A DNA stretch of 53,006 nucleotides from a virus. Of the stretch, positions 1 through 53,006 are shown in pieces. The first letter of the stretch is position 1. Every line of letters starts with the position of its first letter. The notes below the pieces were generated by a model. That model searched no databases and was not told the DNA's origin. It saw only the letters and a list, made by a program, of their open reading frames with translations. The stretch is from IMG/VR virus record IMGVR_UViG_3300046520_000239, positions 1 through 53,006 of that record; one strand, given 5' to 3'. The translations under genes were made by a program, and so were the position numbers.

Positions 1-127
1 GATCCTCGTATTCCCACTCCGCCGTCGATCCATCGATATTCAGGGCGGCGAGCGTTACAACCTCGACAGTCTCGACCTGGTCGTCCTCCTCCGGGATCTC
101 CTGCAGACCTGAAGGGAGGACGATATC
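1..127. repeat. Terminal direct repeat, left copy (circular overlap)
   Basis: Bases 1-127 are identical to 52880-53006. The length of exactly 127, the position inside a tail gene, and the unbroken reading frame across the join all indicate a circular or circularly permuted genome written with a k-mer overlap, not a biological terminal repeat. Confidence 0.95.
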
Positions 128-1066
128 GAGAAGCTCCTCGCGCTGCTGACTGTAATCGTATGCTGCGGTCAGGCGAAACACGACGGTTTTCGGCTGCAGC
201 TTCACCTTACCGCCGGAAGCGGATCCGAACTTAGTGCCGGAAATGACCATTTCCGTTGGTGTGTCGTCATTGACAGATTCCACCTCGGCTTCCGCGAGCG
301 TCCAGCCCGTGCTGCTGCCGATTGCGGTACCGGGCTGCGGGAATGTGCTCAGGAAGTCGTCAGCGGTGTACGTCTGGACGGAATCAGGCTCCGAAATCGT
401 CTGCCTTCCTTTTGCAGCTTGCGTCCACCCCGCAATGACGCGGATCCGCGTGCTCGGCTTGGGCGGATTCGTGACGGTCAACACGGGCGGCTCCTCCAAT
501 CCCTCAAAATCAAGGGTGTGCAGGAAATCGCTTTCGACGAGGTGCGTGCGAGACAGAGCGAGGGTCGCGCGATCCCAGCGCCAGATCTCCGGGCGTGCCG
601 CCAGAGCGCTTTCGGGATCATCGGAGGAATCGGCGGAGTAGAACAGCGGATCGTAAAGCTCGGCGTCCTCATCGGGATCGTTGGGGTCGTACTCCACAGC
701 CTCGCCGACGCGCAGCAGATCTGCAGCGCTCGTGAGGATGTCGTCGCAAGAAGGAGGCAAGCAGCGAAAGGTGAGATCGATCGTCTTGCCGGACATGCCT
801 GTCGGCAGCGGAACTAGACGCCCGCGTGCCACTACAACAGGCTCGGGATCGGTTTGCCGCTGCTCCCACAAAATGGCGTATCGATTGGCCGACGACATGA
901 ATCCGGCGACGCCTGGGTTCTCGATGGTCACCTTGAAATATGGTTCAATCTTCCGACCGACCCGCTGTTCGTAGACGGATCCCGAAATCGCGAAATAGGC
1001 GTCGTCGGCAGCGGCCTGCGGATCGAATGTAGTGTCGAAGGACGGGATGTACTGGAGGCCGAACAT
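1..1066 (-). CDS. Tail-tip/baseplate-like protein, N-terminal part (gene crosses the window join)
   Basis: The frame starts at ATG 1066, overlapping the upstream stop as ATGA, and stays open to base 1. It continues in the same frame from 52879 to the stop at 52086, giving one protein of about 619 residues. Around the join it reads Y-x-x-G-D-E-V...W-T-C-V-T-E-H...W-E, like small carbohydrate-binding modules of phage tail proteins. It lies directly after the tape measure and one small gene, where lambda keeps its tail-tip genes, so a tail-tip or hub role is inferred. I do not recognise a named family. A 69-residue gene follows it. Confidence 0.75.
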   Translation of the reverse strand, partial: MFGLQYIPSFDTTFDPQAAADDAYFAISGSVYEQRVGRKIEPYFKVTIENPGVAGFMSSANRYAILWEQRQTDPEPVVVARGRLVPLPTGMSGKTIDLTFRCLPPSCDDILTSAADLLRVGEAVEYDPNDPDEDAELYDPLFYSADSSDDPESALAARPEIWRWDRATLALSRTHLVESDFLHTLDFEGLEEPPVLTVTNPPKPSTRIRVIAGWTQAAKGRQTISEPDSVQTYTADDFLSTFPQPGTAIGSSTGWTLAEAEVESVNDDTPTEMVISGTKFGSASGGKVKLQPKTVVFRLTAAYDYSQQREELLDIVLPSGLQEIPEEDDQVETVEVVTLAALNIDGSTAEWEYED

Positions 1067-1605
1067 CAGACGGTACCTCCTAGCTCTTCCGTCATGAGCT
1101 GCCACTGGCTCGTCGCTGATGCCTCGCGGTAGGTCTCACGCCACGGCTCCGTGACGATGACCTCGTACTGCAGGCGGGCATAGACACGCACGGGTTCCGT
1201 CGCGGGAGCCGACAGGGTGACAGTTTTGCCTCCGATCGACGAGGTCACGTCCTCGAATGCCATCGTTAGAGCGCGAGCAGAATGGACGATGCGCGGGAAC
1301 ACGGCGGCCGTGCCGCCCACCGGGATGACAAGCATGACTTCATTCGCTGGGACGATGGTGAAGACGGTACCTGGCCACATGTCGGCAAGTGCCGGTGGCC
1401 TCATATCATCTCCGGAGGTGAGCTGCAGCGCGAACAGACGGAATTCAGGATCGACAAGGTTCTTCGCCCTTCCGTTCCAGTTTCTGACGATGTTCGCGGA
1501 CGCGGCGATGGGCGACAGCTCGACGGACAAGTCGAATCCGGTCTGCCAGCCAATGCCGAGGTGGGGAGCGAGGATCTCTGTGGGGCTACTATATTCTGTC
1601 ATCAT
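1066..1605 (-). CDS. Tail-associated protein of unknown function
   Basis: 179 residues, starting MMTEYSS at ATG 1605, which overlaps the tape-measure stop (ATGA); the end overlaps the next start in the same way, so it is translationally coupled on both sides. The composition is beta-rich with no signal peptide or membrane segment. Position between the tape measure and the 619-residue tail protein matches lambda M/L-type tail-tip assembly genes. The role is inferred from position only. Confidence 0.8.
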   Translation of the reverse strand: MMTEYSSPTEILAPHLGIGWQTGFDLSVELSPIAASANIVRNWNGRAKNLVDPEFRLFALQLTSGDDMRPPALADMWPGTVFTIVPANEVMLVIPVGGTAAVFPRIVHSARALTMAFEDVTSSIGGKTVTLSAPATEPVRVYARLQYEVIVTEPWRETYREASATSQWQLMTEELGGTV

Positions 1606-3998
1606 GAGAATCCGTTGTTCAGCTCGTCGAGCGCGCGCTTCAAGTCCATGTCGCCCGTGACCGTGGCGGGGGTTCCGTTGACCTTGATGTCGTACCGGAA
1701 GACTGCTGCCGGCGGTTGGGCGTTCCGTCGACGGATGGTGTCGCCGATCACATCGCCGCCATAAACGCGCCCTCCTTCGTATGCGGAAGGGTCGTTGGTG
1801 AAACCGTTCTGCCGGAACTTCTCGCGACCGGCAGCGATCTGTTCGTCCGTGGTCATGCCTTGCCAGCCGATGTTGATGCCGTCACGTCCATAGTAGTTCT
1901 TTTGGAATGCCCGGGATCTATCGGTGCCACGCTCGCGAAGCAGGGCGTTGACATGGCCTAGATCTTGCGCGCGGATCAGCGCAGCCTGCTGCTCCCACAC
2001 ATTTTCATATGCTTTCTGAGTATCGGCAAAGAAAGCTTTGGCCGCCATCTGGCCCAGAGCGAAGCCACCCGCGAGCGAGGTGCCGAGCAGTGCTGCGCCC
2101 CCCACAATGGCCGAAATCGTAGTGCCAACGGCTACGAGCGACGATGTAAGCCCTGCCGCTGTCGCCGAGGCAGCGCCTGCCGCACCGCCGACTCCGGCAA
2201 CGGCTTTCCCGGCTGCGAGAGCACCGCCCGCGAGTGCGAAGACGCCGCCAAGCGCCTTTCCAAACAAGCCCGCTGCTGCGGTCAGTGTGCCGAAGAGCCC
2301 CAGCATACGAGTGAGGCCAAGGAACAGACCAAACGTGGCCACATCCTTGCCGAGATAATCGAACACGGGGCGGAAGAAGTCGGCCACGCCGGATAGCAAT
2401 TCCTTCAGCATGCCGAATGCCTCCGAGAGGCGGCCCACGAAGGCGACAACCTGGTCTCTGGCGGAATTCAGCCACTTGAAGTTCTCGGCATTTCCTCCCG
2501 ACACGACTGCCCATGCATCAAGGGCGAACTTCTTCACCTCGAGGAAACCGTCGCGCAGCTTGTTGAGCCATCCGTAGTCGCTGTCCTTGCCTTCCCAAAG
2601 CAGCGAGACCTGGCGACGTACATTCTTCCAGATGTCCCGGACGATCGTGGTCTTCTTCACAAGGGTGTCGAGCCACTTGGTCTGTAGGTTCGAGGTGTCA
2701 CCGCCGAACAGGGAGATAGCGTCCTCCGCAAGGTCCCGGGTGCTCAGGAAAGCCTCCTTGGCATAAGCCGCAATCTCTTTGCGGCTTTTCACGAACCACT
2801 CGGTCAACTGGACGGATGTCTCCGTAAGGTACGGCAGCAGATTTCTGCTGATCTCCAGACGGACGCCTCCGATAGCAGTCTGCAGGTTCTGCGCGGATTT
2901 CGAATAGGCATCGCCAAGCGCAACGTCCTCATCGGTTGCGATGCCGCCAAGACGCTCCATCTCGGCCCTGTATTCCTCGATCGCCTTGCGACCCCCGTTG
3001 AGGAGCGGCACCAACTTTACGCCAGCATCTTCCCCAAAAAGCCGCATCGCAATCCGTGCCTTCGCAGAAGGATCCTGGACGCGCTGGAAGGCTTCGCTGA
3101 TCGCAACCAGCCCTTCCACGCCGCCGTTAGCTGCGCGGTCGAAATCAACGTCGTACTTCAGCAGCTCGAAGAGAGCCTGGCCTTGTGGCGACTGGCTTTT
3201 TTCAAATGCCTTGGCTGCCGTTTCGAGTTCCTGGCGCTCCTTGATCAGCGCATATCGAGCGGCATCGCCGTAGGTGCCGCTGCGACTGTCTCCAGATGCG
3301 TACATCTGGTTGAGGTCGGCATCGATCTGCTCCATCCGGTCTTCAATGTCCACATAGGATGCTTTCCGCGCTTCCAGATCTGCAGCGCCGAAGCCTCCAA
3401 CGACTCCCTTCATCCCGTCACGGTTTCCCAAACGGGCGGCGAGCGCGGCTTCCTTTGCCGTCATGCCAAGAAAAGTCTCGTATTCGGTGGCGGCGTCTGA
3501 AATGGACTCGCGGAGCGTCAGGAATTCATTGCTGATGGTGGCGATCTGCGTGATGAGTTCGTCGCGGTCAGTCCCAGTGCGGTCGGCGGCATAACCAAGC
3601 ACAGCGACGTCGGAGTTGCTGCCGCCGACGCGCTGCGCGTCGATGCTGATCGCCTTCAGGCTGGCAGCGGTGTCCGTCGATGCTTTGATGGCTGCGCCTG
3701 ACACGGCCGTGATCTTTGCCCGAAGGCCGACGAACGCTGTTCCTGCACCGAGAGCGCCCAGCTTGAGCCCTCTCCAAGTCTGCGCAGATCCGATCTTCAG
3801 GACCTCCTTGGAAACTACCTTGGCGTGCTTTTCTACCGTGGTCAGGCTGCGGTCGAGAGGAGCGAGGGCGCTTCCGCCACGACGACGAGTGTCCGATAGG
3901 GCATCCGACAACGTCCTCGCGAAACCACGGAGTCCCGTCGCGGCTTGTTTCAAGCCGTCAAGCGTGAACCTAGTTTTGATTTCGGGTACCGTTACCAT
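1602..3998 (-). CDS. Tail length tape measure protein
   Basis: 798 residues. Early residues carry charged, helical sequence; the middle (about 540-650) is a long Ala/Gly-rich hydrophobic stretch with several potential membrane-spanning segments, typical of tape measures that line the tail lumen and later contact the host membrane. It follows the frameshifted tail chaperone pair directly, the canonical position. Using the usual ~1.5 angstrom per residue, the predicted tail is about 120 nm; this is an inference. No lysozyme or peptidase motif was recognised. Confidence 0.92.
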   Translation of the reverse strand: MVTVPEIKTRFTLDGLKQAATGLRGFARTLSDALSDTRRRGGSALAPLDRSLTTVEKHAKVVSKEVLKIGSAQTWRGLKLGALGAGTAFVGLRAKITAVSGAAIKASTDTAASLKAISIDAQRVGGSNSDVAVLGYAADRTGTDRDELITQIATISNEFLTLRESISDAATEYETFLGMTAKEAALAARLGNRDGMKGVVGGFGAADLEARKASYVDIEDRMEQIDADLNQMYASGDSRSGTYGDAARYALIKERQELETAAKAFEKSQSPQGQALFELLKYDVDFDRAANGGVEGLVAISEAFQRVQDPSAKARIAMRLFGEDAGVKLVPLLNGGRKAIEEYRAEMERLGGIATDEDVALGDAYSKSAQNLQTAIGGVRLEISRNLLPYLTETSVQLTEWFVKSRKEIAAYAKEAFLSTRDLAEDAISLFGGDTSNLQTKWLDTLVKKTTIVRDIWKNVRRQVSLLWEGKDSDYGWLNKLRDGFLEVKKFALDAWAVVSGGNAENFKWLNSARDQVVAFVGRLSEAFGMLKELLSGVADFFRPVFDYLGKDVATFGLFLGLTRMLGLFGTLTAAAGLFGKALGGVFALAGGALAAGKAVAGVGGAAGAASATAAGLTSSLVAVGTTISAIVGGAALLGTSLAGGFALGQMAAKAFFADTQKAYENVWEQQAALIRAQDLGHVNALLRERGTDRSRAFQKNYYGRDGINIGWQGMTTDEQIAAGREKFRQNGFTNDPSAYEGGRVYGGDVIGDTIRRRNAQPPAAVFRYDIKVNGTPATVTGDMDLKRALDELNNGFS

Positions 3999-4010
3999 CT
4001 ATCTATTGCC

Positions 4011-4720
4011 TCACTCGATTAGTGCATCCCAGAGCTTCTCGTTGCCGGACATTGCAGTCGCCATCGCGGAGGCCATCTGAAGCGTTCCGAACTTGTCACG
4101 CTCTCCGCGGATCTTGGTGCGCCAGATCAGTTCGGTTGGCGTGAGATCCATCCCGGATCGGCCAGTTTCGATCTCATATTCCAAGGCCAGCTTCACGAGG
4201 GTGACGATGCGGCCGTCGACCGGGAGGCCATCGGCGCAGTGCGTCACGCGGCCTGGAGTTCCGCCTCGTTCTCGTCCTCCGGATCCTTTGGAAGGATTCC
4301 CTCCGCCTGAAGCCGGCGAAGGAACTTGAGAAAAAAAACGTCAGGACTCTCGTCGCGGAAGGTGACCTTGACGGCGAAGACAGCGATATCTTCGAGAAGC
4401 TCATCCGGCGCAGCCTTCAGCCATGCCTCGAACTCAGCATCTCCCTCTGCATCGCAAGCGAACGCGATGAACGCTGCGACAGCATCGTCACCTGCGGCAA
4501 GGAGAGCGGCGCGAAGATCATTGCCCTCGATCACCTTGATGAGGCTCGGGAAGCGGCGGCACAGCCGGAGCATCTGCAGGATGGTGACGGCGCGCATCGG
4601 GACAGAGACATCGCCGTAGACGAAATCCTCGAACTTGTGGCCGGCGGCGGCCATGAGGGCCTTGATGCCGGAAATCGGAGCTGTCGAAGCCTTGAGATTC
4701 TGCTTGGTGTTCTGGGCCAT
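4011..4720 (-). CDS. Tail assembly chaperone GT-like fusion made by -1 frameshift
   Basis: Codons 1-130 are read from ATG 4720. At the U8 run (4338-4331) a -1 slip enters the frame that stays open to the stop at 4011, adding 106 residues for a product of about 236 residues. I walked the -1 frame from 4331 and found no stop before the reading frame that includes a GTG at 4247. Lambda G/GT and most siphovirus tail chaperones are made this way, upstream of the tape measure, as here. The downstream frame could instead be translated from the overlapping GTG at 4247. Confidence 0.8.
4244..4720 (-). CDS. Tail assembly chaperone G-like (unshifted product)
   Basis: 158 residues starting MAQNTKQ at 4720, after an AAGGAGG ribosome site; the longer upstream start is not needed. 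It is a helical protein of the size and position of lambda gpG, between the tail tube and tape-measure genes. It contains the slippery run near codon 130 (Val-Phe-Phe-Leu) used to make the fusion. The end overlaps GTG 4247 by four bases. Confidence 0.85.
   Translation of the reverse strand: MAQNTKQNLKASTAPISGIKALMAAAGHKFEDFVYGDVSVPMRAVTILQMLRLCRRFPSLIKVIEGNDLRAALLAAGDDAVAAFIAFACDAEGDAEFEAWLKAAPDELLEDIAVFAVKVTFRDESPDVFFLKFLRRLQAEGILPKDPEDENEAELQAA
4331..4338 (-). other. Slippery run for programmed -1 frameshift
   Basis: Eight consecutive T residues on the coding strand, read in frame 0 as GTT TTT TTT CTC. This gives the T-TTT-TTT heptamer, which allows both tRNAs to re-pair after a one-base backward slip. 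Confidence 0.8.
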
Positions 4721-4783
4721 AATTCCTCCTTGAAATGGCACGGGTGGAAGGAGGAGCCGGAAGAAATCCGGCTCCGAAAGGGA

Positions 4784-5563
4784 TTACATCGACAGGTCGG
4801 TGACGCAGCCGAAGCGGAAGCGCGCTGGCTTTGCGCCGTCGGCGTAGACGCGGCCCTGGAGCTGCACCTGCGTGTAGTCGTCGGCTCCCTGCAGCGCGAC
4901 TTCGCCCGTCGGCGTGAGCTTCACGTCCCACATCTCGATGTGCATAGGGGTACCGATCTCGTTCGAACCGAAGAGGTCGAGTTTTCCGCGGATGCCGTTG
5001 TTCGCCATGATGCCGAATTGCTGGCGGCCAGAGATGTCGGTAATCGCGGCCCCGGAGACTTCGGCTTCGCCGCCATCGGCAACGGTTGCTCCGATCCACT
5101 CAAAGTGACCCGTTTCGGAGATCACGCGGTAGTGGGTCTCTTCAACGAACGTGACAGGATCCGATACGGCTCCATCGTCGAACGTCGTGATGGTGATGTC
5201 GCGAAGGCCTGTAGCATAAACGCGGCCGTGCACGAGCTTGGAGAAGGAGACGGTTTTCGTGGTCGCCGACTGCGTCAGCATCTGCTCCGGCTCGTCCATG
5301 AACAGGGCAGCGCGCACCAGCGGAATCATGGACAGGACGGTGAAGCTGAGAGCTGCGTCTTTCTGGATCACGTCGGAGCGAGCGAGTGTCTTCTCGGCGT
5401 ATTCCTTCGAATAGCGCTCGATCTCGACTAGATTCGGCGTGTACCCGAGTGCCTCAATGTCGCCGAGGTTGATGCCGCCTTCGTCGCCCTGCGGCGTAAA
5501 AACGCCCTGCAGCGACCATTTTGCGTAGTTGTCATTTCCGAGTCCGCGAAGTTTGTTCGCCAT
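4784..5563 (-). CDS. Major tail (tube) protein
   Basis: 259 residues, starting MANKLRG at ATG 5563 behind a GGAGA site; the longer open frame to 5710 overlaps the previous gene and looks non-coding. It is acidic and beta-rich, with content such as the TFVEETHYRV region. It sits between the tail terminator and the tail chaperones, where lambda gpV is. It would polymerise as hexamer rings around the tape measure. Confidence 0.82.
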   Translation of the reverse strand: MANKLRGLGNDNYAKWSLQGVFTPQGDEGGINLGDIEALGYTPNLVEIERYSKEYAEKTLARSDVIQKDAALSFTVLSMIPLVRAALFMDEPEQMLTQSATTKTVSFSKLVHGRVYATGLRDITITTFDDGAVSDPVTFVEETHYRVISETGHFEWIGATVADGGEAEVSGAAITDISGRQQFGIMANNGIRGKLDLFGSNEIGTPMHIEMWDVKLTPTGEVALQGADDYTQVQLQGRVYADGAKPARFRFGCVTDLSM

Positions 5564-5577
5564 TTGCTGTCTCCGTA

Positions 5578-6042
5578 TTAGGAATGGATGTTCTGCGAGG
5601 GCTGGCCCTCGCGGGTTGTTACGGTGCCTCGGAAGGTGACCCGCAAGGACGAGGTGCCTTGCTCTTCGGCTTCCACCTCGGTGGGTTCGGACGTGCCGAG
5701 GTATGTCCAATCCAGGACCTTGCCGAAATCGAGCGTCGCCGGATCCGTCAGGGTCTCCTCGACCTTCGCAGCCAGCGCGTCGAGCTTCTCGTCCAACTCT
5801 TCCACGGCGGCGATCTCCAGAACCTGCACGTTGACGACGATCTGCCGCTGCAGTGGGCGCTGTCCCGGGGGATTCTTGCCGACAGGAACCGCGGAGTCAG
5901 AGACGGACACGAACGCAAGGGGAAAGAGGTCAGATTGGACGCTACGGAGCATGCGAAGCCGTGGCTCAACGAGGCCGAAACCGCCGCCATCGCGCAGCCG
6001 GGTGACGACTGCGTCTCGAATCTGCGTGCGGATATGGCTCAT
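5578..6042 (-). CDS. Tail terminator/completion protein (gpU-like)
   Basis: 154 residues from ATG 6042 (MSHIRTQIRDAVVTRL), overlapping the upstream stop as ATGA. The N-terminal helix followed by beta sequence, with content such as RQIVVNVQVLEI, fits tail-terminator folds of the lambda gpU type that cap the tail and join it to the head. Order (connector, this, tail tube) agrees. A copy of the repeated CTGCAAGATTC element and an inverted repeat (6041-6074) lie at its start. Confidence 0.78.
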   Translation of the reverse strand: MSHIRTQIRDAVVTRLRDGGGFGLVEPRLRMLRSVQSDLFPLAFVSVSDSAVPVGKNPPGQRPLQRQIVVNVQVLEIAAVEELDEKLDALAAKVEETLTDPATLDFGKVLDWTYLGTSEPTEVEAEEQGTSSLRVTFRGTVTTREGQPSQNIHS

Positions 6043-6410
6043 GTGCGTTTCCTGAAAAGCTCGATCTCGCACATACCGTAACCGTCGGCCCTGCAAGATT
6101 CGACTTCGTAGGTCATGCCTCCGATGACGAGCTGATCGCGTCCGGATCCGAGGAAAAGAAGCGTCAGATCCCCCGCTCGAGACGGCTCCAGCTTGAGGGC
6201 ATCGGCAACGGCACAGCGCGCGATGGGGACGTTGAAGTCTGTCCCAAGGCCATCTGCTGAGACCCTTGTCGACGACGCGTTGAAGATGACCTGCAGATCA
6301 TCGGATGCGAAGGATCCATCCTCGCGATGCCGGATCCAGGTAGCGGCGGACGGCATCGCGAAAGTGCGGAGGAAGATGCGCGGGAGTGGGGCGAAGATGC
6401 GGGCTACCAT
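6039..6410 (-). CDS. Head-tail connector protein (FII-like)
   Basis: 123 residues; ATG 6410 follows a GAGGA site overlapping the upstream stop. The mostly beta sequence, including a TLLFLGSGRDQLVIGG segment, and the position between head genes and the tail terminator match lambda gpFII-type head-tail joining proteins. It is coupled to the tail terminator by a four-base overlap. Assignment rests on size, synteny and general resemblance. Confidence 0.7.
   Translation of the reverse strand: MVARIFAPLPRIFLRTFAMPSAATWIRHREDGSFASDDLQVIFNASSTRVSADGLGTDFNVPIARCAVADALKLEPSRAGDLTLLFLGSGRDQLVIGGMTYEVESCRADGYGMCEIELFRKRT
6091..6101 (-). promoter_or_regulatory. Repeated late element, copy D
   Basis: Exact CTGCAAGATTC (plus-strand reading) inside the connector gene, 49 bases upstream of the tail terminator start. 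It is followed on the minus strand by the inverted repeat ATGTGCG/CGCACAT at 6068-6074 and 6041-6047, which reaches the start codon. Confidence 0.6.
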
Positions 6411-6420
6411 GGGATCATCC

Positions 6421-8526
6421 TCAATGCAGGTTCACCCACGAGCCATTCGCGAAGACGCGCAGCTTGTTGAGGGAGGAGTCGTAATAGACGAGGCCGTTCT
6501 CCCACGCATCGGTGGGCGTGGTGCTTCTCGGCTCGATCTTGATCGACTGACGTGTAATCGCCAGGGCGCCGAAGTTCGAGTAGATGTCATTCGTACCAGC
6601 ACCAGATCCCCGCTCCGTATACTTAAACGTGGTCGTCGCGTGCCGCGTCCCTGTCCAGTTGAGCGTGGACGAGTATGCAGTCACGGTGAGATCGATGTCG
6701 TTGCCGCCGTCGTCGCTGAAGTCGATCGCAACGGCCGGAACCGATGTCAGCAGCATCGTAATGCGGTTCCGCTGCGCGGTAGCCGTTCCCGGTTGCCCAA
6801 GCTGGATGCCTTTGATGTTGTCGTTTGCCCATTGGACACCCCGACCCTGGATAAAGCAGTCGGAGCCCAGCATTTTCAGCAACCCACCTCCAGCTAGTCC
6901 TGTTCCCGGACGAGCATCGTCAAGGATGAGGTCGCTGATCGAGATCGCCTGCGCGCGCTGCGTCAGGCACCACTCGGGGCTGTCACCCCAACAGTGCAAC
7001 TGCGCAAACTGGCTACCGGATGCGCGAGTTCCGATTTCGAACGTGCTCGATCCTGGCAACGCCTCCATAAAGTGTCGCGACATAGAGACGAGCATGCGCC
7101 CGACTTGCGAGTCGTGGGGGCCATCAAAGATTGGCCATTGGCGGCTGAACTGAACGAAGAATTCGTCGATAAAGCATTCGCCGGCGCTGTCTGTCGTGTC
7201 GTTGTCCCAAGCGGCTGCTACCGAACCCCAACGTGAGTAGAATCCACCGTTGCAGCAGTACTCACAGTCAACATCGCGGATGTGATAGGCACGTCCGTAG
7301 ATGCGGATGTTCCAGCCGGTGGCCGATGGGTTCTGGTCCTTACGTCCGTGGATGGTGAAGTGCTCGAGTCCGAAACGGTTTGGGCCGTTCGCGCTGTCGC
7401 CTGTCCAAAGCGTGTCGAAATCCTGCGTCTTGAAGAGGTCGCCGGCGTAGCCGTCCTTGCGCTGGAGCCAAGTTACACGACGGCCGACACCGCTATGAAC
7501 GACGTGGGATTTCAGGGTAACTTCAGCACCGAGTTCGTAAACTCCCGGCCCGTGTTTGATGTATCCGCCACCTTTTGCGACTAGGTAATCCGTGGCTGCA
7601 TTAATAGCTGGAGAGTTGTTGTATCCGGCCTCTGGCTTCGCGCCAAACTGGTTCGGGTACACCACCCCAGACGATGTCAGTTCCCACCAGCGACCGTCTG
7701 CGCTCTGGAATTTCCCGGCATGCGATGGCTGCCCGATGATGTGCTTATAAAGGCCAGCACCGCCGTCGCCTGGGGCGTAATATCCGCCGACGCGTATTGC
7801 GGAGATGCTTCCGGGGATCGTGACTGCGGACATGCCGGTGACGACGAGAGTTGCGCCATCAATTCCGTCACGTCCGGAGGCCCCGGTGATTTCAGAAAGG
7901 GCTACGAGGTCGGCTACTACGCCGCCTGTCTGTCGCCACTGCAGATGTGTAGACGACTTCAGTAGTTCGACCGACTTGCCGTTTATGCCATCGACACCTT
8001 TTAGGTCTGCCAGCAATACGAGATCGGCCCAGTTACCGTCGGGCACCTGTCTCCACTGGATGGCGGTCGCGGTCTTGCGGAGCTCCACGGACTTGCCGTC
8101 GGTTCCGTCCTCGCCTGCAGGGGCCGAGAACTCGACCCACCGGGTGGGATCGGCAGCAGGCGAGACGGAGGCGACGAACGGCTCCGATGCCTGACAAATG
8201 AACATGGATGTCGGCGACGTTGTGCCGGCTGCGAACACGTAGTCTGACGGAGAATACGTGGATCCGGATACGAAGGCGCCGCGATTGGTGAGACCGACCC
8301 CGGCTTCGCCTTTCAAGGATTCAATCCATTCCGACTGAGTGCCTTCGAATCCTTCGGCGACGGCGATGGCGTAGGCGCTTGCGCCGTCTTCGCCTTCAAG
8401 AGAAACAAGCCATTCGACAGCCGTGCCCACGAATCCGTTGTCGACCGCGACCTCATAGGCGCTCTTGCCACGCTGGCCAGGGATGCCACCGCCGGATCCG
8501 GTTGCTGTGAGATTGGGAACCATCAT
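6421..8526 (-). CDS. Tail spike/fibre with beta-helix domain
   Basis: 701 residues. N-terminal region has tandem repeats of two kinds: SAYEVAVDNGFVGT-EW type (about residues 22-75) and GKSVEL-K-...-QWRQ type (about 145-215), joined by collagen-like Gly-rich links. From about residue 275 the pattern NQFGAKPE...AINAATDYL...GGGYI begins a pectate-lyase-like right-handed beta-helix, as in polysaccharide-degrading or receptor-binding tail spikes. It ends in a short WVNLH tip. The gene lies between the head protein at 8530 and the connector at 6410, not with the tail-tip genes. Likely the host-range determinant, by inference. Confidence 0.85.
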   Translation of the reverse strand: MMVPNLTATGSGGGIPGQRGKSAYEVAVDNGFVGTAVEWLVSLEGEDGASAYAIAVAEGFEGTQSEWIESLKGEAGVGLTNRGAFVSGSTYSPSDYVFAAGTTSPTSMFICQASEPFVASVSPAADPTRWVEFSAPAGEDGTDGKSVELRKTATAIQWRQVPDGNWADLVLLADLKGVDGINGKSVELLKSSTHLQWRQTGGVVADLVALSEITGASGRDGIDGATLVVTGMSAVTIPGSISAIRVGGYYAPGDGGAGLYKHIIGQPSHAGKFQSADGRWWELTSSGVVYPNQFGAKPEAGYNNSPAINAATDYLVAKGGGYIKHGPGVYELGAEVTLKSHVVHSGVGRRVTWLQRKDGYAGDLFKTQDFDTLWTGDSANGPNRFGLEHFTIHGRKDQNPSATGWNIRIYGRAYHIRDVDCEYCCNGGFYSRWGSVAAAWDNDTTDSAGECFIDEFFVQFSRQWPIFDGPHDSQVGRMLVSMSRHFMEALPGSSTFEIGTRASGSQFAQLHCWGDSPEWCLTQRAQAISISDLILDDARPGTGLAGGGLLKMLGSDCFIQGRGVQWANDNIKGIQLGQPGTATAQRNRITMLLTSVPAVAIDFSDDGGNDIDLTVTAYSSTLNWTGTRHATTTFKYTERGSGAGTNDIYSNFGALAITRQSIKIEPRSTTPTDAWENGLVYYDSSLNKLRVFANGSWVNLH

Positions 8527-8529
8527 GGC

Positions 8530-8859
8530 TCAGTTCTCCATGACGTAGACGACCGTATCGGCCGTGGCGTTGAAATGAAGGTCGCGGCTACCACCGGGCA
8601 CGCCGAACGGCAGATAGCCCGGCATCAGAGGCCAAGCCTTGGCGGCATCGTAGGCGGGGCCCCGGACAAGGGTCACGGCTGCTGCCGATGCGTCGAGACC
8701 GACGGCGATCGTGACGAGGGTCGTCGTGCTGGCGATGGTGTGCTTCACGGTGGTGTCGGCAGCGACCGGGACCGCGAAGACGCGAGCGGAATCGAGCAGC
8801 GCGACATCGAAGGATTCGCCGAGGGCTGAGACGGGAGAATCAATGGTGTTGGCCATCAT
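8530..8859 (-). CDS. Small head-cluster protein, unknown function
   Basis: 109 residues from the paired ATGs at 8859/8856 behind a GGAG site; the longer frame to 8949 runs into the capsid terminator zone and is unlikely. Content is beta-rich with many Thr, Ala and Val. It lies just after the major capsid gene, where lambda-like phages carry FI-type or accessory capsid proteins. The function is unknown; a virion accessory protein is inferred from position. Confidence 0.75.
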   Translation of the reverse strand: MMANTIDSPVSALGESFDVALLDSARVFAVPVAADTTVKHTIASTTTLVTIAVGLDASAAAVTLVRGPAYDAAKAWPLMPGYLPFGVPGGSRDLHFNATADTVVYVMEN

Positions 8860-8935
8860 GGCGCTCCGGAAAAAAGGAAATTGGGTGCGCAGCCGGGCAA
8901 AGGAGGAAACCCCGGCTGCGCTGTGGAGCTGACCC

Positions 8936-9958
8936 TTAGGCCTGCTCAACCTTCACGATGGCCTCGAGCCTGGAGACCCAAGCCAGCGGATTCGTCTGAC
9001 CCTTCAGCTCGATGCCGGCATCGTGGTCGAGCAGCTTTGTGGAGACGTACTCCGGCAGACCCGTGGTGCCGAGATCGCTCATTCCGGTCCCCGGCGCGAA
9101 GCGCATCTGGTACATGTCCTCGGCGATCGGGCAGAGGTACATGTCGTCGTCGCCGATGACATTGATGCCGCCGATCTTGTTCCGGCCGTACTTGACGACG
9201 TGGATATCGTTGGCGATCTGGAAGCCGTCGAGGCCCAGATTGTCACGCAGAGCCTGACCGTCGTTGTAGCGCTCGAAAGCCTTCTCGAAGGACGGATGGT
9301 CGGTGATGCTGCGGAAGCGGTTCTTTCCGCAGATGGCGACATAGCCGGAAGCCGTCAGGTCGCCAAGCTTCTCCTCGGAGATGTCGCGCGCGGCGATCAG
9401 CTCGGAGCGGAGCTTGGTGTTTGCTCCAGCGAAGTTGATGTCGAACGTGGTCTGCGTCAGAGGGCTGCCGTCCTCGTTCTTGAAGACGGTGAACCAGTTA
9501 TGGCGGATCTGGCCGTTGTGGCCGATGACCAGACCCGTGATCGCGCCCATGCGAGCAGCTTCCCAGATCGCGCGGTTGTACTTGTTGAGCTTGAGGAGCA
9601 CCTTGTTGCGCTTGTCCTCGACGGTTTCAAGGAGTCCGGTACCAAAGGCGCTTACACCCTCGAACTCCGTGGAAAGCAACGTCTTCCTCATTGGAAAGTG
9701 CGGTACCACGACCGAAACCGCATCGCGGATATCGTCATCAGGGCTGTAGCCCGGCGCGCCGACCGGAGCCTCGGGGATGAGAGCGATCGATCCGTGCAAG
9801 TATTCGATAAGCGCCTGCCTAAGGGTCAAGCCTTCAGTGTTCCAAGGAAGCCACTTGGCCGAATACTCGGGCAGAAAAGGCTGCTTGTTGACCCAGCCGG
9901 TCACCTCGGCCTTAGTGAACAGCTCGTTGCCCGGGTTAAGAATGTTCAGGATTTCCAT
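8936..9958 (-). CDS. Major capsid protein (lambda gpE family)
   Basis: 340 residues, the usual length for this family (lambda gpE is 341). Start ATG 9958 has a CGGAGA site. Matching features are the N-terminal LNPGNELFTKAEVTGWVN segment, the central RNKVLLKLNKYNRAIWEA helix and the C-terminal MYLCPIAEDMYQMRFAPG region, in an HK97-fold gpE-type order. It follows the decoration protein gene, as in lambda D-E. It forms the icosahedral shell. Confidence 0.92.
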   Translation of the reverse strand: MEILNILNPGNELFTKAEVTGWVNKQPFLPEYSAKWLPWNTEGLTLRQALIEYLHGSIALIPEAPVGAPGYSPDDDIRDAVSVVVPHFPMRKTLLSTEFEGVSAFGTGLLETVEDKRNKVLLKLNKYNRAIWEAARMGAITGLVIGHNGQIRHNWFTVFKNEDGSPLTQTTFDINFAGANTKLRSELIAARDISEEKLGDLTASGYVAICGKNRFRSITDHPSFEKAFERYNDGQALRDNLGLDGFQIANDIHVVKYGRNKIGGINVIGDDDMYLCPIAEDMYQMRFAPGTGMSDLGTTGLPEYVSTKLLDHDAGIELKGQTNPLAWVSRLEAIVKVEQA

Positions 9959-9984
9959 TGGATGTCTCCGTTCGTGTTTTGTTC

Positions 9985-10368
9985 TTAGCGCAGGACGATT
10001 CCGGCGACCTTGAGAATGGCGGCGACCGACGGCTTCACGTCAGCGTCAAGCGCTGCGAAATCAGTCAGTCGTTCTGTGAGGACTGCATCGCGCTCGACCA
10101 CGACCACTGCGGTATCAGCCTCGGCGAACGTGCGATCGCGAAGGAAGACGGCGCGGGTTGCGGCTTCTGCCTGGGCTTCCGTTGCCTCGATGGCGCGAAT
10201 GAACTTGCCCTGATCAACGCCGACTGCGGTGATGTCGATGAGAACCGAGCCGGACTCGTAAACGTCGGCATCGGCCTTCACGGTGGCGACATCAATCGAG
10301 CGCTCGATGTCGGAGGCGTAAGACAGTACGAAGACGCCGTTCTTCTGCTTCTGGCGGAAATAGGCCAT
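9985..10368 (-). CDS. Head decoration/stabilisation protein (gpD-like)
   Basis: 127 residues; ATG 10368 follows an AGGAG site. Short beta-rich protein with a central acidic YESGSVLIDITAV segment, between the protease-scaffold and the capsid gene exactly as lambda gpD. Members of the family bind as trimers to the expanded capsid and stabilise it after packaging. Assignment by resemblance and synteny. Confidence 0.85.
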   Translation of the reverse strand: MAYFRQKQKNGVFVLSYASDIERSIDVATVKADADVYESGSVLIDITAVGVDQGKFIRAIEATEAQAEAATRAVFLRDRTFAEADTAVVVVERDAVLTERLTDFAALDADVKPSVAAILKVAGIVLR

Positions 10369-10384
10369 GGGTGTGACTCCTGTG

Positions 10385-10876
10385 TCAGGCCTTCCGGCCG
10401 TTGAGATTTGCGTAGATCGAGCGCGCCGATGGGAACTGCTCGGTGGGGGTTGCGCTGCGCTTCGCAGGTTGCACGGATCCCGGAGCCTCCGGTGTCGAAG
10501 CGAGACCGCGTTTCATGACCGCTTCGCGGACGGCGGAACGGATCGCTGCCGGCTTTGCACGAAGGCCAGCGAGGTCGTCGACAAGCTTCACGAGACCGTA
10601 GGACTTCGCAATGCTGCGGACGGCATCGACTTCCTTCTTCTCGGCTTCCGTCGGCTCGTCATCGCCCTCGGCGCGCTCACCGTCGGTCGGCTTCTCTTCC
10701 TCTTCGGCAGCAGCGGTGGTGTCCTCTTCGGTGGCGCGCGTGCCGCGCAGCGCCTTCACGCGCTCGGCGATATCGGCAACACCTTCTCCAGATGCGGCCT
10801 CTTCGGCGGCGACGATGGCCTCCTCGGCTGCTGCAATAGCGGCTTCTGCCGCGGCGACGATCTCTGCGACGTCCAT
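10385..10876 (-). CDS. Nested scaffold protein (Nu3-like internal start)
   Basis: In-frame ATG 10876 (MDVAEIVAAAEA) within the protease gene is preceded by AGGAGAGACAA, one of the better ribosome sites in the operon. The product would be 163 residues: the Ala/Glu-rich coiled coil plus a basic C-terminal tail. Lambda makes Nu3 scaffold from an internal start of gene C in the same way. Confidence 0.75.
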   Translation of the reverse strand: MDVAEIVAAAEAAIAAAEEAIVAAEEAASGEGVADIAERVKALRGTRATEEDTTAAAEEEEKPTDGERAEGDDEPTEAEKKEVDAVRSIAKSYGLVKLVDDLAGLRAKPAAIRSAVREAVMKRGLASTPEAPGSVQPAKRSATPTEQFPSARSIYANLNGRKA

Positions 10877-11518
10877 TTGTCTCTCCTGTGTTTTGTTGGA
10901 ATCCGCACCGCGAGCTGACATCGCGTTGGGCGCGACAGAACCATTGAGGCTGCGGATGAAAGCATTGTGGTCTGCACCAAGGGGGACGGCGGAAGCCTCG
11001 TTCAGGTTCCACCGCTTGACGATCACGAGCGGGACATTGCCCTCGCGCTCGTGGAACTCAGCATCAGTCCGGATGTCGTATGAGTAGCCTGCTGAGATGT
11101 TGCCGTAGAAGCCGTCGCCGATGTCGGCCAGGAGGTCGGCGCGCTTCCGGGTCAGCGTTGTCCTACCGACAACGCTCTGACCCTCGACGCGGATGTTGTC
11201 GATCTTCCCGAGGATCTTGTCGATGCTAGTCCAGGTGTCGTGGCAGTCGATGAAAGGCATGCGCGGCGCACGGGTCAGATCCACGCCAGAGGCCAGCAAC
11301 ACCTCGTCGACCTCGACATAGCTGCAGTCTTCCGTCTCTGGATTCACCACCTTCGGATTGGGCACCCACGTGCGGACAGGTGTTTCGGTCGTGATGACGA
11401 TGTCGAAGGAGCGCGTGGCTTCGTCGACGGAGGTTGGCGCTCCTGCAAACGCGCGCACGGAGCCAGGACGCGGGGCGCGCTGGTCAGGTGTCGGCGATGT
11501 CGAAGGTTTGGCGGGCAT
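10385..11518 (-). CDS. Prohead protease fused to scaffold (lambda C/Nu3 arrangement)
   Basis: 377 residues from ATG 11518 (MPAKPST); a TTG at 11539 is a less likely start. Residues 30-195 resemble the U35/HK97-type prohead proteases: PFIDCHDTW places His93 and FYGNISAGYSY places Ser142 as candidate catalytic residues, followed by WNLNEASAVPLGAD. Residues from about 215 are a long Ala/Glu coiled coil typical of scaffold. An in-frame ATG at 10876 has its own strong ribosome site, so scaffold alone is probably also made. Element B and a terminator lie just upstream, so this probably begins the capsid transcript. Confidence 0.88.
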   Translation of the reverse strand: MPAKPSTSPTPDQRAPRPGSVRAFAGAPTSVDEATRSFDIVITTETPVRTWVPNPKVVNPETEDCSYVEVDEVLLASGVDLTRAPRMPFIDCHDTWTSIDKILGKIDNIRVEGQSVVGRTTLTRKRADLLADIGDGFYGNISAGYSYDIRTDAEFHEREGNVPLVIVKRWNLNEASAVPLGADHNAFIRSLNGSVAPNAMSARGADSNKTQERQMDVAEIVAAAEAAIAAAEEAIVAAEEAASGEGVADIAERVKALRGTRATEEDTTAAAEEEEKPTDGERAEGDDEPTEAEKKEVDAVRSIAKSYGLVKLVDDLAGLRAKPAAIRSAVREAVMKRGLASTPEAPGSVQPAKRSATPTEQFPSARSIYANLNGRKA

Positions 11519-11564
11519 TCGCTCTCGTCTCGAAGTCAATGTGAGACGAGCGTGCCCAGGCTCT

Positions 11565-11575
11565 CTGCAAGATTC
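11565..11575 (-). promoter_or_regulatory. Repeated late element, copy B
   Basis: Exact CTGCAAGATTC (plus-strand reading) 47 bases upstream of the protease start and just downstream of a minus-strand terminator. Followed by the inverted repeat CTCGTCTC/GAGACGAG (11524-11531, 11543-11550). Being placed between a terminator and a new operon fits a promoter role. Confidence 0.65.
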
Positions 11576-11590
11576 GAGAACGTCCGCGAA

Positions 11591-11619
11591 GAAAAATGAA
11601 AGCCCCCGATTTCGGGGGC
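11591..11619 (-). terminator. Rho-independent terminator
   Basis: Perfect 8-bp stem GCCCCCGA/TCGGGGGC (11602-11619) with a two-base loop, followed on the minus strand by a T-rich tail. It lies nine bases after the stop of the 55-residue gene and separates the terminase-portal transcript from the capsid operon. Confidence 0.8.
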
Positions 11620-11627
11620 ATCAATGG

Positions 11628-11795
11628 TCAATCGAGACGGTTGTCCATGGAGACTATCGGGATTCTGTCAGGCGTGTCGCTTTTGGTATCTTGGGCCACT
11701 CCAACGGTCTCCGACACTGTTGTGGACATCTCCCGTTTCCGGCGCGCATCATCCGCAATGCGCGCCGCCAGATTCTTGAAATGCGGTCCTTTCAT
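11628..11795 (-). CDS. Small hypothetical protein (55 residues)
   Basis: Frame from ATG 11795, overlapping the upstream stop (ATGA), to TGA at 11628, immediately before a terminator. Reads MKGPHFKNLAARIADDARRK at the N-terminus: basic, helical, then a Thr/Asp-rich tail. Coupling and position support a real last gene of the transcript. Function unknown. Confidence 0.65.
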   Translation of the reverse strand: MKGPHFKNLAARIADDARRKREMSTTVSETVGVAQDTKSDTPDRIPIVSMDNRLD

Positions 11796-12190
11796 GCCGC
11801 AGTCCCGCGGATCCAGCGACGGACACGAGCGCTATTGAGAAGGTGTCCCCACTCATCCGACTGCATGAAGCGTTGCACATCGCGAAGCGTCACCAGTTCC
11901 TGCCGCAGGATCTCGGCGAGATCGAAGCGGAATACATCTACAGGGAGATGCGCCTCCGCGTGTGCCTGGTCGGCGACCAAGATGTTCGCCATATACTCAT
12001 CGTCCTTATGACGATGGAGCCAGACATAAATCCCGAGATCTGCGTACGGATGCTCGAAGATGACGTGCGGCTCACAGCCCAAATACCAGACCACACGTTT
12101 CGCGAGATCTGCCAAGTATCTGTCCAAGCCGGCCCCCAACGGCACCTCCTGCTCGAGATGCACCAGAGGCATGTCCTTGCGTTCGCTCAT
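11792..12190 (-). CDS. Hypothetical protein
   Basis: 132 residues from ATG 12190, coupled by ATGA overlaps to its neighbours on both sides. Compact helical-beta sequence with Trp-rich segments (RVVWYLGCEPHVIF; IYVWLHRHKDDEYM). It lies between portal and protease genes. No family recognised; not obviously a structural protein. Confidence 0.75.
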   Translation of the reverse strand: MSERKDMPLVHLEQEVPLGAGLDRYLADLAKRVVWYLGCEPHVIFEHPYADLGIYVWLHRHKDDEYMANILVADQAHAEAHLPVDVFRFDLAEILRQELVTLRDVQRFMQSDEWGHLLNSARVRRWIRGTAA

Positions 12191-12366
12191 GCCGCGATCT
12201 CCCCTTCGAGTTCCGACACGGGGGTGTCGGTGTCGAGGACCTTCATCAGAAACTCAGCGAAACGGTCATCACTGACCTTCTCGATACGGTTACGTTCCGG
12301 ATGGGCGGTATCGATGACGATGAGAAAGCGCTCACCCTCGTAGTAGTGCATGTCTACCATAAACAT
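12187..12366 (-). CDS. Small hypothetical protein
   Basis: 59 residues from ATG 12366 (MFMVDMHYYEGERF), chosen because an AAGGAGG site lies eight bases upstream; the longer frame to 12429 has no site. Acidic beta-alpha protein, coupled to the next gene by a four-base overlap. Function unknown. Confidence 0.75.
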   Translation of the reverse strand: MFMVDMHYYEGERFLIVIDTAHPERNRIEKVSDDRFAEFLMKVLDTDTPVSELEGEIAA

Positions 12367-12490
12367 CTGACGTGCCTCCTTGGCTGTTAAGTGCGCGGCC
12401 AAAAAACCGGACCTTGAGAGACTGGTCAAGCAGAAATATGCCAGAAAACAACCTTATTTATCAATTGAGTAGTTCACGTGTTATCTGTCT

Positions 12491-12512
12491 GTTCACGGAA
12501 AAATCCGTGAAC
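12491..12512. promoter_or_regulatory. Operator-like palindrome 1
   Basis: Nine-base arms GTTCACGGA/TCCGTGAAC around AAAA, in the 191-bp gap after the portal gene. No T-run follows, so it is more operator-like than terminator-like. A related palindrome lies 26 bp away. The rest of the gap 12367-12557 shows nothing else. Confidence 0.5.
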
Positions 12513-12537
12513 AATTCTTTGGAAAATGCAGGATCGT

Positions 12538-12555
12538 CCACGGATTATTCCGCGG
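12538..12555. promoter_or_regulatory. Operator-like palindrome 2
   Basis: CCACGGA-TTAT-TCCGCGG, one mismatch between the arms, sharing the CACGGA-N4-TCCG core with the palindrome at 12491. It ends two bases from the portal stop codon. Confidence 0.4.
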
Positions 12556-12557
12556 TG

Positions 12558-14108
12558 TCAGGCCGCCTCTTCTTCGACCATTTTCATCAAGGCATCCATG
12601 ACCGATTTCTTCTGGAGAGCCTTCACGATCTCGCTAATGTTGGTGGGGGACATCTCACCAGCGCCCTCATACACGGTGTAGGGAAGACGCAGTTCTCCAG
12701 CCCTTGCGGATCCTTTGGCGTTCTGCAGATCGATCTCTTCAATGTCGTAACCGAACTCGGCGGCAACCTGCTCGCGGGACGTGAATCCGGCCTGAACCGC
12801 CATCATAAAGGCCATGACTTCCTGGACCGGATGTATATGGCCACGCGCCGGCGGCATCCACTCGATGCGCATGTAGTCCTCCGGGCGAGCATCTGCTGGA
12901 GGCGTCCATTTCCCGGCGAGGATGGCGGCCGAGACCCAGCGCCTCCAAAGAGGAGCGCAGAACTGCCCCACCATCATGTGGTGCTGGATCGACTGGATGA
13001 AGCGTCCGACTTCGAGCATCATGGCGCGATACAGGCGGTCGTTGACGTTCTTGAAATCGAGCGTGATCTGTTCAACGCACAGGCCGATGCAGACGGCAAC
13101 CTCAGAGAGGTTCACGCGGTTGAAGGCTTCGAAGTTCGCGTCGGTACCCGGCTGATCCGGGAATTTAACGTCGTATCCTTCTGGGACTTCGACCGCGCCC
13201 CCCGCCGGCACGTTCTGGAATTTCGGCGGCTCGTCGTCTCCGAATGCGGACTCGTCCTCAGCCGACAATGGCTTGTGGTAGAAGACTGTGAACTTGCTCT
13301 GGTGCCGTTTCCGGCCGGCTTCGTTGTGGCGGTATTCCTGCATGATGTCCATGATGTCGAGGACAGGAGCCGCCCACGGCACGCCACGTTCCGAATTCGC
13401 GTCGGTGGGGATGAAGACGTGCAGGATGTCCTCTGCGCGCACTGGCTTCGGCAGCATGTCGCCTGTCTTCCCGCGCCAGTCCTTCGGATGCCACTGATAC
13501 AGCCAGTACTGCCAGACTCGGTCGATGGCGTTCCGCTCTACGCCGTCCACGATCCAGTTCCCAGAGGGAGACTGCTGGGTATATCCGAGCGGCAGGTGGT
13601 CGGCCCCAAGCATCTGGATCTGCAGGGGTACGCCGGAGAGCATATCGCTCTCAAGTCGATCACGCAGCCGATAGAGAACTTCCCCGTCACGAGCGACCAT
13701 TTCGCATCCATGCCACTGTAGTCCGTAGAAGTCGAAACGGCCACGAGCGTCGGCTTCTGGCACCCATGCGCGCCACACGGCCTTCAGATCCGGATACGGT
13801 ATGATGGGTGTGATGCCGTAGGAAACGACGTTGTTGGCGACCTGGCGCATGCCGTTCCGGTAGAATCCGTTGTTGGCATACTGGAAGCGGGAAACTTGGC
13901 GGATCACCTCGATCTCGCCGTTCGCGCCGTTCGGGCCGGGATCCTTGCTGACGGCCTTATGGATGCGGCTGGCAGCTTTGTAGAACGTCCTGGCGATACC
14001 GGCGGCGGAAGAGAACAGATCTGAGGCGGCGGAGCGGATACTGCCGCCCGGGCGCAGTGTGCGGGTCTTCGGAGAAGCCGAGGGTGTGGAGCTGCTCATC
14101 TCGGTCAT
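12558..14108 (-). CDS. Portal protein (lambda gpB family)
   Basis: 516 residues from ATG 14108 (MTEMSSS), one base after the gpW stop with a GGGAGA site; the longer frame to 14243 overlaps gpW wholly and is rejected. Lambda portal is 533 residues. Hallmarks include DPGPNGANGEIEVIRQ, FYRNGMRQVANNVV, the DGEVLYRLRDR and GVERNAIDRVWQYWLY segments, and the C-terminal MRIEWMPPARGHIHPVQE region. It forms the dodecameric ring at the packaging vertex. Confidence 0.92.
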   Translation of the reverse strand: MTEMSSSTPSASPKTRTLRPGGSIRSAASDLFSSAAGIARTFYKAASRIHKAVSKDPGPNGANGEIEVIRQVSRFQYANNGFYRNGMRQVANNVVSYGITPIIPYPDLKAVWRAWVPEADARGRFDFYGLQWHGCEMVARDGEVLYRLRDRLESDMLSGVPLQIQMLGADHLPLGYTQQSPSGNWIVDGVERNAIDRVWQYWLYQWHPKDWRGKTGDMLPKPVRAEDILHVFIPTDANSERGVPWAAPVLDIMDIMQEYRHNEAGRKRHQSKFTVFYHKPLSAEDESAFGDDEPPKFQNVPAGGAVEVPEGYDVKFPDQPGTDANFEAFNRVNLSEVAVCIGLCVEQITLDFKNVNDRLYRAMMLEVGRFIQSIQHHMMVGQFCAPLWRRWVSAAILAGKWTPPADARPEDYMRIEWMPPARGHIHPVQEVMAFMMAVQAGFTSREQVAAEFGYDIEEIDLQNAKGSARAGELRLPYTVYEGAGEMSPTNISEIVKALQKKSVMDALMKMVEEEAA

Positions 14109-14109
14109 T

Positions 14110-14355
14110 TCACTCTCCCGAGATGAGCTGGAAGAAGCGGAGGCCGCCCCGCTTGGGCTTGCGACCCTCGATTTCGGCGATGCGGTTGGAGATGAGCCGG
14201 ACAAGGGCCTTGGCATCGATGAGACTAAGGAAGTCGGCACCACCGCCTCCGGAGTAGGAAACTCGCATCGCGCCCGTCAGGATTTGCCCTTCGATTGCCT
14301 TGCGCTCAGAGCGCAATTCGGTCGCGCTCCAGTCCTGGAAGTAGATTGTGTCCAT
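14110..14355 (-). CDS. Head-tail joining protein gpW-like
   Basis: 81 residues, lambda gpW is 68. The middle sequence resembles the family helix-hairpin-helix: ELRSERKAIEGQILTGAMRVSYSGGGGADFL then DAKALVRLISNRIAEIEG. It lies between the large terminase and portal genes, the lambda position, with one base before the portal start. It seals the portal after packaging. Confidence 0.88.
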   Translation of the reverse strand: MDTIYFQDWSATELRSERKAIEGQILTGAMRVSYSGGGGADFLSLIDAKALVRLISNRIAEIEGRKPKRGGLRFFQLISGE

Positions 14356-14373
14356 TCGCCCTCACCATGACGG

Positions 14374-16521
14374 TCAGAACGAAATCACTCCGCCAGACCG
14401 CCTTTTCCTCACCATCGGTTTCACGCCCACGACTTTCGGAGCCGCCGATGGCTCCTGTCGTTGCGGCTCGAGCCTGCGGGCGATCGCTTTCTGCGCTATC
14501 CCTGACGGGGTCGCTGCGGGAACGTCCTGAGGCTCGGTAGCCGACGAGGCCATCAGGGAGAGATCCGGGCCGATATACGGCTTGTCGAAGATCTCTCCCG
14601 TCTCGCGATCGTACGGCACGTCCTCAATTCCCATCTTCTCCGCTGCAAGATTCAAGTCGCGCCAACGGAGATAGCTCTGCTTGAGTCCCTGCAGGGCCGC
14701 ATAGCAGTAGATGAAGGTGTCCCACTCCTCATGGGACCGGCCGCCTTTGGGGTGGTCCCAGTGGTATCCGCCCTTCTTCTGAGGAAATGGGCGCTCGCAC
14801 ATGAGGCGGTCGAAGTATCCCTCTGGTAGAGACGTCGGGAAGCGTGGCCCGCCGGGTCCTTTGACCATGAGCTTGCGCGCGACGGCGTCTTTCGCAAGCT
14901 GGGTATCGATCATGTACCATTCGACCGTCGCACCCTTCTTCGCCTTCGAGACCTTCTTAGGCCAGACTGCCGGGCCGCGCTTACCCTTCGCGGCATATGC
15001 CTTGCCTTTGATCGCCCAGACGTTCCTGTTCTTGGGATACCGGGCGCACTCCGCCTTCACCTGGTCGCCGAAGTGGCCGCCCATGTCGCATGCAGTGGCC
15101 TGGATATACATCTGTGTGCCGTCGCGTTTTGTGTAAGGGCGGCTGATGATGTCGTCGAACTGGCGCCGCGCGTCAGGATCCGAAGGCTCGCCGAGCACCT
15201 TGCCGTAGCCGATGACCGACGGCATCTCCTTCTTGTTCCAGCCGATGATATGGTACTCACGGGAAGCGATCTGCTCCAGCTCGCCGCCTTCCTTGTTCGT
15301 CTGCATGTCCCATGCGGATGTTAGGACGAGGATGTCGTCCGGCACCTCGGCGGCATACGCGATCTGCTGGTTGCTAGCCGTTGCGGATTTGAGAGTGGAG
15401 TTTCCGAGATCGTCCCATGGCTCCGCCATGACGTTGTTGACGAAGACCTTGCGGGCATCCGGATTTCCTCGAGCGTTGACATCCTGCTGCGCGAGCAGAT
15501 GCCACCGTGCTTTCGGAGCCATCGAGTGCCAGGCGGGCCAGTGATATCCGCGGTGTCCTTCACGGTTGGGGGAAAGGTTCTGTGGGATGTACTCCCCGTT
15601 CTCGACCATTTCCTCCTTGTGCTCTTCGTCAATCCGGCAGTGCTCCGGCCCTTCGCACATGTAGTAGCAGTCGCTAACGATGTTCCGCTCATTGAGGGTG
15701 TACTTGAACCCGTACAGGGTCTTGCGGTCTCCCCACTTGAGGTACTGCTGGGTATTGCAGTGCGGGCAGCGGACAAAGAGCCGACGCTGGTCGGAGAGGC
15801 ACCATTCACGCCAGACGAGACTGGTGTCGCGGACCAGCGGAGTGGAGCCGATCCACAGGATGGAGTCGAAGAAGGTGGTGCCGCGCGCGCGGAATAGTTC
15901 GAGCTTGTCGCCCTGCGAGTCCGACAGCATGGCTTGCCAGGCATCTGCGTCAACCTCGTCGCCGAACAGCCATTTCCCCCGGATACGACGGAAGGAATCG
16001 TCTGAGGCCGCACCCCGCATGTAAAGCCGGGCCGCATTCTTGAAGCGGTGCTCCATCCAGGTGTCCTGCGGCTGGCCGCGAACTGAAGGACGAACGATGG
16101 CGGTCATCGCCGTGGAGTTGCGGAAGGACGGCTCGAGTTCGTCGTTGTAGTACCCTTGGGCATCCTTCGCCGTCGGCTGTGCGACGATGACGTTGATGGC
16201 TAGATAAGCGAGGGCATAGAGGATCATGCCCTTCATGAAGGTGCTGTATCCGACCTGAACGCCCTTCAGGATCGTGATCTGGTCGACGTCACCGGACATC
16301 GCATCGATCGCCACCGGCCTCTGGTATCCGGTGAGGCGCATGTAGCCGGCACGAGACGTCTCGTTTGAGAGCAGCCTGATGTTCTCAAAGATCCACTCGA
16401 CCGGATCCTTCCACTTCGGAAGCTGGAGGATCTTCCGGCGAATGGCAGCGAGCGCGGCGCGGAAATCGTCCTCACCGCCTTGAACAGCCTTCTCGTAGTC
16501 GATCTCCTCGTCCTGCCGCAT
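14374..16521 (-). CDS. Terminase large subunit (GpA family)
   Basis: 715 residues. The N-terminal ATPase has a Walker-A-like KGVQVGYST at 86-94 and Walker B WLFGDEVDA near 184-192. A Cys-rich insertion (CPHCNTQQYL then CYYMCEGPEHC) follows, then a nuclease domain with ACDMGGHFGDQV. This is the lambda GpA layout. The ATG at 16521 lies one base after the small-subunit stop. It powers packaging and cuts at cos in this family, which predicts cohesive ends. Copy H of the repeated element is inside its 3' part. Confidence 0.93.
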   Translation of the reverse strand: MRQDEEIDYEKAVQGGEDDFRAALAAIRRKILQLPKWKDPVEWIFENIRLLSNETSRAGYMRLTGYQRPVAIDAMSGDVDQITILKGVQVGYSTFMKGMILYALAYLAINVIVAQPTAKDAQGYYNDELEPSFRNSTAMTAIVRPSVRGQPQDTWMEHRFKNAARLYMRGAASDDSFRRIRGKWLFGDEVDADAWQAMLSDSQGDKLELFRARGTTFFDSILWIGSTPLVRDTSLVWREWCLSDQRRLFVRCPHCNTQQYLKWGDRKTLYGFKYTLNERNIVSDCYYMCEGPEHCRIDEEHKEEMVENGEYIPQNLSPNREGHRGYHWPAWHSMAPKARWHLLAQQDVNARGNPDARKVFVNNVMAEPWDDLGNSTLKSATASNQQIAYAAEVPDDILVLTSAWDMQTNKEGGELEQIASREYHIIGWNKKEMPSVIGYGKVLGEPSDPDARRQFDDIISRPYTKRDGTQMYIQATACDMGGHFGDQVKAECARYPKNRNVWAIKGKAYAAKGKRGPAVWPKKVSKAKKGATVEWYMIDTQLAKDAVARKLMVKGPGGPRFPTSLPEGYFDRLMCERPFPQKKGGYHWDHPKGGRSHEEWDTFIYCYAALQGLKQSYLRWRDLNLAAEKMGIEDVPYDRETGEIFDKPYIGPDLSLMASSATEPQDVPAATPSGIAQKAIARRLEPQRQEPSAAPKVVGVKPMVRKRRSGGVISF
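14643..14653 (-). promoter_or_regulatory. Repeated element, copy H (within terL)
   Basis: Exact CTGCAAGATTC inside the large terminase gene. No strong inverted repeat and no start codon nearby, so it may be a chance or non-functional copy, or an internal promoter. Confidence 0.35.
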
Positions 16522-16522
16522 G

Positions 16523-17152
16523 TCAGTCTCCGGAGGTTATCTTGGCGACGACGGCACTCACACTCAGCGAATCCATCAGACCGCGCAGGGATTCGTCGAC
16601 GTCTTTCCGGACTTTGACCGCATGCTTCGGGTCAACCTTTCCGGCGACAAGATCCGGGATGCCACCGACCCCGCCGCGCACCTCCGCAAGGAGCTTCTCG
16701 ATCTCGTCGATCACAAGCTGCCAGCGCACATGTGATCTCAGTACCCCGGCCGCCTCGGCCTCGTCGATGTGCATGATTGCGACCAGCCGGCGGCGCTTGG
16801 CATCACCTTCGGATATGTCGCCATCGACGGTCTTCCCGAAGCGTTCGGCGGTGGTCTCGGCAGCATGGCGCTCGAGCCACCTCACGACGTCGGCGATATC
16901 CAGTACCCACGCCACCCCGAGATCACGGTTGGCCTTCGTGACGTATGGGCATCCAATGTCGAGCCACTTTTCGACGGTTGTCCTGTTGCGCCCCAGCAAG
17001 GCGGCGCATTGCTTGAGCGACACCTGGCCATCCTTGTCCGTGTCACGATGGGAGGCTGACGGCTCGTCTTCGTCGATCGAGGGGGGTGACCACGTTACGT
17101 CCGGATTATCCTCGTCAGAAGTCACCCCCCTGACGGTTTTTCTGCGCGCCAT
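16523..17152 (-). CDS. Terminase small subunit (Nu1-like)
   Basis: 209 residues. Residues about 44-85 form a winged-helix DNA-binding domain (QVSLKQCAALLGRNRTTVEKWLDIGCPYV...WVLDIADVVRWL), as in lambda Nu1. A coiled region follows that would bind the large subunit. It recognises the packaging site; by analogy that site lies just upstream (17153-17337). The stop is one base before the large-subunit ATG. Confidence 0.9.
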   Translation of the reverse strand: MARRKTVRGVTSDEDNPDVTWSPPSIDEDEPSASHRDTDKDGQVSLKQCAALLGRNRTTVEKWLDIGCPYVTKANRDLGVAWVLDIADVVRWLERHAAETTAERFGKTVDGDISEGDAKRRRLVAIMHIDEAEAAGVLRSHVRWQLVIDEIEKLLAEVRGGVGGIPDLVAGKVDPKHAVKVRKDVDESLRGLMDSLSVSAVVAKITSGD

Positions 17153-17337
17153 GTCTCAGCGAACTCCCAATGTTTTCAGGATCATTGGGTGGGCGGCGGC
17201 TGCAAGATTCAACGCAAGGGCGGTGGGGGTGCTGATGCTGACCGTGAAAATAAAAATTCGGAAAGAGCGAAGGCCTGGCGTCGCGAATTACCCGCGCTAG
17301 ACCCACCCCCTCAGGAGCCTCCGGTCATTTCCGTCCT
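17153..17337. other. Gap upstream of terminase; candidate cos region
   Basis: 185 bp without a gene. It holds element A (17200-17210), the inverted repeat CCCAATG/CATTGGG (17166-17189), and GC-rich G-runs near 17219-17231. In lambda, cos lies immediately before Nu1, so this is the best place for the packaging site. No cosN sequence can be recognised directly. Confidence 0.4.
17200..17210 (-). promoter_or_regulatory. Repeated late element, copy A
   Basis: Exact CTGCAAGATTC, 48 bases upstream of the small terminase start. The inverted repeat CCCAATG/CATTGGG (17166-17172, 17183-17189) lies between it and the start codon. Likely starts the terminase transcript. Confidence 0.65.
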
Positions 17338-17652
17338 TCAACGAAGTGGGCGCTCCGCTCCGACATACGGGATCAGCGTCCGCCTCTTCACGTAACGGAT
17401 TGCAGGGCGGCCGTTCCTATTGAAACGCGGCTTGATCTTCATGACAGGGCGGCTCTTCACACTCACCGCGCGGTCAAGGCCATGCCGCTCGAGTTCGGCG
17501 TTGTAAGCCTTTAGCCATGCCGCGATTGCCTCCTTCTCAGTACCACTGGCGTTGTTAAATGCAGTGACCTTGGCGGTGGCTACCGATCCTGGGGATGCAG
17601 TCTTCATGTCCTGCTGAGCATGGCGCTCGGGTGTCCACGGTGGTCGTCTCAT
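17338..17652 (-). CDS. Hypothetical basic protein
   Basis: 104 residues from ATG 17652 (MRRPPWTP), overlapping the upstream stop as ATGA with GGAGGTGGGGT in front. Strongly basic C-terminal half (KSRPVMKIKPRFNRNGRPAI). It is the last of three coupled genes before the terminase region. Position near terS would suit an HNH or packaging accessory protein, but no such motif is present. Function unknown. Confidence 0.75.
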   Translation of the reverse strand: MRRPPWTPERHAQQDMKTASPGSVATAKVTAFNNASGTEKEAIAAWLKAYNAELERHGLDRAVSVKSRPVMKIKPRFNRNGRPAIRYVKRRTLIPYVGAERPLR

Positions 17653-18065
17653 ACCCCACCTCCAACTTCCCACATCCACAGCCCATCGGGCCCGATAACG
17701 CGCCTAGACTTCGCCTCGGGATCGAACTCCTTCACGAACGGGATATCCTTCGCCCATTCGCCGAACGCCTCGGCTCTCTTGTCGAGTTCCGCCACCGCTG
17801 CGCCAGCCGTGTCGATCTGCGCAGCCATCTCCTTGAGCCGATCCACGGACAGCTTGGCCATGTATGAATCGAAGCCCCTCTGGTGCGTGGAGCCGACGCG
17901 TGGCGGCACCATCACGGTGACCACCTCATGCTCTCCGGCGAGCAGCTCACGGATGAAGGCCTCCTGATAAGGCTTGAGCGCAGCCGGGCGCAGCGGCTTG
18001 ACACGGATGCCGGGCTTTCGGTCTGCGAGTGCGGCGATGCACCATTCTTCGGGTGTCTGGGTCAT
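17649..18065 (-). CDS. Hypothetical protein
   Basis: 138 residues from ATG 18065, four-base overlaps with both neighbours. A basic N-terminal part (ADRKPGIRVKPLRPAALKPYQEAF) precedes helical sequence with VDRLKEMAAQID and VAELDKRAEAFGEW. No domain recognised. Confidence 0.75.
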   Translation of the reverse strand: MTQTPEEWCIAALADRKPGIRVKPLRPAALKPYQEAFIRELLAGEHEVVTVMVPPRVGSTHQRGFDSYMAKLSVDRLKEMAAQIDTAGAAVAELDKRAEAFGEWAKDIPFVKEFDPEAKSRRVIGPDGLWMWEVGGGV

Positions 18066-18343
18066 GCTGCGGCTCCGTCCTTCGCAATCAGACCGACGTC
18101 GTCCATCCAGTCCTGCAAGAGCTGCTCGGCGATATTCTTGGCATCGTCCTCACCGAACGTGGGGATCTTAGTCCCCCTGAAATCGGAGGCGTGCTTACCT
18201 GGGAATGCGTACTCGATCTCAAGCGAGCGGCATTCGAGCTTGCCGACTTTCGCCGCCTTGATCGTGCAGGCATGCTCAGTACCGAGGTATCCCCAGATAC
18301 CGTCACCGAACTCGGAATAATCCTCCCACCTGATCACACCCAT
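18062..18343 (-). CDS. Hypothetical protein
   Basis: 93 residues from ATG 18343 with an AAGGAGG site. Trp-rich N-terminus, acidic helical C-terminus (EDDAKNIAEQLLQDWMDD). First gene of a three-gene unit driven by the promoter-like element at 18372-18403. Function unknown. Confidence 0.75.
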   Translation of the reverse strand: MGVIRWEDYSEFGDGIWGYLGTEHACTIKAAKVGKLECRSLEIEYAFPGKHASDFRGTKIPTFGEDDAKNIAEQLLQDWMDDVGLIAKDGAAA

Positions 18344-18371
18344 CGCCGCACCTCCTTACGCATTCGATGAG

Positions 18372-18403
18372 ATTATGGTGTGCGCCCGATGTGCCTCGCG
18401 CAA
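18372..18403 (-). promoter_or_regulatory. TTGCGC-type promoter-like element P1
   Basis: On the minus strand TTGCGC, 20 bases, CATAAT, with GCACACAC in the spacer; 29 bases upstream of the gene at 18343. One of five copies. Confidence 0.55.
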
Positions 18404-18480
18404 ACGCCGGCGGAAATGAGGGTGACGAGCCGCCACAATCTCGGATAGACATCAGGTCACGGCACAAGGGGACTAGGCAC

Positions 18481-19359
18481 ATGCGCATAGATGAATTCGA
18501 CCTCGAGAAACGGGAGAAGGCTGAGGTCGTCCCGTCACCCGGAAAGTGCATCTACTGCTACGAAGTCCTGCCACCCGAGAAGCTGACCGACGAGCACGTG
18601 ATCCCATACGCACTGGCAGCCGATACCCTGATTTTCGAGAAGTCCTGCTGCACGGTCTGCCAGAAGGAGATCACGCGCTTTGAACAGAATGTTCTGCGGC
18701 ATCAGCTTGGCGCCTTCCGCGCGCAGGTTGATGCACCAACCCGCAAGAAGAAGGATCGCCTCAAGGAGGTTGTCATCCACTTCATCGAGGTTGATGACGA
18801 AGCCAATCAGATCCGCGATCTCGGAAAGAGAACGATTCCGATTGAGAAGGCACCGCTGGTGATCAACCTGTGGCAATCGCCGCCCCCACGGATCCAGCAG
18901 GAGACAGTAAGCCGACCTGACCAGCCTTGGACTTATTTTGTGAAGAGCGAAGTCGATGCTCTGAATAAGCAGATCCGGGAAGAAACCGGGGCCAATCACG
19001 TGGCCATGAGCCTCGGCAACGTCAACAGAGTGCACTACCTGCGATTTCTGGCCAAGACTGCTCATGCGTTCGTATCTGCAAACATCGGCCCGGATTCGTT
19101 CGAACCCTACCTGACGGACGTCATCCTGAACAAAACCGACGACGTTGGCCTGTATGTCGGGGATGTGCCCGGTGTTCACGAGTTCGCCGAAAACCACGAA
19201 AGCACCCTGCAGATTTCCATGGGAAGACTGACCGCAGGACCGGCGGCGGGGTCCATTGCAGTATATCTGCAGCTCTATCCGAGCCTAAAAAGCCCCGAGC
19301 ACATGATCATCGTCGGGAAACCGCTTATCGATATGGATCTGAAATACCACGAGGAATAG
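18481..19359 (+). CDS. HNH nuclease-like protein
   Basis: 292 residues from ATG 18481 (MRIDEFDLEKREK), AAGGGG site; the longer frame to 18367 is unneeded. Residues about 23-60 read C-x2-C, then LTDEHVIPYAL, then C-C-T-x-C: a zinc-framed HNH (beta-beta-alpha metal) core with the His in DEHVIP. The remaining 230 residues have no recognised domain. On the opposite strand to the late genes and paired with a HEPN-like gene 37 bases downstream. A defence role for the pair is inference. Confidence 0.75.
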   Translation: MRIDEFDLEKREKAEVVPSPGKCIYCYEVLPPEKLTDEHVIPYALAADTLIFEKSCCTVCQKEITRFEQNVLRHQLGAFRAQVDAPTRKKKDRLKEVVIHFIEVDDEANQIRDLGKRTIPIEKAPLVINLWQSPPPRIQQETVSRPDQPWTYFVKSEVDALNKQIREETGANHVAMSLGNVNRVHYLRFLAKTAHAFVSANIGPDSFEPYLTDVILNKTDDVGLYVGDVPGVHEFAENHESTLQISMGRLTAGPAAGSIAVYLQLYPSLKSPEHMIIVGKPLIDMDLKYHEE

Positions 19360-19396
19360 TTCCGCCACTATCGACAGTCAGGGCATCGAGGAATTC

Positions 19397-20308
19397 ATGA
19401 GTTCGATAAAGGAATACATGCATGAGATCTGGTCTCAGCGAGATGCCGAGATCAGCTTCCTATGTCCGCACTGTGGGCACCCGGCATCTGCGTTGTTGAA
19501 AATTCCAGGGGATCAAGAAGAGCATTTCGAGGAGGTGTCCTGCCTCAACGACGACGATCCGCACGACTGGACCGTCATCATCCGATATTACGAACTGACC
19601 GGCTTCACAGCCGAGCTGGAAGAGGATTCCGAGGTCGACGTGACCATCAAAGTTGGTGGCAATCATTACGACGAGGACTGGGATGAACCCGATCCCGAAC
19701 CAGGTGCGTATGGGATCTTCCAGAATGCGATGGGCGAATGGAGGAGGAACGTCTTCGACCTGAGCACGCCGGGCGGCGCGAGCAGCAGAAACCGAATGCT
19801 GTTCACCACGCTGTACTCGATCCTTGAGGCGTACCTGTCGGACTCCATTGTAGGATCCGCACTCGCAGACATTCCGGTACAGAGGCGGCTGATCAAGCTG
19901 AAGGAGCTAGATCTGCACGACAAGCAACTAAGTCTCGATACCGTCTTGGAGAACCCAAACGTCGTCCGCGACATGCTTCGCGCAGTCCTTCAGAAGTTTT
20001 CCTTCCACAAGTTGGTTCCAGTAAGCCGGATCGCCGAGGTAGCCTTCGGCAAGCCTATCCTGCCGCGAGACCAAGAGGATCGGGCACTTGCGGTGGATTC
20101 TGTTCAGAAGAGGCATGACTGCGTCCATCGCAACGGCTTCGATACCGACGGGAACCAGCACACGGACATCACCCAGGATTACCTCAATAAGTTGGGGAAT
20201 ATCTTCGAAGGCATGGCGGCGGCTCTCGAGGAAGCGATCCGGCATGCGGAAGCGAAGAAATTCTTCGAGGATCACGATGCTCAGGATGACCTGAAGCCGG
20301 ATCAATGA
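19397..20308 (+). CDS. HEPN-domain protein with N-terminal zinc motif
   Basis: 303 residues. N-terminus has CPHCG (23-27) followed by acidic beta sequence. From about residue 130 it is helical and carries QKRHDCVHRNG: R239...H244 fits the R-x4-H catalytic motif of HEPN ribonucleases, and the H-R-N-G ending is usual in toxin/defence HEPN proteins. It probably cleaves RNA, possibly in abortive infection, with the HNH-like gene upstream as partner. The function is inferred from the motif alone. Confidence 0.72.
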   Translation: MSSIKEYMHEIWSQRDAEISFLCPHCGHPASALLKIPGDQEEHFEEVSCLNDDDPHDWTVIIRYYELTGFTAELEEDSEVDVTIKVGGNHYDEDWDEPDPEPGAYGIFQNAMGEWRRNVFDLSTPGGASSRNRMLFTTLYSILEAYLSDSIVGSALADIPVQRRLIKLKELDLHDKQLSLDTVLENPNVVRDMLRAVLQKFSFHKLVPVSRIAEVAFGKPILPRDQEDRALAVDSVQKRHDCVHRNGFDTDGNQHTDITQDYLNKLGNIFEGMAAALEEAIRHAEAKKFFEDHDAQDDLKPDQ

Positions 20309-20327
20309 CGGCGCCGCTGAAATGCAA

Positions 20328-20359
20328 ACCGCCGCCGAGCTGTTGAGCCGGGCGGCGGT
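20328..20359 (-). terminator. Putative terminator hairpin
   Basis: Nine-base arms ACCGCCGCC/GGCGGCGGT with a 14-base loop. On the minus strand the tail TTTGCATTT follows, so it would end the 20518-20871 transcript. The remainder of the 20309-20517 gap shows nothing further. Confidence 0.5.
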
Positions 20360-20517
20360 GTCAGAAGACGAATGCCGACAATAGACCCCGCTCAGCCGCT
20401 CAAAAAGCACGACTGGATGTTGCGGAGTAATCTCTCAGATTCCTCCTTGCGGATCGCCCATCGGTGCTTCCAGACGCCGTTCACGCTAAGCTTGAAGCGA
20501 TCGTATTCGTCGGCCTT

Positions 20518-20871
20518 TTAACGCGAGGTAAGAGCGACCGTCAGAGTATCCGCTGCTTCCGTGGCCTCATAAGGCCATGTATCGTCTGCGGGTTCTGTGT
20601 CGATCCATGGCTCGGCGAGATCGCAAGTTACGAAAGCCTGCAACCGCGCGCGGTCACGAGCATTCTCGGTATCAGCCTCAGCGAGATCAACGCCGATAGC
20701 AGCCGCGACTTCTTCCCCCGTGATCACTCCGGCTTCGACGTCCGCGAGCGCAGCTTCAATGAACTTCTTCGGATGCAGCCAGCCACGCTCGCGGTGCCAG
20801 ACCATGCCCTCCGTCCGCACCGCTGTCAAAAGCGACATACTCTCGTATTCGTTCAATTCTATTATTGGCAT
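20518..20871 (-). CDS. Hypothetical acidic protein
   Basis: 117 residues from ATG 20871 (MPIIELNEYES) with GAGGAGGATGTG in front; the longer frame to 21186 covers another gene's start and is rejected. Contains FIEAALADVEAGVITGEEVAAAIGVDLAEA, a helical acidic stretch. Driven by promoter-like element P2. Function unknown. Confidence 0.7.
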   Translation of the reverse strand: MPIIELNEYESMSLLTAVRTEGMVWHRERGWLHPKKFIEAALADVEAGVITGEEVAAAIGVDLAEADTENARDRARLQAFVTCDLAEPWIDTEPADDTWPYEATEAADTLTVALTSR

Positions 20872-20899
20872 CACATCCTCCTCGTAATCGGTACCTGAG

Positions 20900-20931
20900 A
20901 TAAAGGTGTGTGCTGGTGGCGCACGGCGCAA
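20900..20931 (-). promoter_or_regulatory. TTGCGC-type promoter-like element P2
   Basis: Minus strand TTGCGC, 20 bases, CTTTAT with GCACACAC in the spacer; 29 bases upstream of the gene at 20871. Confidence 0.55.
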
Positions 20932-21019
20932 ACGCCGGCAGGATTCGCCGGACGGGTGACGACCTCGCTCGACACCTGAACAGGGTTCTGCTTCATTGAG
21001 CCAAACAGGGGATTCGATC

Positions 21020-21634
21020 ATGTGGGAGTGGCTGTCGCAGCTCAGTGGTGGGCAAGCGAGCTTCGTCGGGACGCTCACAGGATCCGTGCTAGGGTTCGTT
21101 GCTCTCGTAGTCGGTGCGCTTTTCAATTTCAGGCTTAATCGGAAGCGGGATGCGCTTCTGCGTGAAGACGAGGCCGCAGCCGTCACCGCTGCTCTTTACA
21201 GCGAAATCATTCTCGTGAGGGCGGAGCTAGCGCGCACGGCACGGCTTGTGGCGAAGATCGAGATGCGGCATGCGAAGTTCGACGCGCACTTCATGGAGTA
21301 TGTTCGACTTCAGGATCCGATGCTCTACAAGGCGTTGGCAAATAAGCTCGGCCTTCTCGATCCATTGATTGTCCTGGGCATCACTGCTTTCCATTCCAGG
21401 GTGCAGACGGTACGCGAATGGCTTCCGCAGCTCGTCGACAAAGCAGATCGGGGATTTAGCTACAGCGCGCTGTCAGTTCTGGAGCCCGCTCTACAAGCAA
21501 TTGATGACATTAAGCCAGTACTCGACACAATGGCGGATAAGATGAAGATCGAGAGGCCGAAGGAGGAAGCCGATCTCGGGGCCGTACGCGACGTCGCCGA
21601 TATGGAGCGGGAGAACTTCGCCCAGCAGTCCTGA
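21020..21634 (+). CDS. Membrane-anchored protein, unknown function
   Basis: 204 residues from ATG 21020 (MWEWLSQLSGGQ); a TTG at 20996 is possible. Residues about 10-32 are one transmembrane helix, followed by basic FNFRLNRKRD, then a long cytoplasmic helical domain with an Arg/Glu-rich centre. The single-anchor plus helical-domain form is seen in phage exclusion genes, but no named family is recognised. It stands next to the restriction cassette on the opposite strand. Confidence 0.7.
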   Translation: MWEWLSQLSGGQASFVGTLTGSVLGFVALVVGALFNFRLNRKRDALLREDEAAAVTAALYSEIILVRAELARTARLVAKIEMRHAKFDAHFMEYVRLQDPMLYKALANKLGLLDPLIVLGITAFHSRVQTVREWLPQLVDKADRGFSYSALSVLEPALQAIDDIKPVLDTMADKMKIERPKEEADLGAVRDVADMERENFAQQS

Positions 21635-21642
21635 GTGGATTT

Positions 21643-22410
21643 CTAGGATCGGCCGATGATGGTGCCCGCATTGTAGTGCTCGTTCTCTTTATAGAGAATG
21701 ATGCGTCCCGGTAACATGGTCGCTTGCCAGCCGGGCGGGAGCACGCCGAGCACTGATAAGATGACCTCCCGCGTCGTGGAGGGTTTCACAACGAATAGCG
21801 GAACGACGGCAGCCTCGAGCTCAGCATGAGCCTTTCTGGACCCTTTTGACTTCCCTTGGGCGCGCAGCGTGTAGGGAAGCTGCGCTCGAAGTGCTTCAAG
21901 TACTCGGGTCGCGGGGACGCCGCCGTCCGTGGCGATATCGACAGGATAGTCGAGATCGATCGGATACTGAGCATCGAACCCTTTTTCCTTGAGTTCGGTT
22001 TTGTCTCGGTTTCTGCCCGGGTCATTCGAGCCGAAGCCCGATGAATTCCACCACACGTCTCCGGACGTAGACTCGTAGTAGCGGATCAGCAGCTTTTCCA
22101 AGTCCATGGCCGTGAAAACGAAGACGCGGGCGGCCTTGAACTGCACATCGCTTGGCTTCAGGTTCAGCCGATGCTGGATGGTCCAGGAGTGCTTTCGCAG
22201 CCTGCCGCGAAGACCAGAGTCCGCGTCGGTCTTGCCGACGTAGACCACGTGCCCGTCGAGCAGGAGCTGATAGACCCCTTGCTCGTCCGCGACGTGCGCG
22301 GTGTGTTCGGGAGTCAACGAGGCGGACTCCATGGTTGCGAAGACACTGACGAGGCTGTTTAGCAGCGCCGTCGGCAGGTCGAATTCAAACTCACGGTAGC
22401 CTTCCGCCAA
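21643..22410 (-). CDS. GIY-YIG restriction endonuclease, Eco29kI-like
   Basis: 255 residues from TTG 22410, three bases after the methylase stop, with GGAG seven bases upstream; no ATG fits better. Residues about 45-72 read GVYQLLLDGHVVYVGKT...RGRLRKH, the GIY-YIG core with its Arg. The later segment WWNSSGFGSNDPGRNRD is typical of the Eco29kI branch of type II enzymes. Eco29kI itself cuts CCGCGG; specificity here cannot be read from sequence. The weak start and last position after Vsr and methylase would keep nuclease levels low. Confidence 0.82.
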   Translation of the reverse strand: MAEGYREFEFDLPTALLNSLVSVFATMESASLTPEHTAHVADEQGVYQLLLDGHVVYVGKTDADSGLRGRLRKHSWTIQHRLNLKPSDVQFKAARVFVFTAMDLEKLLIRYYESTSGDVWWNSSGFGSNDPGRNRDKTELKEKGFDAQYPIDLDYPVDIATDGGVPATRVLEALRAQLPYTLRAQGKSKGSRKAHAELEAAVVPLFVVKPSTTREVILSVLGVLPPGWQATMLPGRIILYKENEHYNAGTIIGRS

Positions 22411-22412
22411 TC

Positions 22413-23561
22413 TCAGGCTCCGATCTGAGAGGCGACGCTACGCCCGACAACTGTTGCCAGCTCGACGGGAACGGCGTTGCCGAGCTGACGCATGGTTTCG
22501 GTCCACGAGCCATGGAAGACGTAATCGTCGGGGAAGGTCTGCAGGCGGGCGGATTCCCTGACAGTGAAGTAGCGGACTGATCCATCAGGACGACGAAGCA
22601 TGTTCTCGCCGCCCGGAACACCGTGAACGCCAGCCTTCAAGGTCTTGGCGGGCTCATGCAACGGGCTGCCTGTATGACCGGGGTACGAGCGAGCACCTGG
22701 CTGGTAGCGGTGATTGTAGACGATGATGTCGGATGGGATCTTCTTCGTTGGATCCGGAAGACCGACCAGCGCATCGGCAACCGTGCGCCACGGCAGTTCG
22801 TCCGGCATCGGCATATTGCTGATGCGGTCGCTGGCAGCAATCTCCGGGCGATCCTTCTTAGCGACGCGATGGCGATCCCAATACTCTCCGTTGATCTGAT
22901 CCCATAGCAACGACTCGCGGGAATGCGTCTCGTGTGGGAAGTGAAATGCTTTGCCGAGATCTTCGCGGATCCCGATGAAGAACACCCGCTCGCGCTTCTG
23001 AGGTATGCCGTAGTTGGCGGCATTCAGGAGCTGCGTGACCACGCGGTAATTGAGTCCATCGCGGCTAGCGCTCGTGTGGTGCTGCTCGAGACGAGAAAGA
23101 TGATCCTGCCAGGATTCGTCCGTGCCTTTGACGATATCCGGATGCGACAACTGCAATCTGATGTATTCGAAATAATTGCGGAAAGAGGCACGGGTCAGGC
23201 CCTTGACGTTCTCGAAGATGAAAGCCTTCGGGCGCGCCTGACGGACGGCCCGGATTGCCTGTGGGAACATGTCGCGATGGTCGTCATAGGCCGCATGCTT
23301 GCCGCCCATTGAGAACGGCTGGCAGGGAGGCCCCCCAGAAACGAGGCCGATCTTGCCCTCGAACGCGGTGAAGTCGACGTCGCGCACATCGCCATGCTTG
23401 ACCTTCCAGCCCTTCACCGCCCCCATGCCGAGGCGCTGGTTTTCCTTGATGGTGTCGACACAGTAGTCGTCCCACTCGACCACGCTGGCAGGCCTGAAAC
23501 CTGCCGAGTGCAATCCAAGTCCTAGGCCACCGGCACCCGCAAATAACTCAATCGACCTCAT
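22413..23561 (-). CDS. DNA (cytosine-5) methyltransferase of the restriction cassette
   Basis: 382 residues from ATG 23561, overlapping the Vsr gene end by 14 bases. Complete m5C motif set: I (ELFAGAGGLGLGLHSAG), IV with catalytic Cys (GGPPCQPFS), VI (ENVKG), VIII (QKRERVFFIG), IX (RESARLQTFPDDY) and X (QLGNAVPV). It protects the phage and host from the GIY-YIG nuclease just downstream. Confidence 0.93.
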   Translation of the reverse strand: MRSIELFAGAGGLGLGLHSAGFRPASVVEWDDYCVDTIKENQRLGMGAVKGWKVKHGDVRDVDFTAFEGKIGLVSGGPPCQPFSMGGKHAAYDDHRDMFPQAIRAVRQARPKAFIFENVKGLTRASFRNYFEYIRLQLSHPDIVKGTDESWQDHLSRLEQHHTSASRDGLNYRVVTQLLNAANYGIPQKRERVFFIGIREDLGKAFHFPHETHSRESLLWDQINGEYWDRHRVAKKDRPEIAASDRISNMPMPDELPWRTVADALVGLPDPTKKIPSDIIVYNHRYQPGARSYPGHTGSPLHEPAKTLKAGVHGVPGGENMLRRPDGSVRYFTVRESARLQTFPDDYVFHGSWTETMRQLGNAVPVELATVVGRSVASQIGA

Positions 23562-23979
23562 CACAAAGGAACTTCCGTATGTTCTCGCCAAGTTGTGGCA
23601 GGTTCGCTTTCGTGACCTGACATTCCCAGGCGATCATTTCATCCCACCCCAGCGCCTTCAGATGTGCGCTGTTCTGAGCATCGCGTTCAGCGTTTCGTGC
23701 AAGCTTCGGTCCCCAGAAGTCAAGACGAGACTTCGGTAGGCGCGCGAGTTTGCACGACGAATCATCGTGGCGATGCCAAAAGCAACCGTGCACGAAAAGT
23801 ACTTTTTTTCGACTACCAAAAACGAGATCGGGGGTGCCAGGCACATCTTTTCGATGGAGCCGATACCGAAATCCCATACCGTGGACGAGACGTCGCACGA
23901 CAAGCTCCGGCTTCGAATCTTTGCTGCGGATCCGGGACATCCGCTCCGATCGAGATTTTGGATCTAGTGTGTCAGCCAT
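23548..23979 (-). CDS. vsr: Very short patch repair endonuclease (Vsr)
   Basis: 143 residues from ATG 23979 (MADTLDPKSRSERMSRI). Contains the family signature FRYRLHRKDVPGTPDLVF with the catalytic Asp, and VLFVHGCFWHRHD with zinc/active-site residues. Vsr nicks T:G mismatches that come from deamination of 5-methylcytosine and is often linked to m5C methylases. It is first in the V-M-R order and overlaps the methylase start. No clear ribosome site precedes the ATG. Confidence 0.9.
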   Translation of the reverse strand: MADTLDPKSRSERMSRIRSKDSKPELVVRRLVHGMGFRYRLHRKDVPGTPDLVFGSRKKVLFVHGCFWHRHDDSSCKLARLPKSRLDFWGPKLARNAERDAQNSAHLKALGWDEMIAWECQVTKANLPQLGENIRKFLCDEVD

Positions 23980-24037
23980 GGCTAGCGAAATGGTTGCAAA
24001 AGGATATTGTCGATACGCAGATAGGGCTAGAGGGGAC

Positions 24038-24280
24038 ATGAAGCAAAGACTGGAATCCAACGCACGTAAACTTGCGGCAGCCGCTAAGGCTCGTCCCGCT
24101 GAGACGCGGTGGTCGCTGATCGGGGCTGCGGCAGGTGCCGTCCTCGGCCTCGTAGTCGGTGGCGTAGGGATTGCGGCCATGGGTGGCGCAGCAGGCGTAC
24201 CAGCAGCCGTCATCCTTGCTTTAGTTGGCGGGGTGCTCGGCAACCGCTACTGTATCAGCAAGGACAGACCTGTTCTGTGA
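24038..24280 (+). CDS. Small glycine-zipper membrane protein
   Basis: 80 residues from ATG 24038 with AGGGGAC in front. A basic N-terminal 30 residues is followed by two Gly/Ala-rich hydrophobic helices (GAAAGAVLGLVVGGVGIAAMGG and PAAVILALVGGVLGN), a glycine-zipper-like pattern seen in pore-forming or membrane-packing proteins. The stop overlaps the GTG start of the next gene. Function unknown; an effector role in a small cassette is speculative. Confidence 0.65.
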   Translation: MKQRLESNARKLAAAAKARPAETRWSLIGAAAGAVLGLVVGGVGIAAMGGAAGVPAAVILALVGGVLGNRYCISKDRPVL

Positions 24281-24822
24281 GCGACTTCCACAGCACTGAG
24301 GGAGGCGCGTTCGTCAGCCTGGCCAAGGAGCAGCTTGAAGGCGCCCTCGTGCTCGACGAAGAGCAGCGCAAACGTGGCAAGATCCTATTCCGACCGACGC
24401 TGTTCCTGGCAGGACAGGGACTGGAGCTGATGCTCAAAGGATGCACCGTTTGGAATGACCAGACGATCAACAGAAGCGGTCGCGGCGGGCACGATATCGT
24501 CACCTTGTGGCAATCGGATACATGCGAGCCTGTTCGTGGGCATGTGTTTGTGAACGCCAGCAGACTTGCGGCCGAGCACAGAGACAGCGGGCGATATCCG
24601 GATGCCATTGCCGAAGACGATGTACTGAAGACAATTGATGAGTATGTGCGCGCCCTCGGAGCCCTTCATGGTGGGGGCGGCTATCCACTGCGGTATCCCG
24701 CCGATCCGAACACGATGGCCCCTCGAACTCCATTCCTCGTGAAGACTCTCTGGGCAACGGCCGACGATTTCGTCAAGCGACCCGATGACTTCAGGCTCCA
24801 TGCCTTCCGAGGTTTCGCCTGA
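24277..24822 (+). CDS. HEPN-like helical protein
   Basis: 181 residues from GTG 24277, overlapping the previous stop. The pattern FRPTLFLAGQGLELMLKGC...GGHDIVTLW resembles the first helices of HEPN-type proteins, where a G-H-D segment follows the helix, but no R-x4-6-H catalytic pair is obvious. It is coupled to a membrane gene upstream and followed by another. The HEPN relation is tentative. Confidence 0.6.
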   Translation: MSDFHSTEGGAFVSLAKEQLEGALVLDEEQRKRGKILFRPTLFLAGQGLELMLKGCTVWNDQTINRSGRGGHDIVTLWQSDTCEPVRGHVFVNASRLAAEHRDSGRYPDAIAEDDVLKTIDEYVRALGALHGGGGYPLRYPADPNTMAPRTPFLVKTLWATADDFVKRPDDFRLHAFRGFA

Positions 24823-24854
24823 ACGGCATTGAATGATGTGTTGTGGGGGGGGCC

Positions 24855-25541
24855 ATGTGGGAACTGATTGGTGAAGCGTTCGATATGAATTCGTACGGAA
24901 AGGCGGATCTGCTACCCGCCTCCGTAACGCTGCTGCTTGGTCTTCTCTGGGCAACTTTTGTTCCTTATCGGCAATCGTCGGAGTATGGAATCAATCCGCT
25001 TGCGTCCATCATGCGCGCAGTGGGCGTCTTCTTCGCAATGGTGCTCGCACTGGAACTAAATGATGCCGGTTACCGGCTTGTCGGAGCTTGTATTGGCCTT
25101 CTTGCTGTTGGCGCTGCGACGTCACCCTGCTTTGTGGTGTCTCTGCCGGTATCGAAAGATGAAGAACCTAACGGTATCATTAGGTTCTTCCGAAATGCCG
25201 GCGAGCGTTTCCTGGACAGCAAATTCGCCGCGCTCATCGCTCTTATGCTAGGATCACTTATTACCCTGATATTCGGGTTCGATGTTGCCATTTGGTGCAC
25301 GTTGACGCTCGCGGGCTTCCTGTTACTCGCGAAAATCGGGAAGACTCACGAGGGCCTGAATGCCTTGGCGTTCCAGCGACGTGGGTATTTCAGGTTGATG
25401 GCGTTTATATCGGCGGGCTTCATGCTGCACGCGATCTTCTCGCTAACCTCCATAGTTAAGAACTTTGCTCACCTAACCCTAGGTGATTTCTGGTCAGTCT
25501 TGGTTCTGGTGGCGGGATTCCTGCTCGGTGCTTTGTTCTAA
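24855..25541 (+). CDS. Multi-spanning membrane protein
   Basis: 228 residues from ATG 24855; an in-frame GTG at 24843 is possible. About six to seven transmembrane helices alternate with short basic loops (for example LPASVTLLLGLLWATF, IMRAVGVFFAMVLAL, FWSVLVLVAGFLLG). It ends convergently, overlapping the gene at 25538 by four bases. Unknown function, probably working with the two upstream genes. Sequence looks less GC-rich than the morphogenesis genes. Confidence 0.7.
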   Translation: MWELIGEAFDMNSYGKADLLPASVTLLLGLLWATFVPYRQSSEYGINPLASIMRAVGVFFAMVLALELNDAGYRLVGACIGLLAVGAATSPCFVVSLPVSKDEEPNGIIRFFRNAGERFLDSKFAALIALMLGSLITLIFGFDVAIWCTLTLAGFLLLAKIGKTHEGLNALAFQRRGYFRLMAFISAGFMLHAIFSLTSIVKNFAHLTLGDFWSVLVLVAGFLLGALF

Positions 25542-25879
25542 CCAGCCCGTTCAACGATCTGTCCGTCATACGACGCTCGGATTCGACCATTCTCGACGCG
25601 GTAGCCGAAAAAGATGGGAAGCTCGACGGCATACAGCTCATTGATCTCCGCCATTGTGAAGCCTTCCGTCGACTTGTCGGCGACGAATGCGACGATCGCA
25701 TTCTCGACATCCGCGAGACCTTTGCGGACGGCATCCCGGATCGCAATCTCATCGCGGGTCCTCGGTGTTGCATGAGCCACGGCCATAGGATTCGCGATGC
25801 AGGTCATGGCCGGCTGCTCAGAAGCTGGTTCAGCGATGACGGCGGTTGCATTGGTGGGCTTCTGCTTGCGGGGTGCCAT
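25538..25879 (-). CDS. Hypothetical protein
   Basis: 113 residues from ATG 25879, which overlaps the upstream stop (TAATG). Thr/Ala-rich N-terminus, then a helical region ENAIVAFVADKSTEGFTMAEINELYAV. Function unknown; cotranscribed with the 171-residue gene under element P3. Confidence 0.7.
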   Translation of the reverse strand: MAPRKQKPTNATAVIAEPASEQPAMTCIANPMAVAHATPRTRDEIAIRDAVRKGLADVENAIVAFVADKSTEGFTMAEINELYAVELPIFFGYRVENGRIRASYDGQIVERAG

Positions 25880-26394
25880 TATGCGTCATCCCGCAAGGAG
25901 ATCACGTTGTCGGCGGCTAGGCTATTGATACGATCGATGTGGCCGTACATCGCCCTCGCTTCACGGCGATCCACGACTGGCGGTGGCGCATCGACCCGAC
26001 GGACGTAATCCCACGCGTCCTCGTCCCACACGTGGAGATGGGGAGGATGATCGTCTTCGAGAAATTCGGCGAGCAGCGCGAATCCTTCCCGGAGATCCTG
26101 CAGGTGCCGCTTGTCGATAGAGACATACCCATCGCGCACGCGGACGAGATCCTGACGAAGCTCGCTGGCGACGAGGCGGCGATAGAGCTGCCACATGACT
26201 CCGTTGTCGTCGGGAAGCGCGAGAAGATCGCACTGGGTCGTGACCTGCCGGAAAAGATGTCGCTGCCAGAGATCGACCATTTTGCGGATGTCGTGCTCGA
26301 GGCCGATCCGAATCCAGTCGATCCGCGGTGCTGACTGAGCGTTGGCGCGGATCGCCCATATAGGGAAGCTTTCGATGTTGATGGCTGCGTGCAT
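25879..26394 (-). CDS. Hypothetical protein
   Basis: 171 residues from ATG 26394 (MHAAINIESFPIW), preceded by GAGGAGG. Helical, Arg-rich, with a His/Asp-rich part (EDDHPPHLHVWDEDAWDYVRR). First gene after promoter-like element P3. No family recognised. Confidence 0.72.
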   Translation of the reverse strand: MHAAINIESFPIWAIRANAQSAPRIDWIRIGLEHDIRKMVDLWQRHLFRQVTTQCDLLALPDDNGVMWQLYRRLVASELRQDLVRVRDGYVSIDKRHLQDLREGFALLAEFLEDDHPPHLHVWDEDAWDYVRRVDAPPPVVDRREARAMYGHIDRINSLAADNVISLRDDA

Positions 26395-26417
26395 GACAAT
26401 CCTCCTCTGTCGTAGGA

Positions 26418-26448
26418 AGATTGTTTGTGCCGGCGGCGCGTGGCGCAA
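26418..26448 (-). promoter_or_regulatory. TTGCGC-type promoter-like element P3
   Basis: Minus strand TTGCGC, 19 bases, CAATCT, with CCGGCACA in the spacer; 24 bases upstream of the gene at 26394. Confidence 0.5.
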
Positions 26449-26449
26449 G

Positions 26450-28045
26450 TCAGTCCTGAGGATCGTCGGAGCGGTGAAAGAAATCGTTGAAGTCCGCAGG
26501 ATGCAGATCGGGGCGATCACGCTCGATGTCTTCTGCGAGAGTTGGATTCACATATTCGAGATCCGTGCGATCAGCCTGGGATTGCTTCGAGCCGTTGAGC
26601 GACACGTCGGTGTCTTTCAGGCGTAGTTTCCGGCCGGGCGGCGGGACGGGGCTATGCACCAGGTCAGCATATGTCCATTTCGGCTTCCATGTCGGACGCA
26701 CGCGTACAAACATCGGCGGCTTCCGCTTGCGATCCTTCACGCGCTTTTTCTGAGCGTCCTCGACGATCCTCTCGACATCGGATTTCAGCCGCGGCATTGC
26801 AGCGTAGTGCCTGAGCGCGGCGCGCAGATCACTCTGCTGCCGGACGGTGAATGGCTTCTCGATCCTCGGGTCGCGCTGATCTGTCGGCAGCTTTTCATTC
26901 TTGTCCCATGCTTCTTGCATCCGATCAAACACCCGGTCGAGCATGGCAACTTCCACACGGATATTCGGATATGTACGACCTCCGAGAAGTCTCCTTGCCC
27001 GGTTCGCGGCCGAGCAGACGTTCTCGATGACTTCGTCCTTTAGGTCGGTTGTCGCCTTTAGATGTGGCCGAAGAGCCTTGTTGACTTTGTAAATTCCGCC
27101 CTCGTGCCGTTCACGTATCACCTTGGCGATATGGTAGGCAAACGCTGGGGGGACGGCGTTTGCGATCATCTGGTCGACGTCATCGATCGCGATTTTCACG
27201 TCGCGTGGGTACCAGCGGAAATTTCGTGGAAAGCCTTGTATCCTCGCCGTTTGTGCCTGCGTCAGCTCGTGGGCCTCGGTCGCGTGAATGACATCCTTGG
27301 GATTCACGCGGATCTTGTCGCGGCCGTAGGGTGGCTGCCTGAAGGACTTGTTTACGCCGGGTGCTGGCTCATCGATGCTCCGGACACCTGCGCCGTCGGC
27401 GAAGGGACGGGTGAAGTAGTAGCCGATTTCGAGGAGGTGGGCGTCATCCGGGTCACGCGGATCCAGAATGCTCCGGACCGATCGTTTCTCTGGCGATGCG
27501 GCCTTGCGGATGGGCTCCTCAAGGAACTGATAGGCTTCCCCTCGTCGACCGATGACGATCAGACGCTCTCGGGCTTGCGGAACGCCATATAGCGATGCGT
27601 CGAGGAATAACTCCGTCAATCCGTATCCGCTGCGCGTCCAAATCTCTCGCGCATCGAGATACTCCTCGGATTTCGCCGCATCAGGTACGTTCTCGAAAAC
27701 GAACCACTCGGTGCTCGCTGCGGCAACAAGGAGTGCGAAGGATCGCGTGAGCCGGGCATTTACTCCAGCCTGTCGCTTGCCACCTTTAGAAAAATCCTGG
27801 CAAGGGGGACCGCCGATAATTGCTTCGATGCCGTATCTCACTACTTCCGATGCAAGCCACGAGATGTTGGTCGCGTCCGCCCAGTTGTAGTACATGTCGT
27901 TCGCGCGACGGACATGCGAGACGCGATCCCAAGCGTCGATGCCGCCCGAGACTTGGATCCCTGCGGCTTCGAAGCCGATCCCCATCCCGCCGACGCCGCT
28001 GTAAACTTCAAACGCTCTCATTGTCATACCCATGGATGTTTCCAT
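26450..28045 (-). CDS. Second DNA (cytosine-5) methyltransferase with long C-terminal extension
   Basis: About 531 residues; several ATGs (28045, 28033, 28027, 28021) are possible and none has a strong ribosome site. Motif I FEVYSGVGGMGIGFEAAG, catalytic GGPPCQDFS, ENV in FVFENVPDA, QARERLIVIG, LTQAQTARIQGFPRNF and QMIANAVPP are all present, so the enzyme looks active. The last ~190 residues are a basic, helical extension of unknown role. No restriction enzyme gene is adjacent, so it may be an orphan methylase masking the phage from host restriction. Confidence 0.88.
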   Translation of the reverse strand: METSMGMTMRAFEVYSGVGGMGIGFEAAGIQVSGGIDAWDRVSHVRRANDMYYNWADATNISWLASEVVRYGIEAIIGGPPCQDFSKGGKRQAGVNARLTRSFALLVAAASTEWFVFENVPDAAKSEEYLDAREIWTRSGYGLTELFLDASLYGVPQARERLIVIGRRGEAYQFLEEPIRKAASPEKRSVRSILDPRDPDDAHLLEIGYYFTRPFADGAGVRSIDEPAPGVNKSFRQPPYGRDKIRVNPKDVIHATEAHELTQAQTARIQGFPRNFRWYPRDVKIAIDDVDQMIANAVPPAFAYHIAKVIRERHEGGIYKVNKALRPHLKATTDLKDEVIENVCSAANRARRLLGGRTYPNIRVEVAMLDRVFDRMQEAWDKNEKLPTDQRDPRIEKPFTVRQQSDLRAALRHYAAMPRLKSDVERIVEDAQKKRVKDRKRKPPMFVRVRPTWKPKWTYADLVHSPVPPPGRKLRLKDTDVSLNGSKQSQADRTDLEYVNPTLAEDIERDRPDLHPADFNDFFHRSDDPQD

Positions 28046-28094
28046 GACTAATAGTGCGGGACCGTTTCGAGCCCGTAAACGCCGCCGGCAGGAA

Positions 28095-28847
28095 TCAGCC
28101 GCCGTTGAGCTTGCGGAGCGCGCGGCTGATTTCGGCAGCGTAGAGTTTCTGCGGATTCGAACTCGCCACGCTTGCCGAGACCGTCGCGTCCCACCGGAAC
28201 GTGGGCTTGTAGACCGCCTCATCTGACATGCGCGCGAGTAGCTTGAGCTTGTAGTCGCCGTCACGCTTCGCGGCGCGCTGCCAATAGCCCTTTTGGTCGC
28301 CGACCCTGCCGAAGAAGATGCCGGGCTTTCCCGAGGGGTTGTTAGAAGCCCACCGCGCGGGGCCTGTGGATTTGCCTGCGGCGCGCAGCTTGTCACGCTT
28401 CGCCGCCAGCCGAGCACGCTTAGTCTTCTCGGCCTTGGCCTGTCGTGCTATCCGCTTCAGGTAGCCGCGCTTCAAGTTTCCGTAGGCATTCTTCTCGCTG
28501 TCTGGCGCGTCGGTCAGGACATCATACGGTGTGGCACCGACATCGCCGGCTTTCCTCGTGCCGCCGTTGACCAGGTAGGTGATGTAGCCAGCCTGCTGCG
28601 GCTGGATCCGCACGAATGCCTCCATGGATCCCGGCGTGGCCTTGTCGACGACGAATCCTTTGCGTGTCCAGGCGGTCGGCTTGCCCTGTATCGTCTTGTC
28701 GGCATACGCGAGGAGGCTCTTCCTGGCACCGAATGCAAGTCCATTGAGCAGCCCGACCTGAGCAGTCGTGACCGCCTCGGGTATCAGCTTACCGAACGTC
28801 CGCTCAACTGCGCGTGCATCGAAATCGAATCCGTCACGCTTCGCCAT
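28095..28847 (-). CDS. Possible minor tail/virion protein (gpZ-like?)
   Basis: 250 residues from ATG 28847 (MAKRDGFDFDAR) with GAGGT in front; the longer frame to 29009 crosses a terminator. Contains an N-terminal helical part with GLLNGLAFGARKSLLAYADKT and a middle VRIQPQQAGYITYLVNGGTRKAG, then a basic helical part. The first region recalls gpZ-type tail completion proteins, which the tail module at 5-6 kb lacks. This assignment is tentative. Confidence 0.6.
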   Translation of the reverse strand: MAKRDGFDFDARAVERTFGKLIPEAVTTAQVGLLNGLAFGARKSLLAYADKTIQGKPTAWTRKGFVVDKATPGSMEAFVRIQPQQAGYITYLVNGGTRKAGDVGATPYDVLTDAPDSEKNAYGNLKRGYLKRIARQAKAEKTKRARLAAKRDKLRAAGKSTGPARWASNNPSGKPGIFFGRVGDQKGYWQRAAKRDGDYKLKLLARMSDEAVYKPTFRWDATVSASVASSNPQKLYAAEISRALRKLNGG

Positions 28848-28857
28848 GTTATACCTC

Positions 28858-28906
28858 ACAAAAAAGAAAGCCCCGGAGCGCGCAGTCGAGCGCGGCAGCC
28901 AGGGGC
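28858..28906 (-). terminator. Terminator or attenuator before the 28095-28847 gene
   Basis: On the minus strand an imperfect long GC stem (outer arms GCCCC/GGGGC at 28870-28874 and 28902-28906, inner arms GCGCGC-type) is followed by TTTCTTTTTTG. It lies between promoter-like P4 and the gene start, so it would act on the gene's own leader. Confidence 0.6.
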
Positions 28907-28945
28907 CAAGTCGAAGGAAACCGACAGATGAAATCCAGCGGTGTG

Positions 28946-28977
28946 ATGATGGTGTGTGCCGGCCACCGTCGGCGCAA
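28946..28977 (-). promoter_or_regulatory. TTGCGC-type promoter-like element P4
   Basis: Minus strand TTGCGC, 20 bases, CATCAT, with CCGGCACACAC in the spacer. It lies upstream of the leader hairpin and the gene at 28847. Confidence 0.55.
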
Positions 28978-28983
28978 GCGGAT

Positions 28984-29283
28984 TCATGATGCGCTCCTGA
29001 CAGCGGCACGGCGGCTGCGCACGATGTCGGGCAGCGCGGTCGCGGCCTGGGTCAGCACGAGGTATTCTTCGAGCATGACCTGCTGCATGAGTATTTCGGA
29101 TGCGAGGTCGTTGATCGATGACTGACACCCGGGATCGTCGACGGCATCCGAGGCGAGGTCGGTGATAGTGTCGTAGGCGCAGACCCATTGGGCCACGGCC
29201 GCGCGCAGCACCTGCGGCTCGACGGGGTCGCCGCCGAGGAACGCGAGGACTGCCTGGCGAGGCGTGAGGTCGGTCACGGTCAT
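28984..29283 (-). CDS. Hypothetical protein
   Basis: 99 residues from ATG 29283 (MTVTDLTPRQ), overlapping the upstream stop as ATGA. Helical, acidic, with LASEILMQQVMLEEYLVLTQA, and an Arg-rich end. Function unknown; probably works with the preceding gene. Confidence 0.7.
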   Translation of the reverse strand: MTVTDLTPRQAVLAFLGGDPVEPQVLRAAVAQWVCAYDTITDLASDAVDDPGCQSSINDLASEILMQQVMLEEYLVLTQAATALPDIVRSRRAAVRSAS

Positions 29284-29846
29284 GAGTGTGCCATCAGCCA
29301 AGCGACATCGCCTTGCAGCGTCTCGATGTCTTCTTGCATCTTGAGGATCCGACCGATGATCGTGCCTTGGCCGGAATAGCCGATCTCGTCGGCGTCAGTG
29401 TCCCAAATCGACTTGACGAGGTTCGAGTTTATCGAGCGCAGCTTCATCAAGATACTCTCATTCACGCCAGTAGCTAAGCCGATATCGTGCGTCAGTGGTC
29501 GGGCCGTCTCGGAAGAATTCCAGTGCGTCTCGCCGGAGTAGAACACCCGGCCGTAGAAACCCTTGCCGTCCTGGCAAGAAGTCGCGATCGACGAGTCACC
29601 TCCGAAAATGGTCATATGCATGGATGTTTCGAAGGTCGGTCCATAAACCAAATTGTCGGTCCACGGTTCGTCACTGATGCCGCCGGCATCGGAACCTCCA
29701 ACCGTTGCGATATACAGCTTGCGCAACAGTGGCGACGGATCGGCCCCACCTCCACCGCCGCGATTGTCCATCAGCCATTTCGCCTGATCCTCAACAAAAG
29801 ACAGGCGTGGGGCAAGGGTATGGATGTGGGCGTTCTTTTCGGCCAT
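29280..29846 (-). CDS. Hypothetical protein, possible small fibre-like protein
   Basis: 188 residues from ATG 29846. An N-terminal helix (LAPRLSFVEDQAKWLMDN) is followed by a Gly linker (RGGGGGAD) and beta-rich sequence with Ser/Thr/Gly (FGGDSSIATSCQDGKGFYG), then a helical end (ILKMQEDIETLQGDVAWLM). The helix-glycine-beta form fits small fibre or adhesin-like virion parts, but no family is recognised. Copy E of the repeated late element lies upstream, suggesting late expression. Confidence 0.65.
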   Translation of the reverse strand: MAEKNAHIHTLAPRLSFVEDQAKWLMDNRGGGGGADPSPLLRKLYIATVGGSDAGGISDEPWTDNLVYGPTFETSMHMTIFGGDSSIATSCQDGKGFYGRVFYSGETHWNSSETARPLTHDIGLATGVNESILMKLRSINSNLVKSIWDTDADEIGYSGQGTIIGRILKMQEDIETLQGDVAWLMAHS

Positions 29847-29858
29847 TGCGGTGCTCCT

Positions 29859-29894
29859 CGATCACTATGATCGTGGCGAGCCGCTGAAAGATTC
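29859..29894 (-). promoter_or_regulatory. Repeated late element, copy E (one mismatch) with inverted repeat
   Basis: CTGAAAGATTC (29884-29894) differs at one base from the other copies. It is followed by CGATCA-CTA-TGATCG (29859-29873) 13 bases before the start codon at 29846. Confidence 0.5.
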
Positions 29895-29946
29895 AATCGC
29901 CGGCGAAGCCGCAGATAGGAATCGGATGTCCGCAACTTGTCTCGAC

Positions 29947-30228
29947 TTACAGCAGGTTGCCTTGCGCGATCCGTGATGCCTGGCGTCTGTACCGCGCAGC
30001 CATCTTCACCACGTCTGAATATGTCGCGTCGCTGCTGAGGACAGATACGACGCTCAGGCGCGCCAGTCCGTGACCCTTAGTCGAGTCGGACTTCGAGAAT
30101 CCGACGCCGTTCTGCTTCATGGCATAGTCGGAATCCTCGGCAGCCACAGCGCCTATGACGAGCAGTGCTTCACGAGCCTTGCCATAGCGTGGATCCCGGG
30201 AACACGCGGGAGGACGGAAGTGTCTCAT
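29947..30228 (-). CDS. Hypothetical protein
   Basis: 93 residues from ATG 30228 behind GGAGGATCT. Mixed Lys/Arg-rich sequence ending VVKMAARYRRQASRIAQGNLL. A CGTCACTACCGGGA word overlaps its promoter zone, related to those at 30665 and 31000. Function unknown. Confidence 0.68.
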   Translation of the reverse strand: MRHFRPPACSRDPRYGKAREALLVIGAVAAEDSDYAMKQNGVGFSKSDSTKGHGLARLSVVSVLSSDATYSDVVKMAARYRRQASRIAQGNLL

Positions 30229-30313
30229 GTAGATCCTCCGTCACTACCGGGATGCCCGGGAAACTGATTCTCAATGAAGAAGTAATGGGGGGAGCCAACC
30301 ATTCGCATATTCG

Positions 30314-30649
30314 TCATAGTGACTTGCTCCGCGACGCCTTCTCCGCAGACTTCCGCAATGCGGCGCGGTCACGACGGTACAGCAGACGACTCATGGTTTT
30401 GCGCTTCGACGCTGCGGCATCATATCCCCGAGACTCCAGGATCCTGAGAGCGTCAGCGACAACCGACTTGATCGGCGCGGGGAGATCCTCTCCCGTCTCC
30501 TGCAGTCTCGCCAACGCAACGGAGACCGCTGCGGCGATGGCCGTATCGACGTGGCAAGCCTCCGGCACAGCGGCCGTCCGCAGTCCTTCCCGCCAACGCT
30601 CCGTCGCGCTACGTCCCACCTCATTCTTCGGATCGGCTCGCCTCGGCAT
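30314..30649 (-). CDS. Hypothetical basic protein divergent from rep
   Basis: 111 residues from ATG 30649 (MPRRADPKNEVGRSATERW), chosen because AAGGGAG lies eight bases upstream; an open frame extends to ATG 30823 without a ribosome site. Basic helical protein with a Lys/Arg-rich C-terminus. Transcribed away from the rep gene across the putative origin, so a replication-control role is possible but unproven. Confidence 0.65.
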   Translation of the reverse strand: MPRRADPKNEVGRSATERWREGLRTAAVPEACHVDTAIAAAVSVALARLQETGEDLPAPIKSVVADALRILESRGYDAAASKRKTMSRLLYRRDRAALRKSAEKASRSKSL

Positions 30650-30664
30650 GGCCGTCACTCCCTT

Positions 30665-30677
30665 CATCACTACGGGA
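30665..30677 (+). repeat. 13-bp word CATCACTACGGGA, copy 1
   Basis: Identical to 31000-31012; related words lie at 30719-30728 and 30238-30251. It sits 16 bases upstream of the ATG at 30649. Confidence 0.5.
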
Positions 30678-30910
30678 AGTGTCTCGATCGGCGTTGCAAG
30701 CGACAAAGTAGTTTCGTTCGTCACTACGCCAATAAGGGACCTGCGGAGCTGGTCGAGCGGAGCGGTAGCGTAGCGCCCACGAGAGACGAAAGTCTCCTCC
30801 ACCGGGAGCGGATTCACTCTCATGCCGAGGGACGAGGTATATTCTCTTCGTATTCCCCAGAGTTGACACCGCTCTAGCCCAGCACCAACCAGATGTCGTC
30901 AACGTGTTTT

Positions 30911-31055
30911 GGCTACACTTTGACCGCAGAACGGTATGTCTCAGCTACATTTTGTCCGTCTCGGCTGCATCCCGGCCGCCACTGAGCTTGGACATTCCGC
31001 ATCACTACGGGACGGAAATCTTTCTGCTCACTATCGGACAAAATGTAGCTGAGAC
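30911..31055. other. Putative iteron-type origin and rep operator
   Basis: A perfect 21-bp inverted repeat flanks a 76-bp spacer: left arm 30938-30958, right arm 31035-31055, each containing GCTACATTTTGTCCG. A degenerate direct copy GCTACACTTTGACCG begins at 30912, and a weaker one lies near 30963. Copies 32 and 20 bp apart fall close to whole helical turns, as for iterons. Rep_3 initiators of plasmids bind direct iterons and an inverted operator before their own gene, which is the arrangement here. The wider gene gap is 30650-31107. Confidence 0.65.
31000..31012 (+). repeat. 13-bp word CATCACTACGGGA, copy 2
   Basis: Lies inside the spacer of the 21-bp inverted repeat; exact match to 30665-30677. 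Confidence 0.5.
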
Positions 31056-31058
31056 CCC

Positions 31059-31090
31059 TTGCGCCAATCTCCGCCGGCACTGACCATTGT
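31059..31090 (+). promoter_or_regulatory. TTGCGC-type promoter-like element P5 (rep)
   Basis: Plus strand TTGCGC, 20 bases, CATTGT, with CCGGCAC in the spacer, 17 bases before the rep ATG and four bases after the right arm of the inverted repeat, so an initiator bound there would repress it. Confidence 0.55.
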
Positions 31091-31107
31091 TAGTACAGGA
31101 GGATGGC

Positions 31108-32481
31108 ATGACGAGATTTTTTCGAAGAAAGGGAGTGACAGGAGCAGAGCGCAAGCGGGTGAAAGGCGACATCCGCCTTGTCCTCGCTGCCGACCGCCCG
31201 GATCAGGATAAGGAGCCGCTCGCCGAGAAGCACTCAGCGCTTATCAACTCCGTTCGCTACTTCGGCGACCGAGAAGGTAACACCCCGGCGGAAGCGATGA
31301 CATCGACTTCGGCGGCCCTCTACGAATATCTTCTGGCGCGTGCGCTGCCCGAGTTGACATCGAAGGAAGAGCACCTGGTTTCGTTTCAAGACGCGATAGC
31401 GTTCCTGAAGATCGAGAAGTCATCCAGGTTGCGTGAATGCATCGACGATCTGACCAGGACGTGGGTCTCTTACCAGTTCATGGATCCTGAGGAGGGTAAG
31501 CACAGGATCGCCCGCCGCGTCCCGCTGCTACACATCGAAGAAGACGTCGGCACGTATTCCGGAGAGCGCTCCATTGCATACTCGATGCACCCGTCGGTCC
31601 GTCAGGTAATCCTTAGCGACGGCACATGGGCTGTAACCGAGATCGCCGCGTACCCTCTCTTCACCTCAAAATACACCTGGCTCCTTTACCCAAGGTTGGC
31701 CTTGATGGCCGGCCGCAAGCTTCGCCCAGACATGCGATGGACTCCGGAAGAACTAGCAGCCGAACTCGGCTGCAAGCCGAAGGGCGCCTTCAAGTTCTCA
31801 AATTTCGAATCCCGTGTGCTGCTTCCAGTGCTTGCCGACATCAAAGCGCACGTCCGCCGTTTCGGAGTCTCCTGCCAGTACGTCCGCGCCACAACACGTG
31901 GCCGCCCCGTTTCCCAGATCATCCTAACGGTGGGTGCTGCAGTTCGTGCTCCCGCGGAGTTCAAGAAGGCCGAAATGACGAAAGGTGATCGCACCCGTGT
32001 TCGCCGGATTGCGGCCGATGCTGCAGTCGATCTCACCACGCAGATGCCGGGCGAGGACATCCTGCGCCGCGGTGCCACCCGGCTCGGTAAGCCTGTCATC
32101 GTAATCGCATCAATGTGGACGGAAGCCTTCGGCGAGCCACTGATCATGGAAATGCTGGAGCGTGACGGTCTGAAGTCAGCTTTCGAAGAGTGGCTGCAGC
32201 AGCAAGAGGCGATGCAAAGCGATGCCGACGAGGAGGTCGATTTCGACGCCGCCAGTACGGTCGTTATGACCTTGGCCGAAGGCTACAATGTCGATGTCGC
32301 GTGTGATGCGATCGACGGCCACCTCTGGACTGGTTCGACTCCGAAGACGATCCGGATCGTCTGGACTGCCAACGGGGAGCAGCACCAGCATGACATCGAG
32401 ATCGCCCCAACCGAACGCGACCTGGCGCTACTCCTACGCGCCAACGAAGACATCATCGAAAACCTGGAGTACGCAGCATGA
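31108..32481 (+). CDS. Rep_3 (RepB-like) plasmid-type replication initiator
   Basis: 457 residues from ATG 31108, ribosome site AGGAGG. Residues about 60-260 follow the paired winged-helix layout of Rep_3 initiators, with the characteristic second-domain run TEIAAYPLFTSKYTWLLYPR...WTPEELAAELGC...NFESRVLLPVLADIKAH. The C-terminal ~180 residues are acidic and not typical of the family. Rep_3 proteins melt iteron origins of theta plasmids; iteron-like repeats lie just upstream. It heads an operon with a coupled downstream gene. Confidence 0.82.
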   Translation: MTRFFRRKGVTGAERKRVKGDIRLVLAADRPDQDKEPLAEKHSALINSVRYFGDREGNTPAEAMTSTSAALYEYLLARALPELTSKEEHLVSFQDAIAFLKIEKSSRLRECIDDLTRTWVSYQFMDPEEGKHRIARRVPLLHIEEDVGTYSGERSIAYSMHPSVRQVILSDGTWAVTEIAAYPLFTSKYTWLLYPRLALMAGRKLRPDMRWTPEELAAELGCKPKGAFKFSNFESRVLLPVLADIKAHVRRFGVSCQYVRATTRGRPVSQIILTVGAAVRAPAEFKKAEMTKGDRTRVRRIAADAAVDLTTQMPGEDILRRGATRLGKPVIVIASMWTEAFGEPLIMEMLERDGLKSAFEEWLQQQEAMQSDADEEVDFDAASTVVMTLAEGYNVDVACDAIDGHLWTGSTPKTIRIVWTANGEQHQHDIEIAPTERDLALLLRANEDIIENLEYAA

Positions 32482-33068
32482 GCACCAAGAACCTAGGCAA
32501 GAAGACCCTGAAAGCCAATTTGCTGGCGATGGCGGCCGAAGAAGCGATGCAAGAGCACGAGCATCGCGCCCGCTTTGTAAGCAAGATCGAATACATTCGC
32601 GGTCGACTAGAGGCCATGAAGGATCCGAGCGAGTTCGTCGGCAGCGGTCTCAACTTCGACTTCAGCGATGTCGTTCACATTGCAAAGCAGCATCTGCGAA
32701 TGCGTGCTGACGAATTCGAGGCGACCGTGTCGGTGCTCAATACGGCCGTTTCGCGCGTAGTCAACAATTGGCCTTCCGCCAAGGACACACGCGATCTCCC
32801 CAATTGGCTGCGGATGACAGAGGAGGAGCTGCGGCTCTCCTATTCGCTGCGGACACCTTACAATGCGGCTGATTTCATCGCCCATCACGGGGCGAAAGTT
32901 GGCTACACCGCCGCGCAGATTGCGAAAGCTAAGTCAGAGTTTCGGCCCCTCGAGTCCGCCCGGCGCGCGAAGCTATTCGACGAAGACGAGCAACGTCGGA
33001 TTGCAGAGTCCGCCCGGATCGCTTCTCGACCGAAAAGTGGATACTCGGTCACCGTCTACCAGGCCTAA
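32478..33068 (+). CDS. Hypothetical protein coupled to rep
   Basis: 196 residues, ATG overlapping the rep stop (ATGA). Basic helical N-terminus (MSTKNLGKKTLKANLLAMAA), helical throughout, with DFIAHHGAKVGYTAAQIAKAK in the C-terminal half. No family recognised; coupling suggests a replication accessory function. Confidence 0.72.
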   Translation: MSTKNLGKKTLKANLLAMAAEEAMQEHEHRARFVSKIEYIRGRLEAMKDPSEFVGSGLNFDFSDVVHIAKQHLRMRADEFEATVSVLNTAVSRVVNNWPSAKDTRDLPNWLRMTEEELRLSYSLRTPYNAADFIAHHGAKVGYTAAQIAKAKSEFRPLESARRAKLFDEDEQRRIAESARIASRPKSGYSVTVYQA

Positions 33069-33115
33069 TCTCCGATCGCACAATCTTAACCTCGCCGGCG
33101 CCTTTTCAATCCGGC

Positions 33116-33157
33116 GGGGCTCACAACTCCCCCGGGTCCTGCTAAATGAATTCCCGG
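33116..33157 (+). promoter_or_regulatory. Upstream block shared with 42653-42695
   Basis: GGGGCTCACA...ACTCC...GGGTCC...TTCCCGG occurs here and at 42653 in the same order and spacing within a few bases, each time upstream of a plus-strand gene. Probably a shared promoter or regulator site. Confidence 0.4.
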
Positions 33158-33173
33158 AAAGAAGGAACTCTCG

Positions 33174-33209
33174 ATGACGCAGGTACTCCGAATAGCCATA
33201 GCCGCCTGA
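33174..33209 (+). CDS. Possible 11-residue leader peptide
   Basis: ATG 33174 with AAGGA eight bases upstream encodes MTQVLRIAIAA then TGA. It precedes the metallophosphoesterase gene by 48 bases. It may be a translated leader; it is too short to be certain. The 33069-33257 gap otherwise holds only the shared block. Confidence 0.3.
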   Translation: MTQVLRIAIAA

Positions 33210-33257
33210 TCCGCCTCGCGCGGAGCCGCACGCTCATGTCTTTTTCTGGAGTCCATC

Positions 33258-33800
33258 ATGTCCTTCGTCCGCAAATTCTACACCGCTGACCTTCACCTCG
33301 GCCATAACGGCATTCTCAAGCACTGTCCGACCACACGCCCCTTCGACACCGTCGAGGAGATGGATCGCGCCATCGTCGAGCGCATCAACGAGCGCGTCGA
33401 GCCATACGATCTTCTCTATATCGTGGGCGACTTCGCGCTGTCCGGTGATGTCGAGTACGTCCGTCACCTTTTCCACTCGATCCACGCCCGCAAGGTACTG
33501 GTCCTGGGTAACCACGACTTGGATTCCAAAGGTGGCATCTCGAAGACGATCCGCGACCTTCCGTGGGACATCCCGCCGACGCATGCGCTCGAGACGACTG
33601 ACGAGGGTTGCCACATCTATCTGCACCATTACGGCTGCCGCGTATGGCCACGTCATCTTCGTGGCTCGTATCACCTGTTTGGCCACAGCCACGGGGGCCT
33701 GCCACCGCTCGGGCGCAGCCGCGACGTCGGTATCGACTGCACCGACACAGGTTTCGAGCCGCTGACGTTCTCAGCGATCAAGGAGTCCTTGGATGTCTGA
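33258..33800 (+). CDS. Calcineurin-like metallophosphoesterase
   Basis: 180 residues with all family blocks: DLHLGH (D-x-H), VGDFAL (GD), LGNHD (GNH[DE]), the HHYGC His and GHSHG (GH-x-H). These bind two metal ions. The short single-domain form is common in phages and may act on nucleotides or 2',3'-cyclic phosphates; the substrate is unknown. First full gene of the early operon; its end overlaps the next gene by eight bases. Confidence 0.88.
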   Translation: MSFVRKFYTADLHLGHNGILKHCPTTRPFDTVEEMDRAIVERINERVEPYDLLYIVGDFALSGDVEYVRHLFHSIHARKVLVLGNHDLDSKGGISKTIRDLPWDIPPTHALETTDEGCHIYLHHYGCRVWPRHLRGSYHLFGHSHGGLPPLGRSRDVGIDCTDTGFEPLTFSAIKESLDV

Positions 33801-34107
33801 TGACGAGTACGGCGTTCACGTCGCAAGTCACGGTAATGCAGTACCTGCTCGTGATCGCCTCCGGCTGCACGACTGTCAGGTGCCCGCGCTCGACAGCTTG
33901 CTCCGCGTCATGCGCGAGGAGCGCATCGACCGCGAAGTCCGCGTGGTCGGCATCTTCGCTCAAGCATCCGGGCGGACGAAGATCGATAAGGAATTCACCA
34001 CCATCGTCGATCCGCGCAGCGCCGCAGCTTTGTGTCACGAGATCACATTTGCTCGGTTGGAGCAGCGCTTTGAAGAAATTGTTCGTGAGGAGACTACTGA
34101 TGACTGA
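33793..34107 (+). CDS. Hypothetical protein
   Basis: 104 residues from ATG 33793, overlapping the metallophosphoesterase end. Arg/Glu-rich with REVRVVGIFAQASGRTKIDKEF and a helical C-terminus. Its end overlaps the next start. Function unknown. Confidence 0.68.
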   Translation: MSDDEYGVHVASHGNAVPARDRLRLHDCQVPALDSLLRVMREERIDREVRVVGIFAQASGRTKIDKEFTTIVDPRSAAALCHEITFARLEQRFEEIVREETTDD

Positions 34108-34489
34108 CCCCATCCGTCCTGATCTTTATCAGACTCTCCTGGCGAAACACGGTGAGCGCATGCCGGCCGAATCCGAAGTTTTCCTCCGCCCCGGCTGGGT
34201 ACCGCTCGTCGACCGCCTCCTGACCGACATCGCACGTGAATATCCTGACGCGCGCATCGTCGGCCTCGTCGGATGCGGTTGGCTACAAATCGACACATCG
34301 CTGCCGACGAACGGCGACCACGACTGGACCCGGCACGTCAAGTTCGACCGCTGGCTGCAGCGGTACGTCACCGAAAGTTTGTGGACCTGCGAGTGCTGCG
34401 GATCCCACCATGGCCGCGACCGTCTCAACCGCCGTGTCCTGTGTGAGGAATGCCAGAACACTAAGGAGAGCTCCGATGCCCATGCATGA
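34100..34489 (+). CDS. Zinc-binding tandem family member 1
   Basis: 129 residues from ATG 34100. Central GWVPLVDRLLTDIAREYPDA...VGCGWLQI corresponds to the family GW...KEKFG...L-R-I core, and the end carries C-E-C-C-G...LCEECQ, two Cys pairs that can hold a zinc ion. Four paralogues follow within 3.2 kb. The family is common in phage early regions and has no known function. Its end overlaps the next start. Confidence 0.75.
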   Translation: MTDPIRPDLYQTLLAKHGERMPAESEVFLRPGWVPLVDRLLTDIAREYPDARIVGLVGCGWLQIDTSLPTNGDHDWTRHVKFDRWLQRYVTESLWTCECCGSHHGRDRLNRRVLCEECQNTKESSDAHA

Positions 34490-34970
34490 CTTCCCCCGGA
34501 TCAAGAAAGACGACCTCGTAGCGGAGTTCCCGGGGGTCTTCGATACCGCCAGCTATACCGACGTTGGCGTGGGCTGGCTCGGCCTCGTGCGCGATTTCGT
34601 CAACGAGGCGCTGCAGCACGATCCGAGCCTGACTGTTCACGAAATCAAAGAAAAATGGGGCGGGATGAGGATCTGGTGCGACACCCCCGTTCTCCGCGCG
34701 CGCTTGGCTAAGGGCAAGGCGGAATTCAAATCCGGCATGACATGCGAAGTGTGCGGTGCCCCTGGGCACATCCGCCGTCCGCCGCCGGATCGAATGGCGT
34801 GGTGGCGCACTCTCTGCGACCAGCACGCCAGCGAGGATCAACGGTCGTGGGGCACACGGCAGCAAGGGCCGATGTACGGCTACATGCAGACTCGCGACGG
34901 CGCCTGGTACCGCTATGACGAGACTGAGGATGCGATGGTTCCGAGCGAGCCGCCAGCAAGGTGGAGATGA
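34476..34970 (+). CDS. Zinc-binding tandem family member 2
   Basis: 164 residues from ATG 34476 behind AAGGAGAG. Core GWLGLVRDFVNEAL...VHEIKEKWGGMRIWC, then TCEVCGAPG...LCDQH (C-x2-C...C-x2-H). After it comes the YMQTRDGAWYRYDE segment, shared in part with member 3. Unknown function. Confidence 0.8.
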   Translation: MPMHDFPRIKKDDLVAEFPGVFDTASYTDVGVGWLGLVRDFVNEALQHDPSLTVHEIKEKWGGMRIWCDTPVLRARLAKGKAEFKSGMTCEVCGAPGHIRRPPPDRMAWWRTLCDQHASEDQRSWGTRQQGPMYGYMQTRDGAWYRYDETEDAMVPSEPPARWR

Positions 34971-35449
34971 CGATGGAGACCTTCGCCGACCTGAAAGCAA
35001 AATATCCGCATCTCATCCGCCCGGGATTTCTTATTGAGTGCCATGAGGGATGGATCGGAATACTTGACCGCTATTTCGAGGTTGTTGACCGCGAACTCTC
35101 GCCGACAGAGACCTACGAGCTGCGACAGGTGAAGGAGAAACTCGGCGCGTTGAGGATCTACGATCACGGCGTGGTCACGTCCTCGAGTGTTCCTATCCGC
35201 AATGCCCACGCCCTCGCCGAAGCACGGTCTTTCTACACGTGCGAATACTGCGGCAAGCGCGGCGTGTGGAGCAATCGTCGCGGCTATCTGACTACGGTCT
35301 GCGAAGAACACGCCGTGCGCGATGGATACCGCGCAGAGCCCTACGCAGACAGCGACTACACGTATCGCGCGGCCGACGGCATCTGGCGACGCTACGATCC
35401 CGACTTAGACACTTTCCTCGAAGTGGAGGCACCAGATTGGTCGCGATGA
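34967..35449 (+). CDS. Zinc-binding tandem family member 3
   Basis: 160 residues from ATG 34967, overlapping the previous stop (ATGA); ATG 34973 with GGAG six bases upstream is the alternative. Core GWIGILDRYFEVVDRE...LRQVKEKLGALRIY and zinc set TCEYCGKRG...VCEEH. The C-terminal YTYRAADGIWRRYDPD parallels member 2, so these two are the closest pair. Confidence 0.8.
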   Translation: MTMETFADLKAKYPHLIRPGFLIECHEGWIGILDRYFEVVDRELSPTETYELRQVKEKLGALRIYDHGVVTSSSVPIRNAHALAEARSFYTCEYCGKRGVWSNRRGYLTTVCEEHAVRDGYRAEPYADSDYTYRAADGIWRRYDPDLDTFLEVEAPDWSR

Positions 35450-35967
35450 CAGCGCACGCACTTCGACGTCGCCGTCGCAGCCTCGGCGTTCCCCGCCGCG
35501 TCTGCATCGAATCCATGGATCGCGAATCCTTGCTCGTGGAAGCCATCCATCGTTGCGAGGACATCGAGCGAGCCATGGACATCGACTGGCAGCCGGACGA
35601 TGAGACCTGCCGCCGCGTCGGCTGGCACTTGGTCAAGAACACCGGAACCCTCTTCCATGTCGGAAGAAGGTTGCTCGAACATACGTTCCCGGGTGGCACC
35701 CTGCTGCCGCCTCGCGAGTTTCAGATGTGCCTGCACACGGAGCCGACTGACGAGGAAATGTTTGCGTCGCCGATGCTCCAGCCATGGAGCCTTCTCCTTT
35801 TCCAGTCCGGCAGTCAGCCGGCGTTCTGGAAGTTGGGCGGGACCATCTATCATCGGGATCACGACTGCGTGTGGGTGTGGACACGGCTGCTGTATCTGAA
35901 TCGGGACAAGCAGATGGCGAGAACGGATGAAGGCTGGTTGAAGCTTGGGAAGAGGATGAGCGCATGA
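35446..35967 (+). CDS. Hypothetical protein of the zinc-family operon
   Basis: 173 residues from ATG 35446, coupled to both neighbours by ATGA overlaps. Lacks the zinc set. Its RRVGWHLVKNTGTLFHVGRRLLEH part resembles the C-terminal domain of the next protein (EFGWHIVDT...). Function unknown; partial duplication within the operon is inferred. Confidence 0.7.
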   Translation: MTAHALRRRRRSLGVPRRVCIESMDRESLLVEAIHRCEDIERAMDIDWQPDDETCRRVGWHLVKNTGTLFHVGRRLLEHTFPGGTLLPPREFQMCLHTEPTDEEMFASPMLQPWSLLLFQSGSQPAFWKLGGTIYHRDHDCVWVWTRLLYLNRDKQMARTDEGWLKLGKRMSA

Positions 35968-37082
35968 TGAACGATGAACGGAGAGCGTGGCTGCGCGGCG
36001 CGTATCTCGACCGCATTGCCGAGGTTGCACAGCACTACGCTGCCGATCACAGCCACTTCGTGGATTCGGAATGGGAAGCGTTCATCGGCGACGAGTTTGA
36101 ATATCTGACGGAGTTGTCGGCTGACGATCATTCCTACCTGCGCGATCAGGCGGGGCTGGAGGCCTTCCGCCGCATCGTGTCGGCGCTGTCCGCAGCCCGG
36201 GAGGAAGCGTTCGGCAAACTGATCGTAGACAGCGCCGACGTGATCCATTCGGACGCGCGCTTCGCCTTGGACCTCGGCTGGATCAACCTGCTGCAGCACG
36301 CTGCCGACCGCGTCAGGACGTATCCGGAGGCTTGGGGCGCCCGCATCGTCGGCGCGAAGGAGAAGTTCGGCTGTTGCGTGCTCCATGTCGCCTGCGACTA
36401 CTCTGCGCGCGGCTGCCGATCCGAGGTCGAACGGCTCCGTGAAGAGGTGCGGCTGCGGTCGTTGGCCACGTGCGAAGTATGCGGGGCGAGCGGCCGGCTG
36501 CGGTTGTCGGGCTACGCGAAGACGGTCTGCGACCAGCATGCGCCTGTTCTGGGTGAGTTCCGGGAAGACGACGGAATGCATGCGGATCCGTGGGCATGGA
36601 ACGATGATGCTGACTACGTTCGCGACGTGCTCGACAAAGGCAGAGCACTGATCGCCGAAGCCGAGCACCGGAAGCGGCAGAGCTGCGACGAGTATCCTCC
36701 GGAAGCGGCAGAAGTCCTCAAAGACCTGATACCCGCGCGGCCGCGACCGACGCAGCACGTGATGGAAGAGAGAATCGACCCGATCCGCGCGACCGATGTC
36801 GGTCGCCGCGTCGATGACGACACCTGGAGCCGTACCGACCGCGAACAGGAACTGCTGGTCGAATTCGGATGGCATATCGTCGACACGGTTCAGGGCGCAT
36901 GCGTCAAAGTCGAATATCTCGACAAGTACATTGGTGACGAGATCGACGCTTGGCGCGAGTTCGCCGTGCAGCCGTTGACCGAATCCGACGAGGAATTTCT
37001 TCACGGATATGTCCGGGCACTCATCGACCATGAGTACGAACGCATAAGGGTCAAGCAGGAAGCCGAACGCAGCAACGATTGA
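35964..37082 (+). CDS. Zinc-binding tandem family member 4, three-part protein
   Basis: 372 residues. Residues about 1-95 have FIGDEFEYLTELSADDHSYL; 104-195 hold the family core (GWINLLQHAADRV...VGAKEKFGCCVLHV and TCEVCGASG...VCDQH); the last ~90 contain FGWHIVDT and IGDEIDAWREF...TESDEEFL, echoing both the N-terminal part and the preceding gene. It looks like a fusion of modules found separately next door. Function unknown. Confidence 0.75.
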   Translation: MMNDERRAWLRGAYLDRIAEVAQHYAADHSHFVDSEWEAFIGDEFEYLTELSADDHSYLRDQAGLEAFRRIVSALSAAREEAFGKLIVDSADVIHSDARFALDLGWINLLQHAADRVRTYPEAWGARIVGAKEKFGCCVLHVACDYSARGCRSEVERLREEVRLRSLATCEVCGASGRLRLSGYAKTVCDQHAPVLGEFREDDGMHADPWAWNDDADYVRDVLDKGRALIAEAEHRKRQSCDEYPPEAAEVLKDLIPARPRPTQHVMEERIDPIRATDVGRRVDDDTWSRTDREQELLVEFGWHIVDTVQGACVKVEYLDKYIGDEIDAWREFAVQPLTESDEEFLHGYVRALIDHEYERIRVKQEAERSND

Positions 37083-37112
37083 AGTCGGAAATAACCGACA
37101 AAGGAGTGGACA

Positions 37113-37619
37113 ATGTCGATTATTTCCGTCGCTCACGGCTGGCAGAACATTCTCGCCGAAGCCGTCGAAGAAGCCTCCAAGCTGCCTGAAGAGTGGCTGT
37201 TCGAGATCGTGTCGGCGGAGCGCGACGACGGTGCGTTGAAGCTGTCGGCGACGTACAACGCATTCGATGTCCCGTTAGACGATCATCTGCCGCCGGAACG
37301 GAAGCTGCCGCATCCGTGGCGATCCCTGCAGCGGATTCGGGAGAACGCGAGGGAGAAGTCGCTCAGGACTTGTGAGTGCTGCGGTCGGCCGGGCAAGCTA
37401 GTTGGTGCCGGCGAGACGGCGCGGGTGCGTTGCGTGCAGCATGGTTATGTCGTCGATGCCGGGGAATGGTCGGGGAATCCGGTTGGGTTTCTCTTCGAAT
37501 CCACCGAGGAAGCGATGTCGCATTTCCTTGCGGACTACGGCGACGGGCTGGACATGATGCAGGAGCTGCAGGCCGAGACCGCCAAGGATTCAGATGATGC
37601 GGCTACCAAGCCGCATTAA
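37113..37619 (+). CDS. Zinc-binding tandem family member 5
   Basis: 168 residues, AAAGGAG site. Family core begins at residue 8 (HGWQNILAEAVEEA...AERDDGALKL) and the zinc set is TCECCGRPG...RCVQH. The KEK-F-G block is degenerate (AERDDG). It ends the operon before the excisionase-like gene. Function unknown. Confidence 0.75.
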   Translation: MSIISVAHGWQNILAEAVEEASKLPEEWLFEIVSAERDDGALKLSATYNAFDVPLDDHLPPERKLPHPWRSLQRIRENAREKSLRTCECCGRPGKLVGAGETARVRCVQHGYVVDAGEWSGNPVGFLFESTEEAMSHFLADYGDGLDMMQELQAETAKDSDDAATKPH

Positions 37620-37633
37620 CGGTGTCTTTACCC

Positions 37634-37647
37634 GATCTCCCGAAATC
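37634..37647 (+). promoter_or_regulatory. Isolated TCTCCCGAAAT word before the excisionase-like gene
   Basis: Matches the arm-type words around attP (39364-39609). It may be an integrase or excisionase site controlling the int promoter. The 37620-37772 gap also has a CGAAGCG/CGCTTCG inverted repeat. Confidence 0.35.
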
Positions 37648-37772
37648 CCCCGGACAAACCGTTTCGCCCGGGCTAATGCTGATTCTACGGCGCGAAGCGT
37701 TTTCAGAAGGTCATTCTCCCGAGAAGTCGCTTCGTGATCGGATAGTTAGCAACCTGTATCCTGGAGGACTCC

Positions 37773-38294
37773 GTGAAGTTGATTGAAGCCGTTCCCCATG
37801 ATGCCATCGATGATCTCATGGGAGATTTTGAAGCGACGGTCGAGCGGCAGCGTCACGAGTATGTCGAGGCGATGGAGTGCATCGGGATCCTGCGCGGTAT
37901 TCAGTCACTCGAACCTGTGCACGCGCCCGCGGTGCCTGATCATCTCGACGATGAACTCCTGACAATAGCCGCCGCCAGTAAGCTTCCTGAACTTGGCGGC
38001 ATCGTCAGTCCGAAGCGCTTGTATGGCGAGGTCGCTGCCGGCCGCCTTCGACTTGCCGCCAACAGCGGCCCCGGAAAATTTTTCGTAACACGTAAACTCA
38101 TCAAGGAATGGATAGAATGGCGAGACCAAGAAAGCCGCCCCATCTCATCTGGATCAAGCCCAAGCTCACCGCGGACGGGAAATTACGGGCGAACGGATAC
38201 TGGGCGATCGCAGACGGAGAAAAGCGCATTGGCACGGGATACGGCCTTGAGTTTCGTGCAGAAGCTGAGGCCGCAAGGCTCCAATACGAGGTAG
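37773..38294 (+). CDS. Excisionase-like DNA-binding protein
   Basis: 173 residues from GTG 37773 with TGGAGGACTCC. Residues about 65-115 (AAASKLPELGGIVSPKRLYGEVAAGRLRLAANSGPGKFFVTRKLIKEWIEW) have the winged-helix pattern of excisionase/MerR-type proteins. The last ~55 residues overlap the integrase gene in another frame and are low-complexity, so they may be unimportant. Position immediately before int supports control of excision. Confidence 0.62.
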   Translation: MKLIEAVPHDAIDDLMGDFEATVERQRHEYVEAMECIGILRGIQSLEPVHAPAVPDHLDDELLTIAAASKLPELGGIVSPKRLYGEVAAGRLRLAANSGPGKFFVTRKLIKEWIEWRDQESRPISSGSSPSSPRTGNYGRTDTGRSQTEKSALARDTALSFVQKLRPQGSNTR

Positions 38295-39364
38295 ATCAGC
38301 TCGCGTCCAAGTCGGTCTCCGAGACGATCAACGAGAGGGGCAAAGGCCCGCGCGACGTGCTCGTGGTCGATCTGATCCGTTTCTACTTGGAGCGCCATCA
38401 GGCGAAGATTGAGGCAAAGTCCAAGGACAAGCTGCGCGACTACCTCAACATGGTCGAGCGATTCATTCGCTTCTGGGATGGGAAGACTGTCCACGAAATC
38501 AACGAGCGGACGATCAATGAATACCAGAAGAAGGCTCGGCCAGGAAAGCCGCTCGCCGACACAACAGTCGGCCGCGAGATCCCGGAGCTACGCTCCATGA
38601 TCAATTTCGGCATCAGGAAAGGGAAATGCGAGCTGCGGGGCCATATCATCGATTGGGAAATCCCGCCGCCGCCGCCGCCGCGCGAAGCATACTACACCCG
38701 CGATGAGGTGGCCAAGCTACTGCGCGGGGCTTGGTTTAAAAGGAATATGGGCATGGGCAGGGAGGGCGTCGGCATTCGCACGTCTCGCCACATCGCTCGA
38801 TTCATCCTGATTGCCGTTTGGACTGGCACCCGTTCCGAAAAGATCGAGCAGGCCTCGTACGTGGACCACGACGACAGGCCGTGGATGGATTTGGAAGGCG
38901 GGATTTTCTATCGTGGCGGCGTGGCAAACAAGTCGCCCACCAACAAGCGTGCGGACCCCGTTCGCATCCCGGACGAGATCATCAACCATCTGCGTCGGTG
39001 GCGCGATAAGAATCCAAGCACCGACAACGTGATCGCCTATCATGGCAAACCCGGGTCGACCAGGGGCGCGTTCCGTCGCCTAAAGCTTGACGTGCTGCCA
39101 CCGGATCGTGCCAAGAAGTGCAACCGGCATACATTTAAGCACACCTGCGCATCGTGGCTAATGGGCCAGCGCGTTCCGCTTGATATCATCGGTGCCTACG
39201 TCTCCACCACTCCTGAGGTGGTGAAGAAACACTACGGGCATTTCGCCCCAGACTTCCACTCGGAGGTCAACGACGCAATGAAGACAGCCAAGCAGTTGCG
39301 GTTGGAGAAGAATGTCGAGGAGCGCAAGAGGGAGAAGGTAGAAGCACAGAAGAAGGCTGCATGA
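38117..39364 (+). CDS. int: Tyrosine recombinase integrase
   Basis: 415 residues; ATG 38117 is preferred over 38108 because AAGGA lies nine bases before it. Residues about 75-175 are the SAM-like core-binding domain (DLIRFYLERHQAK...). Catalytic parts: Arg in WTGTRSEKIE, HTFKHT where the usual H-x-x-R second Arg is Lys, and Tyr in KKHYGHFAPD. The HTFKHT form is a known variant, so it is probably active. The attP with a tRNA-Thr fragment lies just downstream. Confidence 0.93.
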   Translation: MARPRKPPHLIWIKPKLTADGKLRANGYWAIADGEKRIGTGYGLEFRAEAEAARLQYEVDQLASKSVSETINERGKGPRDVLVVDLIRFYLERHQAKIEAKSKDKLRDYLNMVERFIRFWDGKTVHEINERTINEYQKKARPGKPLADTTVGREIPELRSMINFGIRKGKCELRGHIIDWEIPPPPPPREAYYTRDEVAKLLRGAWFKRNMGMGREGVGIRTSRHIARFILIAVWTGTRSEKIEQASYVDHDDRPWMDLEGGIFYRGGVANKSPTNKRADPVRIPDEIINHLRRWRDKNPSTDNVIAYHGKPGSTRGAFRRLKLDVLPPDRAKKCNRHTFKHTCASWLMGQRVPLDIIGAYVSTTPEVVKKHYGHFAPDFHSEVNDAMKTAKQLRLEKNVEERKREKVEAQKKAA

Positions 39365-39437
39365 TCTCCGATTACGTCTCTCGATATCTCCGGAAACGAC
39401 GGGAATAGGCGGGAATAGGCGGGAACCAATGGACACG

Positions 39438-39461
39438 GAAAGCCCAGAAATCTGGGCTTTC
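39438..39461. terminator. Terminator after integrase
   Basis: Perfect 11-bp arms GAAAGCCCAGA/TCTGGGCTTTC with a two-base loop. Stem T-runs on both strands allow bidirectional action. It lies between int and the att core. Confidence 0.8.
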
Positions 39462-39479
39462 TTGCTTAAAGAGCCTTCT

Positions 39480-39524
39480 TTCGTAATGATGGGGTCGCAG
39501 GTTCGAGTCCTGCAAGCGGCACCA
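39480..39524 (+). tRNA. 3' half of tRNA-Thr(CGU), att core; not a complete gene
   Basis: Reads from the anticodon loop TTCGTAA (anticodon CGT) through stem TGATG, T-arm GCAGG-TTCGAGT-CCTGC, acceptor AAGCGGC, discriminator A and CCA. The 5' half is absent, so it is only the recombination core. Confidence 0.85.
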
Positions 39525-39819
39525 GTCACATCTAATTGATATAAAACAATAAAACGGCTCCTTCCGGAACATCTCCGGAAACTACGTCTCCCGAAATGTC
39601 TCCCGATTGGAAGCTAAGCCGCTCTAGGTTCAAAACTGAGGAACGTAATCTCGGAGCCCCCTCCGCGCCGGGCATCGAGATGTGCGGTCGCAACCGCGAA
39701 GCCGAATCATCCAGTTTTGCACCGAATGGCCGATAGCTTCATCATGGGACTGTCGGATCCATGCTCCGGGGAGCGTCAAACGCCGACCAGCAGCGAGACC
39801 AGGATCATGCCGCGTCGCT

Positions 39820-39830
39820 CTGCAAGATTC
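39820..39830 (-). promoter_or_regulatory. Repeated element, copy F
   Basis: Exact CTGCAAGATTC in the 39525-39840 gap, just past the end of a minus-strand gene. No gene start or clear inverted repeat follows it on the minus strand, so its role here is open. The rest of the gap after the attP arms shows no gene. Confidence 0.35.
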
Positions 39831-39840
39831 GAGATCGCGG

Positions 39841-40605
39841 TCAGAATGCGAAACCCGTCTGGTATGATCCCTTGTCGAGCCTCACGACACCGAGAAGTGT
39901 CCATTGCTTCGGGCGCTTGGCCAGTGTTCCGAGGATGAAGACGATGCCCTTGTTGACGTACTCGCCTTCGTACTTCTCCTTAAGCATTTGAAGCGTGCGA
40001 TCCTCTCCGTAGGCCTGTCGCCACTTCCAGAACGCAGTATGCGTCTCCCAATCCCCGCACTGATGAGTGTGGCGCACTCCTGACTGGTCCAAATATGTGA
40101 AGGCGAGCATATGCGGCGTCGGCTCGAACGGCTCGACTTCCTGATCCAACATATTCGCTTGTCGGGCAGACCTGTCGTAGGCTGCAGCCTCCTGCTGTAT
40201 CGCAGTCGCAGGTTTGGGACGATGAATGAAACGCACCTGCTCCGGTCGGATTGCTGTTAGGGAACGACCCAGCTCAGCAGCCGCAACCATTGACGGCGTG
40301 ATCAGCGGCTCGAGCAGGAGCCGCTTCTCGTCGGTTGCACACTTACCGAGATTCTTGATGGTGCCCTGCAATACCTTGCAGCTTTCGGCGCGCTTGTCTT
40401 GAGAGTTAGGTACGTAGTCGAATGCGACCTTGTCCCACCGATTGAACGTTTCGCCCCCGTGGCGGTAGCGGATAGGATAGAGCCGCCTCCACTGGCCGTC
40501 ATCAGTGATGCCTGCACAGCAGACAGTCTCAGAGTGCCCGGAGCTCGGGCGCGGCAGTGCCTTTACCAGGATTGTGACTTGGCAGTTTTTCCGGGTTGCG
40601 CTCAT
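39841..40605 (-). CDS. Hypothetical protein paired with DUF488, possible dual OB-fold
   Basis: 254 residues from ATG 40605 (MSATRKNCQVTILVKALPRPS); a TTG at 40623 is in frame. The repeated beta pattern (ETVCCAGITDDGQWRRLYPIRYR; WDKVAFDYVPN) fits the OB-fold-like partners often encoded next to DUF488 proteins. It overlaps the DUF488 gene end by 77 bases. The molecular role is unknown. Confidence 0.6.
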   Translation of the reverse strand: MSATRKNCQVTILVKALPRPSSGHSETVCCAGITDDGQWRRLYPIRYRHGGETFNRWDKVAFDYVPNSQDKRAESCKVLQGTIKNLGKCATDEKRLLLEPLITPSMVAAAELGRSLTAIRPEQVRFIHRPKPATAIQQEAAAYDRSARQANMLDQEVEPFEPTPHMLAFTYLDQSGVRHTHQCGDWETHTAFWKWRQAYGEDRTLQMLKEKYEGEYVNKGIVFILGTLAKRPKQWTLLGVVRLDKGSYQTGFAF

Positions 40606-41056
40606 ACCTGTCTTTCTTGTCAACGAATAAGTCGAAAGAAATCAAGTCATAATCTTTAAGTTGAGTCGCCACAATCTGTCGGTGACAAGTGCTCGGATCA
40701 CGTTCGTAGCACATCAAGCAGGTCATCTCCTCCTTGGCGATAGCTGCGACATTGCGAACTGCCTGCTGCGCTCCTTCCGTGGCAAGGTGCTCACCGAAAA
40801 CTTTGCGGAACGTCTCGAAGTCGCCGGCGCGCGCTGCTTCTCGGCCCGGCTTAGGATCACCAAGATCTTTGGCGTGGATGTAGCGGATCCCATGCGTCTG
40901 CAGTCGAGCTGCAAGACCGTTCTTGGAGAAACCCTTCTTCCGAGACACGGTTACTGCTCGAACATCAACAAGCACCTGCACCCCGGCGATCTCAAGAGTT
41001 CTGACGAAGTCGTCTATCGTCGAGCCTTCGTAGCCGATGGTCATCAAGCTCGTCAT
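40529..41056 (-). CDS. DUF488-family protein
   Basis: 175 residues from ATG 41056 (MTSLMTIGYEG), AAAGGA site six bases upstream. Recognisable by MTIGYEGSTIDDFVRTL, VDVRAVTVSRKKGFSK, and the MCYERDPSTCHRQIVA motif with two Cys and His. The family is of unknown function. It is in an operon with the 254-residue gene, divergent from the next plus-strand gene. Confidence 0.82.
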   Translation of the reverse strand: MTSLMTIGYEGSTIDDFVRTLEIAGVQVLVDVRAVTVSRKKGFSKNGLAARLQTHGIRYIHAKDLGDPKPGREAARAGDFETFRKVFGEHLATEGAQQAVRNVAAIAKEEMTCLMCYERDPSTCHRQIVATQLKDYDLISFDLFVDKKDRYERNPEKLPSHNPGKGTAAPELRAL

Positions 41057-41150
41057 CTGCATTCCTTTCGTCCACGAAGCATGGAGCGCGTAGTTATCCT
41101 TGACGGGACTTGCCCGAGAGTTAACTTTCCAAGACCTTTACGGTGAAGAT

Positions 41151-41396
41151 ATGAAGATGCAAGGGACCTCGACGCCGCAGCTTCCACCGGTTACGGTCCC
41201 TGACATGACCGAAGACCCCGACAAGCCCACCATCCGCCGCCATCCCGATCCGCTCGGCTACGACACCCGGAGGCCGTTCGTCGAGGTCGCAAGGGAAATC
41301 TCCGAGGACGCGCTCGCCGGACGACACCAGGATGCTGTCGACGCCGAGCTTGAGGCAGTGCGCAGGAGATGGCGTCGTCTTCGAGCCTCCGACTGA
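41151..41396 (+). CDS. Hypothetical protein
   Basis: 81 residues from ATG 41151 with a GGTGAAG site. Pro-rich N-terminus, then a repeated Arg/Asp-rich helical end (AVDAELEAVRRRWRRLRASD). Function unknown. Confidence 0.6.
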   Translation: MKMQGTSTPQLPPVTVPDMTEDPDKPTIRRHPDPLGYDTRRPFVEVAREISEDALAGRHQDAVDAELEAVRRRWRRLRASD

Positions 41397-41400
41397 GAAG

Positions 41401-41418
41401 ATTGTAGGATTCTACAAT
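41401..41418. promoter_or_regulatory. Operator-like palindrome ATTGTAG-GATT-CTACAAT
   Basis: Perfect seven-base arms in the 76-bp gap before the gene at 41473. No T-run follows, so it reads as a regulator site. Confidence 0.45.
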
Positions 41419-41472
41419 AGACAGTGGCCGTGGGATCCGGGAAACCTCTCCTGTCAAACAGAGGAGACCGCC

Positions 41473-41754
41473 ATGGGCATCACCGTCTACGCTTACGCAG
41501 TCAATCCAGCAGCCAGCACGGTCACCGGCTTCGGCAACTCCATCGAAGAGGTCGCTGAAGAGCTGCGGCGAGTGCGGGCTGAGATCGCTCTTGAGGATGA
41601 CTACGAAGTCGGGCCGTCGGAAGTCTACGCCTTCGACCTATATCGACCGGATCTCGATCAGCTCCTTGCCGTCCTTAGCGGCGATGCTGATCTCGCCGAG
41701 CTGATCCTGAAAGAAAAGCGGGTTGTTATGATCGTCTCGCACGACTCCGCTTGA
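41473..41754 (+). CDS. Hypothetical protein
   Basis: 93 residues from ATG 41473, GAGGAGA site. N-terminal beta (GITVYAYAVNPAASTV), then EEVAEELRRVRAEIALE helix and acidic Asp-rich end. Function unknown; first gene after the 41401 palindrome. Confidence 0.7.
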   Translation: MGITVYAYAVNPAASTVTGFGNSIEEVAEELRRVRAEIALEDDYEVGPSEVYAFDLYRPDLDQLLAVLSGDADLAELILKEKRVVMIVSHDSA

Positions 41755-41821
41755 CTCCGGAGGCATTGAGAACAAAATAGGAACAAATTCGTTGACGCGG
41801 ATAACATTCCTAGGAGATCTC

Positions 41822-42055
41822 ATGGCCCAGCAGCTCGCTCTCAATATCCCGTCCGAAGAAACCGGCACCCAGTCGCCCGTCGAAGTCGATCTCGCCGTAT
41901 CTGTACTCGCGGCCGCCGACGGTGACGCACTCGCCGCGATCCGGGAATTGCTCGCCGACGCCGATTTCTTGAGGGATCAGCTTTGGATCGCGAGCAGCCT
42001 AATGTCGAAGGGCATCGGCCGCGGCTGGAAGCCCCAGTACGAGCGCGTGCTGTGA
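41822..42055 (+). CDS. Hypothetical protein
   Basis: 77 residues from ATG 41822, AGGAGATCTC site; the longer frame to 41792 is rejected. Acidic helical protein (VEVDLAVSVLAAADGDALAAIREL). The stop overlaps the GTG of the next frame. Confidence 0.68.
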   Translation: MAQQLALNIPSEETGTQSPVEVDLAVSVLAAADGDALAAIRELLADADFLRDQLWIASSLMSKGIGRGWKPQYERVL

Positions 42056-42573
42056 AACACAGGAGAGGCATCGATCTCGTGAGAGATGGCGCCGACGCGG
42101 GCTATACCGTCGGCGAAGGCAGCCGCCGGGGCGGATCAGAGCCGCCTGACGCACCATATCGAGTGGAGGTCTGGTCAGACGCGCCCGAGAGCGGTGGAAA
42201 GCTCCTCGAGACGATATCGAGATCGACGGACTTCTCGGTGTCGTGCGCGTCATTGAAGGCGGCGATCCGAGCGCGTCCGGGCAAGTTCCTCGTCCATCTC
42301 AATGCCAGGCATCGTATGAGTGCCGAGCGCGCGTCGGATCCGCCTGTCCCGGAGTGCCTGCGGCCGCTCCATCACAGGCGGCGGCCGCCGAAGAGACCCT
42401 CGATCGTCTGCCGGAATGGTATGTACTTGTCGGCACCTGTCCTGCGTGCCGACGAAGCGGCCCTATTGAACGAAGAGACGTCGTCAAGGTCATGGGGCGG
42501 AAAGCGGTGTTGTCGGCAATCCCTCCACGGCTCCGATGCAAGGGCTGTACAAACACGAGAGGCAACAGGATGA
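42052..42573 (+). CDS. Hypothetical protein (first of two overlapping frames)
   Basis: 173 residues if started at GTG 42052. Residues about 35-90 (PYRVEVWSDAPESGGKLLETISRSTDF...RPGKFLVHLNARHRMS) look like a conserved folded part. From about codon 95 the composition turns basic and low-complexity where it overlaps the next frame, so the true end may be functionally near 42320. Start uncertain. Confidence 0.55.
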   Translation: MKHRRGIDLVRDGADAGYTVGEGSRRGGSEPPDAPYRVEVWSDAPESGGKLLETISRSTDFSVSCASLKAAIRARPGKFLVHLNARHRMSAERASDPPVPECLRPLHHRRRPPKRPSIVCRNGMYLSAPVLRADEAALLNEETSSRSWGGKRCCRQSLHGSDARAVQTREATG

Positions 42574-42596
42574 CGCTGAAGAAGCTGCCTAGGTGA
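42243..42596 (+). CDS. Zinc-ribbon protein overlapping the previous frame
   Basis: 117 residues from GTG 42243; the start is uncertain. The last ~60 residues hold C-P-A-C...LRCKGC, two Cys pairs typical of a zinc ribbon, with a conserved GRKAVLSAIPPRL. The N-terminal half overlaps the 42052 frame. Function unknown. Confidence 0.6.
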   Translation: MRVIEGGDPSASGQVPRPSQCQASYECRARVGSACPGVPAAAPSQAAAAEETLDRLPEWYVLVGTCPACRRSGPIERRDVVKVMGRKAVLSAIPPRLRCKGCTNTRGNRMTLKKLPR

Positions 42597-42652
42597 CATC
42601 CTGGATTCATCCATGATGTCGATCGTATTCCTTTAACTCTCCTGGAAGATTG

Positions 42653-42695
42653 GGGGCTCACAGCGACTCCGGGTCCCTGTATCGATGCTTCCCGG
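42653..42695 (+). promoter_or_regulatory. Upstream block shared with 33116-33157
   Basis: Second copy of GGGGCTCACA...ACTCC-GGGTCC...TTCCCGG, 22 bases before the gene at 42717. Confidence 0.4.
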
Positions 42696-42716
42696 GTTCA
42701 TCAGGAGGGATTGCGT

Positions 42717-43037
42717 ATGGGAATGACCATTTTTGACAGTCGTAACCCCGCGGGGCGAGCTGGCCTCGAACTAGGCCTCCTGACGGCCGGCATCGTCTCC
42801 AGCATGGCTGACGCGCACGCCGCAGGTCGTCAGGCAGCGGAAGACCGCGCGGAGCGTCGTGCGGCCTATACATACGCCTGTGAACTAGCGGAAGCACGCG
42901 GCCGTGCTGACGAACTCGGTCGCGTCGCCATCCGAGCTGTCCGCCACGTAGCTTCGCTTGAAGCCGAAGTCCGTCGTCTGCGTGTCGCGCTCGAGCAGCG
43001 TCAGGCTCATATCGACCGTGTGCGAGGCGCAGCATGA
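42717..43037 (+). CDS. Coiled-coil protein, unknown function
   Basis: 106 residues from ATG 42717, AGGAGGG site. Ala/Arg/Glu-rich, with a long coiled coil to the end (VASLEAEVRRLRVALEQRQAHIDRV). Coupled to the next gene by ATGA. Confidence 0.7.
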   Translation: MGMTIFDSRNPAGRAGLELGLLTAGIVSSMADAHAAGRQAAEDRAERRAAYTYACELAEARGRADELGRVAIRAVRHVASLEAEVRRLRVALEQRQAHIDRVRGAA

Positions 43038-43255
43038 GCTTGATCCCGGATATGTCTGATGCTGGTATCGCGGCACAGTTCGGCGACATCGTGAACGAGC
43101 TGCCGGAGTTGTACGAAGCACTGCGACGCTTCGAAATGCAAAACCGCCCGAAGTCGGTACCGGGCGGCTTCAAGATGAAGGCTGACTGGGTGTCAGTGCA
43201 GAGTGTCGGGAACGTACCGCGGATTCGGGTTGGCAACGTCCGGGGCAAGGAATAG
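43034..43255 (+). CDS. Hypothetical protein
   Basis: 73 residues from ATG 43034. Starts MSLIPDMSDAGIAAQFGDIVNEL, helical; basic C-terminus. Its last 63 bases overlap the convergent gene at 43193. Function unknown. Confidence 0.62.
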   Translation: MSLIPDMSDAGIAAQFGDIVNELPELYEALRRFEMQNRPKSVPGGFKMKADWVSVQSVGNVPRIRVGNVRGKE

Positions 43256-43783
43256 CTCCCTGAATCTGGCCGAGACGAAGTCCTTCTTCACCTGCTCGAT
43301 TTCCTCCGCGCTCGGAGTCGTCAAGACTTCGGGCGCTTCTGCTTCTGCAGGTGGCTTGCGGTAGATTGGCAACACCTTGCGCTGCTCCAGGCTCCTTGCA
43401 CACCCACTCTTTGTCAGCATCGTCAGCTTATCGAGATCTTCGTCGGACAGTCCGAGCAGCCAATCGCGATCCGCAAGATCCAGCACCGACAGATCCATCG
43501 TCGCGCGGCCGCTAAAGTCAGCACTGGCGTATGCCCGGACGACCTCAGCAGGAGACCTATCCTGTGTGATCGCGTCGACGGCTGCCTCCTGCTCCTGTGC
43601 TAGCTTGGCAGCATCGTCGACGTCTTCCTTGCTGATGTTCGCGAATCCTTCCGTGGACGGCGGCGTGAGCATTCCGAGCCAGCGAAACAGCGGGCCGAAT
43701 ACGGCTGCGATCAACTGGAAGAACCCCGCGATCCACTCCAAAGGATTCAATAGTGCCCAGGTGGACTTCTTCTTCTTTTCCAT
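43193..43783 (-). CDS. Membrane-associated protein, unknown function
   Basis: 196 residues from ATG 43783, AAGGAGATCG site. Lys-rich start (MEKKKKSTW), one long hydrophobic segment (about 11-38: LLNPLEWIAGFFQLIAAVFG), then an acidic soluble region. Sits alone on the minus strand among plus-strand genes. Function unknown. Confidence 0.68.
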   Translation of the reverse strand: MEKKKKSTWALLNPLEWIAGFFQLIAAVFGPLFRWLGMLTPPSTEGFANISKEDVDDAAKLAQEQEAAVDAITQDRSPAEVVRAYASADFSGRATMDLSVLDLADRDWLLGLSDEDLDKLTMLTKSGCARSLEQRKVLPIYRKPPAEAEAPEVLTTPSAEEIEQVKKDFVSARFRELFLAPDVANPNPRYVPDTLH

Positions 43784-44009
43784 GACGATCTCCTTGGTTG
43801 TCGACCCAGGATCTCGCCGGCCGTCGAAAGCGACAACCTCGGCGACCGCCGGCAGATTTCTCGTAAAAAGTTAGTTGACGGGGTGCCGGATATCCGGGAG
43901 CATTTTTTGTAAGCCCCGGATGTGACTGAGTTTTTCCTTGTCTACGTCAGGGTAGACACGCATCATTTATTCAACGGCAGCGAAGGGCTGTCGAACAAGG
44001 AGAACGAAA
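43784..44009 (+). promoter_or_regulatory. Intergenic control region with promoter-like and palindromic sites
   Basis: Contains TTGACG (43875-43880), the palindrome CCGGATATCCGG (43886-43897), and the inverted repeat TGTCTAC-GTCAGG-GTAGACA (43939-43958), upstream of the 44010 gene. This looks like a regulated early promoter. No gene is seen in it. Confidence 0.45.
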
Positions 44010-44309
44010 ATGGCAGACATTCACCTCATCCACTTCTTCACGGGAGCTCTGTTCGCATCTGGAGCGACGGTCGAAGAAGCCGCGGAGAAGATCGGCGAGA
44101 TCGCCGGATATGCTGACACCGCATGCGAATGGGTCAACGGCGACTACCGCGTCCGGGAACACGACCTGATGTTCCATGCGGTGCGTAACCACTCGCGCGC
44201 CGACGACGTGGACCCCGACAGTCTGCTTTCGCATGTGGATACCGCACATCTCGGGTACGTCGCCGTCTTCGACGCAGATGACGCGAAATGGATCTACGAA
44301 GCCGCCTGA
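44010..44309 (+). CDS. Hypothetical protein
   Basis: 99 residues from ATG 44010, AAGGAG site. Starts MADIHLIHFFTGALFASG; several His and Asp residues (HAVRNHSRADDVDPD, HVDTAHLGYV). No family recognised. Confidence 0.7.
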   Translation: MADIHLIHFFTGALFASGATVEEAAEKIGEIAGYADTACEWVNGDYRVREHDLMFHAVRNHSRADDVDPDSLLSHVDTAHLGYVAVFDADDAKWIYEAA

Positions 44310-44417
44310 CGATGGCCCTTTGGCTGGGGCCGAAACCTCCTCCGGGAGGTCGCGGTAGCCAAACTCACGCAGATGATGACGACATCGCAGGGAACACGAA
44401 CTCAACTAGGAGGCCCT

Positions 44418-45074
44418 ATGTACATTGAGAAAACGGCGTCGCCCGAGGCGATCGTCGAACACTACAAGGAGGTCAACGCCCTCCTGACGGAGGTGGGCTA
44501 CAGCACCCGCCGTCGCGCCGGACTGCTCAAGAAGAGCGCCCAGACACTCAAGCAATACTCAGTCTCGCCTGAATCCTCACAGCACCGTCTGATCCCCTCA
44601 CAGGATCTCGACATGCTCCGGAACACCGGCATCGACATGTTCTGGCGTGCGATGCCCATATTCCTGTCGAAGTGGGCTGCAGCCGAAGGAATGGATGGCC
44701 CCCGCGCTCTGCCGCTCGGCTACGATATCGTCGAACGTGAGAACGTGTTCGCCGACTGCAGGCATTTCTTCCTGCCGCGGGCGCAGGAACTCGCCGACGA
44801 GACTGGAGGCATGATCTCCGGGCCGCGCGTCATCGATCGCAATCTGCTGCCCAAGCTTACCGGCCGGGCGCTACTCCGCAGCCGCTGGCGCAAGGCCGTC
44901 TTCCAGCTCAGGAAGAAGGTGAAGCCTGCGGAGATCAAGCCGATCCTCACGGACATATCTGGGTACTGCGAATACAGCGTGTTGCGCATTGGTATCGAAT
45001 ACTATCCGTGGCGGATCCCGCCGCAGGAAGCGTGGATGGCCGCTCTCGAGGAAAGGGTCGCACAATGCGCGTGA
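44418..45074 (+). CDS. Hypothetical protein
   Basis: 218 residues from ATG 44418, AGGAGG site; the longer frame from 44373 is rejected. Helical; a Lys/Arg-rich N-terminal helix (YSTRRRAGLLKKSAQTLKQY) resembles nucleic-acid-binding sequence. Function unknown. Confidence 0.68.
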   Translation: MYIEKTASPEAIVEHYKEVNALLTEVGYSTRRRAGLLKKSAQTLKQYSVSPESSQHRLIPSQDLDMLRNTGIDMFWRAMPIFLSKWAAAEGMDGPRALPLGYDIVERENVFADCRHFFLPRAQELADETGGMISGPRVIDRNLLPKLTGRALLRSRWRKAVFQLRKKVKPAEIKPILTDISGYCEYSVLRIGIEYYPWRIPPQEAWMAALEERVAQCA

Positions 45075-45316
45075 TGAGAGACGCAACCGCCATGACGGTG
45101 GCGACAAAACTAATCGACGCATGCGGATCACACTGCGATTGCTACGTCTCCAACACGACGGATTTCTGGACTGGAGTCGTCAAGGCGTGGTCGGTCGGCT
45201 CCACTCGGACGCTGCACGACGAAGATCTGTACGCAATCGTCATTCGGATCCAGAGCATCGAGGAGGCGCGCGAGGAGTTCGACAGATGCTGCGTGGATGC
45301 CGGAGAGGAGCGATAA
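45065..45316 (+). CDS. Hypothetical protein
   Basis: 83 residues from ATG 45065, overlapping the preceding gene end. Cys-rich near the start (DACGSHCDCYV) and again near the end (DRCCVDAG). Function unknown. Confidence 0.65.
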   Translation: MRVMRDATAMTVATKLIDACGSHCDCYVSNTTDFWTGVVKAWSVGSTRTLHDEDLYAIVIRIQSIEEAREEFDRCCVDAGEER

Positions 45317-45562
45317 ATGGCAAAGCGGGTGACGAAAGCGGCGATCAAGAAGGCCGCATACGAAGAGACGATGAAATCGCAGCCGGCGAAACCGAAGAGG
45401 TCACAAGCGCGCTGGGTGAAGCACACCTGGGACGAGAAGAACGATCGCCTGAAGACGAGCTACTGGCCGGCAGCGTTCCCCGGAGCAAAAGGATGGCACC
45501 GGGAAGGATCGATCGACGAGATCGAGCAGAGGGAAAATGCAGGGCAGCGGTCGCTGTTCTGA
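45317..45562 (+). CDS. Hypothetical basic protein
   Basis: 81 residues, AGAGGAG site directly after the previous stop. Lys-rich N-terminus, then Trp-containing segment (RWVKHTWDEKNDRLK...YWPAAFPGAKGWH). Last gene before a terminator. Confidence 0.68.
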   Translation: MAKRVTKAAIKKAAYEETMKSQPAKPKRSQARWVKHTWDEKNDRLKTSYWPAAFPGAKGWHREGSIDEIEQRENAGQRSLF

Positions 45563-45596
45563 TAATCGAATCGACATATCCAAATTCCAAATGACA

Positions 45597-45630
45597 GAGG
45601 CCGGGAGGTGATCCCGGCCTCTTCTCATTA
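45597..45630. terminator. Bidirectional terminator
   Basis: Perfect ten-base arms GAGGCCGGGA/TCCCGGCCTC with loop GGTGA. It lies between the ends of convergent genes, and TTCTCATT follows on the plus strand. Confidence 0.8.
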
Positions 45631-46146
45631 CAGTTTGTTGGTGCGGTGTGCTGTCGTCAAAACCAGTTCGATCTCTGCATTCGGGTGTCGAGGATGTGCC
45701 TGCCCCGCAACCCGCTTAGCAATTTCATTCTTCGCCCAGATTTGATCCTCGAGGGGAACGTCCTCGTATGGAGAGGTGATGTATTCGCTCGTCAGAAGGA
45801 TAGGATCAATGGACTTCTCTTGGCGTGCGGCATCCGAGATCGCCTCGATCGCGTACGCAGCCCGTCGCCGCGTCAACTCGTCGGTAAATCGATAGGAGCC
45901 GTGGCCTTCTCCGGCACTGACAGCCCGGTTACGTGGATACGAGAAGCCTGCGCTTCGTCCGGTGAAGACGCCGTCGATTGCCTGCTGCCTGTCTTGAGCC
46001 TGAACCCAGTAGATATGCGTCTCATCGGCGACCTTGGTTTCCAATGCGTTCTCGGAGATAGCGATTGCGCTCTCAACGCCAGAGCAGATGTGACGGGCCT
46101 TGACCTCGTCTCCAACCCTCAATTCGACGATACACGATGACAACAT
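45628..46146 (-). CDS. Hypothetical protein
   Basis: 172 residues from ATG 46146, AGGAGGC site. Mixed alpha-beta sequence with WVQAQDRQQAIDGVFTGRS and an Arg-rich region (FTDELTRRRAAYAIE). Last gene before the terminator. Function unknown. Confidence 0.68.
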   Translation of the reverse strand: MLSSCIVELRVGDEVKARHICSGVESAIAISENALETKVADETHIYWVQAQDRQQAIDGVFTGRSAGFSYPRNRAVSAGEGHGSYRFTDELTRRRAAYAIEAISDAARQEKSIDPILLTSEYITSPYEDVPLEDQIWAKNEIAKRVAGQAHPRHPNAEIELVLTTAHRTNKL

Positions 46147-46232
46147 GATGAAATGCCTCCTAAAATGACAAAGGCACTCTGTAGTTTTAATAATTGAATG
46201 ATCCGCTAAAGGATACCGTTAAGCGAATCCAT

Positions 46233-46433
46233 CTAGGGCTTCCAACCGCAGATATCCTGACCGCTTCTGTTGTGTTCGAGGACCTGGCGCGCAGTCCCAG
46301 ATGACATCGTATCGACATCGGCAGCCGTCGGACGGATCGGACGATTGGAAGCGCACCAGTCAGCCGTCGTGGCGCACCCACTTGCGAAGCTCATCACGAA
46401 CATCAGCATCAGGCAGCTTCGAAACCGCATCAT
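46233..46433 (-). CDS. Outer-membrane spanin lipoprotein (Rz1-like)
   Basis: 66 residues from ATG 46433 with GAGAAG. Signal MMRFRSCLMLMFVMSFASG and lipobox ending in Cys (ASGC). The remainder WCASNRPIRPT...LEHNRSGQDICGW matches phage o-spanins. It overlaps the i-spanin gene in another frame, the usual nested arrangement. Acts in the outer membrane in the last step of lysis. Confidence 0.8.
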   Translation of the reverse strand: MMRFRSCLMLMFVMSFASGCATTADWCASNRPIRPTAADVDTMSSGTARQVLEHNRSGQDICGWKP

Positions 46434-46602
46434 TGATCTTCTCCCGCTCCCTGACGGCATCCATCTTCTCGGCGACCTGCTTGGCGCGCTCTGCAGCTTG
46501 TCCATCGGTGTAGACCTTCCAGTAGACGGCCGCCGCTATGGCCACGAATGCCGTCCACTTGGCCACAAGCTTTCCGACCGACGACGTGATCCAGGCCAGC
46601 AT
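46360..46602 (-). CDS. Inner-membrane spanin (Rz-like)
   Basis: 80 residues from ATG 46602, AAGGAG site; longer frame rejected. One N-terminal transmembrane helix (about 14-30) then a Lys/Glu coiled coil (ERAKQVAEKMDAVREREKIND). With the o-spanin it joins the two membranes at lysis. Its last 74 bases overlap the o-spanin. Confidence 0.78.
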   Translation of the reverse strand: MLAWITSSVGKLVAKWTAFVAIAAAVYWKVYTDGQAAERAKQVAEKMDAVREREKINDAVSKLPDADVRDELRKWVRHDG

Positions 46603-46604
46603 GA

Positions 46605-46847
46605 TCACTCCTTGCAGACCCAGACCTGGCCGCCTTCGCGGACTTCCGCGCCAGGCTCGAACTTCTTGCGTCCGACACGCCATCCCTCATGCTTGCGCTC
46701 ATAGAAGCCGTAGCCGAGGGTCAGGAGGATCGTCGCTGCGCCTGCGATAGTGCTGATATCGTCCGGGGAGAGCTTGCTGTCTGCCAGGAATACCGTGGCG
46801 ACTATGGTGATCAGAGTTCTGACGAGGTCTAGCATTCTCGGGTTCAT
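46605..46847 (-). CDS. Putative holin
   Basis: 80 residues from ATG 46847, overlapping the endolysin stop. Two hydrophobic segments (about 8-22 and 31-49) separated by a short acidic turn, then a basic C-terminus that ends in charged sequence. Between endolysin and spanins, as in many lysis cassettes. A class II holin is inferred from topology. Confidence 0.65.
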   Translation of the reverse strand: MNPRMLDLVRTLITIVATVFLADSKLSPDDISTIAGAATILLTLGYGFYERKHEGWRVGRKKFEPGAEVREGGQVWVCKE

Positions 46848-47659
46848 GCGACGGCTCCTGCGGCAACTGCCGCGTAGGCAGCGGCGCGCTCCTTTTGGAC
46901 GCGGCTGCGGTGGATCAGATAGATGGCCAGCACCACGAACGCGGCAGCGGCTCCGATGAGAATGATGGATTCGATGCCTGCAAGATTCGACCAGTCCGTC
47001 GCCTGCGTTGCAGTCCCTGCGGAGCCTGCTGCTCCAGCTCCGGATGCGGCAGCCGAATTCTTGGCGGCCTTGCTGCTGGCGGCGGCATGCTCGGACTCCG
47101 TCTTGAGGGCGATGGGCAGCGACTTCGCGCCGATTCCACGCGCTTCCATGGCCATACTGACTCCGTCGGCTTCGACTCGCGCGATACGAGAGATCCATCC
47201 CTTGCCGAAGACACCAAACGTCGACAGGCCGCGGACGAATCCGCTCCGCTGAGAGCAGATGGACTTGATCGACTTGATGGCATCGGCCTTTGCGGCCGCC
47301 GCAATGGTCAGATTGCCAACGGCACCATCTGCAGCAACGCCAACGGCTCGCTGCAGCCACTTCGCCGACTGAGACGGCCCTGACATGACACCTCCATCGA
47401 AAGTGGCGTAGTCGACACCAGCCGGAAGGTCGTCATAGCGGATGGGATCCGCATACCCCTGCTTGTAGATCGCCGAGATTTCGTCGGTGCTGATCGTGAA
47501 GACATCCCGCAAGGGCTTGCCGTTCTTCTTCAGCCAAGCATGGAATACCTTCTGCGTAACCCCATGTGATGTCCTGCCGCCGGGGTCTCGCTTGTTGTCG
47601 ACATTGCCTCCCTCTGACACTAGGAGGAGCTTCATCGCTTTGGGATATGTGGCCTTCAT
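46844..47659 (-). CDS. Endolysin, GH108-type, with C-terminal membrane anchor
   Basis: 271 residues. Residues 1-100 show the GH108 pattern: SEGG with catalytic Glu16, NKRDPGGRTSHGVTQ, then YDDLPAGVDYATFDGGVMSG. A peptidoglycan-binding-like part follows to ~165. Ala/Ser linker about 185-220, then one transmembrane segment (IILIGAAAAFVVLAIYLI) and a basic tail. A C-terminal anchor is unusual for endolysins. Start overlaps the HTH gene stop. Confidence 0.85.
   Translation of the reverse strand: MKATYPKAMKLLLVSEGGNVDNKRDPGGRTSHGVTQKVFHAWLKKNGKPLRDVFTISTDEISAIYKQGYADPIRYDDLPAGVDYATFDGGVMSGPSQSAKWLQRAVGVAADGAVGNLTIAAAAKADAIKSIKSICSQRSGFVRGLSTFGVFGKGWISRIARVEADGVSMAMEARGIGAKSLPIALKTESEHAAASSKAAKNSAAASGAGAAGSAGTATQATDWSNLAGIESIILIGAAAAFVVLAIYLIHRSRVQKERAAAYAAVAAGAVA
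46978..46988 (-). promoter_or_regulatory. Repeated element, copy G (within endolysin gene)
   Basis: Exact CTGCAAGATTC about 130 bases upstream of the holin-like start; no strong inverted repeat follows. May be an internal promoter for holin and spanins, or a non-functional copy. Confidence 0.35.
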
Positions 47660-47907
47660 GCGTTCACCCGGACGTTGACGGGCGCGCCAGTGGCTTCGAT
47701 GAGGGCGGACAGAACTCGGAAATTCAGTGGCTCTCCGCGGCGCAGCTTCTGGAGGTGCTCGAGGCGTATGGTGGGATATCGCCGGCTGATCTCGGCCGAG
47801 GTCAGCTTGCGAGCGTCGATGTGCTTGATGACCTCAGCGGATAGCTTGGATTCGATCTCAATGGCCGTGGCACACTTGAAGGGGGTTGGCAGGTATGTTG
47901 CGGCCAT
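47656..47907 (-). CDS. HTH regulator of the lysis operon
   Basis: 83 residues from ATG 47907, GGAGG site. Residues about 38-75 (LTSAEISRRYPTIRLEHLQKLRRGEPLNFRVLSALIEATG) follow the XRE-type helix-turn-helix pattern. A 22-bp palindrome lies 18 bases upstream of its own start, so autoregulation is likely. It heads the endolysin-holin-spanin transcript. Confidence 0.72.
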   Translation of the reverse strand: MAATYLPTPFKCATAIEIESKLSAEVIKHIDARKLTSAEISRRYPTIRLEHLQKLRRGEPLNFRVLSALIEATGAPVNVRVNA

Positions 47908-47924
47908 GGGCGCCTCCGATGTTC

Positions 47925-47946
47925 ATGTAATGTTCTAACATTACAT
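47925..47946. promoter_or_regulatory. Operator palindrome of the HTH gene
   Basis: Ten-base arms ATGTAATGTT/AACATTACAT around CT. It overlaps the promoter zone of the lysis operon; a TTGTCA lies just upstream on the minus strand. Not followed by a T-run, so it is not a terminator. Confidence 0.75.
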
Positions 47947-47980
47947 ACTGACAAAGGAAACGGCCGGCAGCGGATTGGGA

Positions 47981-48006
47981 AAGGAAAAGGCGGCACTATG
48001 GCCGCC
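47981..48006 (-). terminator. Terminator after the 48016-49899 gene
   Basis: Minus strand GGCGGC-CATAGT-GCCGCC followed by TTTTCCTTTCC, nine bases after the stop codon. Confidence 0.75.
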
Positions 48007-48015
48007 CTGTCTGTG

Positions 48016-49899
48016 TCATGCTCGATACTTGTCACCGACGAGTAGCCCGACCTGCCTGTTGCCGTCCGAATGGCCCAGATGCCAGGCTCCGACCCATCCT
48101 GTCGGCCCCTTGGCGTAGTCAGCTCGGTGGATGAGATTACCCATGGAAATGCAATCGTCGATCCATCCGAGGCCGTGATCGTGGGCTTTGGAAATCTTCA
48201 CGCCTAGCTTCGCAAGCCCTGCCGTCGATCCCCGCGCACCGTTCGCTCCGATATCTCCATGGAAGTTGTAGTACGTGCCGTACACCTGCAGCGGCTTATC
48301 GGCGTTGACCAGTTCGAACTCGGCTGAAGGATTCGAACGGCGAATGACCCATTCGAAGACGTCGAACGCCTCGCCGCGGTCGATGGCTGCTCGGCATTCG
48401 TAGTTCGCGAGGTGCCAAAGCTTCGAGTTTTCGAGCGAAACCTCAGTCGACGGCCGCTGCAGCCAGCGCGCCAAGAAGTCGTCGTGGTTCGAATAGACGA
48501 TGTAGCTCTTGCACCAGGGCCTCGCCGTCTCGGAAAGGAAGCGCGCCGCCTGATCAATTTCCGGCTCAACGAGTTGCTTCTTCTCTGCGTGGCGGCGATA
48601 AAGCGCAAGCGGATTGCGGTCTTCATGGTGATTGATGGCCTGGCCATCGAACAGGTCGTTGAATGCTTGACCGCGTGCGCGGACGAGATCGATCAGAGGA
48701 CGATCGCCCTCAGGGTTCCCGCCGTAGCCCCACATCGCCCGCGCATATGGCGGATAGATGCCAGCACGATGAGTGCAAGGGATCCCGAGGAATGGGCGGT
48801 CGAGCTGGCCCTGTGATGCCTTGATGGCCTCGTCGATCGAATAGACGCTGCCCGCTGTGACGAAGAGGTCCAAATCGAAGAAATTGCCTGTTTCGGGATC
48901 TGCGTCGATGTTCCGGATGAAAACACGATCCTCCGCATCGATCTCTACGATGACGGCCCCGATGGTGTGACGCTGGAGCCCCTTCAGGCCTGCCTCCTGT
49001 TCGATGTAGTTCGGCGCTGTGCAGGCGCCTGTCGTCCACATCGTAACCGGATCCGAGAACTGAGGACGCGGCACGGACACGACGGCACGCTTGGGATGGG
49101 CGAAGATGGACGTCGTTCCGCGGATGTATCCGTTGAGGCCCGTGAGCGGGCTGGCCTTCGTCGGTCGCATGTTCATCTCAGCGCAGAACTGGATGTTTTG
49201 CGCCAGGTGGCGACGACTGCGGGTAACGAGGTCGGCGAACATGGAAGACCATGGAGCGACTTCGAGGATGTCGCGCTTCCGCTTCTTCGAGAACAGGTTC
49301 TTTCCATAGGTCGCGCCGCCGACAATGATCTCGTAGCCGCCAAGAGCTGCTGATAGAGCATGGAGATTGATGATGAAGGGGCCGTGCGCGGGGGTGAGCG
49401 CCTGAGCCATGGTTAGTATGAAGCCGCGTTGCCGGCTACGACGAGGTGACGGGACATTGGCGCTGACATAGATGTCGTCGACGGTCTTCGGACCGTCCCA
49501 TTCGTCGGGCCATAGAACACCTGGATCGATCTTTACACCGACAAGCTGCTGCTCACCGTCTTGGTCGGTCTCGTAGATGTCCAGCGGCTCGCCGGCTTCG
49601 CGGTACCATCCGTGACCGAGCCAGTTCGAGAATGGGACGGTAAGCTCGTCGGTGGCGATGCGCTCCCGGATCTCTTCGTCGGATGGTGTTGCTGGCTTGA
49701 TTTTTGAGTGCTTGGGTGCCGGAGCTGGCTTCTCAACGGCAGGGATACGAAAGCGGAGTCTACGAAACTGTCGGCCACTGATGCCCAGGGCCTCGGTGAT
49801 CTCTTTCGGCTTCCGCCCTTCAGACAGGAGCGATGCGATGGCTGCTATGGTGTCTGCAGAAGACTGGCCTGTGAGGGCCAATGCGGTGGATTCGTTCAT
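48016..49899 (-). CDS. A1-like metallophosphatase with N-terminal HTH
   Basis: 627 residues from ATG 49899, AAGGGAA site. Residues about 15-50 form a helix-turn-helix (ALTGQSSADTIAAIASLLSEGRKPKEITEALGISGRQFRRL). The body shows YIVYSNHDDFLARWL and HGDIGANGARGS with AHDHGLGW, metal-site motifs of calcineurin-like enzymes as found in the T5 A1-type phage protein family; TGACTAPNYIEQEAGLKGLQ is also typical. A1 acts in T5 DNA entry and host DNA breakdown; whether this one does is unknown. It is a separate late transcript. Confidence 0.62.
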   Translation of the reverse strand: MNESTALALTGQSSADTIAAIASLLSEGRKPKEITEALGISGRQFRRLRFRIPAVEKPAPAPKHSKIKPATPSDEEIRERIATDELTVPFSNWLGHGWYREAGEPLDIYETDQDGEQQLVGVKIDPGVLWPDEWDGPKTVDDIYVSANVPSPRRSRQRGFILTMAQALTPAHGPFIINLHALSAALGGYEIIVGGATYGKNLFSKKRKRDILEVAPWSSMFADLVTRSRRHLAQNIQFCAEMNMRPTKASPLTGLNGYIRGTTSIFAHPKRAVVSVPRPQFSDPVTMWTTGACTAPNYIEQEAGLKGLQRHTIGAVIVEIDAEDRVFIRNIDADPETGNFFDLDLFVTAGSVYSIDEAIKASQGQLDRPFLGIPCTHRAGIYPPYARAMWGYGGNPEGDRPLIDLVRARGQAFNDLFDGQAINHHEDRNPLALYRRHAEKKQLVEPEIDQAARFLSETARPWCKSYIVYSNHDDFLARWLQRPSTEVSLENSKLWHLANYECRAAIDRGEAFDVFEWVIRRSNPSAEFELVNADKPLQVYGTYYNFHGDIGANGARGSTAGLAKLGVKISKAHDHGLGWIDDCISMGNLIHRADYAKGPTGWVGAWHLGHSDGNRQVGLLVGDKYRA

Positions 49900-50041
49900 T
49901 TCAATTCCCTTCGTGACGCCCACCTCTTCGTGCGGGCTTAAGGGAATGGTTGTCGTCGGCGGAGTCTCCCGCAAGTCGTCAACACCTTGTTCCGGCTGGC
50001 ACTTTTGCCACTTTGTTGACGACAGCAGCAGCCGCCTCGCT

Positions 50042-50317
50042 TTAAAAGCCGAAGATTTTTTTGAGTTTCTCGCCGATTAGCATCCACGCCACGCCGCCGG
50101 CGGTGGTGAGTGCCGAAATGTAGGCGAGCGCGGCGATGCGCTGAGACTTGATCTCTGCGACATCAGCCTTTACCGCGCCGATGTCTGCCTTCAGGCCGTC
50201 GATCTCGGTTTTCATGGCGGTCTGAGCGGAGAAGAACTGGTCGAGCTTGGTCTCGAGCCTGGCTTGCCCTTTGATCAACTCAAGGATTTCTCCGGATGGC
50301 AGCATGCTGTCGGTCAT
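50042..50317 (-). CDS. Coiled-coil protein with C-terminal membrane anchor (XhlA-like)
   Basis: 91 residues from ATG 50317. A long coiled coil (about 10-58: QARLETKLDQFFSAQTAMKTE...) then one transmembrane helix (60-81) and a basic end. Similar layout to hemolysin XhlA-type lysis accessory proteins. Element C lies upstream. Function tentative. The 49900-50041 gap shows nothing clear. Confidence 0.65.
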   Translation of the reverse strand: MTDSMLPSGEILELIKGQARLETKLDQFFSAQTAMKTEIDGLKADIGAVKADVAEIKSQRIAALAYISALTTAGGVAWMLIGEKLKKIFGF

Positions 50318-50326
50318 ATGCGGGTG

Positions 50327-50382
50327 CTCATGTCTACGAATTGGTCGATGACATGAGTGCAGCCTGGATCACTGCAAGATTC
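50327..50382 (-). promoter_or_regulatory. Repeated late element, copy C, with inverted repeat
   Basis: Exact CTGCAAGATTC (50372-50382), followed by CTCATGTC/GACATGAG (50327-50334, 50350-50357), ten bases before the start codon at 50317. Confidence 0.65.
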
Positions 50383-50460
50383 GAGGCCGAAGGCTTGCGA
50401 AAATGACGTGTGGAGTGTCATCTGGACGCAATTTAAGAGCGCTGAGTCGCGGGGGTGGGA

Positions 50461-51876
50461 ATGGTTGAGGAAGTTGTAGCGGCCGAGGCCAAGCAGCCCC
50501 GATATGAGCGGTATATCGAAGAGATCACCGAGGATATTACGAACACCGTCGACGAGTTCGGGTGCCAGCCAATTCTGTTCGTAGGCTCCGGGCTGACGAA
50601 GCGTTACATGGATGCTCCGAACTGGGAGGAACTGCTAGCCCACCTCGCCGATAAGTGCTCCGTCATCGACAAAGGGTTGGGGTTCTACAAGCAGTCACTT
50701 GGATCTCCGATCAAGATCGGCCAAGAATTCGCGAGACTTTACCATGAATGGGCATGGGGAGCTGGCAACAACGAGTTCCCAAAGGATCTTTTCGAAGACG
50801 ACGTTCACGCCCAGTCGTACATTAAGTACAAGATCTCCGAGTATCTGAACGCCCTTATGCCTCAGAACACTGCCGGGCTGAAGGCCGATTATCTGCCGGA
50901 AATAGCGGTGCTTTCGAAGATCAAGCCCCATGCCATTATAACGACGAACTACGACCAGATGCTCGAGCTGATCTTCCCTGATCACGAGCCGATCATCGGA
51001 CAGCAGATACTCAAGGGACAGCAGGTATGCGTCGGCGAGATCTACAAGATCCACGGATGCGTTACCGACCACGACAGCATAGTCTTCACATCGGACGACT
51101 ATGAGGAGTTCTTGAAACGGAAGAAGTTCCTCAGCGCGAAGTTGCTGACGTTCTTCAATGAGCACCCGTTGGTATTCGTCGGCTACAATGCGGGCGACCC
51201 GAATATCCGCGCGATCCTGTCCGATATTGACGAAGCGCTGCCGGAGAAGGGTGGCATCATACCGAACGTCTTCATCCTTCAGTGGGACGGCACCCTCACA
51301 GAGGATAGCTGGCCGCAGCGCGAGAAGGTTATTCCCACTGAGGACGATCGCAGTGTCCGAGTGAAGATGATAGTCGCGAACGATTTCTCATGGGTTTTCG
51401 ACGCTTTCGCGGCCAATCCCGCCCTGGCGCACGTCAACACCCGCGTCCTCCGCTCCTTGATTGCAAGATCCTACGAGCTCGTGCGTCACGACATCCCTAA
51501 GATGACCGTAGAGGCCGACTTCAAGATGCTCAACGAGGCAGTAGAAAACTCAGAAACCTTCGCCAAGCTCTTCGGCATCGCCAATATCCACGACTACAGC
51601 GCCGCTGGAGCGCATCACTGCTACAGCCTGACCCAGGTCGGTAAAGCCCTCGGCCACAAGGGATGGCATTCCGCAGATCACCTGATCACCCGGGTTGCCC
51701 ACGAGAAGGGCATCAACATCAAGAAGTCAGACAATCGGTATCATCGAGCGGATAAGGTCAACAACACCGTGTTTCACAAATATTCTCAGGATGTGGTCGA
51801 TTTGTTGGCGAAGGTTCAGAACAACGAAGAATACGCGGTCGATCTCGGTATTCCGGAAATTAAGAAGGCGGTCTGA
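50461..51876 (+). CDS. SIR2-domain protein with C-terminal DNA-binding-like part
   Basis: 471 residues from ATG 50461; GTG 50455 is possible. SIR2 motifs: FVGSGLTKR (G42-S43-G44), ITTNYDQML (N163, D165), KIHG (His198), and VGYNAGDPNIR. These bind NAD and supply the catalytic His, so NAD cleavage is likely. The C-terminal ~90 residues (LTQVGKALGHKGWHSADHLITRVAHEKGI...) resemble phage DNA-binding C-terminal domains. It is on the opposite strand from its late-gene neighbours and looks less GC-rich, as expected for a moron. Superinfection defence is inferred. Confidence 0.82.
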   Translation: MVEEVVAAEAKQPRYERYIEEITEDITNTVDEFGCQPILFVGSGLTKRYMDAPNWEELLAHLADKCSVIDKGLGFYKQSLGSPIKIGQEFARLYHEWAWGAGNNEFPKDLFEDDVHAQSYIKYKISEYLNALMPQNTAGLKADYLPEIAVLSKIKPHAIITTNYDQMLELIFPDHEPIIGQQILKGQQVCVGEIYKIHGCVTDHDSIVFTSDDYEEFLKRKKFLSAKLLTFFNEHPLVFVGYNAGDPNIRAILSDIDEALPEKGGIIPNVFILQWDGTLTEDSWPQREKVIPTEDDRSVRVKMIVANDFSWVFDAFAANPALAHVNTRVLRSLIARSYELVRHDIPKMTVEADFKMLNEAVENSETFAKLFGIANIHDYSAAGAHHCYSLTQVGKALGHKGWHSADHLITRVAHEKGINIKKSDNRYHRADKVNNTVFHKYSQDVVDLLAKVQNNEEYAVDLGIPEIKKAV

Positions 51877-52086
51877 TCAGGTCGGCGCCACGAAGTCGAT
51901 CTTCGTGCCGATCTGACAACTGCTGGCATCGATCGTCCCCTCGCTGCCGATCACCAGTCCAGTGTCGTTGTCGACATCCCACCTTGCCAAAACGTCGACG
52001 GTCACCGTCCGCGGCCGACCGTCGAACTCCGAGCGGATCCGCTTCTGCACGAATCCTGAAAGCATGGTCATTGTTCTCTGGGACAT
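51877..52086 (-). CDS. Last gene of the tail operon
   Basis: 69 residues from ATG 52086, overlapping the stop of the 619-residue tail gene (TGATG); the longer frame to 52281 lies inside that gene. Beta-rich, starting MSQRTMTMLSGFVQKRIRSE. Ends convergently next to the SIR2 gene, one base apart. Function unknown; tail-related by position. Confidence 0.68.
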   Translation of the reverse strand: MSQRTMTMLSGFVQKRIRSEFDGRPRTVTVDVLARWDVDNDTGLVIGSEGTIDASSCQIGTKIDFVAPT

Positions 52087-53006
52087 CACGGTCCTCCCAT
52101 CTCGGGACGTAGGTTGATCTGTTTGGCCAACGACGGCGCCAGACACGACACCGACATGCGCCGCGTCAGCAGATCCTCCTCCCGGAGCGGCGTGAACGCG
52201 ATCCTCAATCTCGTGGGCATGGTTCCGATCGTGCCGACAGGATCCGGCGACCCAAGAGCAGCGGCGTGCTGCGCCGACCATGCGTTCTCGAAACTGTAGA
52301 TGCGCGGCGGCAGGGTCGCGAGATCGAAGGCGTTCACGGGGACGCTAGGGGCGCGGTAGCTGGTGGAATAGACAACGTCGCCGGCTCGCTGCTGGTCCGG
52401 CCCCGGAGTGGGTACGACCGACCCCGTTCCTGGTACCGACGCGAGTGTGATGTGCGCTCGACGAGATCCGTCTGCGGCGATGATCAACTCGATTGCTGTG
52501 ACCTTGCCGACGAGTTCGCCTCCGGGTAGCCGACGATGAAGGATGCGGCAGGAGTGTTCGCAGGTGATCCCGCGAGCAATGTCCCACGGAACGTCGAATT
52601 CGGTCGTGGCGCACTGACTACGCTCGAGCACCGCGCGATAGAGCCGGCGAATGGCATGCCGAACGGCGCGGATGCCCCTCGGGGTGTCAAAGAATTTCGA
52701 GGATCGGGGGTCGCGCATGGGTGCACGCTTCTCGCGCCGCTCCCACAGCACAGGACCGTCATCATAACCACGTACAAGAAAGCTTTCGGTTGCGTCATGC
52801 TCGGTGACGCAAGTCCATGCCTTACCAGAAGCGAGGACTTCGTCGCCAACGACGTAATGGCGCTGTTCCAGCGTGTCCGGATCCTCGTATTCCCACTCCG
52901 CCGTCGATCCATCGATATTCAGGGCGGCGAGCGTTACAACCTCGACAGTCTCGACCTGGTCGTCCTCCTCCGGGATCTCCTGCAGACCTGAAGGGAGGAC
53001 GATATC
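52086..53006 (-). CDS. Tail-tip/baseplate-like protein, C-terminal part (same gene as 1-1066)
   Basis: In-frame continuation of the gene that starts at 1066. From 52879 to 52086 it encodes about 264 residues, including WERREKRAPMRDPRSSKFF, a FDVPWDIARGITCEHSCRIL segment and a Pro/Gly-rich VPGTGSVVPTPGPD turn. Bases 52880-53006 repeat 127-1 and must not be counted twice. The GTG at 52751 is internal, not a start. Confidence 0.75.
   Translation of the reverse strand, partial: DIVLPSGLQEIPEEDDQVETVEVVTLAALNIDGSTAEWEYEDPDTLEQRHYVVGDEVLASGKAWTCVTEHDATESFLVRGYDDGPVLWERREKRAPMRDPRSSKFFDTPRGIRAVRHAIRRLYRAVLERSQCATTEFDVPWDIARGITCEHSCRILHRRLPGGELVGKVTAIELIIAADGSRRAHITLASVPGTGSVVPTPGPDQQRAGDVVYSTSYRAPSVPVNAFDLATLPPRIYSFENAWSAQHAAALGSPDPVGTIGTMPTRLRIAFTPLREEDLLTRRMSVSCLAPSLAKQINLRPEMGGP
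52880..53006. repeat. Terminal direct repeat, right copy
   Basis: Identical to 1-127; see the left copy. Removing it gives the unique 52,879-bp circle. Confidence 0.95.

Follow-up and report, generated by a model that had tools for sequence, protein, structure and literature searches.

Organization of the locus and its genomic context

The locus under study consists of a rep gene (31108..32481, plus strand), coding for a replication initiator of 457 aa, and of iteron-like repeats located immediately upstream. It lies within a 53,006-base virus record (hereafter, the window), the first and last 127 bases of which are identical, so that the genome, of 52,879 bp, is either circular or circularly permuted. 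The window is the genome of an integrating, temperate siphophage of Rhizobiaceae, a family of soil bacteria. Its left arm carries, on the minus strand, the genes for the terminase small and large subunits, portal, head protease-like protein, major head protein, tail assembly protein and tape measure.

The stop codon of rep is overlapped by an ORF with no assigned function (32478..33068, plus strand), which is also found after rep, at 45–55% identity, in L020, L021, L024, G001, G003 and G311. Next comes a gene for a calcineurin-like phosphoesterase (33258..33800, plus strand; Pfam Metallophos, phrog_547), which almost every relative, G223 and G384 among them, has close to rep. The order rep, unassigned gene, phosphoesterase, early genes and int is conserved in prophages, forming an operon directed towards int, and in the case of G311 and G159 the syntenic prophages reside within contigs of 358 kb and 860 kb, respectively. 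Neither a helicase, primase or polymerase nor any other initiator was recognised among the scanned large ORFs of the window.

Several further genes are recorded here as side observations. A restriction-modification cassette at 21643–24243 comprises an Eco29kI-like endonuclease, a C5 cytosine methylase and a Vsr endonuclease, and shares 75–88% identity with its counterpart in prophage G003. A SIR2-domain protein encoded amid the late genes (50455–51876) matches the candidate defence family PDC-S25 (E 2e-80) and is 92% identical to a protein of prophage G311. The gene pair directly past attP (39841–41062) matches the candidate defence pair PDC-M19A/PDC-M19B, one member having a DUF488 domain. 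Meanwhile the region 33608–37619 encodes tandem, apparently paralogous small proteins with a CxxC...CxxH-like motif, which lack family matches and cross-match one another in relatives.

The Rep protein

Translation of rep is likely to start at ATG 31108, since a Shine-Dalgarno sequence, AGGAGG, is present at 31097–31102; the alternative TTG at 31087 is disfavoured on the same grounds. The deduced protein comprises two winged helices and a C-terminal extension of about 170 residues, the latter being absent from plasmid Rep_3 proteins. Its own matches to Pfam Rep3_C (E 0.001; 19.8 bits versus a cut-off of 21.1) and Rep3_N (E 0.005; 17.6 versus 22.4 bits) both fall below the curated cut-offs. Rep3_N is nevertheless matched by 14 of the 15 Rep homologues (best E 4e-14), while Rep3_C and phrog_4402, a “replication initiation protein” family, are matched by five each (best E 4e-17 and 4e-21, respectively). 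Nine homologues match phrog_2172 (best E 3e-21), the function of which is not known in PHROGs; given this similarity, phrog_2172 is probably a Rep_3-type initiator family as well. Related phage proteins are thus already catalogued under PHROGs 2172 and 4402.

A search of PDB sequences with the Rep family profile returned R6K pi as the sole match (E 0.0016). The AlphaFold2 model of the window Rep has a mean pLDDT of 60, with the winged-helix core at about 65–87, that is, at moderate confidence. In Foldseek, the first 42 PDB matches, all with a probability of 1.00 although with modest TM-scores, are plasmid initiators (F RepE, R6K pi and other Rep–iteron complexes), among them the RepE–operator structure 2z9o, and there was no confident match in the PDB outside plasmid Rep structures. 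Hence the double winged-helix fold of RepE and pi, together with the Pfam matches of the homologues, places the predicted product of 31108–32481 in the Rep_3 superfamily; weak in the protein's own sequence, the assignment is real and firm by family and fold, in agreement with the preliminary description.

Architecture of the putative origin

Upstream of rep lies a perfect 21-bp inverted repeat, the arms of which (30938–30958 and 31035–31055) are separated by 76 nt; the next longest exact inverted repeat, found by scanning the whole genome in 463 segments of 228 bp, is only 12 bp long. The left arm, iteron 2 (30938..30958, plus strand; GTCTCAGCTACATTTTGTCCG), aligns with the iterons of relatives. 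Iteron 1 (30906..30926, plus strand; GTTTTGGCTACACTTTGACCG) is identical to it at 16 of 21 positions and lies exactly 32 bp upstream, while the degenerate iteron 3 (30958..30978, plus strand; GTCTCGGCTGCATCCCGGCCG) is identical at 15 of 21 and lies 20 bp downstream. These start-to-start spacings are close to three and two helical turns; both the perfect inverted repeat and the helically spaced degenerate copies described earlier hold up. When a 16-mer core was searched with up to three mismatches, three sites were found in the 53 kb against 0.17 expected, all of them at the origin (iteron 1, iteron 2 and the inverted copy). Only two direct iterons of the window are well conserved, which is few for a classic array.

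The inverted iteron (31035..31055, minus strand) is a perfect copy of iteron 2, ends 3 bp before the putative −35 element of rep and is a candidate autoregulatory operator or loop partner. The predicted rep promoter (31059..31087, plus strand) consists of TTGCGC (31059–31064), a 17-bp spacer containing CCGCCGGC, and GACCAT (31082–31087). Most homologues have the same pattern ahead of the rep start codon, TTG(C/T)NN followed by 17 bp with CCGCC(G/A) and a −10-like hexamer ending near CAT, and we infer that this conserved arrangement is the rep promoter. The CCGCC(G/A) spacer motif, kept even where Rep identity is only about 25%, could be a binding site for a host factor.

An A+T-richer block at 30830..30854 (40% GC versus about 59% overall) is a candidate DNA unwinding element. 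All eight origins compared have a low-GC block 71–88 bp upstream of iteron 1, the one in the window being modest. The 450 bp preceding rep contained no DnaA box (up to one mismatch to TTATCCACA) in any of eight origins; such boxes are common, though not universal, in iteron origins. The Rfam scan of the origin returned no family at a meaningful score, and GC skew was set aside for locating the origin, being confounded by gene-strand bias.

Two other repeated sequences occur nearby. The repeat TCACTACGGGA, considered as a second iteron family, is no commoner than chance at two mismatches; since its exact copies cluster upstream of leftward genes, it is treated as a side observation. The motif TCACTACG (minus strand, CGTAGTGA) occurs before leftward genes at 30667, 30721 and 31002, with a variant at 30241, and copies are likewise grouped ahead of these genes in G311, G159, G003, G001, L020, L021 and L024; it is a possible operator or promoter element.

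Conservation of the putative origin and co-variation with Rep

Relatives were gathered by searches with TerL and then with an alignment of Rep, a single-sequence Rep scan of viral contigs having returned none. A pair of direct repeats exactly 32 bp apart is present in nine origins, namely those of the window, L019, L020, L021, L022, L023, L025, L026 and L027; as L019, L020 and L023 are near-copies (97–99% identical in Rep), the eight relatives correspond to about six independent origins. The direct repeats of L026 are perfect 22-mers, and L019, L020 and L023 have a further copy at +20 which is better than iteron 3 of the window. Conservation of the inverted copy is weaker. The window has it in perfect form, L027 has 11 bp of it at the corresponding position, L026 shows a decayed version, and L019, L020 and L023 lack it.

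The repeats fall into two classes, A (AGCTACATTTTGtCCG) and B (TGTCGGAACTTGTCAT). Class A, with GTCTCAGCTACATTTTGTCCG-like iterons, includes the window, L019, L020, L023, L026 and L027, whereas class B (GTCTATGTCGGAACTTGTCAT) includes L021, L022 and L025. In the Rep tree, the class A and class B proteins form separate groups with support values of 98/95 and 100/100. A fixed spacing combined with a repeat sequence that changes together with Rep is what would be predicted for an initiator–iteron pair, and the direct repeats beside rep, helically phased and co-varying with the protein, have the properties of an iteron-type origin. In more divergent homologues, rep is preceded by different repeats, for instance an inverted repeat of 18 bp in L028 and copies of CTTGTCACTTAGACG in L029.

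Rep and packaging genes do not follow each other. The TerL of G002 is 92% identical to that of the window, yet its Rep is only about 40% identical and its origin belongs to class B, whereas G311, with a TerL of 41% identity, has a Rep of about 55% and a class A origin; the modules are therefore mosaic. A survey of 398 Rhizobiaceae genomes found Rep homologues in 25, in at least several cases within an identifiable prophage. A tblastn search of 50,697 phage records with five divergent Rep queries gave no homologue, and hence no named integrating phage with an initiator of the window type can be cited. Distant homologues (about 24–28% identity) are found on plasmids; no plasmid record has a close Rep or TerL.

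Integration functions

As the preliminary description had stated, the phage has both a tyrosine integrase and a tRNA-derived attP. The integrase gene (38108..39364, plus strand; phrog_1, E 9e-32) encodes a protein 64% identical to the integrase of the integrated prophage G003 and 33% identical to Int of Rhizobium phage 16-3. Its start is overlapped by an ORF with no assigned function and no family match (37773..38294, plus strand), which is co-conserved with int in G003, G001, G384 and L022 and, by its position, is a candidate excisionase gene. The attP core (39482..39524, plus strand) is an exact 43-nt match to the 3' end of complete host tRNA-Thr(CGT) genes, present in five of 61 Rhizobiaceae genomes. 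A longer, 47-nt attP pattern had no exact match in 151 genomes because its first bases are phage-specific. A tyrosine integrase accompanied by an attP matching the 3' end of a host tRNA gene is characteristic of an integrating temperate phage. As attP is intact, the record represents the unintegrated form, which is equally expected of virion DNA, replicating phage DNA or a plasmid prophage.

Integration itself can be seen in the related prophage G003, which spans about 52.8 kb between 47-bp direct att repeats, one of them within a complete tRNA-Pro(CGG) gene, and carries both the 64% identical integrase and a Rep of 52% identity inside these repeats. Two additional tRNA-related sequences were noted. 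An extra copy of the 3' end of tRNA-Thr(CGT), not part of a complete tRNA (L071; G047:C3:3392-3434), suggests another integrated element at this att site, and its flanks have no match to window proteins. The L015 locus (G001) has tandem tRNA-like T-arm sequences on the minus strand at about 19.4–19.5 kb of the locus, with no tRNA called by ARAGORN.

Comparison with known systems

The locus resembles the Rep_3 iteron plasmids (F RepE, R6K pi, pPS10 RepA) in its double winged-helix initiator, iterons adjoining rep, inverted copy at the rep promoter and nearby, though modest, A+T-rich block. These plasmids, however, have a contiguous array with approximately one spacing, whereas the window has two good direct iterons and spacings of 32 and 20 bp, lacks par genes and belongs to an integrating phage. 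An iteron-binding initiator in a chromosomally integrating phage is also found in lambda (ori/O) and in the lambdoid O proteins. Lambda O is not known as a Rep_3 protein. The lambda origin lies inside the O gene (PMC6022878).

SGI1 (Salmonella Genomic Island 1) is likewise a chromosomal element which excises and can replicate extrachromosomally from a Rep_3 RepA and iteron oriV (PMC7826253), but this island is mobilizable, depends on a helper plasmid for its induction and has oriV downstream of repA, whereas in the window, a phage, the origin precedes rep. Iteron origins are also known in phage-inducible islands (PMC6092414). P1-type phage-plasmids and RepA mycobacteriophages share with the window a phage genome with a plasmid-type initiator, yet their lysogens are plasmids with partition genes, and in the RepA mycobacteriophages parABS replaces the integration cassette (PMC7157519, PMC10879196); the window, on the contrary, has an integrase and attP and no par. 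Phage 16-3, the integrase of which is related, integrates in tRNA-Pro(CGG) according to the passage of PMC8631192 citing Semsey 2002, the same site as that used by G003; no homologue of the window-type Rep was found in phage 16-3, which is part of the collection searched by tblastn.

Proposed mode of replication

We consider it probable (roughly 0.8) that the window is an integrating phage which replicates, after excision or during lytic growth, from the iteron/Rep_3 origin. In the lysogen, the genome would reside in tRNA-Thr(CGT) with rep presumably silent; this presumption follows from SGI1, for which expression of the Rep_3 initiator with a chromosomal origin appeared severely harmful, a hypothesis of the authors of that study (PMC7826253). 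After infection or excision, Rep would bind the direct iterons (30906–30978), melt the adjoining A+T-richer stretch and recruit the host helicase and polymerase, so that the circle would replicate from there in the manner of an iteron plasmid. The inverted iteron by the rep promoter could serve in autorepression by Rep or in origin pairing by looping. No lysogeny repressor was identified, which counts against this explanation, as do the low number of good direct iterons, the missing DnaA box and the mildness of the A+T-richer block in the window.

Of the two ideas put forward in the preliminary description, plasmid-type replication is strongly supported by the family, fold and conserved origin architecture, whereas a phage-plasmid ancestor is not required by the data and finds no support in them: the window was found to have neither a ParA-type ATPase nor ParB_N, in accordance with the lack of partition genes noted earlier, no close relative is recorded as a plasmid, and prophages related to the window and bearing its module are integrated in chromosomes or large contigs. 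Such ancestry is possible, without positive support. A related explanation is that the phage leads a dual lifestyle, in which the Rep/iteron origin would also maintain a low-copy plasmid prophage and integration would be a second or back-up option. Indeed, the window combines virion genes (TerL, portal, capsid, tape measure) with a plasmid-type initiator and origin, the record is circular with an intact attP, the restriction-modification cassette could stabilise an episome, and distant Rep homologues are found on plasmids. This nonetheless seems unlikely: besides the missing ParA and ParB and the lack of plasmid records with a close Rep or TerL, the relatives bearing the module occur as integrated prophages, flanked by att repeats in G003 and lying within large contigs in G311 and G159, and a circular attP record is just as well accounted for by virion or replicating phage DNA.

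It is less probable still that the protein is a Rep_3-derived regulator, that the repeats are only its operators and that replication starts elsewhere. Rep_3 proteins also repress their own genes, the RepE–operator complex is among the fold matches, the inverted copy abuts the rep promoter and the direct array is short. On the other hand, no other replication gene was recognised among the scanned large ORFs, the homologues match the replication initiation family phrog_4402, and the direct pair with its 32-bp spacing is conserved, unlike the inverted copy on the promoter side. The same loss or decay of the inverted arm in relatives, where the direct copies persist, makes it very improbable that the inverted repeat is a hairpin (a single-strand origin, attenuator or RNA element) rather than a set of protein-binding iterons; despite the perfect complementarity over 21 bp, the loop would measure 76 nt and no meaningful Rfam family is present in the origin.

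Precedents exist for an iteron initiator in an integrating phage (lambda O), for a Rep_3 replicon in an integrating island (SGI1) and for a plasmid-type initiator in a phage (P1 RepA); no description of a Rep_3/iteron replication module with class switching in an integrating siphophage family was found in open-licence PMC text. The coexistence of nearly the same packaging genes, such as those of G002 and the window, with different Rep/iteron classes might perhaps allow this prophage family to be regarded as a set of replication “incompatibility types”. Integrated iterons could then titrate or handcuff an incoming Rep of the same class, resulting in replication-based superinfection exclusion and selection for iteron switching, a rather doubtful, albeit conceivable, extension of the proposed replication from the iteron/Rep_3 origin. 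On that proposal, a plasmid-type initiator/origin cassette would serve as the replication module of an integrating phage family, the natural iteron–Rep specificity classes of which offer a compact test bed for initiator–iteron co-evolution. The module of the window would likewise be suited to studying how a prophage silences a chromosomal iteron origin, and may be a source of new Rhizobium vectors.
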